Made by a program: the position numbers and the translations under genes
The notes under the pieces: model-generated
Database searches by the model: none
Seen by the model: the letters and a program-made list of their open reading frames with translations, nothing else
Told to the model about the DNA's origin: nothing
Part shown: positions 1 to 64,000 of the stretch, one piece after another
How the letters are laid out: every line of letters begins with the position of its first letter
Position numbering within the stretch: position 1 is the stretch's first letter
Assembly (NCBI GenBank): GCA_945881835.1
Contig: CAMCVP010000001.1
Location: 496,001-560,000, forward strand
Source of the DNA: Chryseobacterium gleum
Lineage (GTDB): Bacteria > Bacteroidota > Bacteroidia > Flavobacteriales_D > Sanyastnellaceae
Direction: 5' to 3'
DNA: 64,000 bases

Positions 1-1
1 T

Positions 2-298
2 GTGGTGACGTTTTTTATTGCGGCAAGTCTTATTGGATTCATCATGGGTGGCACACAGTCGCTTGCGCGTAGCACGTATTCGAAATTGATTCCAGGACGA
101 AAAGACACCGCGTCTTTTTTCAGTTTCTATGATGTGACTGAAAAAGTGGGACTCATCATTGGTCTTATTTCCTTCGGATTTATTGAAGGTCAATTCAGTA
201 TGCGATACAGCATTTTGGCTTTGATAGTTTTCTTCCTAGTAGGGTTTGCCTTGATGTTCTTCATTCCGAAGAATAAGACTGAGGTGTTGAATAACTAG
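2..298 (+). CDS. MFS permease, UMF1/Atg22-like (C-terminal fragment)
   Basis: This is the last 98 residues of a membrane transporter whose 5' end lies outside the window. Two to three hydrophobic segments are visible. The stretch GGTQSLARSTYSKLIP is typical of the UMF1/Atg22-like branch of the major facilitator superfamily. The substrate cannot be told from this fragment. It ends 8 bases before the following sensor kinase and may be co-transcribed with it. The family assignment rests on one motif and on hydrophobicity. Confidence 0.75.
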   Translation: MVTFFIAASLIGFIMGGTQSLARSTYSKLIPGRKDTASFFSFYDVTEKVGLIIGLISFGFIEGQFSMRYSILALIVFFLVGFALMFFIPKNKTEVLNN

Positions 299-306
299 GC
301 GAAAAG

Positions 307-3114
307 ATGCCTGCTAGATTTCTCTATTTTGTTTTTGTGTTGCTTTTGTCTTTAGTCTTTGAGAGCGTCTATTCTCAAACGTCGGACAAGAATTATCTTG
401 TTCGTGAGAAATTGTTAACCACGGAAAACGGTCTTGTTTCTCGCGACGTCTATTGTGCGGTTCAAGATGATCTTGGATTTATTTGGTTCGGAACTAAATA
501 CGGTCTGAATAGATTCGATGGGCATAATTGTATTATCTTTAACACGAGCAATGGTCTGTTCTCAAATACAATTACAAATTTGGTGAAAGGCAGTGCCAAT
601 GAAATTTTCATTGAATACGGTGATCAATGGCAGCCCTTTGATATTCAGAACAGAATTGATCTGTTCGATTGCGGTAAACTAAAAGTAGTTGCCACAGTAA
701 CGAAAGAAAATCAGGGTAAATTCAACTCACTTCCACCAGAAGTAATATTAAATTTAAATGAAGGTCGAAATTGGAGAATTCAATCTGTTTCTTTATCCAC
801 GCTTAAAGACAAGCATCAGGTTTCGGATGAGAGTGCCAGATTATATCAATCGCCTTCATGTAACGGCAGGCTATTGGTTACGAGAGATAGAGGCGTGTAT
901 TACCTTGAAGGAGGAATTGAATATGAGGTGTTGAATAGTGAGGAGTTCTTTCGTGAAGGAAATACCACAGTAAATTATTTCTTCAAGGATGTTCAAGGGA
1001 ATATTTGGATTTGTGTAGAGAAGGGTGTTTACAGAATCAATTTGAGAGAGAAAATGTTTCGAACGATGTTTACCTCTCAAGAGTTAAGCGAACATAAGAT
1101 TCCGCAGGTGAGAGGTATTTCTGCATCTGCCCAAGGCTCATTTATACAAGCGGTATTGTTGAACGCATTGATTAGTAAATCCGATGACTTGAATTTTGTA
1201 AGAAAGAACAGTCTCTGTTGGGGATTGTTGGAGTACGACGGTAGAATGTATTTTGCTGCAGATGGAAATTTTATCGAGGCTGAACCTGTTACTTTTCGTG
1301 AAAGAAGAAGTTGCAGACTGAAGCCTGGTATAGACGGAATGGTGAATTGCATTTATCCTGCAAATGATTCTTTGTTTTTGTTGGGGAGAGGAGGTGATAT
1401 ACTGTTTGTGAATAGGAATTCTTTGAAGAGTGAGGTGTTGCTGAAGAAGATAAATTCGTCTATTCCAGATGTTAAAAACGTTTATCGGTTTTTTAATTCT
1501 TCCCGAGGATTAATAGCAGTTGCCGAGAACGGACTTTTTGTATTGTCAGACCATGTTATTGTCGATTATTACGGACCTGAGGCAAAAAGCCCTGATCGAA
1601 ATTTGCCAATATCTTATTTGTTGGATGCTTGTGAAGATGGTTCAAAAAATCTTTGGCTCGGGACAAACGGTCAAGGTTTGGTTAGATGGAATTGGAATAG
1701 CAGTGGTTCTCCAATTGAATATTATTCTACAAGTCAGGGGTTGCCAAGTATGATTATTTATAGACTTGAAAAAGATGAATTAAACAACATATGGGCAAGC
1801 ACAGATGATGGTGTTTTTTCTCTGAATTTGAACTCAAATTTGATTAGAGCATTTAAAATTGAAGATGGCTTGCCTAGTAACGAATTTAATCGCACCTCTT
1901 CTTTTAAAAGTAGTAACGGAGATATTTTTTTTGGAAGCGTAAACGGAGTGGTGTCATTTTCACCAAAGGCTTTTTATTTAAGTGATTATTCAACGTCAGC
2001 GCCACTCAGAGTAGTTGGAATTTCGAAACGAACGAAGGGTAATAACAGTGAGGTTGATTTGGTTGAAACCTTTAATCAAACAGGTCAAATAGTCTGGACA
2101 AATTCCGACTATTTGCTTGAGATTGATTTTGCTTTACTTGATTTTCGGGGCTTTAGTATTAGCTATTCGTATCGTATTCCAGGGATTGTGAATGAATGGA
2201 CATTACTGGAAAGAAACACACTCACGTTGGGGTCACTGCCACAAGGGGTTTTCAATATTGAGGTAAGAGCTCAGCTCGAGAATGGTGAAGTCGTTGAGCA
2301 AAATTTACTCATACCTATTGATGTAGTTCCGCCATTTTATCTGCGTGTTCCATTTGTTCTATCGGCTTTAGCTGGGGCCGTTTTATTGGTTTTTTTCATA
2401 GTCTGGGGAAGAGGAAGAAAATTGAAAAATCAGAATTTGAAATTGGAAGGATTGGTGCTAGATAGAACGAACGACTTAGTGAAGAGTTTAGAAGAGAAAG
2501 ATATTTTACTCAAAGAACTTCACCACCGAGTGAAAAACAATTTACAGACAATTATTTCGCTGCTGGATCTTCAAAAAGAGCAATTGAAAGATTCAAGTGC
2601 AATTGAAGCATTAAATGTAAGTCAAACGCGATTGTCGAGCATCGCTTTAATCCACGAAAACTTTTATAACACTGATAATCTCAAAGACATCAGCTTTGAT
2701 TCTTTTATTTTGGATTTGACCAATGCGATTCAAATTTCATTCGGGAAAACAGCGAGTGAGGTTCATTTTGAACTTCGTGACAGTGATATTTGTATTGACA
2801 TTGCCTCTGCAATTCCGCTAGGACTTGCGGTAAATGAGCTTTTAACGAACTCATTTAAACACATAGATGCGACATGTTACCCTGTTGTAATAACCATTGA
2901 GCTTGTAGAGGTGAACTCGTATGAATATGAGTTGACCTATAGAGACAATGGCCAGGGCTTTCCGGTTGATGAAATTATGCACAAGCCGAACTCATTGGGA
3001 TTGAAATTGGTTAAAGGGTTGACATCACAATTAAAGGGAAAACTTGACTATTCAAACAACAACGGGAGCATATTTGTAATACGATTTCCTAAAAACCGAA
3101 ATTCGAAGAAATGA
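307..3114 (+). CDS. Propeller-type sensor histidine kinase (HisKA_2 class)
   Basis: This is a 935-residue membrane sensor kinase. A signal peptide ends near residue 23. It is followed by a long periplasmic region with two-component-regulator beta-propeller repeats of the pattern D..G.(I/L)W(F/L)GT..GL.R, for example near residues 50-75 and 440-460. A Y_Y_Y-like domain follows, then one transmembrane helix near residues 677-701 and a coiled linker. The kinase core carries ELHHRVKNNLQ with the His739-His740 pair, which is the HisKA_2/HWE-like phosphoacceptor signature. Next come an N box (NELLTNSFKH) and G boxes (DNGQGFP and SLGLKLV). The stop codon overlaps the start of the response regulator in an ATGA, so the two form a translationally coupled pair. 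The ligand is unknown. Confidence 0.92.
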   Translation: MPARFLYFVFVLLLSLVFESVYSQTSDKNYLVREKLLTTENGLVSRDVYCAVQDDLGFIWFGTKYGLNRFDGHNCIIFNTSNGLFSNTITNLVKGSANEIFIEYGDQWQPFDIQNRIDLFDCGKLKVVATVTKENQGKFNSLPPEVILNLNEGRNWRIQSVSLSTLKDKHQVSDESARLYQSPSCNGRLLVTRDRGVYYLEGGIEYEVLNSEEFFREGNTTVNYFFKDVQGNIWICVEKGVYRINLREKMFRTMFTSQELSEHKIPQVRGISASAQGSFIQAVLLNALISKSDDLNFVRKNSLCWGLLEYDGRMYFAADGNFIEAEPVTFRERRSCRLKPGIDGMVNCIYPANDSLFLLGRGGDILFVNRNSLKSEVLLKKINSSIPDVKNVYRFFNSSRGLIAVAENGLFVLSDHVIVDYYGPEAKSPDRNLPISYLLDACEDGSKNLWLGTNGQGLVRWNWNSSGSPIEYYSTSQGLPSMIIYRLEKDELNNIWASTDDGVFSLNLNSNLIRAFKIEDGLPSNEFNRTSSFKSSNGDIFFGSVNGVVSFSPKAFYLSDYSTSAPLRVVGISKRTKGNNSEVDLVETFNQTGQIVWTNSDYLLEIDFALLDFRGFSISYSYRIPGIVNEWTLLERNTLTLGSLPQGVFNIEVRAQLENGEVVEQNLLIPIDVVPPFYLRVPFVLSALAGAVLLVFFIVWGRGRKLKNQNLKLEGLVLDRTNDLVKSLEEKDILLKELHHRVKNNLQTIISLLDLQKEQLKDSSAIEALNVSQTRLSSIALIHENFYNTDNLKDISFDSFILDLTNAIQISFGKTASEVHFELRDSDICIDIASAIPLGLAVNELLTNSFKHIDATCYPVVITIELVEVNSYEYELTYRDNGQGFPVDEIMHKPNSLGLKLVKGLTSQLKGKLDYSNNNGSIFVIRFPKNRNSKK

Positions 3115-3719
3115 AGAAAATTGGCGTTATCGAAGACGAGATTATAATTGCAGAATCTATCTGTTTAGCTCTTCGCAAGTTGAATTACGAGGTCGTTGGT
3201 CCTGCTTTGAATTGCGAAGAAGCCATTCAAATGTTAGCAGAGGATAATCCAGATTTAATTATTTTGGATATCAACTTGAATGATGTCCGCGATGGAATTG
3301 AATTGGGTGATTTTGTGAATAAGCACTACGGAATTCCAATTGTCATATTAACGGCTAATAGCGATCTTCAAACCATTGAAAGAGCCAAGCCAATGAGACC
3401 CGCTGCGTTTCTTGTCAAGCCGTTTAAAAAAGAAGATTTGCTGTCATCCATTGAAATTGCACTTTCAAACCATCAGAGTTCAAAACTGACATTGGATTTT
3501 CAAAATTCAGTTTTCGTAGAACGCTTGAAAAGGAGTTATGAAATCACAGACAGAGAGATTGAAATTATTTCTTTCGTTTCAAAGGGAAGAAAACAGAAAG
3601 AAATAGGACTATTACTTGAAATATCAGAGGCTACGGTGAAAAGACATTTGTCGAATATCTTTTTAAAGATGGATGTGAATTCAAGTATCGAGATGCTGAA
3701 TAAGTTGCAGGCGGATTAA
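3111..3719 (+). CDS. Response regulator with receiver and LuxR-type HTH
   Basis: This 202-residue protein has a CheY-like receiver with acidic residues in EDE (8-10), the phosphoacceptor Asp53 in ILDINL, and the conserved Lys in LVKPFKK. A C-terminal NarL/LuxR-type helix-turn-helix spans about residues 138-202 (ITDREIEIISFVSKGRKQKEIG and then SEATVKRHLSNIF). It overlaps the kinase gene by 4 bases and is its presumed partner. NarL-family regulators bind short palindromes. It is therefore a candidate, unproven, for the 16-bp palindromes found at 6.9 and 11.9 kb. Confidence 0.93.
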   Translation: MKKIGVIEDEIIIAESICLALRKLNYEVVGPALNCEEAIQMLAEDNPDLIILDINLNDVRDGIELGDFVNKHYGIPIVILTANSDLQTIERAKPMRPAAFLVKPFKKEDLLSSIEIALSNHQSSKLTLDFQNSVFVERLKRSYEITDREIEIISFVSKGRKQKEIGLLLEISEATVKRHLSNIFLKMDVNSSIEMLNKLQAD

Positions 3720-3769
3720 TTTTCTAGTTTAGTTTTTTCAATCGAAATGTTTAATGTGTTCACGAATGG

Positions 3770-4543
3770 TTAGCCAAAAGCCAAACTGGGAATCGATTTG
3801 ACAAGCAATGTCGTCAATTCCGTAAGAATTATAACCTTGATAATTCGGTAAATCCAAATTTTAGAATTTTGAATAAGAACGAAGTTGCTTCCTATGTATG
3901 AGCCTAATACGCTTCCTGCTGAGAGGAGAAGTCCAACTTGCCAATTAATATTTCCTTCAATTGCAAATGTGAATATAGAAACGATGCTTATCGCGAGCAC
4001 AAGTACGCTTTTAATAATATTTGCTTGGATGAATTCATATTTCATAAAGAGCACAAGCGTAAATAGAATGAATAGTGCAGAGTCAAGCACAATCATTCCG
4101 CCCCAAATCCCAACAATGAAGAAAATCAGAAATGATTTTATATTGATTTTTTGATTTGTAGAAAAGGAGTTGTTTAAGAATTTTTGAGAGTTTAATGAAA
4201 TGAGAATAATAGATAATATCAGCGCTATTCCTAAAAATATATATGAGTATAAACTTGGTAATGATTCAATATACAAGGCCCCTAATAAGGCACCGGCAGA
4301 AATGGGCAATATCATAGCAACTGTATCTCGCCAGGGTATTTTTCCTTTTATTTGATAGTTGGCTACACTTGTGAGAAAACCAATTAATACAGGAAGTCTA
4401 TTCGTTCCATTGGCGATTATAGGGTCAATTCCTAAGAGGATCATTATTGGCAGCGTAATGGAAGATCCGCTGCTAGCTGCGGTGTTCATGAATCCTGATA
4501 GAATTCCAACTGTTATGAATATTACGATTTCGGAGGTTGGCAT
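3770..4543 (-). CDS. TSUP family permease (TauE/SafE-like)
   Basis: This 257-residue integral membrane protein has about eight hydrophobic segments. It has the glycine-rich N terminus typical of the TauE/SafE sulfite exporter family (GILSGFMNTAASSGSSITLPIM, then GTNRLPVLIGFLTS). Family members move small sulfur- or carbon-containing anions across the inner membrane, but the substrate cannot be inferred here. It converges with the response regulator across about 50 bases in which no clear terminator hairpin was seen. Its start is 36 bases downstream of the stop of the binding lipoprotein on the same strand. Confidence 0.85.
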   Translation of the reverse strand: MPTSEIVIFITVGILSGFMNTAASSGSSITLPIMILLGIDPIIANGTNRLPVLIGFLTSVANYQIKGKIPWRDTVAMILPISAGALLGALYIESLPSLYSYIFLGIALILSIILISLNSQKFLNNSFSTNQKINIKSFLIFFIVGIWGGMIVLDSALFILFTLVLFMKYEFIQANIIKSVLVLAISIVSIFTFAIEGNINWQVGLLLSAGSVLGSYIGSNFVLIQNSKIWIYRIIKVIILTELTTLLVKSIPSLAFG

Positions 4544-4582
4544 CTTCTAAGTATGAATTGTAAAAAAAAAAGATCTTGTGTT

Positions 4583-5788
4583 TTATTCAGATTGCCCAAC
4601 GAATATCCATTCGTAATTGCCATTGTTGTTTTGTAATCCCCAAAAGTCAAATGTTCCATTTGCACGATCTCCGTTGGCATCTAGTTCAATTACACCAGTA
4701 GCACCTTCAAATGAATTTGAAGAATTGTAAAACCAAGTTTGTAAGTCAGTTGAACTGGCAGGCACACCAGGATACGACTCAACCATTTTACCAAGAGTCT
4801 GCATGATGTCGAAGGCACACAATGTTAATGCGTCTCCTTGCACCCCTGTAGTGCTGAAAATGCTATTTAACAAGGACTCCCAAATTGTTTGCTGCGAGGT
4901 AGGTAAACTGAAACCAGGGCTGTAGAATTGAGTGTTTACAGCGAATTGTGAGGCCAATGCGTCATTAAGTAAATTGGCGTTCTTGAAAAATCCAATTCCG
5001 CCATACCATTGGACACCCGATAAAGTGGCATCTGAAGACGCTTGGTTAAAGAGCAGAATGGTTTCATCAAAAGACGTTGTCAGAACAGCTATTTGATCGT
5101 TGCTAAATGTTGTCTCGTAATTTAAAATTTGATTTTTTACTTCAGCAAGTACAGCAGAGAAATCAGAGTCTGTCCCATTGAATACACCAGCATTAACCAC
5201 CGTGCCACCTGAATTTGTAAAGTGATTGGTAACTGCGTTTTGCAAACCAATGCTGCCTGCATCGTTTCTTGAAATTAGGACGAGGGCTTGTTTCCCTTGG
5301 TTAAGATAGGATTGAGACATTGCTGATCCGACTATGGCTTGACCAGGCGAAAAGCGATAGATCATGTCATTTGGAATTGCCAACGATGCTGAAGTGCTGC
5401 TCGGACTAACCACAAGAATCCCAAGGCTGTCGGCTATAGGCTTAATAGCTTGAAGTTCTGAACTTGTCTGCGGGCCAATAACAAGCTTACAACCACTCGA
5501 GGCAATGGTAGACATTGTCTGAGCTGCAAGATTAGGGTCGAGCTGAGTGTCGTAAGCAGTAAATTCAAAGCGGTAATTTACATTGCGATTTTTAAAATCC
5601 TCGTTTATCTGTTCAACGGCAATTCTTATTGCCTCTTCAGAGGTAATGCCTAAATAGGACAATTCGCCTGTTTCGGAAAAAAGTCCAGCTACTTTAATTA
5701 CTCTGATGTTGCAATTATCGATGTCGTTTTTTTTGCACCCGCCAAATAGCAGAATTCCAACAGTAATTAAAAGAAAATATTTTTTCAT
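4583..5788 (-). CDS. Periplasmic binding lipoprotein, Leu/Ile/Val-binding (Peripl_BP_6) family
   Basis: This is a 401-residue lipoprotein with lipobox LLFGGC, predicting lipidation at Cys18. The mature part follows the branched-chain amino-acid or urea receptor fold: an IKVAGLFSETGELS start, then NVRV-type VGPQTSSELQAIKPIADSLGI, VSPSSTSASL and FRFSPGQA-like blocks. No permease or ATPase genes are adjacent, so it may act as an orphan receptor. The final segment (GVIELDANGDRANGTFDFW) matches the usual end of this family. It lies upstream of the TSUP permease on the same strand and downstream of a hydrolase lipoprotein, so the three may be one transcript. Confidence 0.88.
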   Translation of the reverse strand: MKKYFLLITVGILLFGGCKKNDIDNCNIRVIKVAGLFSETGELSYLGITSEEAIRIAVEQINEDFKNRNVNYRFEFTAYDTQLDPNLAAQTMSTIASSGCKLVIGPQTSSELQAIKPIADSLGILVVSPSSTSASLAIPNDMIYRFSPGQAIVGSAMSQSYLNQGKQALVLISRNDAGSIGLQNAVTNHFTNSGGTVVNAGVFNGTDSDFSAVLAEVKNQILNYETTFSNDQIAVLTTSFDETILLFNQASSDATLSGVQWYGGIGFFKNANLLNDALASQFAVNTQFYSPGFSLPTSQQTIWESLLNSIFSTTGVQGDALTLCAFDIMQTLGKMVESYPGVPASSTDLQTWFYNSSNSFEGATGVIELDANGDRANGTFDFWGLQNNNGNYEWIFVGQSE

Positions 5789-5819
5789 ATTAAAGATGAT
5801 TAGTCACGAATTTGTTGAA

Positions 5820-6848
5820 TTATTTGCTGTTGTCAACGTTCTTAATAAATGTAACCACACCATTCATAAATACTTGTTGGTCGTCCCACATCGATAAATG
5901 ACTTCCATTCGGGCAGAACAAATAACTTCCTTTCTGTACTATTTTACTTTGCTCTTCCATAGCTAGAGGATCCATCGTGTCGTATTTCGCTCCAATCATT
6001 AATGTTGGTGTAGCAATTTCGTGAAGTCTGTTTTTAATGTCCCAATTGGCAAGTCTTCCGCTTATTCCGAATTCGCTAGGACCTTGCATTAAAACGTAAA
6101 TGTCGTTGTTTGCATGTTTGATTGAACGATTCAATGCTTCAGGCCATTCTTTCAATCTGCAAATGTGTTCGTTGTAAAAATTCGGAATGAGTAGTTCCAT
6201 ATAACGAGGATTTGCAAAATCTTTTTTTGCCTCTAGGTTTCGGATTTCACTAAGCACTTGAGGTGACATTTGTTTAGAAAGCACTTCTTCTGCGTATTTG
6301 CCGTATTCAGGTGCACTAGCCATCATGTTTGCGATAATCAGCCCTTTCAAATTTTGTTGATATTTCAATGCATATTCCATAGCCAAAATGCCTCCCCAAG
6401 AATTGCCAAGAATGAAGAAGTTAGATTGGTCCGCACCGATTGCTTTTCTGACTTGCTCAACCTCTTCAACGAATCGCTCTGTTGACCATAAACTGCTATC
6501 AACAGGCTGGTCGCTGTAATAGGAACCGAGCTGGTCATATTCGTAAAATTCAAATCCTTCTTTTTGAAAGAATGTTTCGAAACATTCCATGTACTCATGC
6601 GTCATAGCTGGTCCGCCGTGGAGCAAAAGGATTTTTATTTTCGGGTTATTTCCAAACCGTTTCGTCCAAACATTGAATATACCTTTCGGTGTCTCGATTG
6701 GAATCAATCGAACTCCACCAGACTGAATTTCTTGGTCGTAGGAAAAGTAATTTGAAAGTGTGATGTTTTTTTCTTCGTGGTCAGGTGAGCATCCAGTTGC
6801 AAGAAATCCAAATAGAAGAAGTAAGGAGTATTTAAATGACTTAATCAT
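5820..6848 (-). CDS. Alpha/beta hydrolase lipoprotein, proline iminopeptidase-like
   Basis: This 342-residue protein has a lipobox (FLATGC, Cys20), so it should be anchored in the periplasm or at the surface. The alpha/beta hydrolase core shows the oxyanion-hole LHGGPAMTHEY, the nucleophile elbow GNSWGG (catalytic Ser), an Asp in MIGAKYDTMDP and a His in NGSHLSMW. This is the full triad as in prolyl aminopeptidases and related S33 hydrolases. The gene is divergent from the panD-like operon. The 16-bp palindrome sits midway between the two starts (50 bases from each). A minus-7-like TAGATTGG lies 22 bases from the palindrome edge, so it is probably regulated together with that operon. Confidence 0.88.
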   Translation of the reverse strand: MIKSFKYSLLLLFGFLATGCSPDHEEKNITLSNYFSYDQEIQSGGVRLIPIETPKGIFNVWTKRFGNNPKIKILLLHGGPAMTHEYMECFETFFQKEGFEFYEYDQLGSYYSDQPVDSSLWSTERFVEEVEQVRKAIGADQSNFFILGNSWGGILAMEYALKYQQNLKGLIIANMMASAPEYGKYAEEVLSKQMSPQVLSEIRNLEAKKDFANPRYMELLIPNFYNEHICRLKEWPEALNRSIKHANNDIYVLMQGPSEFGISGRLANWDIKNRLHEIATPTLMIGAKYDTMDPLAMEEQSKIVQKGSYLFCPNGSHLSMWDDQQVFMNGVVTFIKNVDNSK

Positions 6849-6867
6849 ATCGCGAAAATAGGAAAGA

Positions 6868-6875
6868 CCAATCTA
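6868..6875 (-). promoter_or_regulatory. Putative minus-7 box of the hydrolase lipoprotein gene
   Basis: Read on the minus strand this is TAGATTGG, one mismatch from the Bacteroidota TAnnTTTG element. It starts exactly 22 bases from the edge of the 16-bp palindrome. The expected transcript start is about 7-13 bases upstream of the ATG at 6848. Confidence 0.45.
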
Positions 6876-6894
6876 AATATGATTTTCCTGCTGA

Positions 6895-6913
6895 GGCTAC
6901 AACTATAGTTGTA
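6895..6913. promoter_or_regulatory. Palindromic operator, copy 1
   Basis: GGCTACAACTATAGTTGTA occurs here. Its last 16 bases (6898-6913) are a perfect palindrome, TACAACTA/TAGTTGTA. The same 19 bases recur at 11891-11909. It is placed between divergent genes with TA-starting minus-7 boxes 22 bases from each edge. Its centre would lie about 43 bases upstream of the predicted panD-operon start, which is where a class II-type activator (for example LuxR-type) would bind. The cognate regulator is unknown. Confidence 0.7.
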
Positions 6914-6935
6914 TCAGAGTCCTTGCTCGAAAGAC

Positions 6936-6943
6936 TAGCTTTG
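6936..6943 (+). promoter_or_regulatory. Minus-7 box of the panD-P450 operon
   Basis: TAGCTTTG is an exact match to TAnnTTTG. It lies 22 bases after the palindrome and 19 bases before the panD ATG. No well-spaced TTG minus-33 element is present; the palindrome occupies that area. This fits an activator-dependent promoter. Confidence 0.55.
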
Positions 6944-6962
6944 AAAAGCTAAAAGTGCAACT

Positions 6963-7352
6963 ATGGAAGATCAGTTTTTTGTTTTAAAATCTAAAATACA
7001 CCGAGCGCGTGTGACACAGGCGAAATTAGATTATGTCGGAAGTATAACAATAGATCAGCTTCTTTTAGACGCGGCAGGTATTCATGTTTACGAGAAGGTA
7101 CTCATTACGAACATGCGTAACGGCAGTCGAATTGAAACGTATGTTTTAAGTGGAAAGGAAGGGTCGGGCGTTGTGTGCATGAATGGCCCATGCGCACATC
7201 AATTTCATAAGGGAGACGAGGTCTTGATTATGGCATTTAAAATGACAAATAAAGAGGGGCTAATTTCAGCTGAACCAAAGGTTATTTTCCCTTCGAATTT
7301 GAATAAGGAGTTTACAACTGGAGATTTACATCATCATATTAAAGAAGATTAA
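6963..7352 (+). CDS. Pyruvoyl-dependent decarboxylase, divergent PanD (aspartate 1-decarboxylase-like)
   Basis: This is a 129-residue PanD homologue. Canonical PanD makes beta-alanine from aspartate after self-cleavage at Gly-Ser to form a pyruvoyl group. Visible features are the cleavage site Tyr24-Val-Gly26-Ser27, the early Lys in LKSKIHR, the Arg56 and Tyr60 pair in SRIETY, and Asn74-Gly75. The usual NGAAA block reads NGPCA here, and the C terminus is longer than in standard PanD. It is not next to panB or panC. It opens an operon with a P450 and two acyltransferases, which suggests a specialised role, perhaps supplying beta-alanine or another decarboxylated amino acid. Being the only aspartate decarboxylase of the cell remains possible. 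Confidence 0.85.
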   Translation: MEDQFFVLKSKIHRARVTQAKLDYVGSITIDQLLLDAAGIHVYEKVLITNMRNGSRIETYVLSGKEGSGVVCMNGPCAHQFHKGDEVLIMAFKMTNKEGLISAEPKVIFPSNLNKEFTTGDLHHHIKED

Positions 7353-7415
7353 GAAATTGGTTGATTCGAGGTTTCGAACAAATTGTAATGATACTTATTC
7401 TAGCCTTAAATATGT

Positions 7416-8774
7416 ATGACAGTGATAACTAGTCCAAAGTTTATAAAAGGCAGGTGGCCCTTGGGTTGTTTGAAAGAAATTCGAAAAGATCCCATTCAAT
7501 TTGGAAAATCGGTTTCATTACTGAATCCACCATTGGTCGAGGTGAGGGTAATGGGGGAGTCGGTTTATTTCACTTCCGATACACATGTAGCGCACGAGAT
7601 TTTAGTCAGCTCTGCAAGTCTTACAAATCGAGGGAAGAATTATAAAATTCTTGAGAGTTTGGCGGGTCACGGATTGTTTTCGAGTGAGGGTGTTTATTGG
7701 AAACAACAACGTAAGACAATTCAGTCAAGTATGGGGCACAGTCATTACGACAAGTACATAGAGATTTTTGAAAACATTTCAAATGAGTTTGAAGTCGATT
7801 GGAATAATCGTCAAGGAGAAGAAATGAAGATGGCCGATGAGATGAGTATTTTCACCATACGTGCAATCAGTATTTCGCTTTTTTCTTTTGATATCTTGAA
7901 GAAATACCCAACTGCTATTCATGATATTTTTTACTTGTTGAGATTCATAAATCTGCGCTATTATGACTGGCTGCGATTACCATTGTGGCTTCCTTTTCCA
8001 AATTTTATAAAGTTTAATCGCACACTTAATAGGTTAGATCAAGTTGTTTTAGATATTATTCAAAAAAGAAGAGAGAGTGGAGAGCCTAAGGGAGATATGT
8101 TGGATTTGCTTTTGGAAGGTTTGGATGGGCTGAGCGGAAAGCCGCTGAGCAATAAACAAATTAGGGATGAGGTCTTAACAATCATTGCTGCAGGATTTAA
8201 AACAAGTGCGGCAACACTGAGTTGGATTTGGTATCAGTTGAGTAAGAACCCTATTGTTCTTCAGAAAATGAGATTGGAAATAAAGGGGACTTTAGGTTCA
8301 GGGAAATTAGATTCAAAAAACATTCATTTGTTGAAGTATACACGAAGTGTAATTAATGAGGGATTGCGCATGTGCCCTAGCGCATTTGCTGTGTCGCGCA
8401 ACTTTAATAGCGATGTGGAAGAGTTTGCCGGCATTAAAGTGAAGGGAGGCTCAAGAGTAATCACATCGATATTCGGGGTTCATTACAATCCGGAGTATTG
8501 GGACGATCCGGAGGAGTTCAATCCTGATCGCTTCATTGAAGACGAAAAGGAGTTAAAGCGGAAAGCGGTTTTTATTCCCTTTGGAATGGGAGCAAGAATA
8601 TGCTTGGGAGCAGAGTTTGCTATGTTGGAAATGACGACTGTCCTTGCCAAGTTGGTAAGTAAATTCACTCCCGTTTGCAGAGATGATTATCATCCCAAAA
8701 TGATAGCTGCAATTGCTATTCAGTTTAATGAAGAGATGCCCTTGCGAATGGAGTCTTTTGATGAAAAAAAATAA
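7416..8774 (+). CDS. Cytochrome P450
   Basis: This 452-residue soluble P450 has all core elements: the ExxR pair in NEGLR (about residues 314-318), a PERF-like FNPDRF, and the haem loop FGMGARICLG with thiolate Cys396. The I-helix oxygen-activation motif, normally AGxETT or AGxDTT, reads A-G-F-Lys262-Thr263-Ser264. The usual acid is therefore a lysine. No ferredoxin or reductase gene is adjacent. It starts 63 bases after the PanD-like gene and ends 7 bases before the next gene, within one apparent operon. It presumably oxidises an intermediate or a lipid chain made by the neighbouring enzymes; the substrate is unknown. Confidence 0.95.
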   Translation: MTVITSPKFIKGRWPLGCLKEIRKDPIQFGKSVSLLNPPLVEVRVMGESVYFTSDTHVAHEILVSSASLTNRGKNYKILESLAGHGLFSSEGVYWKQQRKTIQSSMGHSHYDKYIEIFENISNEFEVDWNNRQGEEMKMADEMSIFTIRAISISLFSFDILKKYPTAIHDIFYLLRFINLRYYDWLRLPLWLPFPNFIKFNRTLNRLDQVVLDIIQKRRESGEPKGDMLDLLLEGLDGLSGKPLSNKQIRDEVLTIIAAGFKTSAATLSWIWYQLSKNPIVLQKMRLEIKGTLGSGKLDSKNIHLLKYTRSVINEGLRMCPSAFAVSRNFNSDVEEFAGIKVKGGSRVITSIFGVHYNPEYWDDPEEFNPDRFIEDEKELKRKAVFIPFGMGARICLGAEFAMLEMTTVLAKLVSKFTPVCRDDYHPKMIAAIAIQFNEEMPLRMESFDEKK

Positions 8775-8781
8775 AGAATAG

Positions 8782-9321
8782 ATGGATTCGGAATTAAATG
8801 GTAAGATTCTTCGATTGTTAGATTTTCCAGAGTTAAAGGAAGATTTTGAGACAAGTTTTTTCAGTGCTTTTCAGCATTTGCCACAAGTTTTGTTGCAACA
8901 AATTTGGGATATCGATTACGAGAAGAAAACAGTCAACTTGAAGTCAAATCCAGAAACTACTTTTATTATCCCGTGGATTGTAAATGACAAGGCGTTAGCT
9001 TACTTAGCTTTTCAAGAAGACGGTACCGACTCGTTCAGTCAAGTGAATTTTTTCGGCTTTTCTAATCCTCAATACCAAGGGCCGACAGTTGAAGTATTGA
9101 CTTTATTTCGTTCAGAACACTCTATAGATGAAGACTTGAATTTAAAAAGAGATTTCCTGATCGGTATTTGTTGGAGTGCTCTGAGATCCAAGGGTTATAA
9201 GTTAGCACATGCCACTTGTACTCAAAAAATTCTTCCCTTATACAGAAGGTGGGGATTTGATGTAATTGGGGAGCGTGAAATTGATGGTTTAAAGCGATTC
9301 CATATTTCATATCAAGATTGA
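8782..9321 (+). CDS. GNAT-fold acyltransferase-like protein (FeeM/LuxI-like size)
   Basis: This is a 179-residue protein. The C-terminal half looks like a GNAT fold: a strand with an acidic start (VEVLTLFRSEHS), then a helix after KRDFLIGICWSALRSKGY. Next comes AHATCTQKILPLYRRWGF, the typical A/B-motif ending in LYRRWGF, and a final strand. Its length and layout resemble N-acyl amino acid synthases (FeeM) and acyl-homoserine-lactone synthases. The classical R/QxxGxG/A acetyl-CoA loop is not clear, as in those relatives. It starts 7 bases after the P450 stop and is very likely co-translated with it. The assignment to GNAT is moderate and the specific function is inferred from context only. Confidence 0.6.
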   Translation: MDSELNGKILRLLDFPELKEDFETSFFSAFQHLPQVLLQQIWDIDYEKKTVNLKSNPETTFIIPWIVNDKALAYLAFQEDGTDSFSQVNFFGFSNPQYQGPTVEVLTLFRSEHSIDEDLNLKRDFLIGICWSALRSKGYKLAHATCTQKILPLYRRWGFDVIGEREIDGLKRFHISYQD

Positions 9322-9349
9322 GGTAAAAAAACAAAACTATCTTTCAGAA

Positions 9350-10132
9350 ATGTATGATACACCTTATAAAATAAGGGTTTTTCCAAAGATGAGGATGCTC
9401 ATCTCAGAATATTTGCGTCGGTCGAGGATTAAAAACAACATTAATTTATTTGTCGAGGCTGATGTGACAAACTTGATGCGTTTTAAACAAGAAAAGAAAG
9501 AGTTGGGTTTAGATTTTTCATTGCCGATTTATATTCTCTATTGTTTTGCTAGGTTACTTCAAAATCATCCTGATTTAATATCGATGCGAAAGGGTAATAA
9601 ACTATTTCAGTTTGAGAATGCGGATATATTAACAGTAGTAGAACGAGAAGGAGAAAATGGAACTAAGGTGCCTATGGCAATAATAATAAGGAATGCAGGA
9701 GCGAAGAGCTACTTAGAAATACACAATGAAATTCGTAATTCTCAGGAGGAGCAGCCAGAGAATATTTTAGAGGTCAAAAAAAGAAGAAGGTTGCTCAATT
9801 TTCCAAGTTGGTTAATAAGGTTGAGTATTGCACGCGCTCAGTCGCATCCCGTCCGTTATTGTAAACATTACGGAAATGCGGCATTTACATCACCTGTTCG
9901 AGGTGGCAATGCTCGATTTTCTATAGCTGTGCCAATAAGTTCATGTACTCTAACATTATTGCTCAACAGTACTTTTAAAAAAGTGATAAGTGTAAATGGA
10001 AGTTTTGTTGAATCGACATTTATGGGTTTCACTTTTGTTGTTGATCACGATATTATTGATGGGGCTAGGGGTATGCGAATTGTAGAAGAATTTTGTAAAA
10101 TGGTTGAAGCCTTTCCTGTTTTGGATAAATAG
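9350..10132 (+). CDS. Stand-alone E2/CAT-like acyltransferase (2-oxoacid dehydrogenase acyltransferase fold)
   Basis: This 260-residue protein belongs to the chloramphenicol acetyltransferase and E2 catalytic-domain superfamily. The active-site motif HxxxDG is present near the C terminus as HDIIDG (about residues 233-238). AFTSPVRGGNARFSIAVPIS resembles the conserved substrate-channel strands. There is no lipoyl or E1/E3-binding domain, so it is not a dehydrogenase complex subunit. In the operon it probably transfers an acyl group from CoA to an intermediate of the P450/PanD pathway. Confidence 0.8.
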   Translation: MYDTPYKIRVFPKMRMLISEYLRRSRIKNNINLFVEADVTNLMRFKQEKKELGLDFSLPIYILYCFARLLQNHPDLISMRKGNKLFQFENADILTVVEREGENGTKVPMAIIIRNAGAKSYLEIHNEIRNSQEEQPENILEVKKRRRLLNFPSWLIRLSIARAQSHPVRYCKHYGNAAFTSPVRGGNARFSIAVPISSCTLTLLLNSTFKKVISVNGSFVESTFMGFTFVVDHDIIDGARGMRIVEEFCKMVEAFPVLDK

Positions 10133-10162
10133 ATATTATTAGTTTAACATTTAAACTTAAAA

Positions 10163-10945
10163 ATGAAAAAGAATTATTTACTCATGTTAGTTTGGATTTG
10201 TTTTGGTACAAATCTAAATGCCCAAGAATGGATTGATCTCACTCACCCTTTCGATTCAACCACATTGTATTGGCCAAACAATAAATTGAATTTTCAGCAT
10301 ACCACAGACTACAGGGGTGTAGTAAAGCCAATGGGTTATTTTTATTCGTCTTATTCCATTTCTGCGCCTGAACACGGAGGTACCCATTTAGATGCGCCTG
10401 TTCATTTTGCGAATGGAAAACAAACGGTTGACCAGATTCCTTTGGAACACCTGGTGGGAGATGCTGTGGTTATTGATGTTTCTTCAAAAGCTTTGAAGGA
10501 CAGAGATTATTTGATTAGTGTTGACGATTGGAAATCTTGGGAACATAAATACGGAAGAGTTCCAAAAGGCAGCATTGTTTTATTTAAAACAGGTTATTCA
10601 ACTTTTTATCCGGATAGAGAAAAGTACTTTGGTACAGCTTTACACGGTGATGAGGCCATACCCGAGCTTCATTTCCCCGGAATTTCGCCAGAACTAGCGA
10701 ATTGGATTGTTGCTGAAAGATCTATTAAAAGTTTTGGAATTGATACTCCGAGTATGGACTATGGTCAATCCATAGATTTTTTAGTACATCGAATTATGTT
10801 GGGTCAAAATATACCAGGTTTTGAGAATGTAAATCTCTCTATGGATTTGCCCGCCAAAGGACTCTATGTTGTTGCTATGCCAATGAAAATTGCACAAGGG
10901 AGTGGTGCACCACTTCGAATAATGGCAAGTATAAAACACAAGTAA
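10163..10945 (+). CDS. Secreted cyclase-family hydrolase (kynurenine formamidase-like)
   Basis: This is a 260-residue protein with a signal peptide ending near residue 20 (NLNAQ). It belongs to the metal-dependent cyclase/formamidase family (PF04199 type). The metal-binding signature HGGTHLDAPVHF is intact (pattern HxGTHxDxPxH), and a later GIDTPSMDYG block is also typical. Known members hydrolyse N-formylkynurenine or similar amides; the export signal places this one in the periplasm or outside the cell. It is the last gene of the operon and could process or degrade the exported product. Confidence 0.88.
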   Translation: MKKNYLLMLVWICFGTNLNAQEWIDLTHPFDSTTLYWPNNKLNFQHTTDYRGVVKPMGYFYSSYSISAPEHGGTHLDAPVHFANGKQTVDQIPLEHLVGDAVVIDVSSKALKDRDYLISVDDWKSWEHKYGRVPKGSIVLFKTGYSTFYPDREKYFGTALHGDEAIPELHFPGISPELANWIVAERSIKSFGIDTPSMDYGQSIDFLVHRIMLGQNIPGFENVNLSMDLPAKGLYVVAMPMKIAQGSGAPLRIMASIKHK

Positions 10946-10959
10946 GCTCCTTCTAGTAT

Positions 10960-11859
10960 TTACATAGTCAAACGCAATCCAATAGACAACTGAAAATTTA
11001 AATGTGCGTCTTTCTCTACTTTCCAATGATTGGTAGGAGCGTGGTCGGAGTATTGAGTGCTTCCAAAATTGAATGTTGTTTTTCCAAATCGGGCACTAGA
11101 TCCTTCAATCACAAGTGATAAGTTGCTGTTTAATTGGCGAGTCGCGCCAAATTTCCAAGTTATGTTATTCGTAATTCCCGCTGCTCTGTTATTACCATTG
11201 AAGTGATTCACCGCTCCGCCATCTTCGTCTGCTGTGGTTTCAAAACCTGGAGGTGTTGATGCTGGGCTCATTTGACGGCTAATTGCATTTTTAGCATCAA
11301 GAAGTGTCACTCCAAAACCGGCTGTAGTCTGAATAGATGTTTTTTCGTCAAGTGATTTAGTAAAGCCAATTTCTGCGTTTGTAGAGTAGGAGTATAGAGC
11401 AAATTCATTTTCGAAAATATGATGGTGAGTTCCATAGTGTTCGTTCACAAAGTCAATAACTTCAGCACCATTAGCACCGTTGATATTTGAAACAATTTCA
11501 TTGTTTTCGTTTGCAAGAGTTGTCAGTATTTCAGCTTTGTTGAAGTTGAAATTCATTCCAACCAACAAGTTCCATTTTTTTTCTTTGTTAATTTTCAGTT
11601 GTCCAGCACTTGCACTAAATCCGTAGGAAGTAGCCATTTCGCTTTTGCCTTTTACGTTCACATTTAAATCGAAATCTGTATCAAATTCATTGAAGTCTCC
11701 GCGTTTGTGAGCTACTCCGAGTTGTTGAAAATTGATCCCAGTATGCAGGCCAACCCCAGTCTGTATTTGCAAATAGGATTGCGTTGTGCTTATTGAGTTT
11801 TGCGCGAATCCGATTTTGGAGAGCAATAGGATAGCAGTAATTGCTGTAGTTGATTTCAT
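10960..11859 (-). CDS. Outer-membrane beta-barrel-like protein of unknown function
   Basis: This 299-residue protein has a signal peptide (IGFAQ, cleavage near residue 20). Its alternating amphipathic strands are rich in Gly, Tyr and Asn, and the last strand ends LNFQLSIGLRLTM, as in outer-membrane barrels of Bacteroidota. No family was recognised. It converges with the cyclase-family gene (14 bases apart) and is divergent from the giant protein gene, with palindrome copy 2 between them. The start ATG lies 4 bases after a putative minus-7 box (TATTCTCG), so its mRNA may be leaderless. Confidence 0.7.
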   Translation of the reverse strand: MKSTTAITAILLLSKIGFAQNSISTTQSYLQIQTGVGLHTGINFQQLGVAHKRGDFNEFDTDFDLNVNVKGKSEMATSYGFSASAGQLKINKEKKWNLLVGMNFNFNKAEILTTLANENNEIVSNINGANGAEVIDFVNEHYGTHHHIFENEFALYSYSTNAEIGFTKSLDEKTSIQTTAGFGVTLLDAKNAISRQMSPASTPPGFETTADEDGGAVNHFNGNNRAAGITNNITWKFGATRQLNSNLSLVIEGSSARFGKTTFNFGSTQYSDHAPTNHWKVEKDAHLNFQLSIGLRLTM

Positions 11860-11863
11860 TCGT

Positions 11864-11871
11864 CGAGAATA
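11864..11871 (-). promoter_or_regulatory. Putative minus-7 box of the outer-membrane protein gene
   Basis: On the minus strand this is TATTCTCG, a weak match (two mismatches) to TAnnTTTG. It is placed exactly 22 bases from the palindrome edge, like the other three promoters of the two palindrome regions. Confidence 0.35.
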
Positions 11872-11890
11872 CTATTTAAAATGAACTTTC

Positions 11891-11909
11891 GGCTACAACT
11901 ATAGTTGTA
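11891..11909. promoter_or_regulatory. Palindromic operator, copy 2
   Basis: GGCTACAACTATAGTTGTA recurs here, identical over 19 bases to copy 1. The 16-bp perfect palindrome is 11894-11909. It lies in the divergent region between the outer-membrane protein and the giant MopE-repeat protein. Because both spacing and sequence are conserved, it is probably bound by the same regulator. Confidence 0.7.
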
Positions 11910-11910
11910 C

Positions 11911-11939
11911 TTGATTTCAAAGGATGAAAGATATTTTCG
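11911..11939 (+). promoter_or_regulatory. Promoter of the giant MopE-repeat gene
   Basis: TTG at 11911-11913 and TATTTTCG at 11932-11939 are separated by 18 bases, a good match to Bacteroidota minus-33/minus-7 elements. The palindrome ends two bases upstream of the TTG. The expected leader is about 80 nucleotides. Confidence 0.5.
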
Positions 11940-12023
11940 CAATGAAGTCTTCGAGTGTTCATTCTAATAGTTATTGGATTGAAAATAAAAGGCGAACGCT
12001 TATATAATTACATTTTATTAAAG

Positions 12024-15000
12024 ATGAAAAGAATTAGTTACATCTGTCAAAAATCACTTTTGTTTTTTTTGGTGATTTTTAGTTTTTTATTTTCAAATTT
12101 TTCGTGGTCACAGTGCAACGGTCTTCCATACAATCAGTACTATTATGATTATGATGGAGACGGATACGGAACAAGTTCTGTTTTTAGTGGTGGGACATCG
12201 GAGGATTATGGTTCAGGACAATATTTGACTTGGCAACCTTTGACAGTGAATTTGGCCACCCCAGTCGCTTATTTGTCGAGTTTTGCATTTTCTGTGAACA
12301 ATATTATTGGATTGTCTCAATGTACTTTTCAATTCTACAATGGACCCAATCTTGTTGCAACAGAATATGCATATCCTTCCAACGGGGCAGGAGTAAATTC
12401 AAGCCATACTTTTACAACGCCACTGCTGGATATAACGAGCGTGGTCGTTTATTCTTATTGGAATCCGTCTTTTTTGAATGACCTAACCTTAACTTCAATT
12501 TCGAGCTCAATTGAGGCCTGCACACAGCCTAGCGGATATTCATTGAATAATTCAGATTGTTACGATTTTAATGCTTCCATAAATCCAATGGCTCTTGATA
12601 TTTGTAATTCAATAGACGACAATTGCGATACTCAAGTTGATAATGCGACGTATTACGCCGATTCTGACCTTGACGGTTATGGAAGTTTAACAACGACAAT
12701 TTTAGAACAGGGAAATGCCGACGTGAGTTTTCAGAATGGGAATATTGTTATTATAGGTTCTAACTCAGATGTTTTTATACCTCTTCTCGAAAGTAGGATT
12801 ACCTACACATCACTTGTGAACCAAGTAATTACATTAGACTGGTCCTACAATACAACAGATGAATTGGGTCTTGATCCTGCTTATTATTACATCAATGGTG
12901 TTCAGTTTTCACTAAGCGATAATGTTGGTCAGGTGCAACAAAGCGGCAGTTTGAGTCTTTCCGTGAATGCAGGACAGACTATCTCGTTTGCCATTATTTC
13001 TGAGGACAATGTAGGAGGTGCAGCCACCTTAATTATTTCGAATTTAAATGGGGCTTTCGTGGGACAGGCAACTGCTTGTTCAGCACCATCTGGGTATGTG
13101 GCTAATAACGGAGATTGTAATGATAGCAATGGGAGTATTCACCCTGGAGTTGCAGAGCTATGTAATAACATTGATGACGACTGCAACGGGAGTATAGAAA
13201 CGTATCAATATTACTATACCGATACAGATAATGATGGATATGGTAATGCCACTAACACGCAGATCACCCAAGGAAATTCGTCAATTGTGTTTAATCAAAA
13301 TGGCATTGTAATACAGGGGTCTAATAGCTATTCTAATGGAGAAGATTTAAGTTGTAGTATTACCTATACTTCAACATCGAATCAAACGGTAAGTTTCAAT
13401 TGGTCATATAGCACATCGGACAGTCCAGATTATGATGACGCATACTATTTAATCAATAACCAACAATTCCCTCTTTCGAATAATGCGGGTTCTAACCAAC
13501 AGAATGGTCAAATTTCATTTTCGGTGAATAACGGGGATACATTCGGTTTTTCAGTCATTTCAATTGATGACGCATACGGAGCTGCTACATTGGCAATCAC
13601 TAATTTGAATGCGCAAATCTCGGGTCAGATGTATTCTTGCACGCAGCCCGTGGGTTACGCTAACAATAATCTCGATTGTAATGGTGGCAATGGTAACATT
13701 TTTCCCGGTCAGGTTGAAACTTGCAACGGAATAGATGATAACTGCAGTGGTCAAATCGATGAAGGTGTTCTTAATGTTTATTACCCCGATACTGATGGAG
13801 ATGGATATGGTCTTCAGAGCGCAACAGTTACTGCGCAAGGTAACTCGAGTATTGTTTATCAAGCTGCTGGATTTACTCTTCAAGGAAGTACAGGAAATAC
13901 CACTCCGGAATCGGTCTCGATAAGTTGGGTTGTCCCTTCATCGGACACCTACTATTTTGCTTACGATTATTCCACATTGGCCAACAATACCTCATCTGAT
14001 GGTGTGACTTGGAGTTTAAATGGTGTTTCAAACGACTTAGTAGTATCCTCAGGGGCTAACATGAACTTTTCAGAAAGTGCATTTATCAATGTTCAGGCGG
14101 GTGATGTTTTCGCAATGACCCTTTCCTCCGCGGGAAATCAGGGGACATCAAGCACCTTTCAGGTTAGTTTTTTTGAAGAGGGGATGTTGCATGCGGGACG
14201 GGTTGAGGCTTGCTCGGCACCAGTAGGATTCTCATTGAACAACAACGACTGCCAACCCACAAATTCAGCAATTAATCCAGGTGCAAGCGAGGTTTGTAAT
14301 GGAGTGGACGATAATTGCAGTGGTCAAATAGATGAAGGAGTTTTAATTCCTTTTTATGCAGATACGGATGGTGACGGATTTGGGTCGGGTGTTTCTAATT
14401 TGGCCTGCACCGCGCCGATTGGATATGTAACGAATAATTCAGATTGCAACGATTCAGATGCTAGTATTAATCCAAATACACAATGGTATGGTGATTTGGA
14501 CGGTGATGGTTACAGCAGCCTTGTTGTTTCTTCTTGCACAAGTCCTGGTGCAAACTACTCGCTGTCTGGAGCAATTGGAGACTGCAATGATGGTAATTCT
14601 GCAATTAACCCGGGAAGTGCAGAGAGTTGCAACGATATAGATGATAACTGCGATACACAGATAGATGAAGGCGTACTTGTACAAAACTATTTTGATGAGG
14701 ATGGTGATGGGTTTGGATCAGCGGTAGTGAATTCTATTCCTTCATGTTCTCAATTGGTCGGATATGTAAGTAATAATTCAGATTGTAATGATGGTAGTTC
14801 AGCAGTAAATCCTTCTGTGGTTGAAGTTTGTAACGGTATAGATGATAACTGTGATGACCAGATCGATGAAGGATTGGTTAATTTTTACTACAGTGATCTT
14901 GACCAAGATGGATACGGTTCAGACGGAGTAACAGAGAGTTTCGCTCCAGGAGCATGGATTTTATATACCCCAACAACTTTTGTTTTGGTCGGTACACCAC

Positions 15001-18000
15001 AACAATGGAATGGTGTTTCGAACAGCGTTCAATTTGTAGCGCCAACAACAGAGACTTATACTTTTAATTGGGCATACGCAGTATTGGCAGACCCCAATCA
15101 AGATCCAGGTTATTATTTTGTCAATGGTCAAGTTGTTCAACTATCAAATGATTGGGGTGCAAATTATCAGTCAGGATATGTTTCAGTTTCCTTGAATGCA
15201 GGTGATACTTTTGGATTTGGGATCAATTCCTTGGACGATGAGGCGGGACCTGTGTGGTTGGAGATTTCTAACTTCAGTGCAAGATCATACATTGGAGTAA
15301 CTCCCTCATGTACGCAACCAGTAGGGTATGTGTTGACTAATGACGATTGTGATAATGCAAATCCAGCAATTAATCCGGGAGCAGTGGAGATCTGCAACAG
15401 CATAGATGAAAATTGTGATTCAGAAATTGATGAAGGGGTTCAAAATACGTATTATGCAGATGCAGATGGTGATGGATTTGGGGGCAACTCAGAATTTTTA
15501 GCGTGCACAGTTCCCGCAGGATATAGCGCTAACAATTCAGATTGTAATGACAGCTTGGCTTCAAATAATCCCTTATCAAGTGAAATTTGCAATGGCATTG
15601 ATGATAATTGCAACGGTCCATCGGATGAAGGTGTGCAAAGCATATTTTATTACGATGGAGACAACGATGGATTCGGGACAAGCGAAGTTTTCAGCGGACA
15701 GAGTGCCCAGAATTACGGAGCAGGTCAATACCTCGGTTCTTGGGGTCATACGTTCAACTTTCCGACAGCATTAAACAACATAATTAGTTTTAGTTACTCC
15801 ATTACCAATACAGCGGCTATGTCGCAGTGTGTTTTTCGATTCTATGACGGAGGAAATCTAATTGCATCAGTAGAGGCATACCCTCAAAACGGAGAGACAA
15901 TCAGTACCGTTCATAATTTTACTTCTCCTTTGTTTAATATTACGAGCGTAATTGTTTTTTCATATTGGAATCCGGCGTATTTAAATAGTCTGACCTTTAA
16001 TGCCATTCCAAGCTCGGTTAATGCTTGTACACAACCTGTCGGTTACGCCTCGAATAACACTGATTGTAACGATAATAACTTGTCGGTAAATCCGGGTGTA
16101 TTTGATGTTTGCAATGCAATAGATGACAATTGTGATACACAGGTTGACAATGGGTTGTATTATGCAGATAATGATGGAGACGGTTTTGGTTTCATGGGGA
16201 CTGGTGTATTGGCTTGTTCTGCTGTCGTAGGTTATGTGACAGATAGTAGCGATTGTGATGATAACCTCGCTGCCGTTTATCCTGGAGCAACAGAAATTTG
16301 TAACAGCATCGATGACGATTGCGATACACAAATCGACGAAGGCGTTCAGACCAACTATTATGTAGATAACGATGGTGATGGATTTGGAGCAGGCACAGCT
16401 ACTTTAGCTTGTGCATCACCAACTGGATTTGTAACCACCAATACAGACTGCAACAACACCAACGCGGCGGTTAATCCTGATGCAACAGAAGTATGTAACA
16501 GCATCGATGACGACTGCGATACGCAAATCGATGAAGATGTTCAAAACAATTATTTCACAGACGCAGATGGTGATGGGTATGGAACAGGCATAGCAATTTT
16601 AGCATGTACAGCGCCAGCAGGATTTGTTGCAACCAATGCGGACTGCAATGACACCAACGAGGCAGTATATCCTGGAGTGACAGAAGTATGTAATAGCGTA
16701 GACGACAATTGCGATACGCAAATCGACGAAGGCGTACAAAATAGTTATTATGCAGATGCAGATGCAGATGGTTTCGGAACGGGAACAATAACATTTGCTT
16801 GTGCAGCTCCAATGGGTATGGTTGCTAACAATACCGATTGTAACGATGCCCTTGTTACAGTTTATCCGGGTGCACCAGAAGTTTGTAATAGTATAGATGA
16901 CGATTGCGACGGTGGAATAGATGAAGCGGGAGCTCTTACTGTTCCAGAAGTTGTGGCCTCATGTGGACCATACACATGGAACGAAAACAATACGACCTAT
17001 AACACTTCAGGTACCTACTACGCGAACATCCCCGCTGCAACCACATATAACTCATACGAAACCTTTGTCTCTGCCGCGAATAGCGCTGGATATCAACTTT
17101 CAGAAACAGAGGATTTTAGTGGATATTCAGGGTATATGGCTTCAGTTAGTGGAGATTTGGGTGTTGGTTTCCCAACATGGACAGCCACTCAAACCCAAGG
17201 GCAATATCCGTCAATACATGCAATCTCGGTGGGCGGGAGTCAAACTATTGGAGGAAACGCGTATGCTTCTCCAGTTAGTATTCAGTTCTCTTCAGGTGTT
17301 ACGGGTGTGGGAGGAAATTTCTTCGTTTCAAGTGTTTTCGGAGTTGTTTTAAATGCTACAGTGAACATTAACTTGTCTGATGGAACGGCTGTTTCCTTAA
17401 CAATAGGCTCAGCATCTACTTTTACTGGATTTACTACAAATGGACTTTTAATTGAGAGCATAACAATAAATACACCTTTTGTTAATGGGCCAACCAATCC
17501 GTATGTAAGGATTGACAACCTTGTTGTAACAACCGGAACACCTGTATTGCCTTGTGGTGTTGATGTTTTAAATTTAACAATTAACACACCATCATCTTAT
17601 TACGCAGATGTGGACGGAGATGGTTATGGTGCAGGCACTGCAACAAATGCATGTGCTCAATCAACCGGCTTCGTTGCAACTAACACGGATTGTAACGATA
17701 CCAATGCCGCTGTAAATTCTGCAGCTATTGAAATTTGTAACAATATAGATGATAACTGCGACGGTATTATCAACGAAGGTTGTCCTTCGCTCGATACATC
17801 GGAAGAAGTAACCGCTTGTCAATCCTATACCTGGAATGGTCAAACGTATACAACTTCGGGAACGTATACCTACAATGCAACAACCCAAGCTGGTTTCCCA
17901 TACACTGAAACGCTAATTTTAACTATTCAAAGTGCTGTGCCATCAACGCCGTCTTCAGTTACCGGGGAAGGTTACGCTTGTGAATTTTTGCAAGGTGGAA

Positions 18001-19043
18001 CCACGGATTATTCAACGTTGCTTGTTTCAGATGTTACTTACCAATGGGCAGCACCTGTTGGAATGAATTTACTAAATGGACAGGGAACAAACAATATCAC
18101 AGTTTCTTTCAATAGCAATTATGCGACGGCAAATTTGAGGGTGCGTGCCGTAAATAGTTGCGGTGCTAGCCCATACAAATTCTTTAAGGTGAAACGAATT
18201 GCCCCGAAAGTTCCAAGTTCAATTACTTCCACAAGTTCAAAGGCTTGCCCTGGTGATCAAGTGACTTTTACTTCAGCAATTGCGTCAAATGCTACTTCTT
18301 ACTATTGGACAGCACCATTAGGTGCAAGTGTTACGTCTGGTCAAGGAACGAATGTTGCTACAATCACCTTTGGTAATGGTTTTAATGCTGCAGGAAACAT
18401 TACAGTAACTGCTGTTAATGGATGTGGTGCAAGCGTTGAAAGGGCCAAAATAATAAACTTAAATTTGCCAATCTTGCCAAGTGTTATAACAGGTACGCGC
18501 ACTGTTACTCAAAACCAAACAGCAGTTCCTTACTCAGTTGTGAATGTGCCAGGTGTGAATTACAATTGGACAGTAGATTCGAGTTTCGGGGGCATAGTAT
18601 CTGGACAAGGGAACAACGCAATCTTAGTGAATGCTACGAACATCGTTGGAACGGGTTATACGATGTCTGTAACGGCAAGTAACGGTTGCGGCACTTCGCC
18701 TGTTCGCGCTATTTCTAACTTGAAAATTGTTGCTGACGTGTCTGCTCTTGAACTAGCTGAGACAACGGGTTCCCCAATTGAGAAAACAGATTTAACCTCA
18801 GCGGCAAACATCACAATCTTCCCTAATCCGGCCCGTGATTTCGTGTCCTTGAAATTACTTAATGTCGAAGAGGGAGCTGTATCTCAAATTACGATCTATG
18901 ATTTAACTGGAAAGCAGATATACACCTTGCAATCGACTTCAAGTTTGCAAACGATAGATGTTAGTCAGTTCGCATCAGGTATGTATATTGTTAAGGTGAA
19001 AACTAAAACAGATAATTTCCTTCAGAAATTACAACTGAATTAA
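12024..19043 (+). CDS. Giant secreted protein with MopE-type metal-binding repeats and T9SS sorting domain
   Basis: This is a 2339-residue protein if translation starts at the ATG at 12024, chosen because a classic signal peptide (LLFFLVIFSFLFSNFSWSQ) begins there. An upstream in-frame codon at 11955 would add 23 unlikely residues. About 14 copies of the Cys-rich motif CNxIDDNCDxxIDEG with following YxDxDGDGFG calcium-like loops run through residues 165-1920. They belong to the putative metal-binding motif family (MopE, PF11617 type). Between them lie at least four beta-rich inserts and two copies of an SGxxxxxYGxGQYL module. PKD-like segments follow, then a T9SS type A sorting domain (ITIFPNPARDFVSLKL onward) to the end. 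It should be exported by type IX secretion and act at the surface, plausibly in metal binding or adhesion. Confidence 0.92.
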   Translation: MKRISYICQKSLLFFLVIFSFLFSNFSWSQCNGLPYNQYYYDYDGDGYGTSSVFSGGTSEDYGSGQYLTWQPLTVNLATPVAYLSSFAFSVNNIIGLSQCTFQFYNGPNLVATEYAYPSNGAGVNSSHTFTTPLLDITSVVVYSYWNPSFLNDLTLTSISSSIEACTQPSGYSLNNSDCYDFNASINPMALDICNSIDDNCDTQVDNATYYADSDLDGYGSLTTTILEQGNADVSFQNGNIVIIGSNSDVFIPLLESRITYTSLVNQVITLDWSYNTTDELGLDPAYYYINGVQFSLSDNVGQVQQSGSLSLSVNAGQTISFAIISEDNVGGAATLIISNLNGAFVGQATACSAPSGYVANNGDCNDSNGSIHPGVAELCNNIDDDCNGSIETYQYYYTDTDNDGYGNATNTQITQGNSSIVFNQNGIVIQGSNSYSNGEDLSCSITYTSTSNQTVSFNWSYSTSDSPDYDDAYYLINNQQFPLSNNAGSNQQNGQISFSVNNGDTFGFSVISIDDAYGAATLAITNLNAQISGQMYSCTQPVGYANNNLDCNGGNGNIFPGQVETCNGIDDNCSGQIDEGVLNVYYPDTDGDGYGLQSATVTAQGNSSIVYQAAGFTLQGSTGNTTPESVSISWVVPSSDTYYFAYDYSTLANNTSSDGVTWSLNGVSNDLVVSSGANMNFSESAFINVQAGDVFAMTLSSAGNQGTSSTFQVSFFEEGMLHAGRVEACSAPVGFSLNNNDCQPTNSAINPGASEVCNGVDDNCSGQIDEGVLIPFYADTDGDGFGSGVSNLACTAPIGYVTNNSDCNDSDASINPNTQWYGDLDGDGYSSLVVSSCTSPGANYSLSGAIGDCNDGNSAINPGSAESCNDIDDNCDTQIDEGVLVQNYFDEDGDGFGSAVVNSIPSCSQLVGYVSNNSDCNDGSSAVNPSVVEVCNGIDDNCDDQIDEGLVNFYYSDLDQDGYGSDGVTESFAPGAWILYTPTTFVLVGTPQQWNGVSNSVQFVAPTTETYTFNWAYAVLADPNQDPGYYFVNGQVVQLSNDWGANYQSGYVSVSLNAGDTFGFGINSLDDEAGPVWLEISNFSARSYIGVTPSCTQPVGYVLTNDDCDNANPAINPGAVEICNSIDENCDSEIDEGVQNTYYADADGDGFGGNSEFLACTVPAGYSANNSDCNDSLASNNPLSSEICNGIDDNCNGPSDEGVQSIFYYDGDNDGFGTSEVFSGQSAQNYGAGQYLGSWGHTFNFPTALNNIISFSYSITNTAAMSQCVFRFYDGGNLIASVEAYPQNGETISTVHNFTSPLFNITSVIVFSYWNPAYLNSLTFNAIPSSVNACTQPVGYASNNTDCNDNNLSVNPGVFDVCNAIDDNCDTQVDNGLYYADNDGDGFGFMGTGVLACSAVVGYVTDSSDCDDNLAAVYPGATEICNSIDDDCDTQIDEGVQTNYYVDNDGDGFGAGTATLACASPTGFVTTNTDCNNTNAAVNPDATEVCNSIDDDCDTQIDEDVQNNYFTDADGDGYGTGIAILACTAPAGFVATNADCNDTNEAVYPGVTEVCNSVDDNCDTQIDEGVQNSYYADADADGFGTGTITFACAAPMGMVANNTDCNDALVTVYPGAPEVCNSIDDDCDGGIDEAGALTVPEVVASCGPYTWNENNTTYNTSGTYYANIPAATTYNSYETFVSAANSAGYQLSETEDFSGYSGYMASVSGDLGVGFPTWTATQTQGQYPSIHAISVGGSQTIGGNAYASPVSIQFSSGVTGVGGNFFVSSVFGVVLNATVNINLSDGTAVSLTIGSASTFTGFTTNGLLIESITINTPFVNGPTNPYVRIDNLVVTTGTPVLPCGVDVLNLTINTPSSYYADVDGDGYGAGTATNACAQSTGFVATNTDCNDTNAAVNSAAIEICNNIDDNCDGIINEGCPSLDTSEEVTACQSYTWNGQTYTTSGTYTYNATTQAGFPYTETLILTIQSAVPSTPSSVTGEGYACEFLQGGTTDYSTLLVSDVTYQWAAPVGMNLLNGQGTNNITVSFNSNYATANLRVRAVNSCGASPYKFFKVKRIAPKVPSSITSTSSKACPGDQVTFTSAIASNATSYYWTAPLGASVTSGQGTNVATITFGNGFNAAGNITVTAVNGCGASVERAKIINLNLPILPSVITGTRTVTQNQTAVPYSVVNVPGVNYNWTVDSSFGGIVSGQGNNAILVNATNIVGTGYTMSVTASNGCGTSPVRAISNLKIVADVSALELAETTGSPIEKTDLTSAANITIFPNPARDFVSLKLLNVEEGAVSQITIYDLTGKQIYTLQSTSSLQTIDVSQFASGMYIVKVKTKTDNFLQKLQLN
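12514..17785 (+). repeat. MopE-type motif repeat region inside the giant gene
   Basis: Fourteen degenerate repeats encode CN-x-(I/V)DD-x-C and an aspartate-rich DxDGDG(F/Y)G loop. Copies between about 16270 and 16760 are the most alike at DNA level and lie in direct tandem. Unrelated beta-rich inserts separate the earlier copies. Such identity favours slippage or recombination and may vary between strains. Confidence 0.85.
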
Positions 19044-19060
19044 TTAGATTTTCAAATGTG

Positions 19061-19091
19061 AAAAAGCCCTTCCATTCGGAAGGGCTTTTTT
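19061..19091. terminator. Bidirectional intrinsic terminator
   Basis: The stem GCCCTTCC/GGAAGGGC (19066-19073 with 19078-19085) has loop ATTC and is flanked by five A on the left and six T on the right. It serves both the giant gene ending at 19043 and the convergent prenyltransferase gene ending at 19119. Confidence 0.9.
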
Positions 19092-19118
19092 GTTTAATTT
19101 ATCTCAAAACTGATATTT

Positions 19119-20006
19119 TCATACAAACCTCAACACAAATCCGCAAGTAATTCCAACAGCCATTGCAATCTTCAAGATGAGGCTTGCTTTGTGAAATCCT
19201 TCTTTCGAATTCGCCATGAAAACTGCGAACAACGCAATGGTTAAAGGCAAACACATGCCCATTCCAACAAGATATAGTGTGCCCAAAGAATGGTGTTGCG
19301 TTGCTGCAATGAATAGCGTTACTCCAGCCGTGATTAACGCTGCGAACAAGAACAGTAGTGCATATATACGCGCTGTTTGTGTGCCCATAACAACAGGCAA
19401 GGTTTTGTAATTTTCTGCAGCGTCGCCGTCTACATCTTCAATGTCCTTCACAATTTCTCTACTGAAATTCACCGAGAACGCAAACACGGAAAAGATCAAC
19501 GTCCAAAAGCCAATGTGCAAATTCGAAAGATGCGGCCAAACACTCCACAAAGGAATCATACCAATGCAAAGTGAGACCAATAGATTTCCAGATAACACCC
19601 TTTTCTTGAAAAACGGAGTGTACAATCCCAAGGCAATGGAAACAACAATCGCCACAACAAACGGCAGATAAGAGTGCATACTCTTTCCAACAAAAAACGA
19701 AATAAGAATCCCCAAGGCAGTGGTAACAATGTGCGCCAAAATAACCACTCTTCGTTTCACCTGCGTTTCAACATAAACAGCATCGGGCTTGTTTATTCGA
19801 TCTACACGGACATCGAAATAATCGTTAATGAAATTGCCACCTGCGGTTAACAATGCAATCGTAAGTATCATTCCCAAAAACTGCATCCACTGACTGAAAT
19901 CCGACGGTGCAATGGTATGCGCATATCCGAAGCGAAACGCAAACATGGCGAAGACAATCATGAGCAGATTGTTCGGACGAGACATTTTGAAAAGCGCTTG
20001 AGTCAT
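19119..20006 (-). CDS. UbiA-family prenyltransferase (geranylgeranylglycerol-phosphate-synthase-like group)
   Basis: This 295-residue membrane protein has about eight to nine helices. Both Asp-rich motifs of UbiA prenyltransferases are visible: NDYFDVRVDRINKPD and DIEDVDGDAAENYKTLPV. The family transfers a prenyl chain to an aromatic or other acceptor in the inner membrane. In Bacteroidota, genes of this subgroup are usually annotated as geranylgeranylglycerol-phosphate geranylgeranyltransferase, but the acceptor here is not proven. It lies 9 bases downstream of the MOSC gene on the same strand, and both are divergent from hemE. Confidence 0.85.
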   Translation of the reverse strand: MTQALFKMSRPNNLLMIVFAMFAFRFGYAHTIAPSDFSQWMQFLGMILTIALLTAGGNFINDYFDVRVDRINKPDAVYVETQVKRRVVILAHIVTTALGILISFFVGKSMHSYLPFVVAIVVSIALGLYTPFFKKRVLSGNLLVSLCIGMIPLWSVWPHLSNLHIGFWTLIFSVFAFSVNFSREIVKDIEDVDGDAAENYKTLPVVMGTQTARIYALLFLFAALITAGVTLFIAATQHHSLGTLYLVGMGMCLPLTIALFAVFMANSKEGFHKASLILKIAMAVGITCGFVLRFV

Positions 20007-20015
20007 AACAGTAAT

Positions 20016-20819
20016 TTATGGGTTGAAGGTAGTGAAAACTTTCACTTCGGAATGAAGTTCAATTGAGCCGGTTTGAACAGGATAATACAAGTCGCCAAGG
20101 ATAACCTTATTCTTCACAGTACGCAATTTCGCTAACTCTCGCATGACATCGGTGCGATAAATACCGGTATCTGGATTGACATTAATCATCCTGCATCGCC
20201 CGCAGGCTTTGGCTTTGCGAAGCAATACATTTTCAATTTGAATTTCTTGCCATTCGTCTTCCTCGAATGAACGTTCGGTTTGAAAAAGTAAATTCGGACG
20301 GAAATATCTTGCGTCAATGGGTTCCTCCAATTGCGCATTCAGCGCGTCGAGCGAGGCACTTCCTAAAATTAATATTGGAAAACTATCAGCAAACGAACTG
20401 GATGTTGACTCACCTGTTAACGGTGCCATTTCTATTCTTTCTGGTTGAAGAGGCATGCGAATGAGACGCACTTCTTCCTTCAAAAAATCAGAAAAAAAAG
20501 TGTTTAGATTTTTGCTTTCTTCAAATCCGAAAACATTCGAATCCCAAACCTTTGATTCAATTTTTTCTTGTTGGAAATCATTCGTTCCAAGGGCAAGACT
20601 TTCAGATTGATTGTTGAAGGAAAACGCAAATCCATTTTCGGAAAGACTTGTTTCAATGAGCGAAAGCTCGGGGCGTTCTCTTCGTGTGATGAACAGGTTG
20701 TTGGAATCGACCAACATCCAATTGCGATCGTATTTCAATCCGTGCTGAAACACCTCTGAAGAGGTTAGTTCAATGCCGTTCAACGATTTTACTGGATAAA
20801 TTGAAATTGACTTCAACAT
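20016..20819 (-). CDS. MOSC domain protein (mARC/YcbX-like)
   Basis: This 267-residue protein starts at the ATG at 20819 (MLKSISIYPVKSLNG), the standard MOSC N-terminal beta-barrel opening; longer readings would run into hemE. The C-terminal MOSC domain has ACGRCRMINVNPDTG, matching the molybdenum cofactor Cys region of mARC and YcbX enzymes. These reduce N-hydroxylated compounds or carry Mo-cofactor sulfur. It is probably co-transcribed with the prenyltransferase. Its start is about 40 bases from the hemE start in the opposite direction. Confidence 0.88.
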   Translation of the reverse strand: MLKSISIYPVKSLNGIELTSSEVFQHGLKYDRNWMLVDSNNLFITRRERPELSLIETSLSENGFAFSFNNQSESLALGTNDFQQEKIESKVWDSNVFGFEESKNLNTFFSDFLKEEVRLIRMPLQPERIEMAPLTGESTSSSFADSFPILILGSASLDALNAQLEEPIDARYFRPNLLFQTERSFEEDEWQEIQIENVLLRKAKACGRCRMINVNPDTGIYRTDVMRELAKLRTVKNKVILGDLYYPVQTGSIELHSEVKVFTTFNP

Positions 20820-20846
20820 AAAAACGAAGGTAGCGCATGTCTGATG

Positions 20847-20854
20847 TATTTTTG
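20847..20854 (+). promoter_or_regulatory. Minus-7 box of hemE
   Basis: TATTTTTG is an exact TAnnTTTG match. It lies six bases before the ATG at 20861, which argues that this ATG, rather than the in-frame ATG at 20837, is the start and that the mRNA is leaderless or nearly so. No clear TTG minus-33 element was found. Confidence 0.45.
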
Positions 20855-20860
20855 CAACAC

Positions 20861-21892
20861 ATGAATTTGCAGAACAATTTATTGCTTCGTGCCGCGAAGG
20901 GCGAGCAAGTGGAACGCACTCCTGTTTGGGTAATGCGTCAGGCCGGAAGAGTCCTACCCGAATACCGCGCAACACGCGCAAGAGCGGGTTCTTTCATTAC
21001 GTTGGTTCGTACTCCAGAGTTGGCTTGCGAGGTTACCCTTCAGCCCGTTGATATTTTGGGTGTAGACGCCGCGATTATTTTTTCTGATATTTTGGTTATT
21101 CCTGAAGCCATGGGATTGCCTTATGAAATGGATGAAGGAAAAGGACCGCGTTTTCCAAATACCATTAAAACGAAAGAGGATTTGGCTAGACTTTCAACCA
21201 CAGAGATTGAAGGCAAACTGAATTATGTGGCTGAAGCGTTGAAACTAACCAAGCAAGAATTGAATGGAAGAGTGCCGTTGATCGGATTTGCCGGTGCGCC
21301 ATTCACGTTGTTTTGTTACATGATTGAAGGGCAGGGGAGCAAGGAGTTCGCAAAGGCGAGAAGAATGATGCGTGAGAATCCTGAACTCGCTCATGCTTTG
21401 CTTTCAGCCATTTCAAATGCGACCATTGCTTACTTGAAAATGCAGATAGCTTCGGGAGCAGATTTGATTCAGCTGTTTGACTCATGGGCGGGAGTGTTGG
21501 GACCCGATTCATATCGCGAGTTTTCCCTTCCATACATCAATCGAATTTTAGCGGCTATACCTGAAGTTCCTCGAACCGTTTTCGCAAAGGGAGCGTGGTA
21601 TGCGATAGAAGACTTCGCGAACTCTCCGTGCGAGACAATCGGACTCGATTGGACCATTCAACCAGAATTGGCACGGAAATGGGCAGGAGCGAAAACAGTG
21701 CAAGGAAACTTAGACCCTTCGGTGCTCTATGGAGACTTCGCTAGCATTAAAAAAGCCACAAGAGAAATGCTTCAAAAGTTTGGAACTCAAAAACATATTG
21801 CTAACTTAGGCCACGGAGTTTATCCCGATATTTCTCCCGATAACCTAAAATGCTTTATTGATACAATAAAAGAATACCCTAACGAAAAGTAA
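20861..21892 (+). CDS. hemE: Uroporphyrinogen decarboxylase
   Basis: HemE removes four carboxyl groups from uroporphyrinogen III to make coproporphyrinogen III in haem synthesis, in the cytosol. This 343-residue form shows the signature [48 protein letters not shown] and the C-terminal [12 protein letters not shown]. The start [15 protein letters not shown] aligns with usual HemE N termini. An upstream in-frame ATG at 20837 (351 residues) has a weak GAAGG before it but would lie upstream of the best promoter box. Confidence 0.95.
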
Positions 21893-21893
21893 A

Positions 21894-23075
21894 ATGATTA
21901 TGAAACGTTTATTATTAGCTGTATTGACGCTTGCAGTTGTTGGAGCAACGGCTCAAAAGAAAACTGATAAGGCTGCAGCAGCAGAGCCAAAAGGAATTGT
22001 TCCGAATGGCAACTTCGATGACTTTGAATTTAAATCGTTGAAGACTCCGAATCAAGTTGATCTTGCATTGCCTTGGATTACTCCGAATGTTACAATGGCA
22101 GATTTGTTCTCGAAAGGAGTGAAGAGCCCTAAGATTCAAGTGCCAAACAATGAGCACGGAGTTCAAGAGCCAGCATCTGGTTCGAGCTACGCTGGTTTCA
22201 GAGCATATTCAAAAGACCCAAAGAAAACAAGAACGTATCTTGAAGTTAAATTGAATCAGAAATTGGTAAAAGGTCAACAGTATTGCATTCGCTACAGTTT
22301 GAGCCTTGCAGAACTTTCTAAGTTTGCAGTGAACAACGTAGGTGTTTATGTTACTGAAAAGAAATTACAGTATTCAAAAGACAACGCCATTATGGTTGAG
22401 CCACAAGTCACCATTGCAGACAATGTTCCAATTAACATCATGGATTCTTGGGAGCACATTTGTGGAACATTCACCGCCGCAGGTGGTGAAGAGTATATCG
22501 TTATTGGTGGATTCGGTGCAGAAGACAAAATGAAAGTAGAGAAGATGAAGAAGCCAGCAGGTATTTCAGGAACGGTTGCCAATGACGCATACTATTTCCT
22601 TGATAATGTTGAAATCGTTGCGATTGATGCCAAGAGCCAATGTAACTGTTCTAAGAAAAGCAAGCCGCAAGCTCAATTCATTTACAGCAGTTCTGTAGCT
22701 CGTGAGACCGGAGCGAAGCCTGCAGATATTGTGAATTCAACAGTGGTGTACTTCGCTGGATTAACCGAAATGATCCCTGGTCAATTCGATTCGAACATCG
22801 AAGAAGTTGCAGCGTTAATGAAGGCGAATCCAACAATGAACATTGAGTTGATTGGTCATTCAGATGCCGATGAAACAGCTGAAGCGAAAGTAGATGAAGA
22901 AGTTGCGAACATGGCTGAAAAGCGCGCAATTGCAGTGAAAGAAGCATTGGTTGGTTTCGGAATTAATGAGGCTCGTATTACATTAACATTTGTAGACGAT
23001 GCACAACCAGCAAGTACATTCAATTCACCTTCTGGACACGCACAAAACAGACGCGTTGTGTTCAAGGTGAAATAA
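21894..23075 (+). CDS. OmpA-family outer-membrane protein (first of tandem pair)
   Basis: This 393-residue protein has a signal peptide (LAVVGATAQ). The start may instead be the ATG at 21900, which gives the cleaner MKRLLLAVLTL signal. The N-terminal domain opens with the VPNGNFDDFEF pattern typical of secreted carbohydrate-binding-like domains (NGSFE type). The C terminus is an OmpA-like peptidoglycan-binding domain, but IELIGHSDADE replaces the usual GHTDxxG, and QNRRVVFKVK ends the domain. It starts 1 base after the hemE stop and is followed by a strong terminator. The next gene is a paralogue. Confidence 0.88.
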   Translation: MIMKRLLLAVLTLAVVGATAQKKTDKAAAAEPKGIVPNGNFDDFEFKSLKTPNQVDLALPWITPNVTMADLFSKGVKSPKIQVPNNEHGVQEPASGSSYAGFRAYSKDPKKTRTYLEVKLNQKLVKGQQYCIRYSLSLAELSKFAVNNVGVYVTEKKLQYSKDNAIMVEPQVTIADNVPINIMDSWEHICGTFTAAGGEEYIVIGGFGAEDKMKVEKMKKPAGISGTVANDAYYFLDNVEIVAIDAKSQCNCSKKSKPQAQFIYSSSVARETGAKPADIVNSTVVYFAGLTEMIPGQFDSNIEEVAALMKANPTMNIELIGHSDADETAEAKVDEEVANMAEKRAIAVKEALVGFGINEARITLTFVDDAQPASTFNSPSGHAQNRRVVFKVK

Positions 23076-23092
23076 GAACATTCAATCTTTTT

Positions 23093-23126
23093 AAAGGGGA
23101 GCTGCAATAATTTGCGCTCCCCTTTT
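23093..23126 (+). terminator. Intrinsic terminator after the first ompA-like gene
   Basis: AAAGGGGAGC (23093-23102) pairs with GCTCCCCTTT (23116-23125). Inside it GCAA/TTGC extends the stem around loop TAAT. A T-rich tail follows. Confidence 0.88.
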
Positions 23127-23149
23127 GTTTTCTCGTTAAATTCGATGCG

Positions 23150-24289
23150 TTGAAGAAATTAATCCTATATCCACTGTTAATCACTTTGCTTTACGTTTTG
23201 CAAGGTGTTTCCTTCGCACAGAACTTAGTGTTGAATGGAAGTTTCGAAGAACATCAGGGGTGTCCCATTGATTTCAATCAGAGTAATCTCGTTCATATTG
23301 TTTCATGGAAGCAACCAGGACAAGGGACTCCCGATTATTTCAATAGCTGCAGCAAGGCTGTTGGTGTTCCGAAGAATGTTTTCGGAAATGAAAACGCCGC
23401 ATCTGGACAGGCGTATGCAGGTTTTGTGAATTACACCTTCAACAAGAAAAATTACCGCGAGTATTTGACTTCGGAATTAAGCAGACCGCTGAAACCAGGA
23501 GAGTTGGTATGTATCGAGATTAGCATCTCATCTGCCGATCTGTGCAACTTCGTTACCGATGGATGTGGCATTGTTTTAAGCGCCGAAGAACTTCGTCAAA
23601 AAGGAATGACTTGTATTGAATTGAAAGCGACCATCGAAAATCCGCGACTGTTTATCCTCGATCAGAAAGACGGATGGGTGAAGATGGGCGACGTCTATCG
23701 CGCATCTGGAGGAGAGCGCTTCATTACCATTGGAAATTTTAAAAGCGACAAATCAACCAAGATTCTTCATCGCACAGGCGACGATAAAGGCATGGGTGAT
23801 TATAGCTATTTGTATGTAGATGATGTGATGGTGAAGCCCGTAAAAACGAAGGAAGAGTGTTCGTGTGAAAACGAAGTTCTTCAGTCTATGGTATTCGATC
23901 CGCCATTGCAATTGAGTCAGTATGACGAGATTCGATTGGACGATGTATTGTTCAACTTCGATAAATTCGATTTAACAGACAGCGCAAGAAAAGAATTAGA
24001 CGAGGTATATGTCTTGTTGAAGAAGAACAAGGCGATGTATCTGGAAGTGCAAGGACATACAGACAGCAGAGGGAAAGACGATTACAACGTAAACCTTTCG
24101 AAGAGCAGGGCAGAAGCGGTGGTAAGTTATTTAATGAAGAAAGGCATAGACCGATCTCGCTTGGAAATAAAATATTTCGGCGCAACACAACCTGTCACAT
24201 CAAACGACTCTGACGAGGGAAGAGCTAAGAACCGTAGGGTTGAATTCAGAGTGTTAAAAAAGCGCTTCGAATTAATTGAAAACAGTTAA
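23150..24289 (+). CDS. OmpA-family outer-membrane protein (second of tandem pair, TTG start)
   Basis: This is a 379-residue paralogue of the preceding gene. The only codon that preserves the signal peptide ([24 protein letters not shown]) is TTG at 23150, five bases after a TAAATTCG minus-7-like box. A two-codon ATG-CGT-TGA overlaps this TTG. The N-terminal domain ([15 protein letters not shown]) matches choice-of-anchor domains of Bacteroidota. The OmpA domain carries [30 protein letters not shown] and [11 protein letters not shown], a normal peptidoglycan-binding set. Its stop shares TTAA with the convergent obg stop (4-base overlap). Confidence 0.9.
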
Positions 24290-25287
24290 TCTTCTTTCGA
24301 ATTAATACTGTCCCAAATAACATCTTTCAATTGATCAATGTTCTTCTGACCTACAGATGAAATGAACACGTGCTTAATGCCTCTTGGCAATAGCTTTTTC
24401 ATTTGCTTTTCCATAACCTCATCGATCATATCACATTTCGTAATGGCCAAAATGCGCGGTTTATCGAGCAATTCAGCATTGAATTTCTTCAATTCATTCA
24501 ATAAAATCTTATACTCTGCTTTAATGTCATCGGAATCGCATGGCACCATGAACAACAAGGTTGCGTTACGTTCAATGTGACGTAAAAAGCGGTGTCCAAG
24601 ACCTTTTCCTTCCGATGCTCCTTCAATAATTCCAGGAATATCGGCCATAACAAAACTGCGGTCGTTGCGGTAACGCACCATTCCTAAATTCGGAACAAGG
24701 GTCGTAAACGGATAGTCTGCAATCTCAGGCTTGGCAGCAGAAACAACAGAAAGCAAAGTCGATTTTCCTGCATTCGGGAAACCAACCAATCCAACGTCGG
24801 CAAGAACTTTCAATTCTAGAATTTTCCATTCTTCAACACCGGGTTCACCGGGCTGAGCATAGTCGGGAGCTTGATTGACTGCGGTTTTGAAATTGTGATT
24901 GCCTAAACCGCCTCGCCCACCTTTCGCAATAATGAATTCTTGCCCAACCTCATTTATTTCACAAAGTACTTCGCCCGTTTCCACGTCGCGTGCAATTGTG
25001 CCCAATGGAACTTCCAAATATTCGTCTTCGCCTTGCTTACCCGATTTGTGCGAACTACTTCCACCTTCTCCCGGTTCAGCAATAACGTGCTTCCGGAATT
25101 TTAAGTGAAGAAGTGTCCAAATGTTTTGGTTGCCACGTAAAATAATGTGTCCTCCGCGTCCGCCGTTTCCACCATCTGGACCACCGCGAGGCACGAATTT
25201 TTCTCTGTGCATGTGTCTAGACCCAGCACCGCCGGCCCCAGAACGACAACAGATTTTTACGTAGTCAACGAAGTTTGAACCACTCAT
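24286..25287 (-). CDS. obg: GTPase Obg
   Basis: Obg is an essential GTPase that binds the large ribosomal subunit. This 333-residue protein has the glycine-rich Obg fold at residues 1-160 ([20 protein letters not shown] and [10 protein letters not shown]). A G domain follows with [11 protein letters not shown], switch region [21 protein letters not shown] and TKCD. There is no long C-terminal extension. The ATG overlaps the adenylate kinase stop (ATGA), a common adk-obg arrangement in this phylum. Confidence 0.97.
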
Positions 25288-25859
25288 GATTGGGCGTCTA
25301 TTATACTGAATAGGCGATTTGAAATTTCATCCAATTCGCCAATTCCGTCTATTGCAAAAAATTTATCTTGTCCTTTATAATACTCTGCTACAGGAGCGGT
25401 CTCTCTCTTGTAAACTTCAATGCGATTTCTAACTATGGAAATATCACTATCGTCAGCACGTCCAGAAGTTTCTGCACGACCTAACAAACGCTTCTCCAAT
25501 TCAGCTTCTTCAACCTCCAAAGCCAACATGCATGAAATGCTTTGTTCTTTTTCACTTAACATTTCGTCAAGTGCCAAAGCCTGCGGAGAAGTTCTCGGAA
25601 AGCCGTCGAAAATGAATCCTTTTGCTTCAGGAAACGCTTCCAACTCGCTCTTCAACATGTTAATGGTTACTTCATCTGGAACTAAATTGCCCGCATCCAT
25701 GTAGCTTTTAGCAAGCGTGCCAAGGGCTGTAGCTTCTTTAATGTTTTTGCGGAAAATATCTCCTGTGCTCAAATGAACAAGGTTGTATTTATTTACTAAA
25801 CGTTCACTTTGGGTTCCTTTCCCTGCACCCGGAGGGCCGAAGAGTACTATGTTAATCAT
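25284..25859 (-). CDS. adk: Adenylate kinase
   Basis: This enzyme interconverts AMP, ADP and ATP. The 191-residue form starts at [17 protein letters not shown] (ATG at 25859). A longer reading from 25925 would add unlikely residues. It has the P-loop, [16 protein letters not shown] and the LID-region R residues in [16 protein letters not shown]. The LID is short and lacks Cys zinc ligands. It is translationally coupled to obg. Confidence 0.96.
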
Positions 25860-25955
25860 GATATTTGATTGAATTGAACTGCAAATGTACGACACACGTA
25901 TGGTTTTCGTGGTGTTTTCGGCCATCTGAATTATCTTCGCAGAAATAATGAAATT

Positions 25956-27344
25956 ATGAATTACGATGTTATTGTTTTAGGAACCGGTCCGGGCGGATAT
26001 GTAACTGCCATTCGTGCTAGCCAATTAGGATTGAAAACAGCTGTTATCGAACGCGAAGCCTTAGGCGGAATTTGTTTGAACTGGGGCTGTATTCCAACCA
26101 AAGCTCTTCTAAAGAGCGCATCGGTTTTTGAATATATCAATCACGCCAAAGAATACGGAATTGAAGTTACCGGCGCAAAAGCAGATTTTGCTGGTGTGGT
26201 GAAAAGAAGCCGTGGCGTTGCCGACGGAATGAGTAAGGGTGTTCAATTCTTAATGAAGAAGAACAAGATCGATGTGATCATGGGAACTGGAAAAGTTCTA
26301 GCTGGAAAGAAGATTCAAGTAACTGCTGCTGACGGAACGGTTTCTGAAGTAAGCGGAAAGAATATCATCATCGCAACAGGTGGACGTTCACGCAGCTTGC
26401 CGAACATGCCACAAGATGGAAAGAAAATTATCGGATACCGCGAAGCGATGACTTTGCCAGAGCAACCTAAGTCTATGGTTGTTGTGGGTTCTGGAGCAAT
26501 CGGAGTAGAGTTCGCGTATTTCTACAACGCAATGGGAACGAAAGTAACTATTGTTGAATACGCACCGAACGTTGTTCCTGTGGAAGACGAAGACATCTCA
26601 AAAGCATTGGCGAAGTCGTTCAAGTCTGCAGGAATTGAAATTCACACTTCTTCAGAGGTTACTTCTGTTGATACGACGGGCAAGGTTTGTAAAGTGCATG
26701 TGAAAACCGCTAGCGGTGAGCTAGTGATCGAAGCCGACGTTGTATTGTCTGCTGCCGGTGTTGTTGCAAACATTGAAAATATTGGTTTGGAAGATGTGGG
26801 TATTGTTACCGACAAAGGAAAAATCATGGTAGACAAATACTACCAAACAAACATCCCTGGTTATTATGCAATCGGTGACTGTGTTCCTGGTCAGTCATTG
26901 GCTCACGTAGCAAGTGCGGAAGGAATTACTTGCGTTGAAAAAATTGCAGGTCACCACCCACAAGCCATCGATTACAACAACATCCCAGGTTGCACATATT
27001 GCTCACCTGAGATTGCGAGCGTAGGTTACACCGAGAAGGCTGCGAAAGAAGCTGGATACGAATTGAAAATTGGTAAGTTCCCATTCAGTGCATCTGGTAA
27101 AGCAAGTGCTGCTGGACACAAAGACGGTTTCGTGAAATTGATTTTCGATGCGAAATACGGCGAGTTGTTGGGAGCACATTTAATTGGCGCGAACGTTACT
27201 GAAATGATTGCCGAGTGCGTTGCATTGCGTAAGTTGGAAACAACAGGAATGGAATTGGTGAAAACCATTCACCCTCATCCAACCATGAGCGAAGCCATTA
27301 TGGAAGCGGCAGCTGCTGCTTACGGCGAGGTGATTCACTTGTAA
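25956..27344 (+). CDS. lpdA: Dihydrolipoyl dehydrogenase
   Basis: E3 flavoprotein reoxidises dihydrolipoamide of 2-oxoacid dehydrogenase complexes. The 462-residue chain has the FAD motif GTGPGGY, the redox pair Cys40 and Cys45 in CLNWGCIPTK, the NAD motif GSGAIGVEF and the C-terminal HPHPTMSE with the catalytic His-Glu pair. A TATCTTCG box lies 16 bases before the ATG. It is divergent from adk. The following secreted-protein gene begins 7 bases after the stop. Confidence 0.97.
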   Translation: MNYDVIVLGTGPGGYVTAIRASQLGLKTAVIEREALGGICLNWGCIPTKALLKSASVFEYINHAKEYGIEVTGAKADFAGVVKRSRGVADGMSKGVQFLMKKNKIDVIMGTGKVLAGKKIQVTAADGTVSEVSGKNIIIATGGRSRSLPNMPQDGKKIIGYREAMTLPEQPKSMVVVGSGAIGVEFAYFYNAMGTKVTIVEYAPNVVPVEDEDISKALAKSFKSAGIEIHTSSEVTSVDTTGKVCKVHVKTASGELVIEADVVLSAAGVVANIENIGLEDVGIVTDKGKIMVDKYYQTNIPGYYAIGDCVPGQSLAHVASAEGITCVEKIAGHHPQAIDYNNIPGCTYCSPEIASVGYTEKAAKEAGYELKIGKFPFSASGKASAAGHKDGFVKLIFDAKYGELLGAHLIGANVTEMIAECVALRKLETTGMELVKTIHPHPTMSEAIMEAAAAAYGEVIHL

Positions 27345-27351
27345 GAATAGT

Positions 27352-28215
27352 ATGAAAAAATATGTTGTTGCACTCTTGAGCTTCTTGTTCATCTCGCAGT
27401 TGACTTTTGGTCAGGCGGGTGGAACAAGTTGCTCAAATGCAGTGACACTCAATTGCGGTCAGGCAATTGGAGGAAGCACGTTGGGTGTTCTTCCAGACAA
27501 TTTCGATTCAGGAAATTTTGAAGGCACAGCTGGTCAGTTGTGGTACACGTTCACTCCGCTTGGAAGTGGAACGGTTGAAGTAAGTCTTTGTAGTAACAAT
27601 ACCAATTACGACACGCGCGTTCATGCGTATTCGGGTGCTTGTGGGAATTTAACTTTTATTGCAGAAGACGACGACGCTTGTGTGAATCCGGTATTCGCAA
27701 GTGATCTTGTTTTTCCTGTTACCGCAGGGGTAACGTATTTCATTCGTGTAGGTGGAAGTTTCACCAATGCTGGAACCTACGAAGGAACATTCTCATGCGA
27801 TCTTTCTATTCTTGGCTGCACGAATCCATTGAGCTGTAATTTCAATCCGGTTGCGAACACCAACGACGGTTCCTGCGACTTCGCTTCGTGTTACGGATGT
27901 AAGTATGCGAATGCATTGAATTACGATGCAACAGCGACATTCGATGATGGGTCTTGTTTGTTTGCAGCGGTTATTCCAGGATGTACGAATAGCGCAGCTT
28001 CGAATTACAACGCGACGGCAACGGCAGATAACGGAACTTGTTTGTATGCAGGTTGTACGAATGCTTCAGCATACAACTTCAATCCGATTGCGAATGTCGA
28101 CGATGGCAGTTGTGATTTAATAGGCACGTGCTTCGGCGACATGAATCAAGATGGAGTGATTACCATCGAAGATGTGATGCTATTTATTGCTACGTTCGGA
28201 ACGAACTGCAATTAG
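27352..28215 (+). CDS. Secreted Cys-rich repeat protein with dockerin-like C terminus
   Basis: This 287-residue protein has a signal peptide (LTFGQ). The N-terminal domain, about residues 22-160, has WYTFTP and a beta-rich layout, as in Bacteroidota pre-peptidase C-terminal-like domains. Four Cys-rich repeats of the pattern GC(T/K)NxxAxNYNxxATxDDGSC follow at about residues 160-260. The end, FGDMNQDGVITIEDVMLFIATFG, resembles one dockerin-type calcium loop. No T9SS sorting domain is visible. The stop overlaps the convergent cysteine desulfurase stop by 4 bases. Confidence 0.8.
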   Translation: MKKYVVALLSFLFISQLTFGQAGGTSCSNAVTLNCGQAIGGSTLGVLPDNFDSGNFEGTAGQLWYTFTPLGSGTVEVSLCSNNTNYDTRVHAYSGACGNLTFIAEDDDACVNPVFASDLVFPVTAGVTYFIRVGGSFTNAGTYEGTFSCDLSILGCTNPLSCNFNPVANTNDGSCDFASCYGCKYANALNYDATATFDDGSCLFAAVIPGCTNSAASNYNATATADNGTCLYAGCTNASAYNFNPIANVDDGSCDLIGTCFGDMNQDGVITIEDVMLFIATFGTNCN

Positions 28216-29354
28216 ATCTGTCCGGCTTCGAAAATTTCAGTAACCTTTTCTATTGCGTAATCTATTTCTTCTTTCGTCGTGTAACGAGAGAAAGAGAAAC
28301 GGACAGCGGGCTGTCCTTCGCGCAACGCACCAATGGCGTCTAATACGTGGCTCCCTTTTGTTGCGCCGCTGCTACATGCACTTCCGCCAGAGGCGGCTAT
28401 TCCTTCAAGATCTAACAAGAACAAAAACATGTCGTTGTTTTTCGTAGGAGGAAAGGTGGTGCTCAAAACGGTATAAAGGCTATCGGTGCTTTCCGATTTT
28501 CCATTGAAGGTAATTCCAGGAATACGTTTTTTCAATTCAGCAGCCATGTATTGCTTTAATCCGCTAACGTATTCGTGGTGTTCTTCCACATCACTGAAAG
28601 CAAGGTCCATGGCTTTCGCCATACCCATAATACCTCCGGTGTTTTCTGTTCCTCCGCGCATGCCGCGTTCTTGTCCACCACCGGTAATATCTGCGAATGC
28701 AGGCATATTTTTTCGAATGAAAATAAATCCAACACCTTTGGGCCCGTGATATTTATGCGCAGCAGCGTTTATGAAATGAATAGGCGTTTCTTTTAAGTTG
28801 AAACGATAGTGTCCCATGGTTTGAACCGTGTCGCTATGAAACACTGCGCCGTGCTCAGCACAAATAGCCGCAACTTCTTCCAACGGAAGTAAGTTCGCTA
28901 TCTCATTGTTCCCGTGCATAAGCGAAACGTACGTCTTCACGCCATCGCTTAAGGTGTTTCGAATGTCATTTAAATCAATGCTTCCGTCTGAAGTCAATGC
29001 CACCCAATGCATAGAAACTTTTCCTTCTTCCTGAAGTTTTTCTGCCGTCTTTACAATGGCACTGTGTTCAATTTTTGAAGTGATAATGCGCTTGCATCCC
29101 ATGTCGCGAACAGCAATGTTCATCGCCAAATTGTCTGCTTCCGTTCCTCCGCTCGTGAAATAAATTTCTCCAGGCTCGCAGTTCAAATGCTTCGCAATAG
29201 AGCGACGCGCTGTTTCAATTTGCGTCTTTACTTTTCTTCCGAAAGAATGTGAGGAAGAGGGATTTCCGAATTCTGTTTTTAAGAAGTTCGAAATAACATC
29301 TACTACTTCAGGAGCAACAGGAGTCGTTGCTGCATTGTCTAAATAAGCTTTCAT
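28212..29354 (-). CDS. Cysteine desulfurase (NifS/IscS-like)
   Basis: This is a 380-residue PLP enzyme that takes sulfur from cysteine for Fe-S clusters or other uses. It has YLDNAATTP at the start, TSGGTEADN, the PLP lysine in AAHKYHGPKG, and the catalytic cysteine in SGGSACSSG. No iscU or sufE gene is adjacent. It overlaps the upstream phosphohexomutase gene by the ATGA at 29351-29354. Confidence 0.93.
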   Translation of the reverse strand: MKAYLDNAATTPVAPEVVDVISNFLKTEFGNPSSSHSFGRKVKTQIETARRSIAKHLNCEPGEIYFTSGGTEADNLAMNIAVRDMGCKRIITSKIEHSAIVKTAEKLQEEGKVSMHWVALTSDGSIDLNDIRNTLSDGVKTYVSLMHGNNEIANLLPLEEVAAICAEHGAVFHSDTVQTMGHYRFNLKETPIHFINAAAHKYHGPKGVGFIFIRKNMPAFADITGGGQERGMRGGTENTGGIMGMAKAMDLAFSDVEEHHEYVSGLKQYMAAELKKRIPGITFNGKSESTDSLYTVLSTTFPPTKNNDMFLFLLDLEGIAASGGSACSSGATKGSHVLDAIGALREGQPAVRFSFSRYTTKEEIDYAIEKVTEIFEAGQI

Positions 29355-30733
29355 TCTGCCGAAGGAATGTGTTGTTTTATTTTTTGAATAAGCTCAATGG
29401 CTTCTTCATTCGTTGGTGCTTCAGCGTAAATTCTAACGATAGGCTCGGTGTTGCTCTTGCGCAAATGCACCCATCCGTTCGAGAAGTCTACCTTCACACC
29501 ATCGATCGTATTTACTTTTTCATTTTGAAATTCTTTCGCAACGGTTGCAAGTATTCCATCTACATCGAGACTCGGACTTAAGACAACCTTGTCTTTAATC
29601 ATCTGATAGGTTGGATACGTTGCACGCATTTCAGAAACAGAATTGAAGTTCTTCGCAAGGTGTGTTAAGAACAACGCTATTCCAACAAGCGCGTCTCTTC
29701 CGTAGTGCGTTTCCGGATAAATAATACCACCGTTTCCTTCGCCACCAATAACGGCTCCAATTTCTTTCATCTTCGCAACAACGTTCACTTCGCCTACAGC
29801 AGAAGCTTCGTAGCGTTGTCCGTGTTTGTGCGTTACATCTGCCAATGCGCGACTGCTTGAAAGATTGCTCACTGTAGGGCCGGGAGTAATTCCAAGCAAA
29901 TAATCGGCAATAGCGACTAACGTATACTCTTCACCAAATAGACTTCCGTCTTCACACACGAAGGCCAAGCGATCTACATCTGGATCAACCACAATTCCTA
30001 AATCGCATTTTTCTTTCTTCACTATGGAAACAATGTCGGTCAGATGTTCTGCCAACGGCTCTGGGTTGTGCGCGAAATGTCCGTCTGCTTTACAGTGAAT
30101 CGGCACTATGTTTTCAATTCCCAAAGCGTCTAACAAAGCAGGAACATAAATTCCTCCAGTGCTATTGATCCCATCAACGGCAATCTTGAATTTTTTATTT
30201 GCAATGGCTTCAACATCTATGGTATTTATTCCAAGAATATGTTGAATGTGCGCTTTCATGAAGTTACGTGGTTCAATGCTACCTAATTCATCTACGGTGC
30301 AGAATGCGTAATCATCGGCATCTGCTCTGCGCAACACTTCTTTTCCTTCATCGCCAGAAATGAATTCTCCCTTTTCGTTGAGTAATTTCAATGCGTTCCA
30401 TTCTTTCGGATTGTGGCTCGCGGTAAGAATAATTCCTCCGTTCGCTTTGCTTTCCGTAACGGCCCATTCCACCGTTGGCGTTGTGGAAAGTCCAGCATCT
30501 ATGACATGCACACCCATTCCAACCAAGGTATTCATCACTAGGTTTTGAAGCATCTCGCCGCTAATGCGCGCATCTCTTCCAACTACTATTGAAATACTTT
30601 GTTTGTTATTTCTATGTTGAAGAAATGCGGCGAATGCTGCCGTGAATTTCACCGTGTCAAGAGGTGTTAAATGCTCACCTGGAACAGCACCAATAGTGCC
30701 GCGAAATCCTGAAATTGATTTTATTAAGGTCAT
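29351..30733 (-). CDS. glmM: Phosphohexomutase, phosphoglucosamine mutase-like
   Basis: This 460-residue enzyme of the alpha-D-phosphohexomutase family would convert glucosamine-6-phosphate to glucosamine-1-phosphate for cell-wall precursors. It has the phosphoserine loop TASHNPKEWNA, the metal loop DPDVDRL, a sugar-binding GEGNGGI and the phosphate-binding SNTEPIVRIY. The start at 30733 gives MTLIKSISGFRGTIG, the usual N terminus. GlmM versus phosphomannomutase is hard to separate by eye. Confidence 0.85.
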   Translation of the reverse strand: MTLIKSISGFRGTIGAVPGEHLTPLDTVKFTAAFAAFLQHRNNKQSISIVVGRDARISGEMLQNLVMNTLVGMGVHVIDAGLSTTPTVEWAVTESKANGGIILTASHNPKEWNALKLLNEKGEFISGDEGKEVLRRADADDYAFCTVDELGSIEPRNFMKAHIQHILGINTIDVEAIANKKFKIAVDGINSTGGIYVPALLDALGIENIVPIHCKADGHFAHNPEPLAEHLTDIVSIVKKEKCDLGIVVDPDVDRLAFVCEDGSLFGEEYTLVAIADYLLGITPGPTVSNLSSSRALADVTHKHGQRYEASAVGEVNVVAKMKEIGAVIGGEGNGGIIYPETHYGRDALVGIALFLTHLAKNFNSVSEMRATYPTYQMIKDKVVLSPSLDVDGILATVAKEFQNEKVNTIDGVKVDFSNGWVHLRKSNTEPIVRIYAEAPTNEEAIELIQKIKQHIPSAE

Positions 30734-30795
30734 GTCTTTAAAATAACTTGTGCAAAGATACTTCACCCAAACTATTAAACTTCGTTCTTTGTGGA

Positions 30796-31401
30796 ATGAA
30801 TCACCTCGCGCATTTATATCTATCCTCCGACAACGAAGAAGAAATGGTTGGTCAGTTTATAGCAGATGCTGTGAAAGGCAATGATTTCAACCATTACAGC
30901 CCTGCTATTCGCAAAGGAATACTACTTCATCGATGGGTTGATTCTTATACAGATACGCACGATTTGGTGAAAGAACTTCGCGCAGCCTACCGACCTAAAT
31001 TGGGTTTGTACAGCGGTGTGTTAATTGATTTGGTTTTCGATTATTTCTTGGCGAAAGATTTTCAGATACATTCAGGAAGAGAACTCGCCGAATTTCAGCA
31101 ATTCACGTTCCGTGTGTTGAATAAGCATGAAGGTGTTTTTCCGGAAAAAATAAAGAAGTATTTCTTCCACATGAAAGACAAAGAATTTATGATGAAGTAT
31201 GCCCATTTGGAAGGGATGGCCCTTATTGTGAAGCAAATGGGAGCGCGCATTCCGCGCGGCGAATCGTTAGTGGAGGCAGGAGATTTTTTCCGAGATCATA
31301 TTGAAGTAGCTTCGAATTATTTCCCGATTTTTTTTGTTGAATTGAAGAACGAATTTCAGTTGAAGCGAGAGCTGCTCCTTCATGAAAATAAAAATGATTA
31401 A
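30796..31401 (+). CDS. Acyl carrier protein phosphodiesterase-like (AcpH family)
   Basis: This 201-residue HD-like hydrolase has MNHLAHLYLSSDNEE as its start, chosen at 30796 because this is the conserved N terminus. VGQFIADAVKG and IRKGILLHRWVDSYTD carry the family metal ligands. AcpH removes phosphopantetheine from acyl carrier protein. The ATG is 4 bases after a TTTG, suggesting a leaderless mRNA. It is divergent from the phosphohexomutase gene. Confidence 0.85.
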   Translation: MNHLAHLYLSSDNEEEMVGQFIADAVKGNDFNHYSPAIRKGILLHRWVDSYTDTHDLVKELRAAYRPKLGLYSGVLIDLVFDYFLAKDFQIHSGRELAEFQQFTFRVLNKHEGVFPEKIKKYFFHMKDKEFMMKYAHLEGMALIVKQMGARIPRGESLVEAGDFFRDHIEVASNYFPIFFVELKNEFQLKRELLLHENKND

Positions 31402-31451
31402 GTTTGTATGTAACCCTTCCTTGTCTTGGGCACGGAAGTAATCTTTAGTCA

Positions 31452-32912
31452 TTGAAGAAATCTGTTTGGCGCGTAATAATTGTTTCCGTTGCTCTCTTGG
31501 GTGGTGTAGCACTTATGTTTACGCTTCTTTCTCCGAAGAAGACGCAAAATGAATTTGAGCAAGACCCGAATTTGCCGGAATTGGTTTCTGTGGATTTAGA
31601 CTCCATACGTGCAAGAGGGAAGTTAATCGTTTTAACCGAGAACAGTGCCTCGACCTACTATCTCTACAAGGAAGAACCGAAAGGTTTCGACTATGAATTA
31701 GCGGAACAATTCGCGAAGTTTTTGAAAGTAAAATTGGAAGTTCGCGTTATCGAAAACCTTGACAGTATGTTCGCGATGTTGTATCGTGGTGAAGGAGATA
31801 TCATTGCTTCAAACCTTACAGTGACAGAACAGCGGAAGAGGTTCTTATCCTTCTCACCTTCTATTTATCAGACCAAACAAGTACTGGTTCAGCGCAGAGA
31901 TACAGCGAATAAATTGCTTCAAAACGGAATTGTAGTTCATGGTGTAAATGAATTAGATCGTTTGCCAATTCATGTTCATGCTTATTCTTCCTTCTATAGA
32001 AAGTTGGAGCAGATAACAAATGAGACAGGAATGAATCTTCAAGTGATTGAAGCTAGTGGAAAAGTGGGCACGGAAGAATTGTTGCAAGAGGTGGCAAGTG
32101 GTGCGGTTCCCGCAACCATTACCGATAAGAGTTTGGCGTTTTTGAGTTTTGAAGATTATCCGAACTTGGACATGTCTGTCGAGTTGAGCGAGAATGAAGA
32201 CATTGCATGGGCCGTTCGTCCGAATTCGTATCTCTTGCAAGAACGATTAAATACGTTTCTTGGAGGAAGATCGGGTAAGCGCTTCATAAATAAAATCTAT
32301 CGTCGATATTTCGGTCGAGCAGAAGAGAACTGGTCTGGCGGTGTTCAACGTTTTTTTTCAATGCCACCTATTTTGGAAGGAAACCTTTCTCCGTATGATT
32401 CTCTCTATAAAGTGCATTCAGCCATCGTTGGTTGGGATTGGAAATTACTAACTGCGTTGAGTTATGTTGAATCTGGGTTTAATCCGAATGCTGAGTCTTG
32501 GGCAGGTGCTCGAGGACTCATGCAATTGATGCCGGCTACTATTGCGAAATACGATGGAGATACGCTATGTCCTCCCGACAATAACATCATGGCTGGAGCG
32601 AAATTTCTTAAAAACTTGGATAACTTTTGGAAGCAGTACATTCACGATCCGAATGAACGCGTGAAATTTATGTTGGCCAGCTACAATTGCGGTCCGGGAC
32701 ATATTTTAGATGCCATGTGTATCGCTCGTCAGACAGGAAGGAACGATACCTTGTGGGACGGCCATGTTGCAGATGCTCTTATGTTGAAGGCTCAGCGCCA
32801 GTATTACGCCATGTCGTGCGTGAAGCACGGATACCTTAACGGAGTTGGTCCAGTGAATTTTGTAAATAAGATCCTCGCCATTTTTGAACATTATAAACTT
32901 TCGGCGAAATGA
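31452..32912 (+). CDS. Membrane-bound lytic murein transglycosylase, MltF-like
   Basis: This 486-residue protein cleaves peptidoglycan strands. A TTG at 31452 is the only start that retains the N-terminal membrane anchor (WRVIIVSVALLGGVALMF). Residues about 50-285 form a family 3 solute-binding domain (RGKLIVLTENSASTYY and GFDYELAEQFAKFL). A C-terminal SLT domain follows with ALSYVESGFNP (catalytic Glu), GARGLMQLMPATI and ASYNCGPGHI. The next gene overlaps in an ATGA. Confidence 0.92.
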   Translation: MKKSVWRVIIVSVALLGGVALMFTLLSPKKTQNEFEQDPNLPELVSVDLDSIRARGKLIVLTENSASTYYLYKEEPKGFDYELAEQFAKFLKVKLEVRVIENLDSMFAMLYRGEGDIIASNLTVTEQRKRFLSFSPSIYQTKQVLVQRRDTANKLLQNGIVVHGVNELDRLPIHVHAYSSFYRKLEQITNETGMNLQVIEASGKVGTEELLQEVASGAVPATITDKSLAFLSFEDYPNLDMSVELSENEDIAWAVRPNSYLLQERLNTFLGGRSGKRFINKIYRRYFGRAEENWSGGVQRFFSMPPILEGNLSPYDSLYKVHSAIVGWDWKLLTALSYVESGFNPNAESWAGARGLMQLMPATIAKYDGDTLCPPDNNIMAGAKFLKNLDNFWKQYIHDPNERVKFMLASYNCGPGHILDAMCIARQTGRNDTLWDGHVADALMLKAQRQYYAMSCVKHGYLNGVGPVNFVNKILAIFEHYKLSAK

Positions 32913-33541
32913 AAAACTTCTGTCTCGTGTTACTGTTTTCCGTCTTTATTTTTTCATGCAAGGAAGAGTCGAATAATTTTAAAATTTCGGGCAGAACAAA
33001 AGACGCCTCCTCGAATACTTCCCTTCCGTATGTGAGTGTCTCAATAGAGCAAAAGGCTCTTGTTAATGGTATTCTTACCAATTACTTTCAAGAAGCTGAC
33101 GTTATACAATCTGATGTAAATGGGAATTATTCGCTAGAATGGAAAAAGGAGAATATAGTGGAAGCTAGGCTCTTAGTTTCGAGAGATTTCTATTACAGCA
33201 AGGAAATAGCGCTCTCTCCGGATCAATTGAGAAACGAAACTTCTTTGGAGAAAGATGTTGCACTGTGGCCTGAATCAAGCGTAAATGTGACCATCACCAA
33301 TCTGTCGGGCGCAAGCATCATTCAATTCAATTGGATTAACACGAATTTCGAATGCACTTGCTGTACGAACGAGCAGAAGACGTTCACGAATTTATCTGAT
33401 ACGACCTTTCAATGCAGTGTTTATGGCGGGAAGTGGCTTAAATACAATTGTGCTGCCAGCGGAAGTTCTGGATCTGTTTTTTTGCTTGACAGTTTGTACT
33501 GTTTGCCTTTTCAGTCGAATAATTTGTCTATTAACTTGTAA
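32909..33541 (+). CDS. Lipoprotein of unknown function
   Basis: This 210-residue protein has lipobox FSVFIFSC (Cys17). The N-terminal part, FKISGRTKDASSNTSLPYVSVSI, resembles a carboxypeptidase-regulatory-like beta domain. The C-terminal part holds a Cys cluster (ECTCC) and further cysteines. It is coupled to the transglycosylase gene by a 4-base overlap. No family was recognised. Confidence 0.7.
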   Translation: MKNFCLVLLFSVFIFSCKEESNNFKISGRTKDASSNTSLPYVSVSIEQKALVNGILTNYFQEADVIQSDVNGNYSLEWKKENIVEARLLVSRDFYYSKEIALSPDQLRNETSLEKDVALWPESSVNVTITNLSGASIIQFNWINTNFECTCCTNEQKTFTNLSDTTFQCSVYGGKWLKYNCAASGSSGSVFLLDSLYCLPFQSNNLSINL

Positions 33542-33587
33542 AAGTTGATGAATTGATGACTAATTTTCAAGCTGAAATTTTACAGCT

Positions 33588-35372
33588 ATGAAAAAATCAG
33601 TTTCAATTTTTGTTTTAATTCTTTTATTTGGTTGGACGGCACAAAGTCAGGTGACCTTGCCGCGCAACCTAACTCCGCAAGAAATTGAGCAGATTGCTCA
33701 TGGCGATTTTTCCATATTAAATAGCGATAGAGGAATTGAATCTCCTCCGCCGTTCTCAAATATTCGTGCAATGGCCGAGTGGGAAGAGATTCAATGCATA
33801 ACTATTTCTTGGATTTCTTATCCTTCCATTTTAAAGCAGATAGTTGCTGCAGCGCGCACGCAAACGTTGGTGGTTATTTTATCTGAAGACGTTCAGGCAA
33901 CGCAGAATTATTTATACAGCACTTCAGGAGGTCCTGCATTTACAAACATGGACAATGTAATTATCCTGCCTGCGAATTACGATTCGGTTTGGATGCGCGA
34001 TTACGGTGCTAATCCGGCTTATGCAAACGAAGTTGAGGATTTGTTCTTGGTCGATTGGATTTACAATCGTCCAACTCGTCCGAACGACAACTCTTCACCT
34101 CAATACGTAGCCGATTATTTGGGATTGGATTTATACACAACAACAGCTGCTCCAGAAGACTTGGTGAATACAGGTGGTAACTGGATGAGCGATGGTTTTG
34201 GAACTGCTATTGTGACAGAACTTATCTTGGAAGAGAACGCTCAAGGAAATCAGTATGGTGTTACAGCAAAAACAGAAGCAGAGATTGACGCAATTACACA
34301 GAGCTATCTTGGGACGGACCGTTACATTAAAATGCCTGTTCTTCCATACGATGGTATTCATCACGTAGACATGCACATGAAACTAATTGATGAGCAAACG
34401 TTGTTGGTGGGTGAATACCCAGACGGTATTTCAGACGGTCCGCAAATCAATGCGAACATGGATTATGTGGTTTCGAACTTTATGAATAAATGGGGTGAAC
34501 CTTACAAGACCATTCGCATTCCAATGCCTCCGAGTGTTGCTGGCAACTGGCCGAGTTCAAATCCGCCTGCCTCATATCGCACCTACACAAATGCAGTCTT
34601 CGTAAATAAAATGGTTATCCTTCCAATTTATCGCGAGCAATACGATACAACTGCTTTGCGTATTTGGCAAGAGGCTTTACCTGGTTATCAGATCGTGGGT
34701 ATCGACTGCGATAATCAACCAGATAATATTATTTCGGCCAGTGGCGCAATACATTGCATTACCCATAGCGTGGGTGTTCAGAATCCGATGCTTATTAGTC
34801 ACAATCCGCTTCAAGACACAGACAACACAACCACACCGTATTCAGTAGTGGCATATATGAATCACCGCGATGAAATAGCTGCAGGAAGATTGTATTGGAA
34901 GACTTCTCTATCGGGTGCATACAATTTAGTTGATATGACGAGTGTTGGAAGTAATAATTGGGAAGGGTTTATTCCTGCACAGCCTGCTGGCACGCGTGTT
35001 TACTATTATGTGGAAGGGGAAGCAACAACCGGAAAAGTATTGCAACGTCCAATGGCTGCGCCAGAAGGTTACTGGAGTTTCGATGTGTTGAATGGAAACA
35101 GCATTAACGAAGAGGCTTTCAGTTTCTCGAGAATTTATCCGAATCCAGCAAGTGAAATTACTTGCGTGGAATTTAATGCCCGTGCTTCACAAAAGGCGCA
35201 AGCTTTTATTGTAGATATGCAAGGTCGTCGTGTAAAAGAAATATATTCAGGCGTGCTTTCACCAGAACAATCAAAAGTGTTTTTCAATGCGAGTGATTTA
35301 GTGGCAGGTGTATATGCCGTTCAGTTAATCACAGACAAGGGCAGCTATCGTCTTCCATTTATTGTTAAATAA
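33588..35372 (+). CDS. Secreted PPAD/agmatine-deiminase-family protein with T9SS sorting domain
   Basis: This 594-residue guanidino-group deiminase is related to Porphyromonas peptidylarginine deiminase. It has a signal peptide (GWTAQSQ), then a PAD domain at about residues 45-425 with the catalytic set WMRDYG (Asp near 138), His259-x-Asp261 in HHVDMHMK and nucleophile Cys390 in SGAIHCITHS. An Ig-like domain (about 425-500) and a T9SS type A sorting domain (IYPNPASEITCVEF to the end) follow. The domain order, PAD-Ig-CTD, is that of PPAD. Whether it acts on peptidyl arginine or on agmatine cannot be told from motifs. The stop shares one base with the next start (TAATG). Confidence 0.9.
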   Translation: MKKSVSIFVLILLFGWTAQSQVTLPRNLTPQEIEQIAHGDFSILNSDRGIESPPPFSNIRAMAEWEEIQCITISWISYPSILKQIVAAARTQTLVVILSEDVQATQNYLYSTSGGPAFTNMDNVIILPANYDSVWMRDYGANPAYANEVEDLFLVDWIYNRPTRPNDNSSPQYVADYLGLDLYTTTAAPEDLVNTGGNWMSDGFGTAIVTELILEENAQGNQYGVTAKTEAEIDAITQSYLGTDRYIKMPVLPYDGIHHVDMHMKLIDEQTLLVGEYPDGISDGPQINANMDYVVSNFMNKWGEPYKTIRIPMPPSVAGNWPSSNPPASYRTYTNAVFVNKMVILPIYREQYDTTALRIWQEALPGYQIVGIDCDNQPDNIISASGAIHCITHSVGVQNPMLISHNPLQDTDNTTTPYSVVAYMNHRDEIAAGRLYWKTSLSGAYNLVDMTSVGSNNWEGFIPAQPAGTRVYYYVEGEATTGKVLQRPMAAPEGYWSFDVLNGNSINEEAFSFSRIYPNPASEITCVEFNARASQKAQAFIVDMQGRRVKEIYSGVLSPEQSKVFFNASDLVAGVYAVQLITDKGSYRLPFIVK

Positions 35373-36367
35373 TGTCGAGTAATAGAAGAAAGTTTTTAGG
35401 TCAGCTTGCCGCTACAAGCGCGTTGTTGGGGATGTCACCGGCTTTGTTTTCATTCAGTGAAAAAAAGAAAAAGCCAGCAGAGAAAGTGCGCTATACGAAA
35501 GGATTGGTTCTATCTACCTGGGATCATGGCATTGCGGCAAACGATGCAGCCATGGACGCTTTGAAGAAAGGTGGGAATGCTCTGGATATGGCAGAGAAGG
35601 GCGTCTGGAAAACGGAATCTGATTTGACTAACTTAAGTGTTGGGCTCGGCGGATTGCCAGACAGAGAAGGAAGAACCACGCTTGATGCATGTATTATGGA
35701 TTGGCAGCACAAGGTGGGATCTGTTGCGTTTGTTCAAGGATTCGAACATCCTATTTCTATTGCACGTGCGGTTTTGGAAAAGACTCCGCATGCCATGATT
35801 GTTGGAAAGGGGGCAGAGCAATTTGCTTTGGAACAAGGCTTCAAACATAGCGATTACGTTAATCCGGAAGCAGACAAAGCGTGGAAAGAATGGTTGAAGA
35901 CTTCCGAATACAAACCAATCATCAATGTTGAAAATCACGATACCATAGGCTTGCTAGCCATGGATTATGAAGGAAGAATTTCGGGCGCTTGCACCACAAG
36001 TGGTCTGTCATACAAGATGCACGGAAGAGTAGGCGACAGTCCGATTATAGGAGCAGGTCTCTACATAGACAATGAAATCGGCGGCGCAACTTGCACGGGT
36101 CTTGGTGAAACGGTAATACGTTCTTGCACATCATTCTTAGTTGTTGAATTAATGCGTCAAGGTGCAACGGCACAAGAAGCCTGTGAAGAGGCCATTGCGC
36201 GATTGAAATCGAACAATGCTTTCATGACCGATGAATTCCAAGTTGGAGTCTTGGCAGTTGATAAAGCGGGTGTAACTGGAGGGTTTGGATTAAGGGGCGG
36301 ATTCACTTACGCGTTGTGCAAAGACGGTAAGAACGAAATGTACACTGCAGGATCTTTGATTCGTTAA
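35372..36367 (+). CDS. N4-(beta-N-acetylglucosaminyl)-L-asparaginase-type Ntn hydrolase
   Basis: This 331-residue enzyme has a twin-arginine signal (SSNRRKFLGQLAATSALLG). Glycosylasparaginases self-cleave before a threonine and release glycan from asparagine. The autocleavage motif HDTIG is present with Thr191 as nucleophile, and GVGLGGLPDREG-like, RVGDSPIIGAGLYIDNE and CTGLGE blocks match. It is translationally coupled to the PPAD-like gene. The two secreted amidase-type enzymes may act on the same protein substrates. Its stop overlaps the convergent holA stop by four bases. Confidence 0.92.
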   Translation: MSSNRRKFLGQLAATSALLGMSPALFSFSEKKKKPAEKVRYTKGLVLSTWDHGIAANDAAMDALKKGGNALDMAEKGVWKTESDLTNLSVGLGGLPDREGRTTLDACIMDWQHKVGSVAFVQGFEHPISIARAVLEKTPHAMIVGKGAEQFALEQGFKHSDYVNPEADKAWKEWLKTSEYKPIINVENHDTIGLLAMDYEGRISGACTTSGLSYKMHGRVGDSPIIGAGLYIDNEIGGATCTGLGETVIRSCTSFLVVELMRQGATAQEACEEAIARLKSNNAFMTDEFQVGVLAVDKAGVTGGFGLRGGFTYALCKDGKNEMYTAGSLIR

Positions 36368-37374
36368 TGTAGAATTTTAAAGATCAACTCGCGCATAATG
36401 TCGCCGTGCGACATGCTGTTTCCTTTCAATCCTTTCAACTGTTCATCTGCATCTCTGAAGTATTTGATGATACGCTCCGATTTTCCTGGAGAATAATTTT
36501 TTTCACCTTCTTTGAAGTTCTGAGCAGCGTAGTAGTTTACACTAAGCTCTTTGTAGGCTTCGTCTTTGTTCGAGCTGTTTTGAATAACACAAAGCTTTGC
36601 GAAAAAACCATACAACGCGGGAATTGTCTGAAATAGCGGATGATCTTTCGGATTCTTTTCAAAAAAATTGATGATCAGATTCGCTTTCATAACGTCTTTG
36701 CGAATGAGCGCTGTTTGCAATTCCCAAACGTTGAAGTCTTTTGAAATTCCTATGTGATCTTGAATAATCTGTGTGGTTATTTCTTCACCCGGATTCAAAA
36801 CGATACTCAACTTCGAAATTTCATTCGTGAGTTTATGAAGGTCAGACCCTAAATAATCGGCAAGCAATTGCGTAGCTGTGCCGCGAATGACCAAGCCTTG
36901 GTCTTTCACAATGTTTTGAACCCAAGTAGGTAGCTGATTTTCTTTAATGGCAAGCGATTCGAATGTTTTCGCTTTGGTCTTTAACGTTTTGAAAATGGAA
37001 GAACGGCCGTCCACCTTTCCGTTTTTATGACAAAAGGCCAAGACAGTGCTTTGCGTGGGAGCGTCGAGGTAGTTTACGAGAGATTTGTACAACTCTTCCT
37101 TCTTCCAACATTTTAAGTCTTGCGCTTCGCGCACAATAATCACTTGTTTGTTTCCCATCATCGGAAAGCTCTTCGCCATGGAAACGATAGATTCAAGATT
37201 TGAATCTTTTCCATAACAAACGGTAAGTCCAAATGCTTTCTCACTTTCATCAAGAATTTTATTTTCGATGGCATCTGAAATGAGGTCAATGAAAAATGCT
37301 TCTTCGCCGTGCAAAAGATAGACAGGGGCTGCATTGCCCATTTGAATGTCACGAATGATTAGCGAGTGTTCCAT
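36364..37374 (-). CDS. holA: DNA polymerase III subunit delta
   Basis: The clamp-loader delta subunit opens the sliding clamp. This 336-residue protein starts at the ATG at 37374; a TTG three codons earlier is less likely. It has PVYLLHGEEAFFIDLISDAI, KQVIIVREAQDLK and a C-terminal helical domain ending with the FKILH tail. A TATTTGC box lies directly upstream. It is divergent from a small HsdR_N-type protein, an arrangement I have seen described for Bacteroidota. Confidence 0.88.
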   Translation of the reverse strand: MEHSLIIRDIQMGNAAPVYLLHGEEAFFIDLISDAIENKILDESEKAFGLTVCYGKDSNLESIVSMAKSFPMMGNKQVIIVREAQDLKCWKKEELYKSLVNYLDAPTQSTVLAFCHKNGKVDGRSSIFKTLKTKAKTFESLAIKENQLPTWVQNIVKDQGLVIRGTATQLLADYLGSDLHKLTNEISKLSIVLNPGEEITTQIIQDHIGISKDFNVWELQTALIRKDVMKANLIINFFEKNPKDHPLFQTIPALYGFFAKLCVIQNSSNKDEAYKELSVNYYAAQNFKEGEKNYSPGKSERIIKYFRDADEQLKGLKGNSMSHGDIMRELIFKILH

Positions 37375-37458
37375 GTCTTGCAAATATCGGCAATAGTCTT
37401 GTCGCGGTACAACATTTCAATCTTGAAAAATATACACTAATTTGCACAACCGAATTTT

Positions 37459-37908
37459 ATGCTCAACTTCCAATTTCCCTCTTATTCATTTCGCATTCGC
37501 GGAGAGGCCTCGCGCGAGGTTTGGGACATTGTTCGTAACAAGTGGGTCGCTTTAACTCCGGAAGAATTTGTTCGTCAACATGCCATTCACTTTTTCGTGA
37601 ACGATTTGAATTTCCCGAAGGGAAGAGTTGGTGTGGAAGCTGAAGTTGTTTTTCACGGAATGAAACGAAGAGCAGATTTGGTGCTATTTACGAGAGAAGC
37701 AACACCGTTCATGATAGCAGAGTTCAAAGCCCCAACGGTGAAGATCGACGAAGCGGTGCTTAGCCAAACGCTTCGCTATAACTCGGTGCTGATGGCTCCT
37801 TGGTTATTTATCTCGAATGGACACGAGCACGCCTTGTGTGAAGTGAATGTGGAATTGGGAACAGGTAAATGGCACAACGAGACTTCCGAATGGAATTTTG
37901 TGATTTGA
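37459..37908 (+). CDS. Small stand-alone type I restriction HsdR N-terminal-like nuclease protein
   Basis: This 149-residue protein is a free-standing HSDR_N_2-type domain. A PD-(D/E)xK-like core is visible as RRADLVLF followed by FMIAEFKAP. The C-terminal LFISNGHEHALCEV is typical. No hsdM or hsdS genes are near, so it is not a classical restriction system; a role linked to the replication gene next door is possible. A CTAATTTG element lies 14 bases before the ATG. Two bases separate its stop from the convergent gene. Confidence 0.8.
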   Translation: MLNFQFPSYSFRIRGEASREVWDIVRNKWVALTPEEFVRQHAIHFFVNDLNFPKGRVGVEAEVVFHGMKRRADLVLFTREATPFMIAEFKAPTVKIDEAVLSQTLRYNSVLMAPWLFISNGHEHALCEVNVELGTGKWHNETSEWNFVI

Positions 37909-37910
37909 AG

Positions 37911-38645
37911 TTATTTTTTCTTGCTGTTGGTTCCAGGAAGATTCACCGTGAAATAGAAACACCAATTCCCATAGTCTTCAGCAGCATATTTTCCACTTGA
38001 GAAAAGAGGCTTCGGGAAATAACGCAATCCAAACGCCAATGTGCTAAAACTAATTTTTATGGAAGAGGCGTATTGCCATTGGTTGAATCCATTCGGATTG
38101 TTTTCAATGCGTTTCAACTTGAGGTCGTCTATCTTTCTCACTCCAACATAACGACTATTTAAAAAATAAAATCCTTCCACGGCCCACTCAAGGTAGCTGT
38201 TGGTTTGATTGCCATGCTTTATGAGGTATTTGCGCAAGCGTATTTGTGCATTCACCGCATTGGAACTGTATTTCGCGCGGTTCCAAGTGCTGTCGGGCTC
38301 GAAAGATTGAACAGGATAATTCGAATTCAGCCGTTGTGTCCGGCGGTAGTAACTTGTTCCGAATACAAGGGATGACATGGGGGCAATGTCTTTTTTAAAT
38401 GTGAAACCGCAAGAAAAACTTCTTCCAAGTTCGAGCTTTTGGTTTTTTGAAAGATGTTGGTTGTTCGGAATGAAATTTCCAATTTCGTAGTAGAAGGCAG
38501 AGTAATTATCAATGTTTACACCTTCCAACCGATACTCACGCGTTCTTTTCATCACAGAATCAATGGTCGATTCGAAGAGAATCGTTTGTCCTGTTGTATG
38601 AAAAGTTGTGCCAACAGCAAATAGAAATAACAAAGCGTATCTCAT
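37911..38645 (-). CDS. Secreted protein of unknown function, outer-membrane-like
   Basis: This is a 244-residue protein starting [20 protein letters not shown] with a signal peptide. The start at 38645 overlaps the subtilase stop in an ATGA, whereas the longer reading to 38702 would overlap by 61 bases and lose the signal. The body is rich in Tyr, Arg and alternating strands (YYRRTQRLNSNYPVQ, AFGLRYFPKPLFSSG). No family was recognised. It is co-transcribed with the subtilase. Confidence 0.75.
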   Translation of the reverse strand: MRYALLFLFAVGTTFHTTGQTILFESTIDSVMKRTREYRLEGVNIDNYSAFYYEIGNFIPNNQHLSKNQKLELGRSFSCGFTFKKDIAPMSSLVFGTSYYRRTQRLNSNYPVQSFEPDSTWNRAKYSSNAVNAQIRLRKYLIKHGNQTNSYLEWAVEGFYFLNSRYVGVRKIDDLKLKRIENNPNGFNQWQYASSIKISFSTLAFGLRYFPKPLFSSGKYAAEDYGNWCFYFTVNLPGTNSKKK

Positions 38646-40285
38646 GGCTGTGGAATAGGTATTTCGAAGAAGTGACGGTCGTAAACAATTCGAAGTTTGC
38701 ACCCTTTGAATTCTTCAACGGGTATAGAAGCGAGGATCTTGTTTTCTGGGCGAGAAACGTTGTACTTAAATACTTCTCCGGTAGACTTCACGAATTGAAT
38801 GAATGCAACCGGTGAAGAATAGTTTTCTGCAATTTCTAAAGTGTCGGATCGGCTAATGGATAATATGTTGTTGCAGTTCAATGAGTCTGTATTGAATTGA
38901 ACCGAATAAACGTTCGGTTTTTCTTCTCCATTAAAAAAGAAATAACTCGCTCTTGGAATTCCATAGCCGTGCGCATAATCGAAGTAGGGATAAAGCGATC
39001 CGCTCTTGCGTATTTCTTCCCATAATTTTTCAGTGTTCCATTCCGGATGAAGTTGGCGAACACACGCTGCGAAGCCGCATACCAAAGGCGTTGCGAAGGA
39101 TGTTCCTTGAATGGAAGTGTATTCTCCGTCTTCCGGATAAAGTAACTCTCCTGGCGCGCAAACGTCGGGTTTCAATCGTCCATCTGCAGTAGGGCCTATA
39201 GAACTGAAGCTGGAGATGTATCCTGTTTTTGGGTTTACGGATCCAACGGTTAAAATGCGTTCAGCATCTGCGGGGGCACCAATAATTTCCCAACTGTTCT
39301 GGAATTCATTTCCAGCGGCATTCACCACAAGAATTCCTTTGTCCATGGCGGTGTTGGCGGCAATGCTTATTTTGCAAGTTCTTCCATTCAAATCTTTTCT
39401 TTCATACAATTGATTGGTAAAACTCAACGATGAATTCACAAGACTCGCTCCCTTTTCATCGGCCCACTCCAATGCTTGGATCCATTGAATATCATTAAGA
39501 AATCGAAAGAACCCCATGTTTGGCGTTACCCGTGCAAGGAGATAGGTGGCTTCAGTGGCCAGTCCGAATTGTATCGAATCATTCTTTCCCGCAAGAAACG
39601 TTAAGACTTCTGTACCATGCACAGAATGGGAATACACTTCTTCCGTTTTATTTAGGAAGTCTTTTGTGGCTGCGATTTGATGGTTGGCGAAGAGATGTGA
39701 AAGTTGATCGGCGTAATCTGCATCTGAGAAACCCGCATCGAAAATTGCAATTATGGTGTTCTTTCCGAATAACTCGCGCTCCCTGAATTGAGATGGCTCA
39801 AGTAAATCAAGTTGAGTTTTCGCTTCCTTTACTTGGTAGTCGGAGTTTTCAGCAGGTAGATAAGTTGTAGTTGGAAATTCGGCGGCCAAAACCGATTGCT
39901 CTTGAAGGAATTCTATTTCAAGGACGAAAGGAAAAGCGGCTATTCTTTTCCAATTCATTTCAGAGGCTTGAACAACCGCTGCATTGAGCCAGCGGCTTGT
40001 GCCAAAGGTGCTGTCTGTATAATTTTCAATAATTGAAATGTATTCTTCATGCACAGGAACATCTCGTTCGTCCCACGGAATGTTTTGCAGGAAACGACGT
40101 TCGATTGCTGCTGCGGAAAAAGTATTTTGATAGGAATCGTCATGAACTCCTTTGTCTTTGAACACCACATAGCCCCATTGCTGCGCAGAAACAACATTCG
40201 AAACGGCAAGCGAAAATGCTAGCCAAAGAAAAATTGGAATAGCGTTATTCCGATTAATTTTGTTCGAACTGAAAAAAGAATTCAT
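38642..40285 (-). CDS. Secreted subtilisin-like serine protease (S8)
   Basis: This is a 547-residue protease. A signal peptide lies at residues 14-34 ([16 protein letters not shown]). A propeptide-like region follows, then the catalytic Asp in [10 protein letters not shown], His in SVHGTEVL, oxyanion Asn in NAAGNEF and Ser in GTSFATPL. No T9SS sorting domain is visible; the C-terminal 100 residues form a beta-rich tail. The start codon is only two bases from the divergent ltaE start. Its own promoter candidate (TATATTCG, 40292-40299, minus strand) lies inside ltaE. Confidence 0.9.
40234..40262 (+). promoter_or_regulatory. Promoter of ltaE inside the protease coding region
   Basis: TTG at 40234-40236 and TAATTTTG at 40255-40262 (exact TAnnTTTG) are 18 bases apart. 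They lie within the DNA coding the protease signal peptide, which is required because the two start codons are only 2 bases apart. Confidence 0.6.
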
Positions 40286-40287
40286 CT

Positions 40288-41310
40288 ATGGCGAATATAA
40301 TTGATTTACGCAGCGATACCTTCACTGTTCCTTCAGACGAAATGAGAAAAGCAATGTTCGAAGCTCAAGTGGGCGACGATGTGTTTGGAGAAGATCCAAC
40401 GGTGAACGAATTGGAAGCATACGCGGCAGATTTATTCGGTATGGAAGCCGCTTTGTTTTGCACCAGTGGAACGCAGTCGAATCAAATTGCGATTAACGTG
40501 CACACACGTCCGGGCGACGAAGTGATTTGCAGCAACCTAGCGCACATTTATATTTACGAAGGCGGAGGAATTGCGTTGAACAGTGGAAGTTCTGTTCGTT
40601 TAATTGAAGGTCCACGCGGGATGTTTACGGCAGAGCAAGTCAAGGCGAACATCAACAACAGAGCAGATGTGCACTTGCCGAACACGTCTTTGGTATGTAC
40701 GGAAGATACCGTGAACAAAGGCGGAGGAGCCATTTGGGATTTCAAAGAGATTTTGAAAATTCAAGAAGTGTGTAAAGCGAATGGAATGGCTTTGCATTGC
40801 GATGGTGCAAGACTCTTCAATGCGTTGGAAGAAACGAAGATGACTCCTGCAGAATACGCGAAGGCTTATGACTCAATAAGTGTGTGTTTAAGCAAAGGGC
40901 TTTCAGCTCCGGTTGGAAGTTTCTTAGTCGGGTCGAAAGAATTTATTTTGAAAGCACGTCGCCGCAGAAAGAGTATGGGCGGAGGAATGCGTCAGGCTGG
41001 ATTCCTTGCCGCGGCTGGTCTGTACGCCATGCAGGTAGAACGATTCCGTTTGCATGAAGATCATGCGCATGCGAAAGCAATTGGAAATGTTTTAAGTACG
41101 GTTTCTTATTGCGCCGAGATTATGCCGGTTGAAACGAACATTGTAATCTGGAGACCAACAAGCAATTCTTCAGCAGAAATGATTGAGAAGTTAAATGCAG
41201 TTGGAATTAAATGCTTCCCGTTTGGACCCGTTTGGCTTCGATTTGTATTTCACAGAAATGTTTCTTCAGACCAAGTTCAGGAACTGATAGAGAAGTTGAT
41301 CAGTTTGTAA
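40288..41310 (+). CDS. ltaE: Threonine aldolase, low-specificity
   Basis: This PLP enzyme cleaves threonine or allo-threonine to glycine and acetaldehyde. The 340-residue chain starts [17 protein letters not shown] and has [16 protein letters not shown], the PLP lysine in [14 protein letters not shown] and [14 protein letters not shown]. All match the family. It is convergent with higA, with stop and stop adjoining. Confidence 0.94.
40292..40299 (-). promoter_or_regulatory. Putative minus-7 box of the subtilase gene inside ltaE
   Basis: Minus-strand TATATTCG lies six bases before the protease ATG. It would give a leaderless mRNA. No minus-33 element was identified. Confidence 0.35.
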
Positions 41311-41595
41311 TTAGACGAAGGAGATTTTAATTTCTTTTTTCAATGCTTTGAAAACTCTTAGCAGAGTTCCAACACGGACATCTGTGAAGTTGTTTTCAAG
41401 TTTTGAAATCTGAGCTTTTTTTACTCCAATTAATTTACCTAGATCTTCTTGACTGAGTTTTTGTTCTTCGCGCAATGACCGTATCGAACTGCCCAATAAA
41501 TCTAATCTCAATTCTTCTTCGAACTGTTTACGTTTCGCCGTTTCTTTCGTTCCGATATACCTGTCTATTGTCTCCTCAAGAGTTACTAGTTTCAT
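41311..41595 (-). CDS. HigA-type antitoxin, XRE helix-turn-helix
   Basis: This is a 94-residue antitoxin if started at the ATG at 41595 (MKLVTLEETIDRYIG), the usual N terminus of this family. A reading from 41646 (111 residues) would overlap the toxin gene by 71 bases. The XRE domain is clear: REEQKLSQEDLGKLIGVKKAQISKLENN. It would neutralise the upstream-encoded toxin and repress the operon. A palindrome upstream of the toxin (41948-41959) is the probable operator. Confidence 0.88.
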   Translation of the reverse strand: MKLVTLEETIDRYIGTKETAKRKQFEEELRLDLLGSSIRSLREEQKLSQEDLGKLIGVKKAQISKLENNFTDVRVGTLLRVFKALKKEIKISFV

Positions 41596-41920
41596 TTTTT
41601 TCTTCGAAGTATTGTCTTCTGAGATTTTCTGCTTTTTCGATTTCATTGTGTGGAGTTTTTTGAGTAGTTTTTTTAAAGATTGAACATATTATTATCAGCG
41701 ATTCCGGACTGTCCCAAAATGCTAGCAGTCTGTAGTAAGTATTTGAATGGTAAGTCCGAAATTCCCAGATGTTGGCTGTAAGTTTTTTCAGTAATTCAGC
41801 ATCAATGACTTTGGTTGATTTCAATATGTTATAAAGAATCTTGTCCCGAGCTTTCTCAGGCAAGAAGGTTAATTCATTTGATACACTTTCTAGAATTTTT
41901 ACGTTGAATCTTGATTGCAT
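41576..41920 (-). CDS. HigB/RelE-like toxin (phage Gp49-like)
   Basis: This 114-residue putative ribosome-dependent mRNA interferase has FLPEKARDKILYNI, then LKKLTANIWEFRTYHSNTYYRLLAFWD and IICSIFKKTTQKTP. This is the core pattern of Gp49-like HigB toxins, with Arg, Tyr and Lys positions conserved. The toxin gene precedes and overlaps the antitoxin, as is usual for higBA. The pair sits between ltaE and a T9SS protein gene. Confidence 0.88.
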   Translation of the reverse strand: MQSRFNVKILESVSNELTFLPEKARDKILYNILKSTKVIDAELLKKLTANIWEFRTYHSNTYYRLLAFWDSPESLIIICSIFKKTTQKTPHNEIEKAENLRRQYFEEKNETSNS

Positions 41921-41947
41921 TTTGTTTCATTTTGCTAAAATAGCATA

Positions 41948-41959
41948 TCCTTATAAGGA
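41948..41959. promoter_or_regulatory. Palindrome upstream of higBA, probable operator
   Basis: TCCTTATAAGGA is a perfect 12-base palindrome 28 bases upstream of the toxin ATG. A degenerate copy lies at 42013-42024. Autoregulation by the XRE antitoxin is the likely purpose. Confidence 0.55.
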
Positions 41960-42012
41960 AACTATTATTTGTTGAAACAAATTTCAATAATTTAAGTCAT
42001 TGAGGTGGTGTT

Positions 42013-42024
42013 TCCTTATTCGGA
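42013..42024. promoter_or_regulatory. Second, imperfect copy of the higBA palindrome
   Basis: TCCTTATTCGGA keeps the left half TCCTTAT and the outer three bases of the right half, with two internal changes. Its centre is 65 bases from the first copy. Confidence 0.35.
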
Positions 42025-42068
42025 ATCTCTCAAAAATGAAACGTTAAAAATGTTTGGAAGGGTTGAAA

Positions 42069-43706
42069 TTACTCAACAACAACACTCTTCTGAAGCTGCA
42101 TATCTTCAGCAATGATGCGCAAAGAATAAACGCCCGCAGGAACAGTTACATTCACCAAAGTTGAAGTGCTTCCCGAAGCAATTCTTTCCGAATGAAGTAA
42201 TTTTCCAGAGATGTCATACAAACTCCAAGATGCGTTTGTCAGAACATCATGATGAATGGTGAATGATCCGTTAGATGGATTCGGGAAAACATTTAATGAA
42301 GCCATTTCCATTTCATCTATCCCAACGCAATCGGTAATTGTGAAAGAATACGGATAGGTACAAGCATTGTCATCGGTTATGACCATGTTGTAGGTTCCTG
42401 TTCCAATTCCGGTTAATGGATTAACTGCCGCAAGTGGTGTTCCTGTGTCGTCTGTCCACAAAAATTCATAGGGTCCTGTTGCTCCGGCAACATTCACTTC
42501 AATAGCTGCATCGTTATTCACGTCGCAGCTCGGAAGAATAATGTTGGTCGTAACCATCCAAGCCTCAGGCTGAACAATGTTGAATGTTTCTGTGTGAACA
42601 TCTCCGCAACCTGCTGTTGCCACGAGCGTATAGGTTCCTGGATCTACGTTTTGCAAATATTGATCTGTAATCATGAAACCATTTGGGCCTGTCCAAACCG
42701 AACTGAAATTGGCACCCGCTCCAATGCTGTATGGGTAAACGTCGCCATCGCCTGTTTCTCCTTTGTCAAGTGGACAAGAGATTCCATTCACCAAAGCGTC
42801 CCATGAAATAGAACTGCTGTAGGTATGAACTGACAATTCAATGTCACCCACATCGCCTTCCCATCCATCTATTTGAATCAGGTAAAGTTGTCCGACTTCC
42901 AAGCAAGAAGTATATGTTTGTGAAGAATAATACTCCCCAGAAGAACAGCCTCCAAGCATGTCGTCGTTGGAACTAATTAAATCGAACGTCGCGAAATTCG
43001 AACAGTCTGTTACTTTGTAAATCGCTATTTGAGTATCTGTGCTGGTTCCCGGATTACAAGTAGTCACTTCAAATGATGTTGCATTGGTTGTTGGAATGAA
43101 TTTCGCCCAAATAGAGTTCGTAGAATTTCCCTCACACCAAAATCCGTATGCCCCGCAACTGATTCCAGACGGAGCAAGCTCACCAAATCCCGCAATTGCA
43201 TCGGTATTGTTCAACAGTAGGGAAGGACCATCAGCTGTAATTTCCAACGCGCTACAAGGACTGTCATAAGCCGGAGCATTGCTCACTCCAATGGTAAATG
43301 TCCATGTGTTACCGTCTCCACCTCCGCCATAAACATGGGTCAACGCACCGTTTTCAAAGACTTCAATCACCAAGCCTCCGTCTCCGTATGAATCAACATA
43401 AACGATTTCGTAATCCGTGTTGTTGGTTAAACAAAATGGACCTTCAGTAACCACTGTGCTGTTTGCGTATCCGTTCGCGCTGTTTGCCGATTCAGTGCCA
43501 GCACAGCCTACATTTAGATTCGCCCCCTCTGCCAACGGCATGTCTGTGCAACCGGTTCCGGCTAAATTCAACTGCCAATAATTTTCATACGCCCAAGCAT
43601 CGGTATGCATAACAAATGTTACAGAAGTCTCTCCAGCGGCGCATTGCGCGAATGAAGCGGTTACAGCAAAAATGAAAAATGAAAGCGTAAGTACAAGTGA
43701 TTTCAT
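42069..43706 (-). CDS. T9SS-secreted multidomain protein
   Basis: This is a 545-residue protein starting at the ATG at 43706; an in-frame TTG two codons earlier is unlikely. A signal peptide (FFIFAVTASFAQ) is followed by a beta-rich N-terminal domain (SVTFVMHTDAWAYENYW and DSYGDGGLVIEVFENG). Next come a WAKFIPTTNATSFEVTTC domain like those in pre-peptidase C-terminal folds and SprB-like repeat segments (CDVNNDAAIEVNVAGATGPY). A T9SS type A sorting domain (LNVFPNPSNGSFTIHH to the end) closes it. The function is unknown; the cargo-type layout suggests a surface or matrix protein. Confidence 0.88.
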   Translation of the reverse strand: MKSLVLTLSFFIFAVTASFAQCAAGETSVTFVMHTDAWAYENYWQLNLAGTGCTDMPLAEGANLNVGCAGTESANSANGYANSTVVTEGPFCLTNNTDYEIVYVDSYGDGGLVIEVFENGALTHVYGGGGDGNTWTFTIGVSNAPAYDSPCSALEITADGPSLLLNNTDAIAGFGELAPSGISCGAYGFWCEGNSTNSIWAKFIPTTNATSFEVTTCNPGTSTDTQIAIYKVTDCSNFATFDLISSNDDMLGGCSSGEYYSSQTYTSCLEVGQLYLIQIDGWEGDVGDIELSVHTYSSSISWDALVNGISCPLDKGETGDGDVYPYSIGAGANFSSVWTGPNGFMITDQYLQNVDPGTYTLVATAGCGDVHTETFNIVQPEAWMVTTNIILPSCDVNNDAAIEVNVAGATGPYEFLWTDDTGTPLAAVNPLTGIGTGTYNMVITDDNACTYPYSFTITDCVGIDEMEMASLNVFPNPSNGSFTIHHDVLTNASWSLYDISGKLLHSERIASGSTSTLVNVTVPAGVYSLRIIAEDMQLQKSVVVE

Positions 43707-43774
43707 GGTCAAGGGTTAGTGCCTCAAATGTAACACGAACAAATGAAGTCTGAAAACTAAATCTTGAAAAAGCC

Positions 43775-43803
43775 TTGAATTCCGCGGTTCTGCGCTTACT
43801 TTG
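43775..43803 (+). promoter_or_regulatory. Promoter of the CvfB-like gene
   Basis: TTG at 43775-43777 and TTACTTTG at 43796-43803 are 18 bases apart. The ATG at 43808 follows four bases later, so the mRNA is probably leaderless. Confidence 0.5.
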
Positions 43804-43807
43804 CATT

Positions 43808-44992
43808 ATGACAGATTATTTGCGTCCGGGCGCCATTCAAGAGTTAATGGTCACTTCTATTAACGAAGAAGGAGTTTTTGTTGGAAACGACCACGAAGAA
43901 ATTCCTTTAAATAAAATTGATACAAAAGGGGTTGTATTGGGACAAACGCTGAAAATATTCAGCTACTTCAACGACAGAAAAGAGTTAGAAGCAACAACTC
44001 GCATTCCTGAAATTCAGGTAGGTGAAATGGGAATGTTCACCATTCTAAATTCAAACGATTTAGGTGCATTCATCAATATCGGAGTGGGACGCGACGTCCT
44101 TATCCCAAAGAGAGAGCAAAGACAAGAACTTCTTACTAATCGCAAAGCGTTAATCATGCTTTGTTACGATTCTGCGAACCATAGACTTTTCGGAACAACG
44201 AAAATTTTCAATCACTTGAAAGAAGTTCCAGACTTCAAACGCGGTGATGAAATTGAAATGACCATTTTCGAGAAATTGGAAGTGGGAAGAAAGGTGATTG
44301 TAAATGGAAAATACCAGGGTATCATCTTCCAACAAGAAATCATGAGTCGCGTTTCTGAAGGCGATAAAGTGAAAGGATACGTGCGTAAGATCGAAGGGAA
44401 AGATGTAGTAGTAAGCATGCAGAAGGAAGGGGTAGATCTGATTGAAGATGCCGCAGCACGTTTGTTAGAGTTCTTGGAGAACAACGGCGGTTACATTCGT
44501 TTGAACGACGACAGTGATCCTGATGAAATTAAAATTCGTCTTCGCATGTCGAAGAAGACCTTTAAGAAGGCAGCGGGATTGTTGTACAAGCAAGAGAAGG
44601 TAGACTTAATGAAGTTCGGTGTGAAGTTGTTGACCGACGGTCAGAAGCCAACACCACGCGACATTGAAAATTGGAAAGACAAGCCAACCGACGATGTGCG
44701 CAAGCCATACACCGCTAAGAAACTTCCTGTTCCGAACAGACGCATTGGAGATTCTTTCGGGAATCAAGAGAGCAAAGGATACAGAGAAGATAAGAGAAGT
44801 GAAGAAGCGGGAAGAGAGGTTAAGAATTGGGACGATAATGTTGAGCGCGATGAACCGCGTGAGGCAAGAAGTGAGCCTGGGACGAATGCGAACGGAAAGG
44901 TTCCTTACACTTCGAAGAAGTCTAGATCTTCTTCTTCCAATACTTCCAGACCTTCACGTCCTTCGGATCAGAACCGAGGCCCGCGTCGATAG
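43808..44992 (+). CDS. CvfB-like S1 RNA-binding protein
   Basis: This 394-residue protein starts at MTDYLRPGAIQEL (43808). It has tandem S1-like domains (VGEMGMFTILNSNDLGAFINIGVGRDVLIP, then SEGDKVKGYVRKIEGKDVVVS). A winged-helix segment follows (GYIRLNDDSDPDEIKIRLRMSKKTFKKAAG). This is the conserved virulence factor B architecture, an RNA-binding regulator. The last 90 residues are a low-complexity, Arg/Ser/Pro-rich tail not needed for the fold. This tail overlaps the convergent gene by 71 bases. Confidence 0.9.
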   Translation: MTDYLRPGAIQELMVTSINEEGVFVGNDHEEIPLNKIDTKGVVLGQTLKIFSYFNDRKELEATTRIPEIQVGEMGMFTILNSNDLGAFINIGVGRDVLIPKREQRQELLTNRKALIMLCYDSANHRLFGTTKIFNHLKEVPDFKRGDEIEMTIFEKLEVGRKVIVNGKYQGIIFQQEIMSRVSEGDKVKGYVRKIEGKDVVVSMQKEGVDLIEDAAARLLEFLENNGGYIRLNDDSDPDEIKIRLRMSKKTFKKAAGLLYKQEKVDLMKFGVKLLTDGQKPTPRDIENWKDKPTDDVRKPYTAKKLPVPNRRIGDSFGNQESKGYREDKRSEEAGREVKNWDDNVERDEPREARSEPGTNANGKVPYTSKKSRSSSSNTSRPSRPSDQNRGPRR

Positions 44993-45395
44993 TCGTTTCC
45001 AATTGTTCTTCTGAAAGGAAACGATAAATGATTCGTTTTGGAAAGTCGTGTTGCGGATTTTCGAAAATCCATTCAGTAGAAGTCGCTTTCGTACAAACAA
45101 AAACGGTGCTTTTGTCGGCCTCTAGCGGAGTCGCAATGTACACCCAATGATCGTTGTCGTACACTATAACCGAATGTTCGTTCGGTAACTCGTTTGTTCC
45201 GTATTCTTCGAAATTCACATTGTAAAATGAAATGCCTTCAATAACCATTTCATCTTCCACCTTCGTCCATTCTTCTCTACCGGTTAGTCCAACCCAGTTG
45301 CCTTGAAGTTTCAATAAATGAGGAAGTAGATCGGTCTGCGCGGAAGCATTCATTCCAACCGAAATAAAAAGTGCAAAGAATAGTAACTTTTTCAT
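44922..45395 (-). CDS. Secreted DUF6265-like protein
   Basis: This 157-residue protein has a signal peptide (SVGMNASAQ). The pattern LQGNWVG, EEWTKVEDEMVIEGISFY and ENPQHDFPKRIIYR is typical of a small lipocalin-like family annotated DUF6265. Its function is unknown. The last 23 codons lie opposite the tail of the CvfB-like gene. It ends 13 bases downstream of the rlmI-like stop on the opposite side (same strand, following gene upstream). Confidence 0.78.
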   Translation of the reverse strand: MKKLLFFALFISVGMNASAQTDLLPHLLKLQGNWVGLTGREEWTKVEDEMVIEGISFYNVNFEEYGTNELPNEHSVIVYDNDHWVYIATPLEADKSTVFVCTKATSTEWIFENPQHDFPKRIIYRFLSEEQLETTIDAGLGSDPKDVKVWKYWKKKI

Positions 45396-45408
45396 GAAGT
45401 CTAAAATA

Positions 45409-46581
45409 CTAAATAACTTCTAAAACCAAACCTTTCAAGTATTCTCCTTCCGGATGGAAGATGCTAATCGGATGGTCTGCCCCTTGATGCAACTGGTGAA
45501 GAATCTTCACCGTTCTTCCAACAGAAATAGCAGAAGCCAAAAGAATGGAAGTGAATTGTTGCTTGTCAATTACCTGCGAGCAAGAGAAGGTGAAGAGAAT
45601 TCCGCCTGGTTTAATCTGACGCAAAGCCGCTTCGTTAATTCTTCTGTAACCTTGAATGGCTTTGTGTTTCGCGCTTAAGTGTTTCGCGAATGCAGGAGGA
45701 TCTAAAACAATAATGTCGTAATCTTCCTCAATGTTCTTCATGTATTCAACCGCATCTGCTTGAATCAACTTGTGCTTCGTGGTGTCGAGGTTATTCAATT
45801 GAATGTTGTTCTCTACCAAGGCCAATGCAGAAGCACTGCTATCTAAACTGTGAACGAGGTTCGCTCCGTTTTTCAATGCATACAAAGAGAATCCGCCGCT
45901 GTAGCAAAACGTATTCAATACTTTTTTTCCTTGGCTTAATTCACCGAGTAATTTTCTGTTTTCACGTTGGTCAATGAAGAAACCTGTCTTCTGCCCTTTT
46001 TCCCAATCGATTTGAAATTGAATGCCGTGCTCAAGCGCAATGTCGTTTCCTTTTTCACCAAACACATATTCGTTTTGTGCATTCGGAACGCCTTTAATTT
46101 TTTCTCCGCTCTTGTCGTAGATGGCTTTCAAACTATCGCCCATAACCATCTTCAGTGCGTTCGCAATTTCGCTTCTGTGCTGGTACATACCTGCGCCATG
46201 AAACTGAAGCACTGCTGTTTCTCCGTATACATCTACAATAAGACCAGGGAAACCATCGCCTTCCGCGTTAATCAAACGATACAACGTGGTGCTTTCGGTA
46301 TTCACCATAACCTTCTTGCGAAGATCGTAGGCGTGTTTAATTTTCGAATGCCAGATATCTGTCGAATACATTTCCTCACCGAATGAAAACATGCGCACGG
46401 CAATGCTTCCTTCAGAGAAATGTCCAATTCCAATTTTTTCGTTTTTGCGGGTGTACACTTCCACCAACTGTCCTTCCTTCAACAATTCAGAAATGGCTTC
46501 AATAGCACCAGAGAATATCCAAGGGTGAAAGCGTTTTGCGCTTTGTTCTTTTCCTTGCTTCAAATAGATTTTTGCTAACAT
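45409..46581 (-). CDS. Class I rRNA methyltransferase, RlmI-like
   Basis: This 390-residue SAM-dependent 23S rRNA cytosine methyltransferase has a PUA domain at residues 1-75 (KRFHPWIFSGAI). An RlmI-type linker and a Rossmann domain follow with VLNTFCYSGGFSLYALKNGA, SLDSS and the motif IV VLDPPAFAKH. SCSQVI near the end carries the second conserved cysteine. It lies between recQ and the DUF6265-like gene on the same strand and could share a transcript. Confidence 0.92.
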   Translation of the reverse strand: MLAKIYLKQGKEQSAKRFHPWIFSGAIEAISELLKEGQLVEVYTRKNEKIGIGHFSEGSIAVRMFSFGEEMYSTDIWHSKIKHAYDLRKKVMVNTESTTLYRLINAEGDGFPGLIVDVYGETAVLQFHGAGMYQHRSEIANALKMVMGDSLKAIYDKSGEKIKGVPNAQNEYVFGEKGNDIALEHGIQFQIDWEKGQKTGFFIDQRENRKLLGELSQGKKVLNTFCYSGGFSLYALKNGANLVHSLDSSASALALVENNIQLNNLDTTKHKLIQADAVEYMKNIEEDYDIIVLDPPAFAKHLSAKHKAIQGYRRINEAALRQIKPGGILFTFSCSQVIDKQQFTSILLASAISVGRTVKILHQLHQGADHPISIFHPEGEYLKGLVLEVI

Positions 46582-46603
46582 GTGGCAAAACTACTCCGAA
46601 AAC

Positions 46604-48478
46604 TTACTTAGCTGTGAAATACTTGCCTTCTTTTGGAGTGAGCCATCCTTCGGCAAGGGCTTCCTGCACGAGTTCGATTGTTTTTTCTTTGTTGAAGGAA
46701 ATCGGCCAAGCGTAGAGTTCGTCGAGTGTTTTCCCGGTGAGGCAAGCTTGCAGAATTTCTTTTGTAGTTGGAAGAGCGCGTTCGCCCTGACAGTGATCGC
46801 ACTTTCCGCATGCGGCCGTGTCTTCACCGAAGTAGCGCAGAATGTATTGTTCACGACAATGGTCTTCTGAAAGCAGGTGTTGCATGCTGTTCAACTTCGC
46901 AAGATCGATATCGCGACGTTCTTCGTACATCGTTTCCGGAAATGAAAGTTCAGCAGAGGCCACGCGTTGTTTCGCATAACTGTATTGCGAAGTGGTGCTT
47001 GCCGGAAGGTATTCGAGAATTTGAAGTTTGTGCAGGTCGTTCAGTGAAGTGAGCACTTCGTTTTTCGAGCGCTCATTCAAGACGCTCAGTTGGTATTCTG
47101 AAATGGGAACAGCGAAATCCCAGATGCTTCCGTACAAGCGGAAGAGCGAGCGAAGAAAGTCTTCATGCTTCGGGTGTTGATCTACGAAGTTGCGCAACTC
47201 TTCTTTCGAAGCAATGACACGAACGCGCGAACGGTGCAGTCCGCGTGCTAAGATGGAAATGTATCCAGCGCGTTCAAGCAACAGCAGCGAAGCTGAAATG
47301 GTGTTGGCGTGAAGCTGACTGCGTTCAGCAATTTGGTCGAGGTTTAATGCGAAGAGTTCGTTCATGCCCGAGCCAATGGCAATGCGATGAATGTTGGCGA
47401 GCGTTTGATAAACCGTTGCAATGTCTTCCTTCGGTGGATAGCGCATGGCAATGCTTTTTTTCAATTGAACGAAATCGCTATCGTTCCAAAGTGCCAGTCC
47501 GAGCGCGGGTTGCTCGTCACGGCCAGCTCTTCCCACTTCCTGAAAATACGCTTCGGGTTGTGAAGGAATGTCGAAGTGAAACACGAAGCGGACATCGGGT
47601 TTGTCTATGCCCATGCCGAAGGCGTTGGTCGCCACAATCACTTGCACATCGTTGTTCTTCCATTTTTGAAAGGCGAGATCTTTTTTGTGAAGATCAAGAC
47701 CGGCGTGATAGGGAAGGGCTTTAATATTTTTTTCATTCAGCAGAGCTGAAAGGTCTTCTGTTTTTTTTCTTGAATTGCAATAGACAATACCTGCACCTTT
47801 CATGTGAACGATTCGGTCTACGAGATCGTTTTCTTTTTGTGTCGAAAAGAGAGCGTTGTAGGCAATGTTTTTTCTAGCGAAACTTTTCTGAATGATTTTG
47901 CAATCGTTATTGAAGACGAGCTCTGCAATATCGGCGACCACTCGCGGAGTGGCTGTTGCTGTAACGGCCATAACCACGGGGTCGCGCAGTTCTTTCAAGA
48001 AGTTTGGAATGGCTCTGTATGCAGGCCTGAAGTCGTGTCCCCATTGCGAAATGCAATGTGCCTCATCAATGGCCACGAAGGAGATGTTCAGGTAGCGAAT
48101 GCGCGCAATGAAGTTGTCGTTTTCCAGACGTTCCGGAGAGACGTATAGGAATTTATATTTTCTGTTGGTGCAGTCGTCGAGAATTTTTTCAATCTCGAAA
48201 TTATTTAATTCGGAAGAAAGGTATGTTGCTGGAATTTCTTTTTGAATGAGGCTTTCCACCTGATCTTTCATAAGCGCAAGTAGGGGCGTCACGACAATAC
48301 ACAAACCCTTATGACACAGCGCAGGCACTTGAAAGCAGATGCTTTTTCCTCCGCCTGTAGGCAGCAGCGCAAACACATGTTCTCCATATGCGGAAGCATT
48401 CACGATTTCGCTTTGCTTATCGCGAAACGCATCGTATCCCCAGTATTTTTTGAGAAGGTGGAGGGTTTTTGCTACCAT
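46604..48478 (-). CDS. recQ: ATP-dependent DNA helicase RecQ
   Basis: This 624-residue helicase of superfamily 2 has Walker A LLPTGGGKSICFQ, DEAH box FVAIDEAHCISQWGHDFRPAYR, motif IV-VI blocks (VATNAFGMGIDKPDVRFVFHFD and QEVGRAGRDEQP) and the RecQ zinc site (CREQY, then CGKCDHC). There is no C-terminal HRDC domain; it ends in a short winged-helix-like segment. It precedes rlmI on the minus strand. Hairpin array C lies just upstream of its start. Confidence 0.95.
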   Translation of the reverse strand: MVAKTLHLLKKYWGYDAFRDKQSEIVNASAYGEHVFALLPTGGGKSICFQVPALCHKGLCIVVTPLLALMKDQVESLIQKEIPATYLSSELNNFEIEKILDDCTNRKYKFLYVSPERLENDNFIARIRYLNISFVAIDEAHCISQWGHDFRPAYRAIPNFLKELRDPVVMAVTATATPRVVADIAELVFNNDCKIIQKSFARKNIAYNALFSTQKENDLVDRIVHMKGAGIVYCNSRKKTEDLSALLNEKNIKALPYHAGLDLHKKDLAFQKWKNNDVQVIVATNAFGMGIDKPDVRFVFHFDIPSQPEAYFQEVGRAGRDEQPALGLALWNDSDFVQLKKSIAMRYPPKEDIATVYQTLANIHRIAIGSGMNELFALNLDQIAERSQLHANTISASLLLLERAGYISILARGLHRSRVRVIASKEELRNFVDQHPKHEDFLRSLFRLYGSIWDFAVPISEYQLSVLNERSKNEVLTSLNDLHKLQILEYLPASTTSQYSYAKQRVASAELSFPETMYEERRDIDLAKLNSMQHLLSEDHCREQYILRYFGEDTAACGKCDHCQGERALPTTKEILQACLTGKTLDELYAWPISFNKEKTIELVQEALAEGWLTPKEGKYFTAK

Positions 48479-48549
48479 AGGTTAAGCGCAAATGTACGAA
48501 GGGTGTGAGAGGTAAGAAAAGTTAAGATAGGGGAAGAAGCTTTGCGAGG

Positions 48550-48668
48550 GCAAATGGCTTTGCGAGGGCGATTTCATCGCGAGGGTCCTTCGGACGAGGG
48601 TCTGCGACGTTTTCAACAACGCAGTTCCAACAACGTAGTTCTCACAACACAGTTCTAACAACACAGTT
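48550..48668. repeat. Hairpin array C (palindromes separated by GAGG)
   Basis: The left part alternates the linker GAGG (four times, including 48546-48549) with small inverted repeats: GCAAA-TGGC-TTTGC, GCGAT-TTC-ATCGC, GTCC-TTC-GGAC and GTC-TGC-GAC. Then GTT-TTC-AAC is followed by four 14-base near-tandem units (48613-48668) built on AAC-GCA-GTT, AAC-GTA-GTT and AAC-ACA-GTT (twice). The array fills the gap between the recQ start and the hicB stop and overlaps the hicB stop. Loops are of the TTC/TGC type on the left and of the GCA/GTA type on the right, as in arrays A and B. Confidence 0.75.
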
Positions 48669-49042
48669 CAACATTCAAACGAAAAACTACTCAACTCTTT
48701 TCCAATTTGTTGAATTCCTTTAATGATTCGAAGCGCCTGATCTGAAGAAAGAGGTTTAATTCCTCTGATGTATTGCGAGAGTAATGTTGGATGTAGGCCA
48801 ATTCTTTCGGCGAGAATTTTCGCGTTGAGAATGCGGTAGTGAAGGAAGAATTCTGCGAATTGAATGTGGTACTGAACTTTTTTCCGAGGTGCATCTTCAA
48901 AATAGAGTTCCAACGCTTCATCGAGATTTCGGAGTAATTGGGTAATTGTTTTTCCAGTTGAGAATATCGGTAGCTCATTTGAATAAGCTGAATAACCCGT
49001 TCTTGTTTTTTCAATTTGAAAAATTATTTTTGAAGCTTTCAT
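48668..49042 (-). CDS. HicB-like antitoxin
   Basis: This 124-residue protein has a HicB-type partial RNase H fold at residues 5-55 (IIFQIEKTRTGYSAYSNELPIFSTGKT and NLDEALELYFED). A helix-turn-helix follows (NAKILAERIGLHPTLLSQYIRG). It would neutralise the HicA toxin encoded just upstream; the two genes overlap in an ATGA. The stop codon lies at the edge of hairpin array C. Confidence 0.85.
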   Translation of the reverse strand: MKASKIIFQIEKTRTGYSAYSNELPIFSTGKTITQLLRNLDEALELYFEDAPRKKVQYHIQFAEFFLHYRILNAKILAERIGLHPTLLSQYIRGIKPLSSDQALRIIKGIQQIGKELSSFSFEC

Positions 49043-49221
49043 AATTGAGGAATTTTTTTGATTTTCAATTCAAGTCCTTTTCCTAATTCTTGACTACCAT
49101 GATTGGGGAAAATAATTATGTCTGGAATGGTTTCGTGTCTCAACTTGACATGCGAGCCTTTCTGTGATACTTCTTTCCATCCATTCTTTTTCAAAAGTCT
49201 AAATAATTCTGAGCATTTCAT
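49039..49221 (-). CDS. HicA-like toxin
   Basis: This 60-residue dsRBD-like mRNA interferase starts at MKCSELFRLLKKNGW (ATG at 49221). An upstream ATG at 49242 would add seven residues. The catalytic His lies in KGSHVKLRH, and IIFPNHGSQELGKGLELKIKKI is typical for Bacteroidota HicA proteins. The order hicA-hicB is canonical. Confidence 0.87.
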   Translation of the reverse strand: MKCSELFRLLKKNGWKEVSQKGSHVKLRHETIPDIIIFPNHGSQELGKGLELKIKKIPQL

Positions 49222-49392
49222 TGAAGCAGATTTATTCGACACAACAAAAGTAAATAATTATTTACTTAATTGCGCCGGTTGTTTCAATAAATTTAGATTT
49301 GATTCGTCTTTTCTTGTGCAAACGTATATGGGGATAAATACTGAAGAATGTTGTAACTGTCAGTATTGACGGGGTGTTGAGATAGAATACGA

Positions 49393-49571
49393 ATCATCTT
49401 CGATGATCAATCTGACTTTGTCAGATCAATTGCTGCGCAATCAATCACCTTCGGTGATCAATCCGAAGGATTAATCGGAACGATTGATCGCGAAGCGATT
49501 GATTGCGCAGCAATTGATCACGCAGTGATTGATCTGAAAGATTGATTCGAAGAATTGATCACCGAAGGTGA
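49393..49571. repeat. Hairpin array A, 12 palindromic modules
   Basis: Twelve modules of 11-17 bases, each a (near-)perfect inverted repeat beginning with AT and ending with AT, follow each other with two-base linkers. Examples are ATCATC-TTC-GATGAT, ATTGC-TGC-GCAAT, ATCGC-GAA-GCGAT and ATCAC-GCA-GTGAT. Linkers are CA after modules 1-4, TA after module 5 and TG after modules 6-11. Loops are TTC/TTT/TGC on the left and GAA/GCA on the right, so one strand always shows mostly GNA loops with TG linkers. The array fills most of the 337-base gene-free stretch from 49222 to 49558; nothing else was seen there. The last module contains the stop codon of the ORF6N gene. Confidence 0.9.
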
Positions 49572-50425
49572 GTAAGTATTTCCTTAACAAGCCCGTCCAA
49601 TCGTGAGAACGCAAACCACCTTTTCCCAAGGTCCTTTAACGAAGCGCCAAGATGATAAAGTTCTTTTTCATCGAGAATTAGAAAGCGGTCGTGGACGTTT
49701 TTTAGAATTCGAATTTCAATGGGAAAGTATTGAGCATTGTGTTTTTCAAGATCGAGTTTAAGTTGATCCGTTATTCTCTCGGTATAGATTTTACATCGAA
49801 CATTTTTATTTCGTTTAGAGAGCTGCAGCAAAGAGGTCTCGTCGGTATAATTATCGATAAGTATAATTGATGTTTTTGCTTTTGCTATAAGCTCGCTGGA
49901 GAAGACATAAGCATCAAATATTTGATCATTGAAGAAAATTCCTTGTTTGACATCATTTCCTGATTCAAGTGCTTTGAATATTTTGTCAAGTTTATGTTCA
50001 GTTTGTATTTGCTTTGATTCCAATCCTTCCACTCGTTGAGCCAAACCCAAGAACTGATATTGATTTCTACGCATCGATATAAAAGCTTCGATTATTTCAA
50101 TACTTATAGCAACTGCAACCGAGCTTTTTAATACTGCCGACAGCATAGCAACTCCTTGTTCAGTGAATACAAAAGGTAAATATCGTCTTCCACCATGTAT
50201 TTCACTTGAGGTCACAATTTGTGACCTCAAGTTTTGCATTTCATTCTCAGATAATTGGAAGCGAAACGATTCGGGGAATCGCTCTAAATTTCGTTTAACA
50301 GCTTGATTAAGCGCTTTCGTTTCCACATTATACAACTTGGCTAAATCACTGTCCAACATTACCCGCATTCCTCGAATGGTAAAAATTCGCGATTCTATTT
50401 CTGATTTAATTAGGTTTTGTTCCAT
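49559..50425 (-). CDS. ORF6N domain protein with C-terminal PLD-like domain
   Basis: This is a 288-residue protein. Residues 10-100 form an ORF6N (KilA-N-related) DNA-binding domain: IFTIRGMRVMLDSDLAKLY, LNQAVKRNLERFPESFRFQL and LPFVFTEQGVAMLSAVLKS. A coiled region follows near residues 115-150, then a C-terminal domain with VHDRFLILDEKELYHLGASLKDLGKRWFAFS. This resembles a single phospholipase D-type motif in which HxK reads HDR. ORF6N proteins are known from phages and bacterial genomes, where their role is unclear. The gene is bracketed by hairpin arrays A and B in the same orientation. Confidence 0.85.
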   Translation of the reverse strand: MEQNLIKSEIESRIFTIRGMRVMLDSDLAKLYNVETKALNQAVKRNLERFPESFRFQLSENEMQNLRSQIVTSSEIHGGRRYLPFVFTEQGVAMLSAVLKSSVAVAISIEIIEAFISMRRNQYQFLGLAQRVEGLESKQIQTEHKLDKIFKALESGNDVKQGIFFNDQIFDAYVFSSELIAKAKTSIILIDNYTDETSLLQLSKRNKNVRCKIYTERITDQLKLDLEKHNAQYFPIEIRILKNVHDRFLILDEKELYHLGASLKDLGKRWFAFSRLDGLVKEILTHLR

Positions 50426-50492
50426 GCAGCAAACCTATTTCCCGGAACTGTGAATGTCAAGAAACAGTTATGCGCGATTATGCGAAGCAGAA

Positions 50493-50627
50493 ATCCTAAG
50501 GATCAATCTGACTTTGTCAGACCAATTGCTTCGCAATTAATCACCTCCAGTGATTAATCCGTAGGATTGATCGGAACGATTGATCGCGAAGCGATTGATC
50601 ATCGAAGATGATTGATCACGCAGTGAT
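50493..50627. repeat. Hairpin array B, 9 palindromic modules
   Basis: It has the same design as array A: AT...AT inverted repeats with three-base loops and linkers CA, TA and TG. Modules 2, 3, 5, 6, 7 and 9 correspond in order to modules of array A; ATCTGAC-TTT-GTCAGA, ATCG-GAA-CGAT and ATCGC-GAA-GCGAT are shared. Module 4 has a damaged centre (CTCCA). The array lies between the start of the ORF6N gene and the FdhF-like gene. Confidence 0.88.
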
Positions 50628-50681
50628 TTCTTCCCCACTCTTAACTTCTCTTACCAATTAACAGTTCTTTCAATTAAGCAT

Positions 50682-50689
50682 TATATTCG
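50682..50689 (+). promoter_or_regulatory. Minus-7 box of the YdeP-like gene
   Basis: TATATTCG lies four bases before the ATG at 50694. A leaderless mRNA is likely. No clear minus-33 element was found. Confidence 0.4.
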
Positions 50690-50693
50690 CTCA

Positions 50694-52988
50694 ATGAGAA
50701 ACGTCCGAATAGTACCGCCTGCAACACTTACAGGCATTCGCTTGAAACACCTCAAAGACGCAGCATGCGGCGTGCCCGCTATTACTTCAACCTTTAAACA
50801 CATTGCCGATGAAATGGGCATGATTAAAGGTTGGAAGCTGCTTCAAAAATTAAATCAAAAAGACGGTATCGACTGCCCAGGATGCGCTTGGCCAGATCCT
50901 ACACATAGATCGAAACTCGGAGAATATTGCGAAAACGGTGCAAAGGCAATCGCCGAAGAAGCCACCGACAAACGCTGCACTCCCCATTTCTTCGCACAAC
51001 ACACAGTAGAAGAAATGAGCGATTGGAGCGACTACATCATCGGAAAAAGCGGACGCATAACAAACCCCATGTTCCTTGAAAAAGGAAGCAGCAAATACAA
51101 ACCTGTTTCATGGGATTTTGCTTTCAGTCGCATCGCACAAGAACTCGACAATTGCACAACACCAGACGAAGCGGTATTCTATACTTCAGGAAGAACAGGC
51201 AACGAAGCCGCTTTCCTCTATCAACTCTTCGTTCGGAAATTCGGAACGAACAACCTTCCCGATTGCAGCAACCTCTGTCATGAAAGTTCGGGAAGAGCCC
51301 TGTTTGAAGCCATCGGAATTGGAAAGGGTACCGTTAAATTAGAAGACCTACACATTGCAGATGCTATCTTGGTAATCGGACAAAACCCTGGAACCAATCA
51401 TCCGCGTATGATGGCAGCGCTCTCCAAATGCAAAGCAAACGGAGGAAAGATCATACACATCAATCCACTTCCAGAAGTGGGAACCACGAAGTTCATTGAT
51501 CCCCAAAGTCCAATTGAAATTTTAAAAGGTGGAACACAACTCGCCGATCATTTTCTGCAAGTGCGCGTAGGGGGAGATCATGCATTACTTAAAATGATTG
51601 GACATTATCTAAAGACGCTCGAACAAGAAGTTGGAGGAGTGCTCGATCATAAATTCATTGAGGAAAAGACAGAAGGTTTTATTAAATATTGGAATAGCCT
51701 CGATGAAGTAAACCTCGATGAATGCGCTGAAATCAGTGGCATCACAAAAGCACAAGTTTTCGAAGTGGCTGAATTAATTTCCAAAAAGAAAAATATTATT
51801 TCGTGTTGGGCCATGGGGCTTACCCAACAGAAAAAGGCCGTTGCCATTATTCAAGAAGTCGTTAACATTCATTTGGCATTAGGAGCCATTGGAAAGCCAG
51901 GAGCAGGACTTTGTCCGGTGCGTGGACATTCGAATGTACAAGGCGATCGGACAATGGGTATTAACGAAAAACCGTGGGAGTCATTTTCATTGGCTCTCGA
52001 GAAAAGGTATGATTTCATAACCCCTAGACATCACGGCTATGATGCGGTTGAAGCTATTCAAGCCATGTCTGAAAATAAAGTCAAAATCTTTATTGGAATG
52101 GGTGGAAACTTCGTTTCCGCAACACCCGATAGCGTCTTCACCGGGAAGGCTATGCAGCAAGTGCCGCTTACCGTGCACATCTCTACCAAACTCAACCGCT
52201 CACACTTGGTAACCGGCGAAGAGGCACTCATTCTTCCGTGCCTAGGAAGAACGGAAATAGATATGCAAGAAGGCGGAGAACAATTCGTGACCGTTGAAAA
52301 TTCCATGGGAATTGTACATCGCTCACGCGGAACCGTAACCCCCGCTTCAGAACTATGCATGAGCGAGCCTGCAATCGTTTGCGAAATCGGAAACGCTTGC
52401 AAGAAAACATCCGACCTGCCTTGGAAAAAGTGGAGAAGCAATTACGATTTCATTCGTGAGGAGATCGAAGCGGTTATTCCAGGCTTCGACAATTACAACA
52501 AACGCGTTCGCGGCGCCGACGGTTTCTATCTGCCAAACGGTCCGCGTGAAGGTAGGTTTACCACACCTTCTGGAAAAGCACATTTCAACACAGAACCCCT
52601 TCAACACATAGAAATTCCAACTGGACATTACGTCTTAATGACCATTCGCACACACGATCAGTTCAACACAACGGTATACGGATTAGACGATCGCTACCGC
52701 GGAGTAGAGAACGAACGTCGCGTGTTAATGATGAACGAGGAAGATATTCTTGCAGCCGGATTTCAACACAAAGAATTGGTGAATATTGTTTCAGTGCATG
52801 AAGGAGTAGAGCGCAAGGCCATTAAGTTTCATGTTGTTCCTTATGACATTCCGAAAGGTTGTGTGGGGACTTATTTCCCTGAAACGAATTGCTTGGTACC
52901 CCTGCACCATACCGCTGAACGAAGCAACACGCCGATTAGTAAATTCTTAATAGTTCGTTTCGAAAAATACAACGGAGAGGAAGGATGA
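50694..52988 (+). CDS. FdhF/YdeP-family molybdopterin oxidoreductase
   Basis: This 764-residue cytosolic molybdoenzyme belongs to the YdeP branch of the formate-dehydrogenase-like superfamily. Visible are DCPGCAWPDPTHRSK near residue 60, a TSGRTGNEAAF block and NLCHESSGRAL at the molybdenum site. VIGQNPGTNHPRM, GLCPVRGHSNVQGDRTMGI and a C-terminal MopB cap (YVLMTIRTHDQFNTTVYG) follow. The electron partner and substrate are unknown; E. coli YdeP has been linked to acid resistance. The acyltransferase start overlaps its stop (ATGA). Confidence 0.92.
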   Translation: MRNVRIVPPATLTGIRLKHLKDAACGVPAITSTFKHIADEMGMIKGWKLLQKLNQKDGIDCPGCAWPDPTHRSKLGEYCENGAKAIAEEATDKRCTPHFFAQHTVEEMSDWSDYIIGKSGRITNPMFLEKGSSKYKPVSWDFAFSRIAQELDNCTTPDEAVFYTSGRTGNEAAFLYQLFVRKFGTNNLPDCSNLCHESSGRALFEAIGIGKGTVKLEDLHIADAILVIGQNPGTNHPRMMAALSKCKANGGKIIHINPLPEVGTTKFIDPQSPIEILKGGTQLADHFLQVRVGGDHALLKMIGHYLKTLEQEVGGVLDHKFIEEKTEGFIKYWNSLDEVNLDECAEISGITKAQVFEVAELISKKKNIISCWAMGLTQQKKAVAIIQEVVNIHLALGAIGKPGAGLCPVRGHSNVQGDRTMGINEKPWESFSLALEKRYDFITPRHHGYDAVEAIQAMSENKVKIFIGMGGNFVSATPDSVFTGKAMQQVPLTVHISTKLNRSHLVTGEEALILPCLGRTEIDMQEGGEQFVTVENSMGIVHRSRGTVTPASELCMSEPAIVCEIGNACKKTSDLPWKKWRSNYDFIREEIEAVIPGFDNYNKRVRGADGFYLPNGPREGRFTTPSGKAHFNTEPLQHIEIPTGHYVLMTIRTHDQFNTTVYGLDDRYRGVENERRVLMMNEEDILAAGFQHKELVNIVSVHEGVERKAIKFHVVPYDIPKGCVGTYFPETNCLVPLHHTAERSNTPISKFLIVRFEKYNGEEG

Positions 52989-53710
52989 TTTCAAAAATTT
53001 TGTGGTTGCCCATTAATATTTTACAACTGATATTGGTGCTTGTTTGGACCATTTTCTGTGGGCTGTTCGGAATGGTTTTCGCACTTGTTACGAACCCAAT
53101 CTATTCCCACAGAATAATGGGTTACTACATTTTTTCACCCATGATTTTAGCCATTTCAATGGTTCGTGTAAAAGCAACAGGACAGAACAATATTCTCGAT
53201 GAGCCTGCAATTTATGCTGCCAATCACGCTTCACAATTAGACATTCCAATCATCTGCACGCGTGTGAATCGCCCGATGTTTTTCATTGGGAAAATTGAAT
53301 TGAATAAAGTTCCTATTCTCAGTCAGTACATTAAAGTTGTAGGAATGATTTTAGTAGATCGAAAGAATCGCGAACGCGCTATGGCAAGCATGCGCACTGC
53401 CATTCAAGATATTAAAGGTGGGAAAAGTATTGCAGCATTTCCGGAAGGAACACGAACTAAAACAGGAGAACTCTTGCCTTTCAAAAAGGGTGTCTTCACC
53501 ATTGCGAAAGAAGGGAGAATCCCCATCGTTCCCATTGCTGTAATTGGAAGTGCGAAGGCATTAGCAAGTGGAAGTTTTTTCATGCGTCCCGCTACCGTTG
53601 AACTGCGCATTTTGCCGGCATTGAATAGCGATGAATTTTTCAATATGTCCATTGAAGAAATGGCGAATCATACACGCTCGCTCATTCAACAAGAAATAGA
53701 AAAAGGTTAA
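52985..53710 (+). CDS. Lysophospholipid acyltransferase, PlsC-like
   Basis: This 241-residue membrane enzyme adds an acyl chain to lysophosphatidic acid or a related lysolipid. It has two N-terminal hydrophobic segments, the catalytic NHASQLD (HxxxxD), the FPEGTRTKTGEL block and PIVPIAVIGSAKAL. It is coupled to the molybdoenzyme gene, an unusual partner. Its stop shares TTAA with the convergent tamL stop. Confidence 0.92.
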   Translation: MISKILWLPINILQLILVLVWTIFCGLFGMVFALVTNPIYSHRIMGYYIFSPMILAISMVRVKATGQNNILDEPAIYAANHASQLDIPIICTRVNRPMFFIGKIELNKVPILSQYIKVVGMILVDRKNRERAMASMRTAIQDIKGGKSIAAFPEGTRTKTGELLPFKKGVFTIAKEGRIPIVPIAVIGSAKALASGSFFMRPATVELRILPALNSDEFFNMSIEEMANHTRSLIQQEIEKG

Positions 53711-56274
53711 AAAGGAAATCCCAATCCTAAATTCAATACAGGTTGAAGTTTGAAGGAAGAGGGCGAGTTATTCACGTCGGTTAGAAACGCATTGTACTCG
53801 TCTTTTCCTTGCCACAACCACTTTTCTCCATCGACTTTAAGTGGATCTCGCAATGGAATTCCAACGTCCATTCGAACAATAAAAAAGTCGAAATCTAAAC
53901 GAAGTCCGGCACCCGTTCCGATAGCGAATTCTTTGTAAAAACGACTTTTTTCGAATTCAGCATTAGGACGGCTGTTGTCTTTGTTCGCCAGCCAAATGTT
54001 CCCTGCATCTATGAAAAATGCTGCTTGAAACATGTGTGTAATCTTGAAGCGATATTCGGCGTTGAATTCCAATTTAATGTCGCCAATATTGTTGAATGAA
54101 CGAACCACTGAAGTGTCTCGGAAACTTCCTGGACCCAGTGTTCGTGCTTGCCACGCGCGTAATCCGTTCGCACCACCACTGAAATAACTTTTTTCAAATG
54201 GAAGCGAGGGAAGGTTCTTAAACGGAATACCAATCCCAACAAATGCACGGAAAGCGAATTTATTTCGATCATCCGATTGCGTGTAGTAACGCACGTCGTG
54301 ATCAGACTTCACATATTGCGCAAAGCGAATTTTGTTGATTTCGTAGCTACCCGCTGAATCGGTTTCGGCATTGGGCAATCGCTGATAAATGGCCCGCAAT
54401 AAATTCCCAGCGCCTTCTAGAATGTTTCCTCGATAATAAAATGCGCGTGGCTGATTGCCGTCTTTCTGTGTGTTTACGGTATATCCCAAACGTGAGGCCA
54501 ATATCAAGTGATCTTGATAACTGTTCGCCAAATAACTATCGTTCAAAGAGCCCAGCCATTCATCGAAAGCTGCAGAGCGATCAATTTTAATGACACTCAA
54601 TTCAGCCCATTCAATGTCGAAAGAAGAAACCGTTTCAGGATTTTCAATGAAGTTCCAACCGAAACTAACTTGTGAAAGTGTTCGCGTGTAATCGGGTCTG
54701 CGCTGATAATTCAGACCCGCACGCAGCGTAGTTTTCGGATCGTTACTTCGGCTGGTCTTCGCTAAGTCGCGCGGAAACAATCGCGGTAAAATCAAGTTCA
54801 ATTCAGGACCAATCTCGAAGGTGTTCAGTTGGAAGGTGCGCTGAACAATTTGATTGCCTTCGTTCGCGGAAGCGCCTCCCAAAACTTGAGAAGCCTCAGC
54901 TCCGACAACGGTCTTGAATTCAAACGACTCAGCACCGCGAAAAACATTGCGATGTTTGTATATGAAGTTGCCGTAAATACCCATGTTACCTGAGCGGTTG
55001 GTTACACGCGGATCGAAGCTCAAGGTTTGTTTTTTGTTCGGAGCCAACAACACTTTAACATCAAGCAAAGCTTGTCCGGTCTTCGCATCGTTCCGAGGTG
55101 AAAGTTGAATGTTAACGGTCTTAAAAACGCCCAACTGCGTGAAGCGTTTATATGTCTCATCGAGATAGCGCTGTTGGTAGAGTTGCGTTTCTTTTACCTC
55201 AACACGTCTGTCGAGAATAACAGGCTTCACACACGACAATCCAACACTGTAAATATCAAGCCCCTTGTATTCAATCGTGTCGGTCGGAGTCTCATTCGGA
55301 TTCAACGGATTGAATGACGTGTTGAATGAAATTTGCCCGATGTAAAATTTGCGATGAGGCAATGTTTTTCCCGTGAGGTTTCCGTAACCGTCCAGTGCTT
55401 TTTGATTCAGAACAGAGAGCTTAACGTTCACTTCTTTCGGAGAGGTAACGGTGTCTAATTGATAGACAATGAAATCAGGAATGAATTCATAAAAACCTTC
55501 ATTGCTTAGGAGAAGTGAAATTCGTCCGCGCTCATTGTCGAGGTTTTCAACGCGAAATCGTTCCCCCGATTTAAGTAAAGTCTTTTCTTGAAGCTTGGGA
55601 ATTTGTTTCAGAATATTCGCGTCTTCCGCAGCCCACTCAACTTTATTAATGGTGTATAAATCTTTCAGCGTAACATGGTAAACAACGGTGCTCTTTTTTC
55701 CAGCTTTCCAGAAAAAACTATTCTCTTGATTAACCACGCTTTCGGCATCAACAACGGCATTGAAGTACCCATTCTTCCTTAAATAGATTTGCATTTGACG
55801 AGCGCCTTTGTTCATCAGCACGGTGTCGAGTAAAACGGGAGCTTCGCCCACGGTATAGGCCAACCAAGGCCACAGACCGTTGCACGTTTTGGGTTCTTTG
55901 TGAATTTTGTTTTTGCGTGTTTCCTTGTCGAATCGCTTCTTGTTTATTCGCTTGCAGCGTGCATCTATGCGCACAAGAGAGCGGTCTAAAAATTTTCGAG
56001 GAACGAAGGTGTTCAAGCGCATGTTCAATCGAAACATGAGCGTTTTCCGATTGGGTTTTAATTTCGTGAGATACAGCAATTCGTCGGCAGAAACGTTGCT
56101 CATCGGAAGCAAATCGTTTTTGCTTTCCGTGAAGTCCACTTTGTGATCTTCGAAATAAACCTCTCCTTCGTTCAAATTATTTTGAATGGTGCACGAAGAA
56201 TAAGTAGTGGCCATAATCACGAACGCAAGCATTCGAACGAGCCACATGTTTTGAAAAATATTCTTTTGCATCAT
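53707..56274 (-). CDS. tamL: TamL-like outer-membrane assembly lipoprotein (BamA/TamA superfamily)
   Basis: This 855-residue Omp85-family protein has a lipobox (TTYSSC, Cys28), giving the lipidated TamA variant known in Bacteroidota. POTRA-like segments lie at about residues 130-330 (YTVGEAPVLLDTVLMNKGARQMQIYLRKNG). The C-terminal barrel contains YFSGGANGLRAWQARTLGPGS, the conserved insertion-loop region, and ends LNLGLGFPF. It presumably helps in outer-membrane protein or lipid assembly. No tamB is adjacent. It is divergent from a SpoU methyltransferase gene 41 bases away. Confidence 0.88.
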   Translation of the reverse strand: MMQKNIFQNMWLVRMLAFVIMATTYSSCTIQNNLNEGEVYFEDHKVDFTESKNDLLPMSNVSADELLYLTKLKPNRKTLMFRLNMRLNTFVPRKFLDRSLVRIDARCKRINKKRFDKETRKNKIHKEPKTCNGLWPWLAYTVGEAPVLLDTVLMNKGARQMQIYLRKNGYFNAVVDAESVVNQENSFFWKAGKKSTVVYHVTLKDLYTINKVEWAAEDANILKQIPKLQEKTLLKSGERFRVENLDNERGRISLLLSNEGFYEFIPDFIVYQLDTVTSPKEVNVKLSVLNQKALDGYGNLTGKTLPHRKFYIGQISFNTSFNPLNPNETPTDTIEYKGLDIYSVGLSCVKPVILDRRVEVKETQLYQQRYLDETYKRFTQLGVFKTVNIQLSPRNDAKTGQALLDVKVLLAPNKKQTLSFDPRVTNRSGNMGIYGNFIYKHRNVFRGAESFEFKTVVGAEASQVLGGASANEGNQIVQRTFQLNTFEIGPELNLILPRLFPRDLAKTSRSNDPKTTLRAGLNYQRRPDYTRTLSQVSFGWNFIENPETVSSFDIEWAELSVIKIDRSAAFDEWLGSLNDSYLANSYQDHLILASRLGYTVNTQKDGNQPRAFYYRGNILEGAGNLLRAIYQRLPNAETDSAGSYEINKIRFAQYVKSDHDVRYYTQSDDRNKFAFRAFVGIGIPFKNLPSLPFEKSYFSGGANGLRAWQARTLGPGSFRDTSVVRSFNNIGDIKLEFNAEYRFKITHMFQAAFFIDAGNIWLANKDNSRPNAEFEKSRFYKEFAIGTGAGLRLDFDFFIVRMDVGIPLRDPLKVDGEKWLWQGKDEYNAFLTDVNNSPSSFKLQPVLNLGLGFPF

Positions 56275-56315
56275 TTCTACAAATATCTAACGCATCTTTG
56301 TAGAAATAAAATTTA

Positions 56316-57044
56316 ATGTCCATTTCCAAGAACGAAATCAAGCTAATTCGCTCGTTGCAGCAGAAGAAATTCAGAATGCAAGAGGAATTGTTCGTTGTGG
56401 AAGGAAAAAAGGCCGTTGAGGAAGCGTTGAAGTTGAGTGGGGCAATGGTGAAAGTCTTCACAACCGATGAGGAGTTCGCAGAGGAAATGAAAGTGCCTTT
56501 GATTCACGCAAGAGACATGGAGCAGATTTCAAGTCTGACAAATGCTCCCGGTTATCTTGCCGTTTTGAAACAATCGTTGACGAGTTTGACTGCGCTGAAA
56601 GGGAAAACTTTTTGTATTGCCAATTCTATTTCTGATCCAGGAAATTTAGGAACCCTTATTCGCACCTGCGAATGGTTCGGAATAGAAGCGTTGCTGCTCG
56701 ATGAGCATTGTGTTGATTCATTCAATCCGAAAGTTGTTCAAGCAACCATGGGCAGTATTCTTCGCCTTGCGATAGTAATGACTTCCGGACAAGAGATTAT
56801 TCAGTTTTGCAGGTCCAATACCATTCCTATCCTAGCGGCAGATTTGAATGGCACTCCCATTCACTCCTTCAAAGCACCTGAAAAATGGGCTTTGGTTGTG
56901 GGAAGCGAAAGCCACGGTGTGTCTAACGAGTTTGTTCATGCCGCACAAGAGCGTCTCACCATTCCTGCAATTGGAGAAGCCGAAAGCTTGAATGCAGCCA
57001 TCGCAGCTGGTATAGCGCTTTATGCGCTTTCCACTTCGAAATAA
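56316..57044 (+). CDS. SpoU/TrmH-family RNA 2'-O-methyltransferase
   Basis: This 242-residue SPOUT enzyme has an N-terminal L30e-like substrate-binding domain (LRSLQQKKFRMQEELFVVEGKKAVEEAL). The knot domain has NLGTLIRTCEWFGIEALLL, ALVVGSESHGVSNEF and AESLNAAIAAGIALYAL. It methylates ribose in tRNA or rRNA; the site is unknown. CATCTTTG lies 15 bases before the ATG. Confidence 0.92.
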   Translation: MSISKNEIKLIRSLQQKKFRMQEELFVVEGKKAVEEALKLSGAMVKVFTTDEEFAEEMKVPLIHARDMEQISSLTNAPGYLAVLKQSLTSLTALKGKTFCIANSISDPGNLGTLIRTCEWFGIEALLLDEHCVDSFNPKVVQATMGSILRLAIVMTSGQEIIQFCRSNTIPILAADLNGTPIHSFKAPEKWALVVGSESHGVSNEFVHAAQERLTIPAIGEAESLNAAIAAGIALYALSTSK

Positions 57045-57048
57045 AAAA

Positions 57049-58086
57049 TTATCTCCCGTAAAATCCTGCAGGTTGCAGCAGCGGTTCGAACACAAAGAAC
57101 TGCGCCAATCCCAATTCATTTGCATCTGTCTTCGCCCAAAAATATTCAGGGTCGAATGGTGTCAATTGCCCTGTTGCATCAGGCGTCATCTCTTTCGCTT
57201 TTTTCAAATACAAATTAAGCGATGTAATTGCTCCGGCAGTGTTCTTCACACGAAGGACAAAAGCAGGAGTAATGTTCTTGATGGAATCCGCCGCAGTGGG
57301 CTTAAGCATGGTGTTGTAGGTTTCAAGATTCACCTTGCGCATACGCTTCAATAAATCGAATGCAAGCGCTGAATCAAGTTGAGCGAAAGGGGTAAGCGTT
57401 CCGTTCAAATAGCGTTCAAATTTCAATGCGTTATTTCCAAGATAGGTTAACTTAAAGCTGCTTCCTGGATCTGTCATGTGAAGCACTTCAATTTCTGCAA
57501 TGTCGTTATTAGGATAGTAAAAAACATCGGTGCTGCGCCATTCCATTTCATCAATGAAGAAACGCGGGTTTAAAAATCCTGTGAATCCTTCAATGTGGGT
57601 AATGTAAGGTTCTTCGCTTCTGCCGTCTTCAGGGGTTTCCAACAACATAATAGTACCCATGTGATCTTGCGTATTCGGTCCAACGAAATAGGTTTTTATC
57701 AATTCGTTGTTCTTGCCGTAGATCTTCACTTCTTTCGCTGAAGTGGCCATCACACTCATCATGTTGTCGCGCATTTTCGAAGGAACATTTCCTCTGACAC
57801 GAACGTCATGAAAACATTCAAGAAGAAGTTTAATCACATCTTTTCGCGCATTGAATTTTTTGTTAATGGTCCATTCGTTACTTCCATTTTTTCTTTCCAA
57901 CAAAGCCACATTTCCATTTCTATCTTGAATGGTAATTTTGGCAACAGATGCAGTATCTTCAATGGAAAACTGCATGAACGGATTGTCTCCAGTAGAACTC
58001 TTTTTGCTGAGCTTCGGATAAAGGAAAACGACTGCCCCTGCTAGTAATAAGAACAATACAAGGAGAATAACATTCTTTTTTTTCAT
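57049..58086 (-). CDS. DUF4340 domain protein, single membrane anchor
   Basis: This is a 345-residue protein beginning MKKKNVILLVLFLLLAGAVVF (ATG at 58086), a membrane anchor followed by a large periplasmic beta-rich part. TWRVxxxF-like EWTINKKFNARKDVIKLLL and the later VRGNVPSKM match the DUF4340 family. Such genes usually follow GldG-like ABC components, as here, with one base between the two genes. It probably belongs to the same export-linked complex. Confidence 0.82.
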   Translation of the reverse strand: MKKKNVILLVLFLLLAGAVVFLYPKLSKKSSTGDNPFMQFSIEDTASVAKITIQDRNGNVALLERKNGSNEWTINKKFNARKDVIKLLLECFHDVRVRGNVPSKMRDNMMSVMATSAKEVKIYGKNNELIKTYFVGPNTQDHMGTIMLLETPEDGRSEEPYITHIEGFTGFLNPRFFIDEMEWRSTDVFYYPNNDIAEIEVLHMTDPGSSFKLTYLGNNALKFERYLNGTLTPFAQLDSALAFDLLKRMRKVNLETYNTMLKPTAADSIKNITPAFVLRVKNTAGAITSLNLYLKKAKEMTPDATGQLTPFDPEYFWAKTDANELGLAQFFVFEPLLQPAGFYGR

Positions 58087-58087
58087 C

Positions 58088-59827
58088 TTAGTTCTTCTTT
58101 GTCCAGCGCTTTTTTCTTGAATACACAACCGCTGTTCCGAAAATGGCCAACACGAATAGAGGAGAAGCTGTGTTCAACGATTTCCAGTAGTTCTTCTCGT
58201 TTGAAATTTTGTCTTTGTCTAATTTTCGAACTTGAATATTCCGTGAACGAACATCAATTAAACTAGCATCGTCAAGCAGATAGTTTACGCAATTCAACAA
58301 AAGGTCTTGGTTATCATAAATGACAGCTTTGAACTGATCACTATATCCAAGAGGTTTGGGGTATTCTTTACCTTTTTCAACCTGAACTTCATTATAGACA
58401 ACGTCGGCATCGGAAATAACAATCATTCGTGTTGGTTCGCTTGTAGCGCGATATGCAATTTCAGAAGATTTGCGAACGCTATCCGGAAGGTAGTCGTTAA
58501 ACGCAGAAGGGAATGTTCCTTCCAACAATATTCCCATCATCTGATTGGGTTTGTTATTCGTTTTGAAATAGTCTCCGGTCTCACGTAACAATTCTAAATC
58601 AATGCGCACAGGCGCTTTGAATTCTTTCGCTAAATCGGAAGAAAATAGGAAAGGAATTTTGCGAATGTTTTTGTCCTGATTAACAGTGTCAATGGATCCT
58701 GCGAATTCTGTGAAAATAGGGTCGAGGTTCGCAGCAATCGGATGCGAATGTTTTTCGGAAGTGAGAATAGGAGCGAAGTAATTGCTCTTTTCCACGTAAC
58801 CTCTTTGATTGCCCAATGGACCATTGTCAAGAATAATAGGCGCCCCTTGGAAATCAATCACCATGTTTCTATTCAAACGAACGCCATATTCATACAACAT
58901 TTCGTACAATCCGTTTTCGTTCGAAACAGCCATTGCTAATCCGCCCGATTTAATGCTGTCTAAATCCATATGAAGGGCATCCAACAACCACAATACTTTT
59001 CCTCCGTTCATAATGAACTGATCAATCATGAATCGGTCTTTGTCAGGAACAACGGTATCCGGGCCTGCTACAATAAGCATGTCATAAGCGTTAGCGCGGT
59101 ATTGAAGTTCAGGAAGTTTGTCGCTCAGCGCGTTTAATTTTCCATTGATGGTAACAGGCTTCACATTGTAATTGTCTTTTAAAGAGTACAGAAATGAAGC
59201 TAAATGTATTCGAGGGATTTCCTTATGTCCTTCCAACACCCCAATCAATGGCTTGCGGTCTCGGAAAATTCTGCGGAAACTGCTTGCCAATTCGTATTCC
59301 AAATTGTTTACTGAGAAGTTCACCATTTCCGGATCAGACAAAGGCATTTCGCTTCGCATGAACTGAATGGGATATTCCTTCCCTTTGTATTCTACGATAG
59401 CGCCGGGCCAAATAATCTTATTGACTTCAGCACCGTCTTGTTCGTAGGTGATGTTCGAAAATTTCAACCCCTTTTCATCAAGAGCGGTAAAAATTTCTTG
59501 ACGTTTTTTCTCGTCGGCTTCTTCATACGGATCAATGAATTCGTATTCAATCAATCCATCGCTTAAGTTGTTAAATTCAGCCAAGCGCTCTTCCACAGCC
59601 TGCTCAAGACGCTTATAGTCTGCAGGGAATTCTCCGTGCAAATAAACACGAACATAAACGGGCTCTTCCAAACTCTCAAGCATCTCTAGCGATGTTTTAG
59701 AAAGTGAGTTGCGTTTCTCTGCAGTGATATCTAATTTGAAAAAAACTACCGATGATAATAGGCCAATGGCGCATAAAATACCAAGGGTAAGAAAAAATTG
59801 AACGAGGTCGGAATTGCGTTTCTTCAT
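58088..59827 (-). CDS. gldG: Gliding-motility-associated ABC component GldG
   Basis: This is a 579-residue protein with an N-terminal membrane helix (FFLTLGILCAIGLLSSVVFF) and the ABC-type uncharacterised extracytoplasmic domain. It has LDITAEKRNSLSKTSLEMLESLEEPVYVRVYL, GVLEGHKEIPRIHLASFLYSLKDNY and GGKVLWLLDA. A second helix lies near residues 555-572. GldG works with permease GldF and ATPase GldA in Flavobacterium gliding. Here gldF is not next to it; a wbqC-like gene is upstream instead. It is directly followed by the DUF4340 gene. Confidence 0.92.
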   Translation of the reverse strand: MKKRNSDLVQFFLTLGILCAIGLLSSVVFFKLDITAEKRNSLSKTSLEMLESLEEPVYVRVYLHGEFPADYKRLEQAVEERLAEFNNLSDGLIEYEFIDPYEEADEKKRQEIFTALDEKGLKFSNITYEQDGAEVNKIIWPGAIVEYKGKEYPIQFMRSEMPLSDPEMVNFSVNNLEYELASSFRRIFRDRKPLIGVLEGHKEIPRIHLASFLYSLKDNYNVKPVTINGKLNALSDKLPELQYRANAYDMLIVAGPDTVVPDKDRFMIDQFIMNGGKVLWLLDALHMDLDSIKSGGLAMAVSNENGLYEMLYEYGVRLNRNMVIDFQGAPIILDNGPLGNQRGYVEKSNYFAPILTSEKHSHPIAANLDPIFTEFAGSIDTVNQDKNIRKIPFLFSSDLAKEFKAPVRIDLELLRETGDYFKTNNKPNQMMGILLEGTFPSAFNDYLPDSVRKSSEIAYRATSEPTRMIVISDADVVYNEVQVEKGKEYPKPLGYSDQFKAVIYDNQDLLLNCVNYLLDDASLIDVRSRNIQVRKLDKDKISNEKNYWKSLNTASPLFVLAIFGTAVVYSRKKRWTKKN

Positions 59828-59870
59828 CTATGCAAAAATGCAATGCTTTCAGCGAAATACGAAACTAATT

Positions 59871-60485
59871 TCATGAATTGTTAACATGGCCAAGGCTCTT
59901 CATCGATGTCTTTCCCAAATTGAAAATGGCATCGAGAATAGACAAGTCTTTTTCAAACGGAAAGCGATCGGCAAATACTTGCGGATAACTCTTCAACTCA
60001 ACCGGTCTTATCCCTCGCTGCTTCCATCTTTCGCTAAGAATCTTTGGCTCCGCCAATCTTTCCTCCGGAATCTTTGATTCATTCAATCTTCCCTCTGGGA
60101 TTTGGGGAAACCACCTGCATGACCATTCATGCGCCTTGATATTGAAATCAAAAAGAAACTTCTCTTCCTTCAAAAAAAGTTCTTCTAACTCTTGCTCAAT
60201 GAAATCATACATCGCTGAATTTCCATATGCACTGCGAATGGCTTGCAAAGTTTTTTTGCCGTTGTATTCCGGACTAATGCGAATGTCGCGAAGAAGTTTC
60301 CGCTCACCTCTGGTAGATTCAACAGGAATGGTAAGGGTTTGAACGCCATTACCCGTGAGTATGTCGAATCGATTGCGATAGGTTTGCTTCTGAAAGTATT
60401 CGTCTTGCGCTAAACAGAAATTCTCATCTGCATACAAAACGTACCAGCTCACAGGAGCGAAGCAACACAACGGAAGTTCGTTCAT
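59871..60485 (-). CDS. WbqC-family protein with an internal 15-base repeat insertion
   Basis: This 204-residue protein of the WbqC-like family (PF08889 type) often lies near lepB in this phylum. Its function is not settled. CCFAPVSWY, FQKQTYRNRF, LTIPV and RGERKLLRDIRIS are conserved family blocks. Residues about 129-153 form five tandem pentapeptides (IPEGR, LNESK, IPEER, LAEPK, ILSER). They are encoded by hairpin array D and look like an in-frame insertion into a surface loop. lepB lies 9 bases upstream on the same strand. Confidence 0.87.
   Translation of the reverse strand: MNELPLCCFAPVSWYVLYADENFCLAQDEYFQKQTYRNRFDILTGNGVQTLTIPVESTRGERKLLRDIRISPEYNGKKTLQAIRSAYGNSAMYDFIEQELEELFLKEEKFLFDFNIKAHEWSCRWFPQIPEGRLNESKIPEERLAEPKILSERWKQRGIRPVELKSYPQVFADRFPFEKDLSILDAIFNLGKTSMKSLGHVNNS
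60027..60101 (-). repeat. Hairpin array D, five in-frame 15-base units inside the wbqC-like gene
   Basis: Five units of exactly 15 bases occur. On the plus strand the palindromes are TTC-GCTAA-GAA, TTGGC-TCC-GCCAA, TTCC-TCC-GGAA, TTGA-TTCAT-TCAA and TCCC-TCT-GGGA, separated by TCT. On the coding strand two loops read GGA (a GNA loop) and the linker reads AGA. The unit length keeps the reading frame. Confidence 0.8.
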
Positions 60486-60494
60486 TCAAAAATC

Positions 60495-62150
60495 TTAGTC
60501 TACCAAATGGAAGATGCGATTCCAACGAATGTTGCTGCTTCCGTGATAGTCCATGTTTTCTTTCGAGAACCAGGTGAACACCGCCTTTCCTACAATGTGG
60601 TCTTCAGGAACAAATCCCCAAAAGCGGCTGTCTGCACTATGATGACGATTATCTCCCATCATGAAGTAATAGTTCTGTTTGAACGTATACGTCGCGGCCT
60701 CTTGTCCGTTAATGAAAATCTTTCCGTCTTTTTCTTGAATGGAATTTCCTTCGTAAGCGCCTATTACGCGGCTGTAGCGAACAAACGCATCGTGCGACAT
60801 TTCAATGGTCATGCCTTCTGCCGGAATGGCCAACGGGCCGAAACGATCGCTGCTCCAAGTGTTAAACGGATAGTCAGCGGAGTTCGGATAAATGGAAAGC
60901 GAGTTTTCAGAAGTCGTGTCTTGGAATTGAACAACGCTAGGGAAGTCGCCCGTCATTCCGCGCATCTTGTTTGCTTCATCTGTTGTTAATGGAACAAGCA
61001 GCTCACTTCCTTCTTGATTCATCATTTGTATTTCACTGTTCAGTTTTCCAAAGTCTCGTTGAAGTTTTGAAATGGCAGAAGGAGAGGAAACGGTGATGAT
61101 ATAATTCCACATCATACCTGCTTTATTCTCAATAGCAGAACCGTTAATGAAGACTTGTCCGTTACGAACTTCGATGGTTTCCCAAGGAAGGCCAATGCAA
61201 CGCTTGATGTACATTTCTTTCTTGTCGAGTGGGCGGTGACGTGTTCCCCCAATTTTCAAATTGCCTCTTCCGCCAGGTGTGTTCTCGCGGCAAGATTTAC
61301 AAACCTTTTTTTCGTTGAAATTATCACGAGCCATGGTCTCGTATTTCGCTTTGTCAGATAAATATAATTCGACATTGCTACCCGCCACAGTTATGGCCTC
61401 GTTGCGAAGCAATTCGAAGTAGTTATGTCCAACGTAATACGGGTCTATCAAAACGGTATCTCCAGCAGGAAAGTTGAAAACCACTGGGTCATATCTTTCT
61501 ACTTTTCCGAATCCAGGCGTGCGCATGTAAGGCAAACTGAACCATTCAACATAACTGTTGGTAAGTCCCCCCGGAATGGCATTGTGGAAGAAAGGAATGG
61601 AAACCGGAGTCATAGGTAAACGTGTTCCGTAAGTGAACTTGTCTACGAATAAATAGTCGCCCACTTTCATACTCGCTTCCATAGACGGAGTAGGAATGGT
61701 GAAGGCTTCGAAAGTGAAGGAACGGATAATACTTGCTGCAACAACTGCGAACAAAATAGCCTCTCCCCATTCGCGTCCCCAACTTTTTTTCTTGTCTTTC
61801 CAATTGCGAGGACCAACATATTTCTCTTCATTTTTTTTGAAGGCCAATTCGTAAAGGGCGTACCAAGGCAATGCGCCAAATTTCCATTGGCTGGCTGTTG
61901 ATCGCTGATTGAAAACAATTCCAACTTCAACATTTACAATAACAAGCATAATTAGGTTTACTCCTGGTACCAAAAGCAACAAGAACCAGTACCACGGTCT
62001 GCCAATAATTTTTAGTAATGGAAGGAAATGCAATACAGGAATGAATCCGGGAAGCTTAAACGTCAAGCCGCTGCGCTTCATTAAAGCGGGAGCAGTAGCG
62101 CATTGAATAGCGATAAGCAAAACCAATAATATCCAAGGAATAAGATTCAT
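60495..62150 (-). CDS. lepB: Signal peptidase I
   Basis: LepB removes signal peptides at the outer face of the inner membrane. This 551-residue form is longer than E. coli LepB. It has two or three N-terminal membrane segments plus one before the catalytic domain. The catalytic Ser156 lies in PTPSMEASM, and the general-base Lys is in KKEMYIKRCIGLPWE. The C-terminal box GDNRHHSADSRFWGFVPEDHIVG is intact. An insertion with CKSCRENTPGG resembles a small Cys loop. It lies between dapB and the wbqC-like gene in one operon. Confidence 0.95.
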   Translation of the reverse strand: MNLIPWILLVLLIAIQCATAPALMKRSGLTFKLPGFIPVLHFLPLLKIIGRPWYWFLLLLVPGVNLIMLVIVNVEVGIVFNQRSTASQWKFGALPWYALYELAFKKNEEKYVGPRNWKDKKKSWGREWGEAILFAVVAASIIRSFTFEAFTIPTPSMEASMKVGDYLFVDKFTYGTRLPMTPVSIPFFHNAIPGGLTNSYVEWFSLPYMRTPGFGKVERYDPVVFNFPAGDTVLIDPYYVGHNYFELLRNEAITVAGSNVELYLSDKAKYETMARDNFNEKKVCKSCRENTPGGRGNLKIGGTRHRPLDKKEMYIKRCIGLPWETIEVRNGQVFINGSAIENKAGMMWNYIITVSSPSAISKLQRDFGKLNSEIQMMNQEGSELLVPLTTDEANKMRGMTGDFPSVVQFQDTTSENSLSIYPNSADYPFNTWSSDRFGPLAIPAEGMTIEMSHDAFVRYSRVIGAYEGNSIQEKDGKIFINGQEAATYTFKQNYYFMMGDNRHHSADSRFWGFVPEDHIVGKAVFTWFSKENMDYHGSSNIRWNRIFHLVD

Positions 62151-62175
62151 GTTTCTTTTTTTTAGTGAGGCGAAG

Positions 62176-62898
62176 TTACAAATTCAAGACATCTTTCATG
62201 GTATAGACACCAGACTTTCCATGAAGAAATTCTGCAGCGCGAATGGCGCCTGCGGCAAAACCTTTTCTATTGTGTGCCTCGTGTTTCAATTCTATCGTGT
62301 CAATTTCGCTCGTGTAGCGAACAGTGTGTGTGCCTGGAACATCTGGTAAACGCAGCGCGATTATGCTTAGCTCATTCTCATTCTCATTCTCATTCTGTCT
62401 TTCCTCCTCCAATTTCCATGAACCGAGGTTTGGTAAATTCTCCAAAACACCTTCCGCAAGCGTAATAGCTGTCCCGCTTGGCTTGTCGAGTTTTGCGGTG
62501 TGATGAATTTCTTCAATGCTCGCCGTGTACTCTGGGAATTTCGACATCACACGAGCCAACTCTTTATTCAAATGGAAGGTAATCTGTACTCCAATACTGA
62601 AGTTCGTCGCAGCCAAAAGTGCATTGTTGGAATTCATTTTTGAAATAACATTTTCGTAGTGCTCATACCAGGCTGTTGTTCCAACCACAACCGGCACATT
62701 GGCTTCGAAGCACAGTGCAATATTCTTCGCACATTGCTCAGGTGTACTGAATTCAATGGCGACATCTGCTTGAGAGAGCGTTTCAATGGTTGCGGGATTT
62801 TCCGAATTGAATTTCCCAACGCACGTGTGTCCGTATTCGGAAAGCAAAGCTTCTATTGCTTTGCCCATCTTTCCATATCCCAACAATGCAATTTTCAT
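62176..62898 (-). CDS. dapB: 4-hydroxy-tetrahydrodipicolinate reductase
   Basis: DapB makes tetrahydrodipicolinate for lysine and diaminopimelate. This 240-residue enzyme has the nucleotide motif LLGYGKMGKAIE, VVGTTAW, and EIHHTAKLDKPSGTA with catalytic His and Lys. Residues about 169-176 are NENENENE, encoded by four direct TCATTC units (plus strand), in the loop before the last strand. The start overlaps the upstream DUF5683 stop by one base (TGATG). Confidence 0.95.
   Translation of the reverse strand: MKIALLGYGKMGKAIEALLSEYGHTCVGKFNSENPATIETLSQADVAIEFSTPEQCAKNIALCFEANVPVVVGTTAWYEHYENVISKMNSNNALLAATNFSIGVQITFHLNKELARVMSKFPEYTASIEEIHHTAKLDKPSGTAITLAEGVLENLPNLGSWKLEEERQNENENENELSIIALRLPDVPGTHTVRYTSEIDTIELKHEAHNRKGFAAGAIRAAEFLHGKSGVYTMKDVLNL
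62372..62395. repeat. Six-base microsatellite (TCATTC)4 in dapB
   Basis: Four perfect copies of TCATTC encode (Asn-Glu)4. A change in copy number alters the protein by two residues per unit without a frameshift. Confidence 0.9.
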
Positions 62899-63449
62899 CA
62901 GTGAATATTTAAAGTGAAATGAAGTCCGGTAAATCGCGGAGAAACGACAGGAGTGTAGTTCAACGAAAGATTCGGACTGACATCGAATGAAAATAAATGC
63001 GCGTCTACATTGGCGTCAATAATCTGAAGGGCATACACGCCAAGAAAACTCATGTAACTTATGTCAACGAACTTTTTGTAATACTGCTGATTGAGATCGA
63101 GTTGTGTGCTGCTCAGTCCTTCCGCTTTTCCTGTTGGATTTGTTAACGGATCAGTGTCATTGAACGCGATGTAGGCATTTTTCCAGAAGCGATAGTTGTT
63201 CGTGTTGTCGGAAATGAAATACACGCATGCTCCGAGGCCAGCATAGACTATCGGTGCCTTCCAATATTTGTGATTGTATATCTGTCCGCTACCTGGAAGA
63301 ACTGCCGAATAAATTGTTGCCTTTAACGGGCTATGTGGTTGGTTCCATTTCAATTGAAATTTGGAACTGTCAGAAACAGCGACAGCATTGCTTTGAGCAA
63401 TGCTGTTCGATGCAATAAGCATAAGAAGTGCGATGAACGCGTGCTTCAT
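62898..63449 (-). CDS. DUF5683-like secreted/membrane protein
   Basis: This 183-residue protein has a signal peptide (ASNSIAQSNA). HSPLKATIYSAVLPGSGQIYNHKYWKAPIVYAGLG is the hallmark of the DUF5683 family, which lies next to parB in many Bacteroidota. One or two hydrophobic segments follow. Its function is unknown. It is 2 bases from the parB stop and overlaps dapB by one base. Confidence 0.85.
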   Translation of the reverse strand: MKHAFIALLMLIASNSIAQSNAVAVSDSSKFQLKWNQPHSPLKATIYSAVLPGSGQIYNHKYWKAPIVYAGLGACVYFISDNTNNYRFWKNAYIAFNDTDPLTNPTGKAEGLSSTQLDLNQQYYKKFVDISYMSFLGVYALQIIDANVDAHLFSFDVSPNLSLNYTPVVSPRFTGLHFTLNIH

Positions 63450-63451
63450 AG

Positions 63452-64000
63452 TTAGGCGTTAAGTCCGAGCATAGCAATGATACGCTCCAAATCGTCGTCT
63501 GTTGTGAAAGGAATTTCAACTTTCCCAACCCCACCATCGTTGCGTGTAACCTTCGCTTTCTTCCCGAAGCGCAATTTTAGATCGGCTTGCATTTTCTGAA
63601 TTTCAAGAGGCATAAGGTTCGCTTTCGATGCGAACAATTTCGGAGCGTCGTCTTCTTTTACCAATTCTTCAACCTTGCGAACGCTAAGATCTTTTTCAAG
63701 AATTAATTTGAAGATTTTTATTTGTTTGCTTTCCGGTTCAGCATTAATTAAAGCGCGTGCATGGCCCATGCTGATGCGCTTTTCAATAATACCCAACTGA
63801 ATTTCTGGAGGAAGGCGAAGTAAGCGAACGTAGTTGGTAACTGTTGTCCTGTCTTTACCCACGCGGTCTGCAAGTTTGTCTGTTGTAAGACTACACTCTT
63901 CCATTAAGCGTTTGTAACTTATGGCAATCTCGAGTGCATTCAGGTTTTCACGTTGAATGTTTTCCACCAACGCCATTTCCAACATGCCTTGGTCATCTGC
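63452..64000 (-). CDS. parB: ParB chromosome-partition protein (C-terminal part, truncated by window edge)
   Basis: The open frame continues past the window end. The visible 183 residues begin ADDQGMLEMALVENIQRENLNALE, the conserved ParB CTPase/linker boundary. The helix-turn-helix KLADRVGKDRTTVTNYVRLLRLPPEIQ and a C-terminal dimerisation region follow. ParB binds parS sites near the replication origin and loads onto DNA. A parA gene is expected just beyond the window. The first Met in the visible part (63985) is internal. Confidence 0.95.
   Translation of the reverse strand, partial: ADDQGMLEMALVENIQRENLNALEIAISYKRLMEECSLTTDKLADRVGKDRTTVTNYVRLLRLPPEIQLGIIEKRISMGHARALINAEPESKQIKIFKLILEKDLSVRKVEELVKEDDAPKLFASKANLMPLEIQKMQADLKLRFGKKAKVTRNDGGVGKVEIPFTTDDDLERIIAMLGLNA

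Follow-up and report, generated by a model that had tools for sequence, protein, structure and literature searches.

The locus raises the question of whether two identical palindromes lying between divergent genes are operators, which protein would bind them, and how one site could serve the promoters on both of its sides. For NarL-type regulators, class II sites are already known. To our knowledge, little has been established about the operators and regulons of Bacteroidota response regulators, and in Bacteroidota sigma-A promoters the -33 element is hard to find. In the window, meaning the whole 64-kb stretch of DNA analyzed, a sequence check found GGCTACAACTATAGTTGTA exactly twice, its inner 16 bases being perfectly palindromic. 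Both copies were located in intergenic regions flanked by divergent genes, 5 kb apart.

6898..6913, no strand: proposed operator S1, TACAACTATAGTTGTA, a 7-2-7 inverted repeat TACAACT-AT-AGTTGTA
11894..11909, no strand: proposed operator S2, the same 16-mer as S1, with 19 bases of identity to S1 including GGC on its left

A perfect 16-base palindrome in two copies, each between divergent genes, had been described by an earlier sequence-only reading of this DNA, and both its coordinates and its sequence were confirmed. Allowing up to three mismatches, no match to the 16-mer besides S1 and S2 was found in the window. Across the 2.53 Mb of the genome, which is 99.3% complete, no copy with at most one mismatch was found besides these two. 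The earlier reading had named many genomic copies unrelated to promoters as evidence that would speak against it; this was not borne out, the genome having these two copies and, at three mismatches, 18 places for the real pattern and 18 for the reversed control. Weaker matches elsewhere in the genome are at background level.

The genes of the interval, with their proposed relation to S1 and S2, are as follows.

307..3114, +: sensor kinase with Reg_prop repeats, HisKA_2, and HATPase_c
3111..3719, +: LuxR/NarL-type response regulator with receiver and GerE domains, the proposed activator
5820..6848, -: proline-iminopeptidase-family hydrolase, lipoprotein-like, putative leftward target of S1
6963..7352, +: PanD (aspartate 1-decarboxylase), first gene of the putative rightward S1 operon
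7416..8774, +: cytochrome P450, with a 37% identical homologue within the same gene set in locus L145
8782..9321, +: GNAT-like protein, assigned by eye without a Pfam hit, with a homologue in L145
9350..10132, +: 2-oxoacid dehydrogenase acyltransferase-like (CatA-like) protein, with a homologue in L145
10163..10945, +: cyclase / arylformamidase-like protein
10960..11859, -: outer-membrane-like protein, assigned by eye, putative leftward target of S2
12024..19043, +: surface protein of 2339 aa with 14 MopE motifs, PKD_6, and Por_Secre_tail (T9SS sorting domain), putative rightward target of S2

The outer-membrane-like protein had no homologue among 60 relatives. The P450, the outer-membrane protein, and the 3111 regulator were without an orthologue in eight congeners, and the palindrome was absent from all eight as well, so that S1, S2, and the regulator share what is, judged by these absences, one species-specific stretch. 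The palindrome as a part of the P450 gene cluster was considered and rejected, as the CatA-P450-PanD-GNAT set of L145 carries no upstream palindrome of at least 14 bases.

Each edge of the two palindromes faces a candidate -7 box.

6936..6943, +: TAGCTTTG, assigned to the panD-P450 operon at 22 bases from S1, start predicted at 6948, 6/6 match to TAnnTTTG
6868..6875, -: TAGATTGG, assigned to the hydrolase gene at 22 bases from S1, start predicted at 6863, 5/6 match
11932..11939, +: TATTTTCG, assigned to the giant surface-protein gene at 22 bases from S2, start predicted at 11944, 5/6 match
11864..11871, -: TATTCTCG, assigned to the outer-membrane-protein gene at 22 bases from S2, start predicted at 11859, 4/6 match

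A TA-starting box exactly 22 bases from all four edges had been claimed before, and the count bears this out. Summed over the four edges, the match to TAnnTTTG, the Bacteroidota sigma-A -7 box, was 20/24 at d=22 (next best distance, 12), a score reached by 0 of 5000 dinucleotide shuffles and 0 of 5000 random upstream quartets. The chance rates per single edge were 0.0015 for a 6/6 match, 0.012 for at least 5/6, and 0.022 for TA with at least 4/6. The leftward box at 11871-11864 is the weakest of the four, and an outer-membrane-protein mRNA from it would be leaderless, with its predicted start on the A of the ATG at 11859. Upstream of the hydrolase gene, a second TATTTTCG box lies 37 bases from S1 as a rival, and the promoter assignment for this gene is therefore not unique. 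The two rightward promoters are in all likelihood real; the leftward promoters of S1 and S2 are less certain, with the odds tilting slightly towards the pair being real.

In F. psychrophilum, the sigma-A -7 box was mapped at -12 to -5 (PMC9723704). With the boxes taken at these positions, the 22-base spacing puts the palindrome at -50 to -35 and its predicted center at -42.5, inside the range of class II activators (near -41 to -44). This supports the previous suggestion that the palindrome replaces the minus-33 area and is centered near -43 in a class II position. TTTG at -33 was not found at the four promoters, where the position is taken by the palindrome end and its flank; the -33 motif was likewise not found in F. 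johnsoniae data (PMC7366714). By analogy, class II activation is the best reading of the -42.5 placement on promoters that lack the -33 TTTG, and it is the geometry alone that points to activation rather than repression.

The arrangement resembles that of the NarL/FixJ family in its 16-bp 7-2-7 repeat (inverted 7-base elements with 2 bp between them in both S1 and S2), in the single site next to the -35 region, and in the protein with receiver and GerE domains. The 16-bp inverted repeats bound by NarL are of the 7-2-7 kind; at E. coli yeaR-yoaG, a single site immediately before the -35 element is enough for activation, and at E. coli ogt, NarL activates from an improved site centered at -44.5 (PMC7419079). 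Compared with NarL, the half-site here is TACAACT, the center lies at -42.5, and the promoter is of the Bacteroidota sigma-A type with a -7 box only, while the kinase is of the HisKA_2 type with propeller repeats and two promoters have a single site between them.

The LuxR-type regulator at 3111 had been named as one candidate for binding the sites. Between 307 and 19043, its product was the only DNA-binding protein recognizable by Pfam. Five GerE proteins were found in the genome, of which the 3111 protein alone grouped with the HisKA_2-partner clade in a tree, the other four forming a separate group. Loci of its homologues were fetched from other genomes on the protein alone, with no selection by DNA motif. 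The homologues pair with HisKA_2 kinases, and their loci were found to contain 16-bp palindromes of a sequence different from S1 and S2, TCACCCnnnnGGGTGA (six exact and four with one mismatch), which in several loci lie beside the regulator gene or ahead of a large neighboring gene. In 8 out of 10 of these palindromes, a box ending in TTTG starts exactly 22 bases from the edge (L129, L130, L131, L132 with two sites, L139, L136, and L134), L132 and L139 being of one genus and hence not fully independent. Two palindromes without the 22-base box, in L129 and L130, are followed after 33-42 bp by the ORF of the paired kinase. Homologous regulators are thus linked to operators of the same length with the same promoter spacing, which supports the 3111 candidate; against it, the 3111 protein is only ~40% identical to these homologues.

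When 399 genomes of the order were searched with the pattern TCACCC-N4-GGGTGA-N22-N4-TTTG, 17 of them contained 39 sites in all, and the reversed control gave 0. Box position 2, open in the search pattern, was A in 33 of 38 sites, by which the boxes of the relatives are recognized as -7 boxes. Among 60 genomes, 5 of the 7 with a LuxR-type homologue at E <= 1e-30 fell within the nine TCACCC-positive ones (hypergeometric P ~4e-4, by hand). One TCACCC site precedes a TPR-HisKA_2 kinase gene (L224). Most downstream frames had a signal-peptide-like start 10-90 bases after the box, as judged by eye, and several of the genes encode T9SS sorting or T9SS-associated domains; for the most part, these sites seem to serve genes of exported proteins, among them several T9SS cargo proteins. 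The giant gene of the window fits this target type in its 2339 aa, its 14 MopE motifs, and its Por_Secre_tail. When the fetched loci were screened more generally for palindromes with a box at 22 bases, no type other than TCACCC produced a peak.

The TCACCCnnnnGGGTGA regulon, seen in 17 genomes of the same order, shares with S1 and S2 the 16-bp palindrome, the 22 bases, the -7 box, a nearby homologous HisKA_2 kinase-regulator pair, and large T9SS-exported targets. It differs in its half-site, TCACCC versus TACAAC here, in having the box mostly on one side only, and in the TPR sensor parts of its kinases, where the kinase at 307-3114 has Reg_prop. The genome of the window contained no match to the TCACCC pattern. 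The one-sided sites of the relatives and the different sensor part of the kinase count against the 3111 candidate, as does the finding of no palindrome ahead of the window's kinase gene. The recognition helix reads ATVKRHLSN in the window protein and mostly NTVKTHL (TVKTHL[LQV]) in the TCACCC-linked regulators. Such a difference is what another half-site would call for; changed helix and changed half-site agree, though as one case and not as proof of a code. Also against the candidate, the 16-mer of S1 and S2 was present in 93 stretches across 84,980 genomes, mostly scattered, with no peak at the 22-base spacing and one weak regulator nearby only; a further TACAAC-type site with a LuxR-type regulator linked to it was not found. 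Several copies in one Clostridia MAG resemble a dispersed repeat.

That S1 and S2 are operators is very highly probable for the reading as a whole. With a probability of about two in three, they are operators of a dimeric NarL/FixJ-type regulator, most likely 3111-3719, acting by class II activation on a local regulon; the 3111 protein is to the same degree the probable ligand of both sites. From the arrangement described above, we infer binding, phosphorylation, activation, and bidirectional action at S1 and S2. The HisKA_2 kinase 307-3114 would phosphorylate the regulator, whose dimer would bind TACAACT-AT-AGTTGTA centered at -42.5, where the -33 element would otherwise be. Acting as a class II activator, the bound dimer would then bring RNA polymerase to promoters whose only element is a -7 box, and one dimer could serve promoters in both directions. 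Through two sites, the regulon would comprise the PanD-P450-GNAT-acyltransferase-cyclase operon and the giant T9SS-exported MopE-repeat protein, and it would probably also include the hydrolase and the outer-membrane protein.

Neither the geometry nor the uniqueness of the sites identifies the binding protein, and another activator encoded elsewhere (another LuxR-type protein, CRP/FNR, MarR, or similar) could use S1 and S2 as class II-type operators. The genome does encode four further GerE proteins, and the candidate survey covered the GerE and PF03965 families. All four fall outside the HisKA_2-partner clade, however, and the regulon lies entirely within the species-specific interval in which the 3111 regulator is encoded too, so that we consider a different activator unlikely. 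A repressor is a good deal less probable. Its dimer, lying over -35 to -50, would block polymerase at both divergent promoters, and BlaI/MecI is the obvious candidate: in two Tenacibaculum genomes (L027 and L061), the identical 16-mer lies 26-27 bp before a gene for a 127-aa BlaI/MecI-like protein, as identified by eye, with TTACTACAACTATAGTTGTAGTAA upstream of it. The palindrome also includes TTG, a -33-like triplet, though at 24 bases from the box. The 22-base spacing is nevertheless fixed in the relatives, which would be needless for a repressor, and this genome has no PF03965 repressor, its single PF03965 hit being a Fic protein with a winged helix. MecI-type proteins, which the sequence-only reading had listed beside the LuxR-type regulator, are thereby excluded here.

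The two copies could also be direct repeats that flank an inserted island (att sites or a target-site duplication) instead of operators, given their identity over 19 bases and a segment between them, the P450 operon and the outer-membrane-protein gene, that is absent from relatives. Against this, the sequence is a perfect palindrome, and either side of each copy has its box at an identical distance of 22 bases; no recombinase gene was recognized between S1 and S2, and the regulator, which lies outside the segment, is also species-specific. This origin is highly improbable. Chance repetition of an AT-rich palindrome, for which the mostly scattered occurrences in other genomes might be cited, is hardly credible, as two exact copies 5 kb apart, both at divergent promoters, share one geometry that the shuffles disfavor. 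Operators of a NarL/FixJ-type activator therefore stand as the preferred reading.

The palindrome, the 22 bases, and the -7 box would together form a rule that tells the position of an activator on Bacteroidota sigma-A promoters, finds targets by a simple pattern search (as with the 39 sites), and ties exported surface proteins to HisKA_2/LuxR-type pairs. Within the open literature searched, as opposed to the whole literature, nothing relevant was found on the 16-mer, on TCACCC/GGGTGA, or on LuxR-type regulators of T9SS genes, nor was a fixed 22-base rule in Bacteroidota with differing half-sites and exported-protein targets. The evidence leaves evenly balanced a broader reading, in which Bacteroidota possess undescribed HisKA_2/LuxR-type pairs that use 16-bp palindromes fixed at 22 bases from a -7 box standing alone; their half-sites would diverge along with the recognition helix, and their targets would mostly be large exported (T9SS) proteins. 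Here, a re-specified copy would also have taken over the PanD-P450-acyltransferase pathway, driving divergent promoters from single sites. The divergent half-site of this species would be a natural change of specificity that is open to experiment. As in PorXY-SigP, two-component control would be tied to type IX secretion in Bacteroidota; PorXY-SigP acts on secretion-machine genes via an ECF sigma factor (PMC4800418), whereas cargo-type genes, sigma-A-like boxes, and a LuxR-type regulator are found here.

TCACCCnnnnGGGTGA palindromes were found 22 bases upstream of TAnnTTTG-like boxes at 39 sites in a scan of the order, occurring in 17 of 399 genomes. The products of the genes behind these boxes are apparently exported and often giant or T9SS-tagged.

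L129, L130, L131, L132, L134, L136, L139, L204-L235: loci with TCACCCnnnnGGGTGA palindromes

At L130:12363-12387, upstream of a kinase gene, CAACTATAGTT immediately adjoins TCACCCATTCGGGTGA; the two might form a composite site, or the contact might be fortuitous.

The 16-mer shared by S1 and S2, the two operator sites of the window, lies 26-27 bp upstream of a BlaI/MecI-like gene in two Tenacibaculum genomes, where the extended sequence is a likely BlaI operator in Flavobacteriaceae. In a single Clostridia MAG (JAFURP), the 16-mer is contained in a longer dispersed repeat with the flank TATACTCGGAGCCG.

L027:6143-6158, L061:2322-2337: Tenacibaculum, 16-mer extended to TTACTACAACTATAGTTGTAGTAA
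L028, L043, L063, L068, L072, L073, L095: JAFURP, repeat-embedded 16-mer

Both leftward genes, encoding the hydrolase and the outer-membrane-like protein, start with TATT(T/C)TCG-N4-ATG (window 6848-6860 and 11859-11871), and leaderless transcripts would be expected from this box. The CatA-like acyltransferase, P450, PanD, and GNAT-like genes (window 6963-10132), which look like an uncharacterised pathway, occur again in a different order at L145:6767-9788, from another family of the same class; P450-CatA pairs are also present in L104-L106.

What the first reader, a model, noticed from the sequence alone, without database searches (positions are those of the whole stretch)
60027..60101. The hairpin repeat has entered a coding gene in frame (array D)
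Five 15-base palindromic units with an AGA linker encode five tandem pentapeptides inside a WbqC-like protein. Unit length is fixed at 15 here but varies (13-19) in the intergenic arrays, as expected if the frame is under selection. It resembles the coding insertions of palindromic elements known in Rickettsia.
Basis: partly seen in the sequence, partly recalled or inferred. Interest (0 to 1): 0.75.

Follow-up and report, generated by a model that had tools for sequence, protein, structure and literature searches.

The report
Tandem micro-hairpin array inside WbqC gene
A short run of DNA hairpins with a fixed linker sits in frame inside an ordinary gene of a Flavobacteriales bacterium, and related species carry similar runs of different length and sequence there and in at least eight other genes, so hairpin DNA in this genus keeps rewriting small loops of its proteins.

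Summary
In a WbqC-like gene (59871-60485, minus strand), 60027-60101 encodes five pentapeptides. The hairpins are 11 or 13 nt plus an AGA linker, so the true periods alternate 14/16 (a 30-bp double unit), not a constant 15. The protein does not explain the palindromes: 0 of 2000 synonymous recodings reach them. Congeners carry 3 to 8 linker-bounded units at this site; G001 and G003 have other stems and mostly AGG linkers, with both arms changed together. The most divergent congener (G007) and distant homologues lack the pentapeptides. AlphaFold2 puts the stretch in a low-confidence loop.

The array belongs to a wider system that I found no description of. 1.24 Mb of this genome holds 46 tandem hairpin arrays (1 in a shuffle) in several linker families. 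AGA-family arrays lie in frame in phosphoglucomutase, acetyl-CoA synthetase (filled in three species, empty in three), aspartate kinase, Ppx/GppA and others. An AGA-family pattern is absent from G007 and near absent in 105 other genomes of the family.

Best reading: RPE-like coding palindromes, but tandem and without a conserved stem sequence, probably expanding by slippage and kept symmetric by template switching. The machinery is not shown.

The parts
59871..60485 (-). WbqC-like gene (204 aa) that holds the array
   Evidence: PF08889 E 3e-24; orthologues in 56 of 60 relatives; flanks under purifying selection
60027..60101 (-). array D: 75 bp, five hairpins with AGA linkers, residues 129-153
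60090..60100 (-). unit 1, TCCCagaGGGA (4-bp stem)
60074..60086 (-). unit 2, TTGAatgaaTCAA (one arm mismatch against TTGATtgaATCAA of congeners)
60060..60070 (-). unit 3, TTCCggaGGAA (4-bp stem)
60044..60056 (-). unit 4, TTGGCggaGCCAA (5-bp stem)
60030..60040 (-). unit 5, TTCttagcGAA (3-bp stem, 5-nt loop)
49394..49571 (.). array of the TCAA/TTGA linker family, 12 hairpins; related kind, different family from D
   Evidence: score 37
50525..50627 (.). array of the TCAA/TTGA linker family, 7 hairpins
   Evidence: score 20
48550..48608 (.). array of the GAGG/CCTC linker family, 4 hairpins
   Evidence: score 10.5

Best explanation
Array D is an AGA-linker member of a population of tandem micro-hairpin arrays confined, as far as tested, to this genus, and it occupies in frame a disordered surface loop of a WbqC-like protein. 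What is maintained is the DNA hairpin, not the peptide. Units are gained and lost in frame-preserving blocks (two units = 30 bp here), most simply by slippage between identical linkers. The arms of a hairpin stay complementary when they change, most simply by template switching within the hairpin (quasi-palindrome correction). Linkers and units become uniform along an array. The protein tolerates it because the site is a loop and the frame stays open. Shown: in-frame position, length variation, paired arm changes, concerted linker change, absence from G007 and distant homologues, many other coding sites. Inferred: slippage and template switching as the agents, and descent of D from other AGA arrays.
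For: Site length 45, 75, 75, 75, 93, 105, 123 bp in seven species, all multiples of 3. Stems differ between species with both arms changed (TTGGC/GCCAA, TTGAT/ATCAA, TCGAC/GTCGA): 4 of 5 pairs of the 13-nt units, 97% of cells paired, 0 of 500 shuffles reach the covariation score. AGA replaced by AGG or AGT at every linker in G001 and G003. Pairing not explained by the protein. Array evolves out of step with flanks: G000-G001 flank dN 0.04, array pN 0.33. 46 arrays against 1 in a shuffle. AGA-family pattern in 8 of 9 genomes of the genus, none in G007, 0 or 1 per genome in 105 others of the family. Filled and empty sites in acetyl-CoA synthetase. Array loop has pLDDT below 50. Template switching is known to homogenise arms of inverted repeats in coding DNA (PMC8604942) and to maintain stems (PMC8794818).
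Against: Loop polarity (GNA 41 to TNC 1 in the TTGA family) and replacement of one linker family by another at the same site are not predicted by template switching alone. D's units occur in no other AGA array read and D is read in other phases than the other AGA coding arrays, so it may have arisen on its own. Single-strand folding of the G001 array is no better than shuffles. Unit alignments are small, cut at linkers by eye, and not independent events.
Confidence: 0.6

Rival explanations
1. The arrays are mobile palindromic elements in the strict sense: an enzyme that recognises single-stranded hairpins (IS200/RAYT-like Y1 transposase or another) copies or inserts them, with the linker as its recognition tag, as proposed for REP sequences.
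For: Strand polarity of the loops; families replace one another at one site in the GT-C glycosyltransferase gene; arrays of different families cluster, 20 neighbours within 1 kb against about 1.5 expected; the two Y1_Tnp loci read lie beside arrays.
Against: Y1_Tnp not found in G002, G003, G005 and G008, which carry arrays, although some of these assemblies are incomplete. No shared unit sequence between D and other arrays. Units vary freely in stem sequence, unlike copies of one element.
Confidence: 0.22
2. The pentapeptide repeat is a selected protein feature (charged linker), and the palindromes are a by-product of its codons.
For: Open frame throughout; regular [IL]xExx[KR] pattern; other AGA arrays nearly all read in the one hydrophilic frame Q-D-x-S.
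Against: Synonymous recoding does not give the pairing (0 of 2000 in G000). Peptides differ between sisters (LAEPK, STESK, LIESK) while stems stay paired. G007 and distant homologues do without it.
Confidence: 0.05
3. The hairpins act as RNA structures that regulate or protect the mRNA.
For: Covarying stems in a transcribed region.
Against: Similar arrays lie in unrelated genes and in gaps in many orientations; the acetyl-CoA synthetase site is empty in three species; folding of the G001 array is not better than shuffles (DNA parameters).
Confidence: 0.06

Closest known systems
Rickettsia palindromic elements (RPE), with similar reports in Wolbachia and Methanocaldococcus
   Same: Palindromic DNA inserted in frame in unrelated housekeeping genes, also present between genes (PMC10969869, PMC2996958).
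   Different: RPEs are about 150 bp, non-tandem, with a conserved family sequence and peptide. Here units are 12-20 bp, tandem, with free stems and only linker and architecture kept.
PARCEL (palindromic amphipathic repeat coding elements)
   Same: Tandem repeats coding for protein with dyad symmetry in the DNA, variable copy number (PMC2996958).
   Different: PARCEL has a 25-residue protein motif in ORFs of unknown function; here the peptide is not conserved and the hosts are conserved enzymes.
REP sequences and REPINs with RAYT
   Same: Small hairpins with a short conserved tag, strand polarity, clusters (PMC3733652).
   Different: REPs are extragenic, carry GTAG or CGTC tags and a conserved stem; here linkers differ and stems are free.
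Coding palindromes of Nematomorpha mitochondria; template-switch mutations
   Same: Palindromy kept together with coding (PMC6649704); inverted-repeat arms homogenised by template switching in coding DNA (PMC8604942, PMC8794818).
   Different: Long single inverted repeats or single events, not tandem arrays with linker families.

Membership tests
Rickettsia-type palindromic element (RPE) | in-frame insertion into unrelated conserved genes | tested here: met
   WbqC plus phosphoglucomutase, acetyl-CoA synthetase, aspartate kinase, Ppx/GppA, GT2 and others; empty sites in G007 and, for acetyl-CoA synthetase, in G004 and G005
Rickettsia-type palindromic element (RPE) | single element of about 100-150 bp with a conserved sequence | tested here: not met
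   tandem 12-20 bp units, stems free, D's units found in no other AGA array read
PARCEL | 25-residue tandem protein motif | tested here: inconclusive
   repeat here is 5/10 residues and Pfam gives only WbqC for this protein; the PARCEL HMM itself was not run
REP/RAYT | GTAG or CGTC tag at the foot of a conserved hairpin | tested here: not met
   linkers are TTGA, TCAT, CCTC, ATTC, TCT and complements; stems vary
REP/RAYT | associated Y1 transposase in the genome | tested here: inconclusive
   found in G000, G001, G004, G006; not in G002, G003, G005, G007, G008, several incomplete
Template-switch (quasi-palindrome) origin | both arms change together, loop inversions | tested here: inconclusive
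   paired arm changes seen, but loop orientation mostly follows the linker; no within-species data
Reverse-transcriptase systems (retron, DGR, group II intron) | reverse transcriptase in the genome | tested here: not met
   RVT_1 (PF00078) 0 of 9 genomes of the genus

The most novel reading that the evidence does not exclude
A dedicated, still active system specific to this clade writes tandem single-strand-DNA hairpins with family-specific linkers into genes and gaps, replaces one family by another at the same site, and so generates new in-frame protein loops across the genome.
Probability: 0.2. Interest if true: 0.9.

Novelty: new variant of a known kind. Interest (0 to 1): 0.74.

Why it matters
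Coding palindromes are known from a few lineages, mostly as dispersed elements with a fixed sequence. Here the stem sequence is free and only hairpin-plus-linker architecture persists, in at least nine genes including central metabolic enzymes, with filled and empty sites in related species. That gives a natural series for asking how palindromic DNA spreads and how proteins acquire disordered loops, and makes the template-switch account of stem maintenance testable in coding DNA.

Tried and rejected
RNA element or terminator: arrays lie in many gene orientations and within genes. Reverse-transcriptase source: none in the genus. RAYT as the sole agent: not found in several array-bearing genomes. 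Protein repeat as the driver: synonymous recoding. Source of D's units elsewhere in 1.24 Mb: none found in another AGA array. The array at L060 7462 inside a methyltransferase ORF and the one at L051 1768 upstream of an ArsR-like domain are probably 5' regions or overlong ORF starts and are not counted as coding. Library searches for such arrays in Flavobacteriales found none; preprints and most subscription journals are not in that library.

Full report
What is there. Window 60027-60101, minus strand, lies inside a 204-aa WbqC-like gene (59871-60485; PF08889 E 3e-24) and encodes residues 129-153, IPEGR LNESK IPEER LAEPK ILSER. The DNA is five hairpins, TCCCagaGGGA, TTGAatgaaTCAA, TTCCggaGGAA, TTGGCggaGCCAA and TTCttagcGAA, each followed by AGA. 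Keeping the protein and drawing synonymous codons at the organism's usage never gave as much pairing in 2000 trials for G000, G002, G006 and G008, once for G003, G004 and G005, and 37 times for G001.

Comparison with relatives. The gene was found in 56 of 60 relatives. In seven complete genes of the genus (G000, G001, G003, G004, G005, G006, G008) the site holds 75, 75, 105, 93, 45, 123 and 75 bp, always a multiple of three. G001 and G003 carry other stems (TCGACggaGTCGA, TTGttagcCAA, TTCttgacGAA) and AGG in place of AGA (two linkers are AGT in G003). TTCttagcGAA against TTGttagcCAA is a C:G to G:C exchange on both arms. Counted over units, four of five stem pairs of the 13-nt units changed on both sides, 97% of cells pair, and no shuffle reached the covariation score; the 11-nt units show the same more weakly. 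These units were cut at the linkers by eye and several come from one species, so the counts are not independent events. The flanks are under purifying selection (dN/dS 0.06-0.17). Between G000 and G001 flank dN is 0.04 while array pN is 0.33; between G000 and G008 flank dS is 0.68 while the array differs at only 2 of 16 synonymous sites. Array and flanks do not evolve in step. The most divergent congener, G007, has a short unrelated stretch there, and more distant homologues have no such pentapeptides. AlphaFold2 gives a confident fold (mean pLDDT 83.7) except residues 136-158, below 50.

The wider system. A search for tandem perfect hairpins with a constant linker found 46 arrays at score 7 or more in 1.24 Mb of the window's genome, against 1 in a first-order Markov shuffle. 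The finder and its threshold were set after seeing such arrays, so the contrast is descriptive. They fall into linker families TTGA/TCAA, TCAT/ATGA, CCTC/GAGG, ATTC/GAAT and AGA/TCT, with a few others. Loops are mostly triloops closed by C-G, and GNA outnumbers TNC on one strand (41 to 1 in the TTGA family), the motif of very stable DNA mini-hairpins such as GCGAAGC (PMC4686876, found; that the GNA class as a whole is stable is from general knowledge). Arrays cluster: 20 neighbours within 1 kb where about 1.5 would be expected. A 16-base AGA-family pattern occurs 7 to 44 times in eight of the nine genomes of the genus, 0 times in G007, and 0 or 1 time in each of the other 105 genomes of the family; a longer pattern has no match in 394 other genomes of the class. 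In 200 kb of G007 no array reached score 6. These patterns test one common AGA unit, not every family.

Other coding sites. AGA arrays lie in frame in phosphoglucomutase (five species; G007 empty), acetyl-CoA synthetase (G000, G006, G008; empty in G004, G005, G007; the insert falls between residues 565 and 574 of the solved enzyme 2p20), a GT2 glycosyltransferase (from almost none in G001 to about 90 residues in G006), aspartate kinase, Ppx/GppA, a protein with a Pmp3 domain, and a secreted protein with transglutaminase-like motifs (the last name rests on reading, Pfam gave no match). A GT-C-type glycosyltransferase (Pfam Glyco_transf_22 and PMT_2) holds ATTC and CCTC arrays in two loops in G000 and G004, while G003 holds AGA and TCT arrays in the same two loops and G007 has neither. 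Nearly all these AGA arrays are read in one frame, giving Q-D-x-S, hydrophilic and without cysteine. Array D is the exception: longer stems, alternating phase, and units seen in no other AGA array read. I treat D as the same family by linker, outer T-A pair and architecture; its descent from another array is inference.

How it most likely works. The DNA-level hairpin is what persists: peptides change, arms change together, linkers stay uniform along an array. Unit number changes in frame-preserving blocks, as expected from slippage between identical linkers followed by selection on frame. Paired arm changes are what template switching within a hairpin produces (PMC8794818, PMC8604942). Loop polarity and family replacement at one site are not explained by this and leave room for a hairpin-specific enzyme. 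Y1_Tnp genes sit beside arrays in the two loci read but were not found in several array-bearing genomes, some of them incomplete.

What it is not. It is not an RPE or a REP by the features tested, and the PARCEL model was not run; it behaves like the coding palindromes of Rickettsia. No paper on such arrays in Flavobacteriales was found in the library, which is limited evidence of novelty. The congener genomes are metagenome assemblies labelled Flavobacteriales or Bacteroidetes (two are labelled Chryseobacterium gleum, which I take to be mislabelled); a freshwater origin is inferred from sample names only. Assembly error is unlikely to create the pattern, since independent assemblies agree in architecture.

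Noticed in passing
L147 (G000 C1 448580-448924) and L144 (G006 C64 6943-7287): IS200-like Y1_Tnp genes with their own hairpin ends sit next to hairpin arrays in both loci read.
   Followed up: partly
L077 12439-14049 (G000), L151 (G005), L153 (G003): One glycosyltransferase gene holds arrays in two loops, and the linker family at the same loop differs between species (ATTC/CCTC against AGA/TCT).
   Followed up: yes
window 48632-48668: A further small array, AACgtaGTT CTCAC AACacaGTT CTAAC AACacaGTT, with a 5-nt linker, next to the GAGG array.
   Followed up: partly
window 49394-49571, L088 14427-14544, L058 2073-2175: Three arrays share the same order of stems (TCATC, TCTGAC, TTGC, TCACC or TCAC), pointing to copying or conversion between arrays.
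   Followed up: no
L125 206-284 and L229 88-152 (G019, another genus): Identical tandem repeats TAGtcaCTA with GTCGT linker near contig ends; uniform stems, so unlike the arrays here.
   Followed up: no
window 16268-16771: A 195-bp tandem repeat, 2.6 copies; not examined.
   Followed up: no
L091, L096 (record titles): Two congener assemblies are titled Chryseobacterium gleum although their gene is 86-87% identical to this genus; probably mislabelled records.
   Followed up: no
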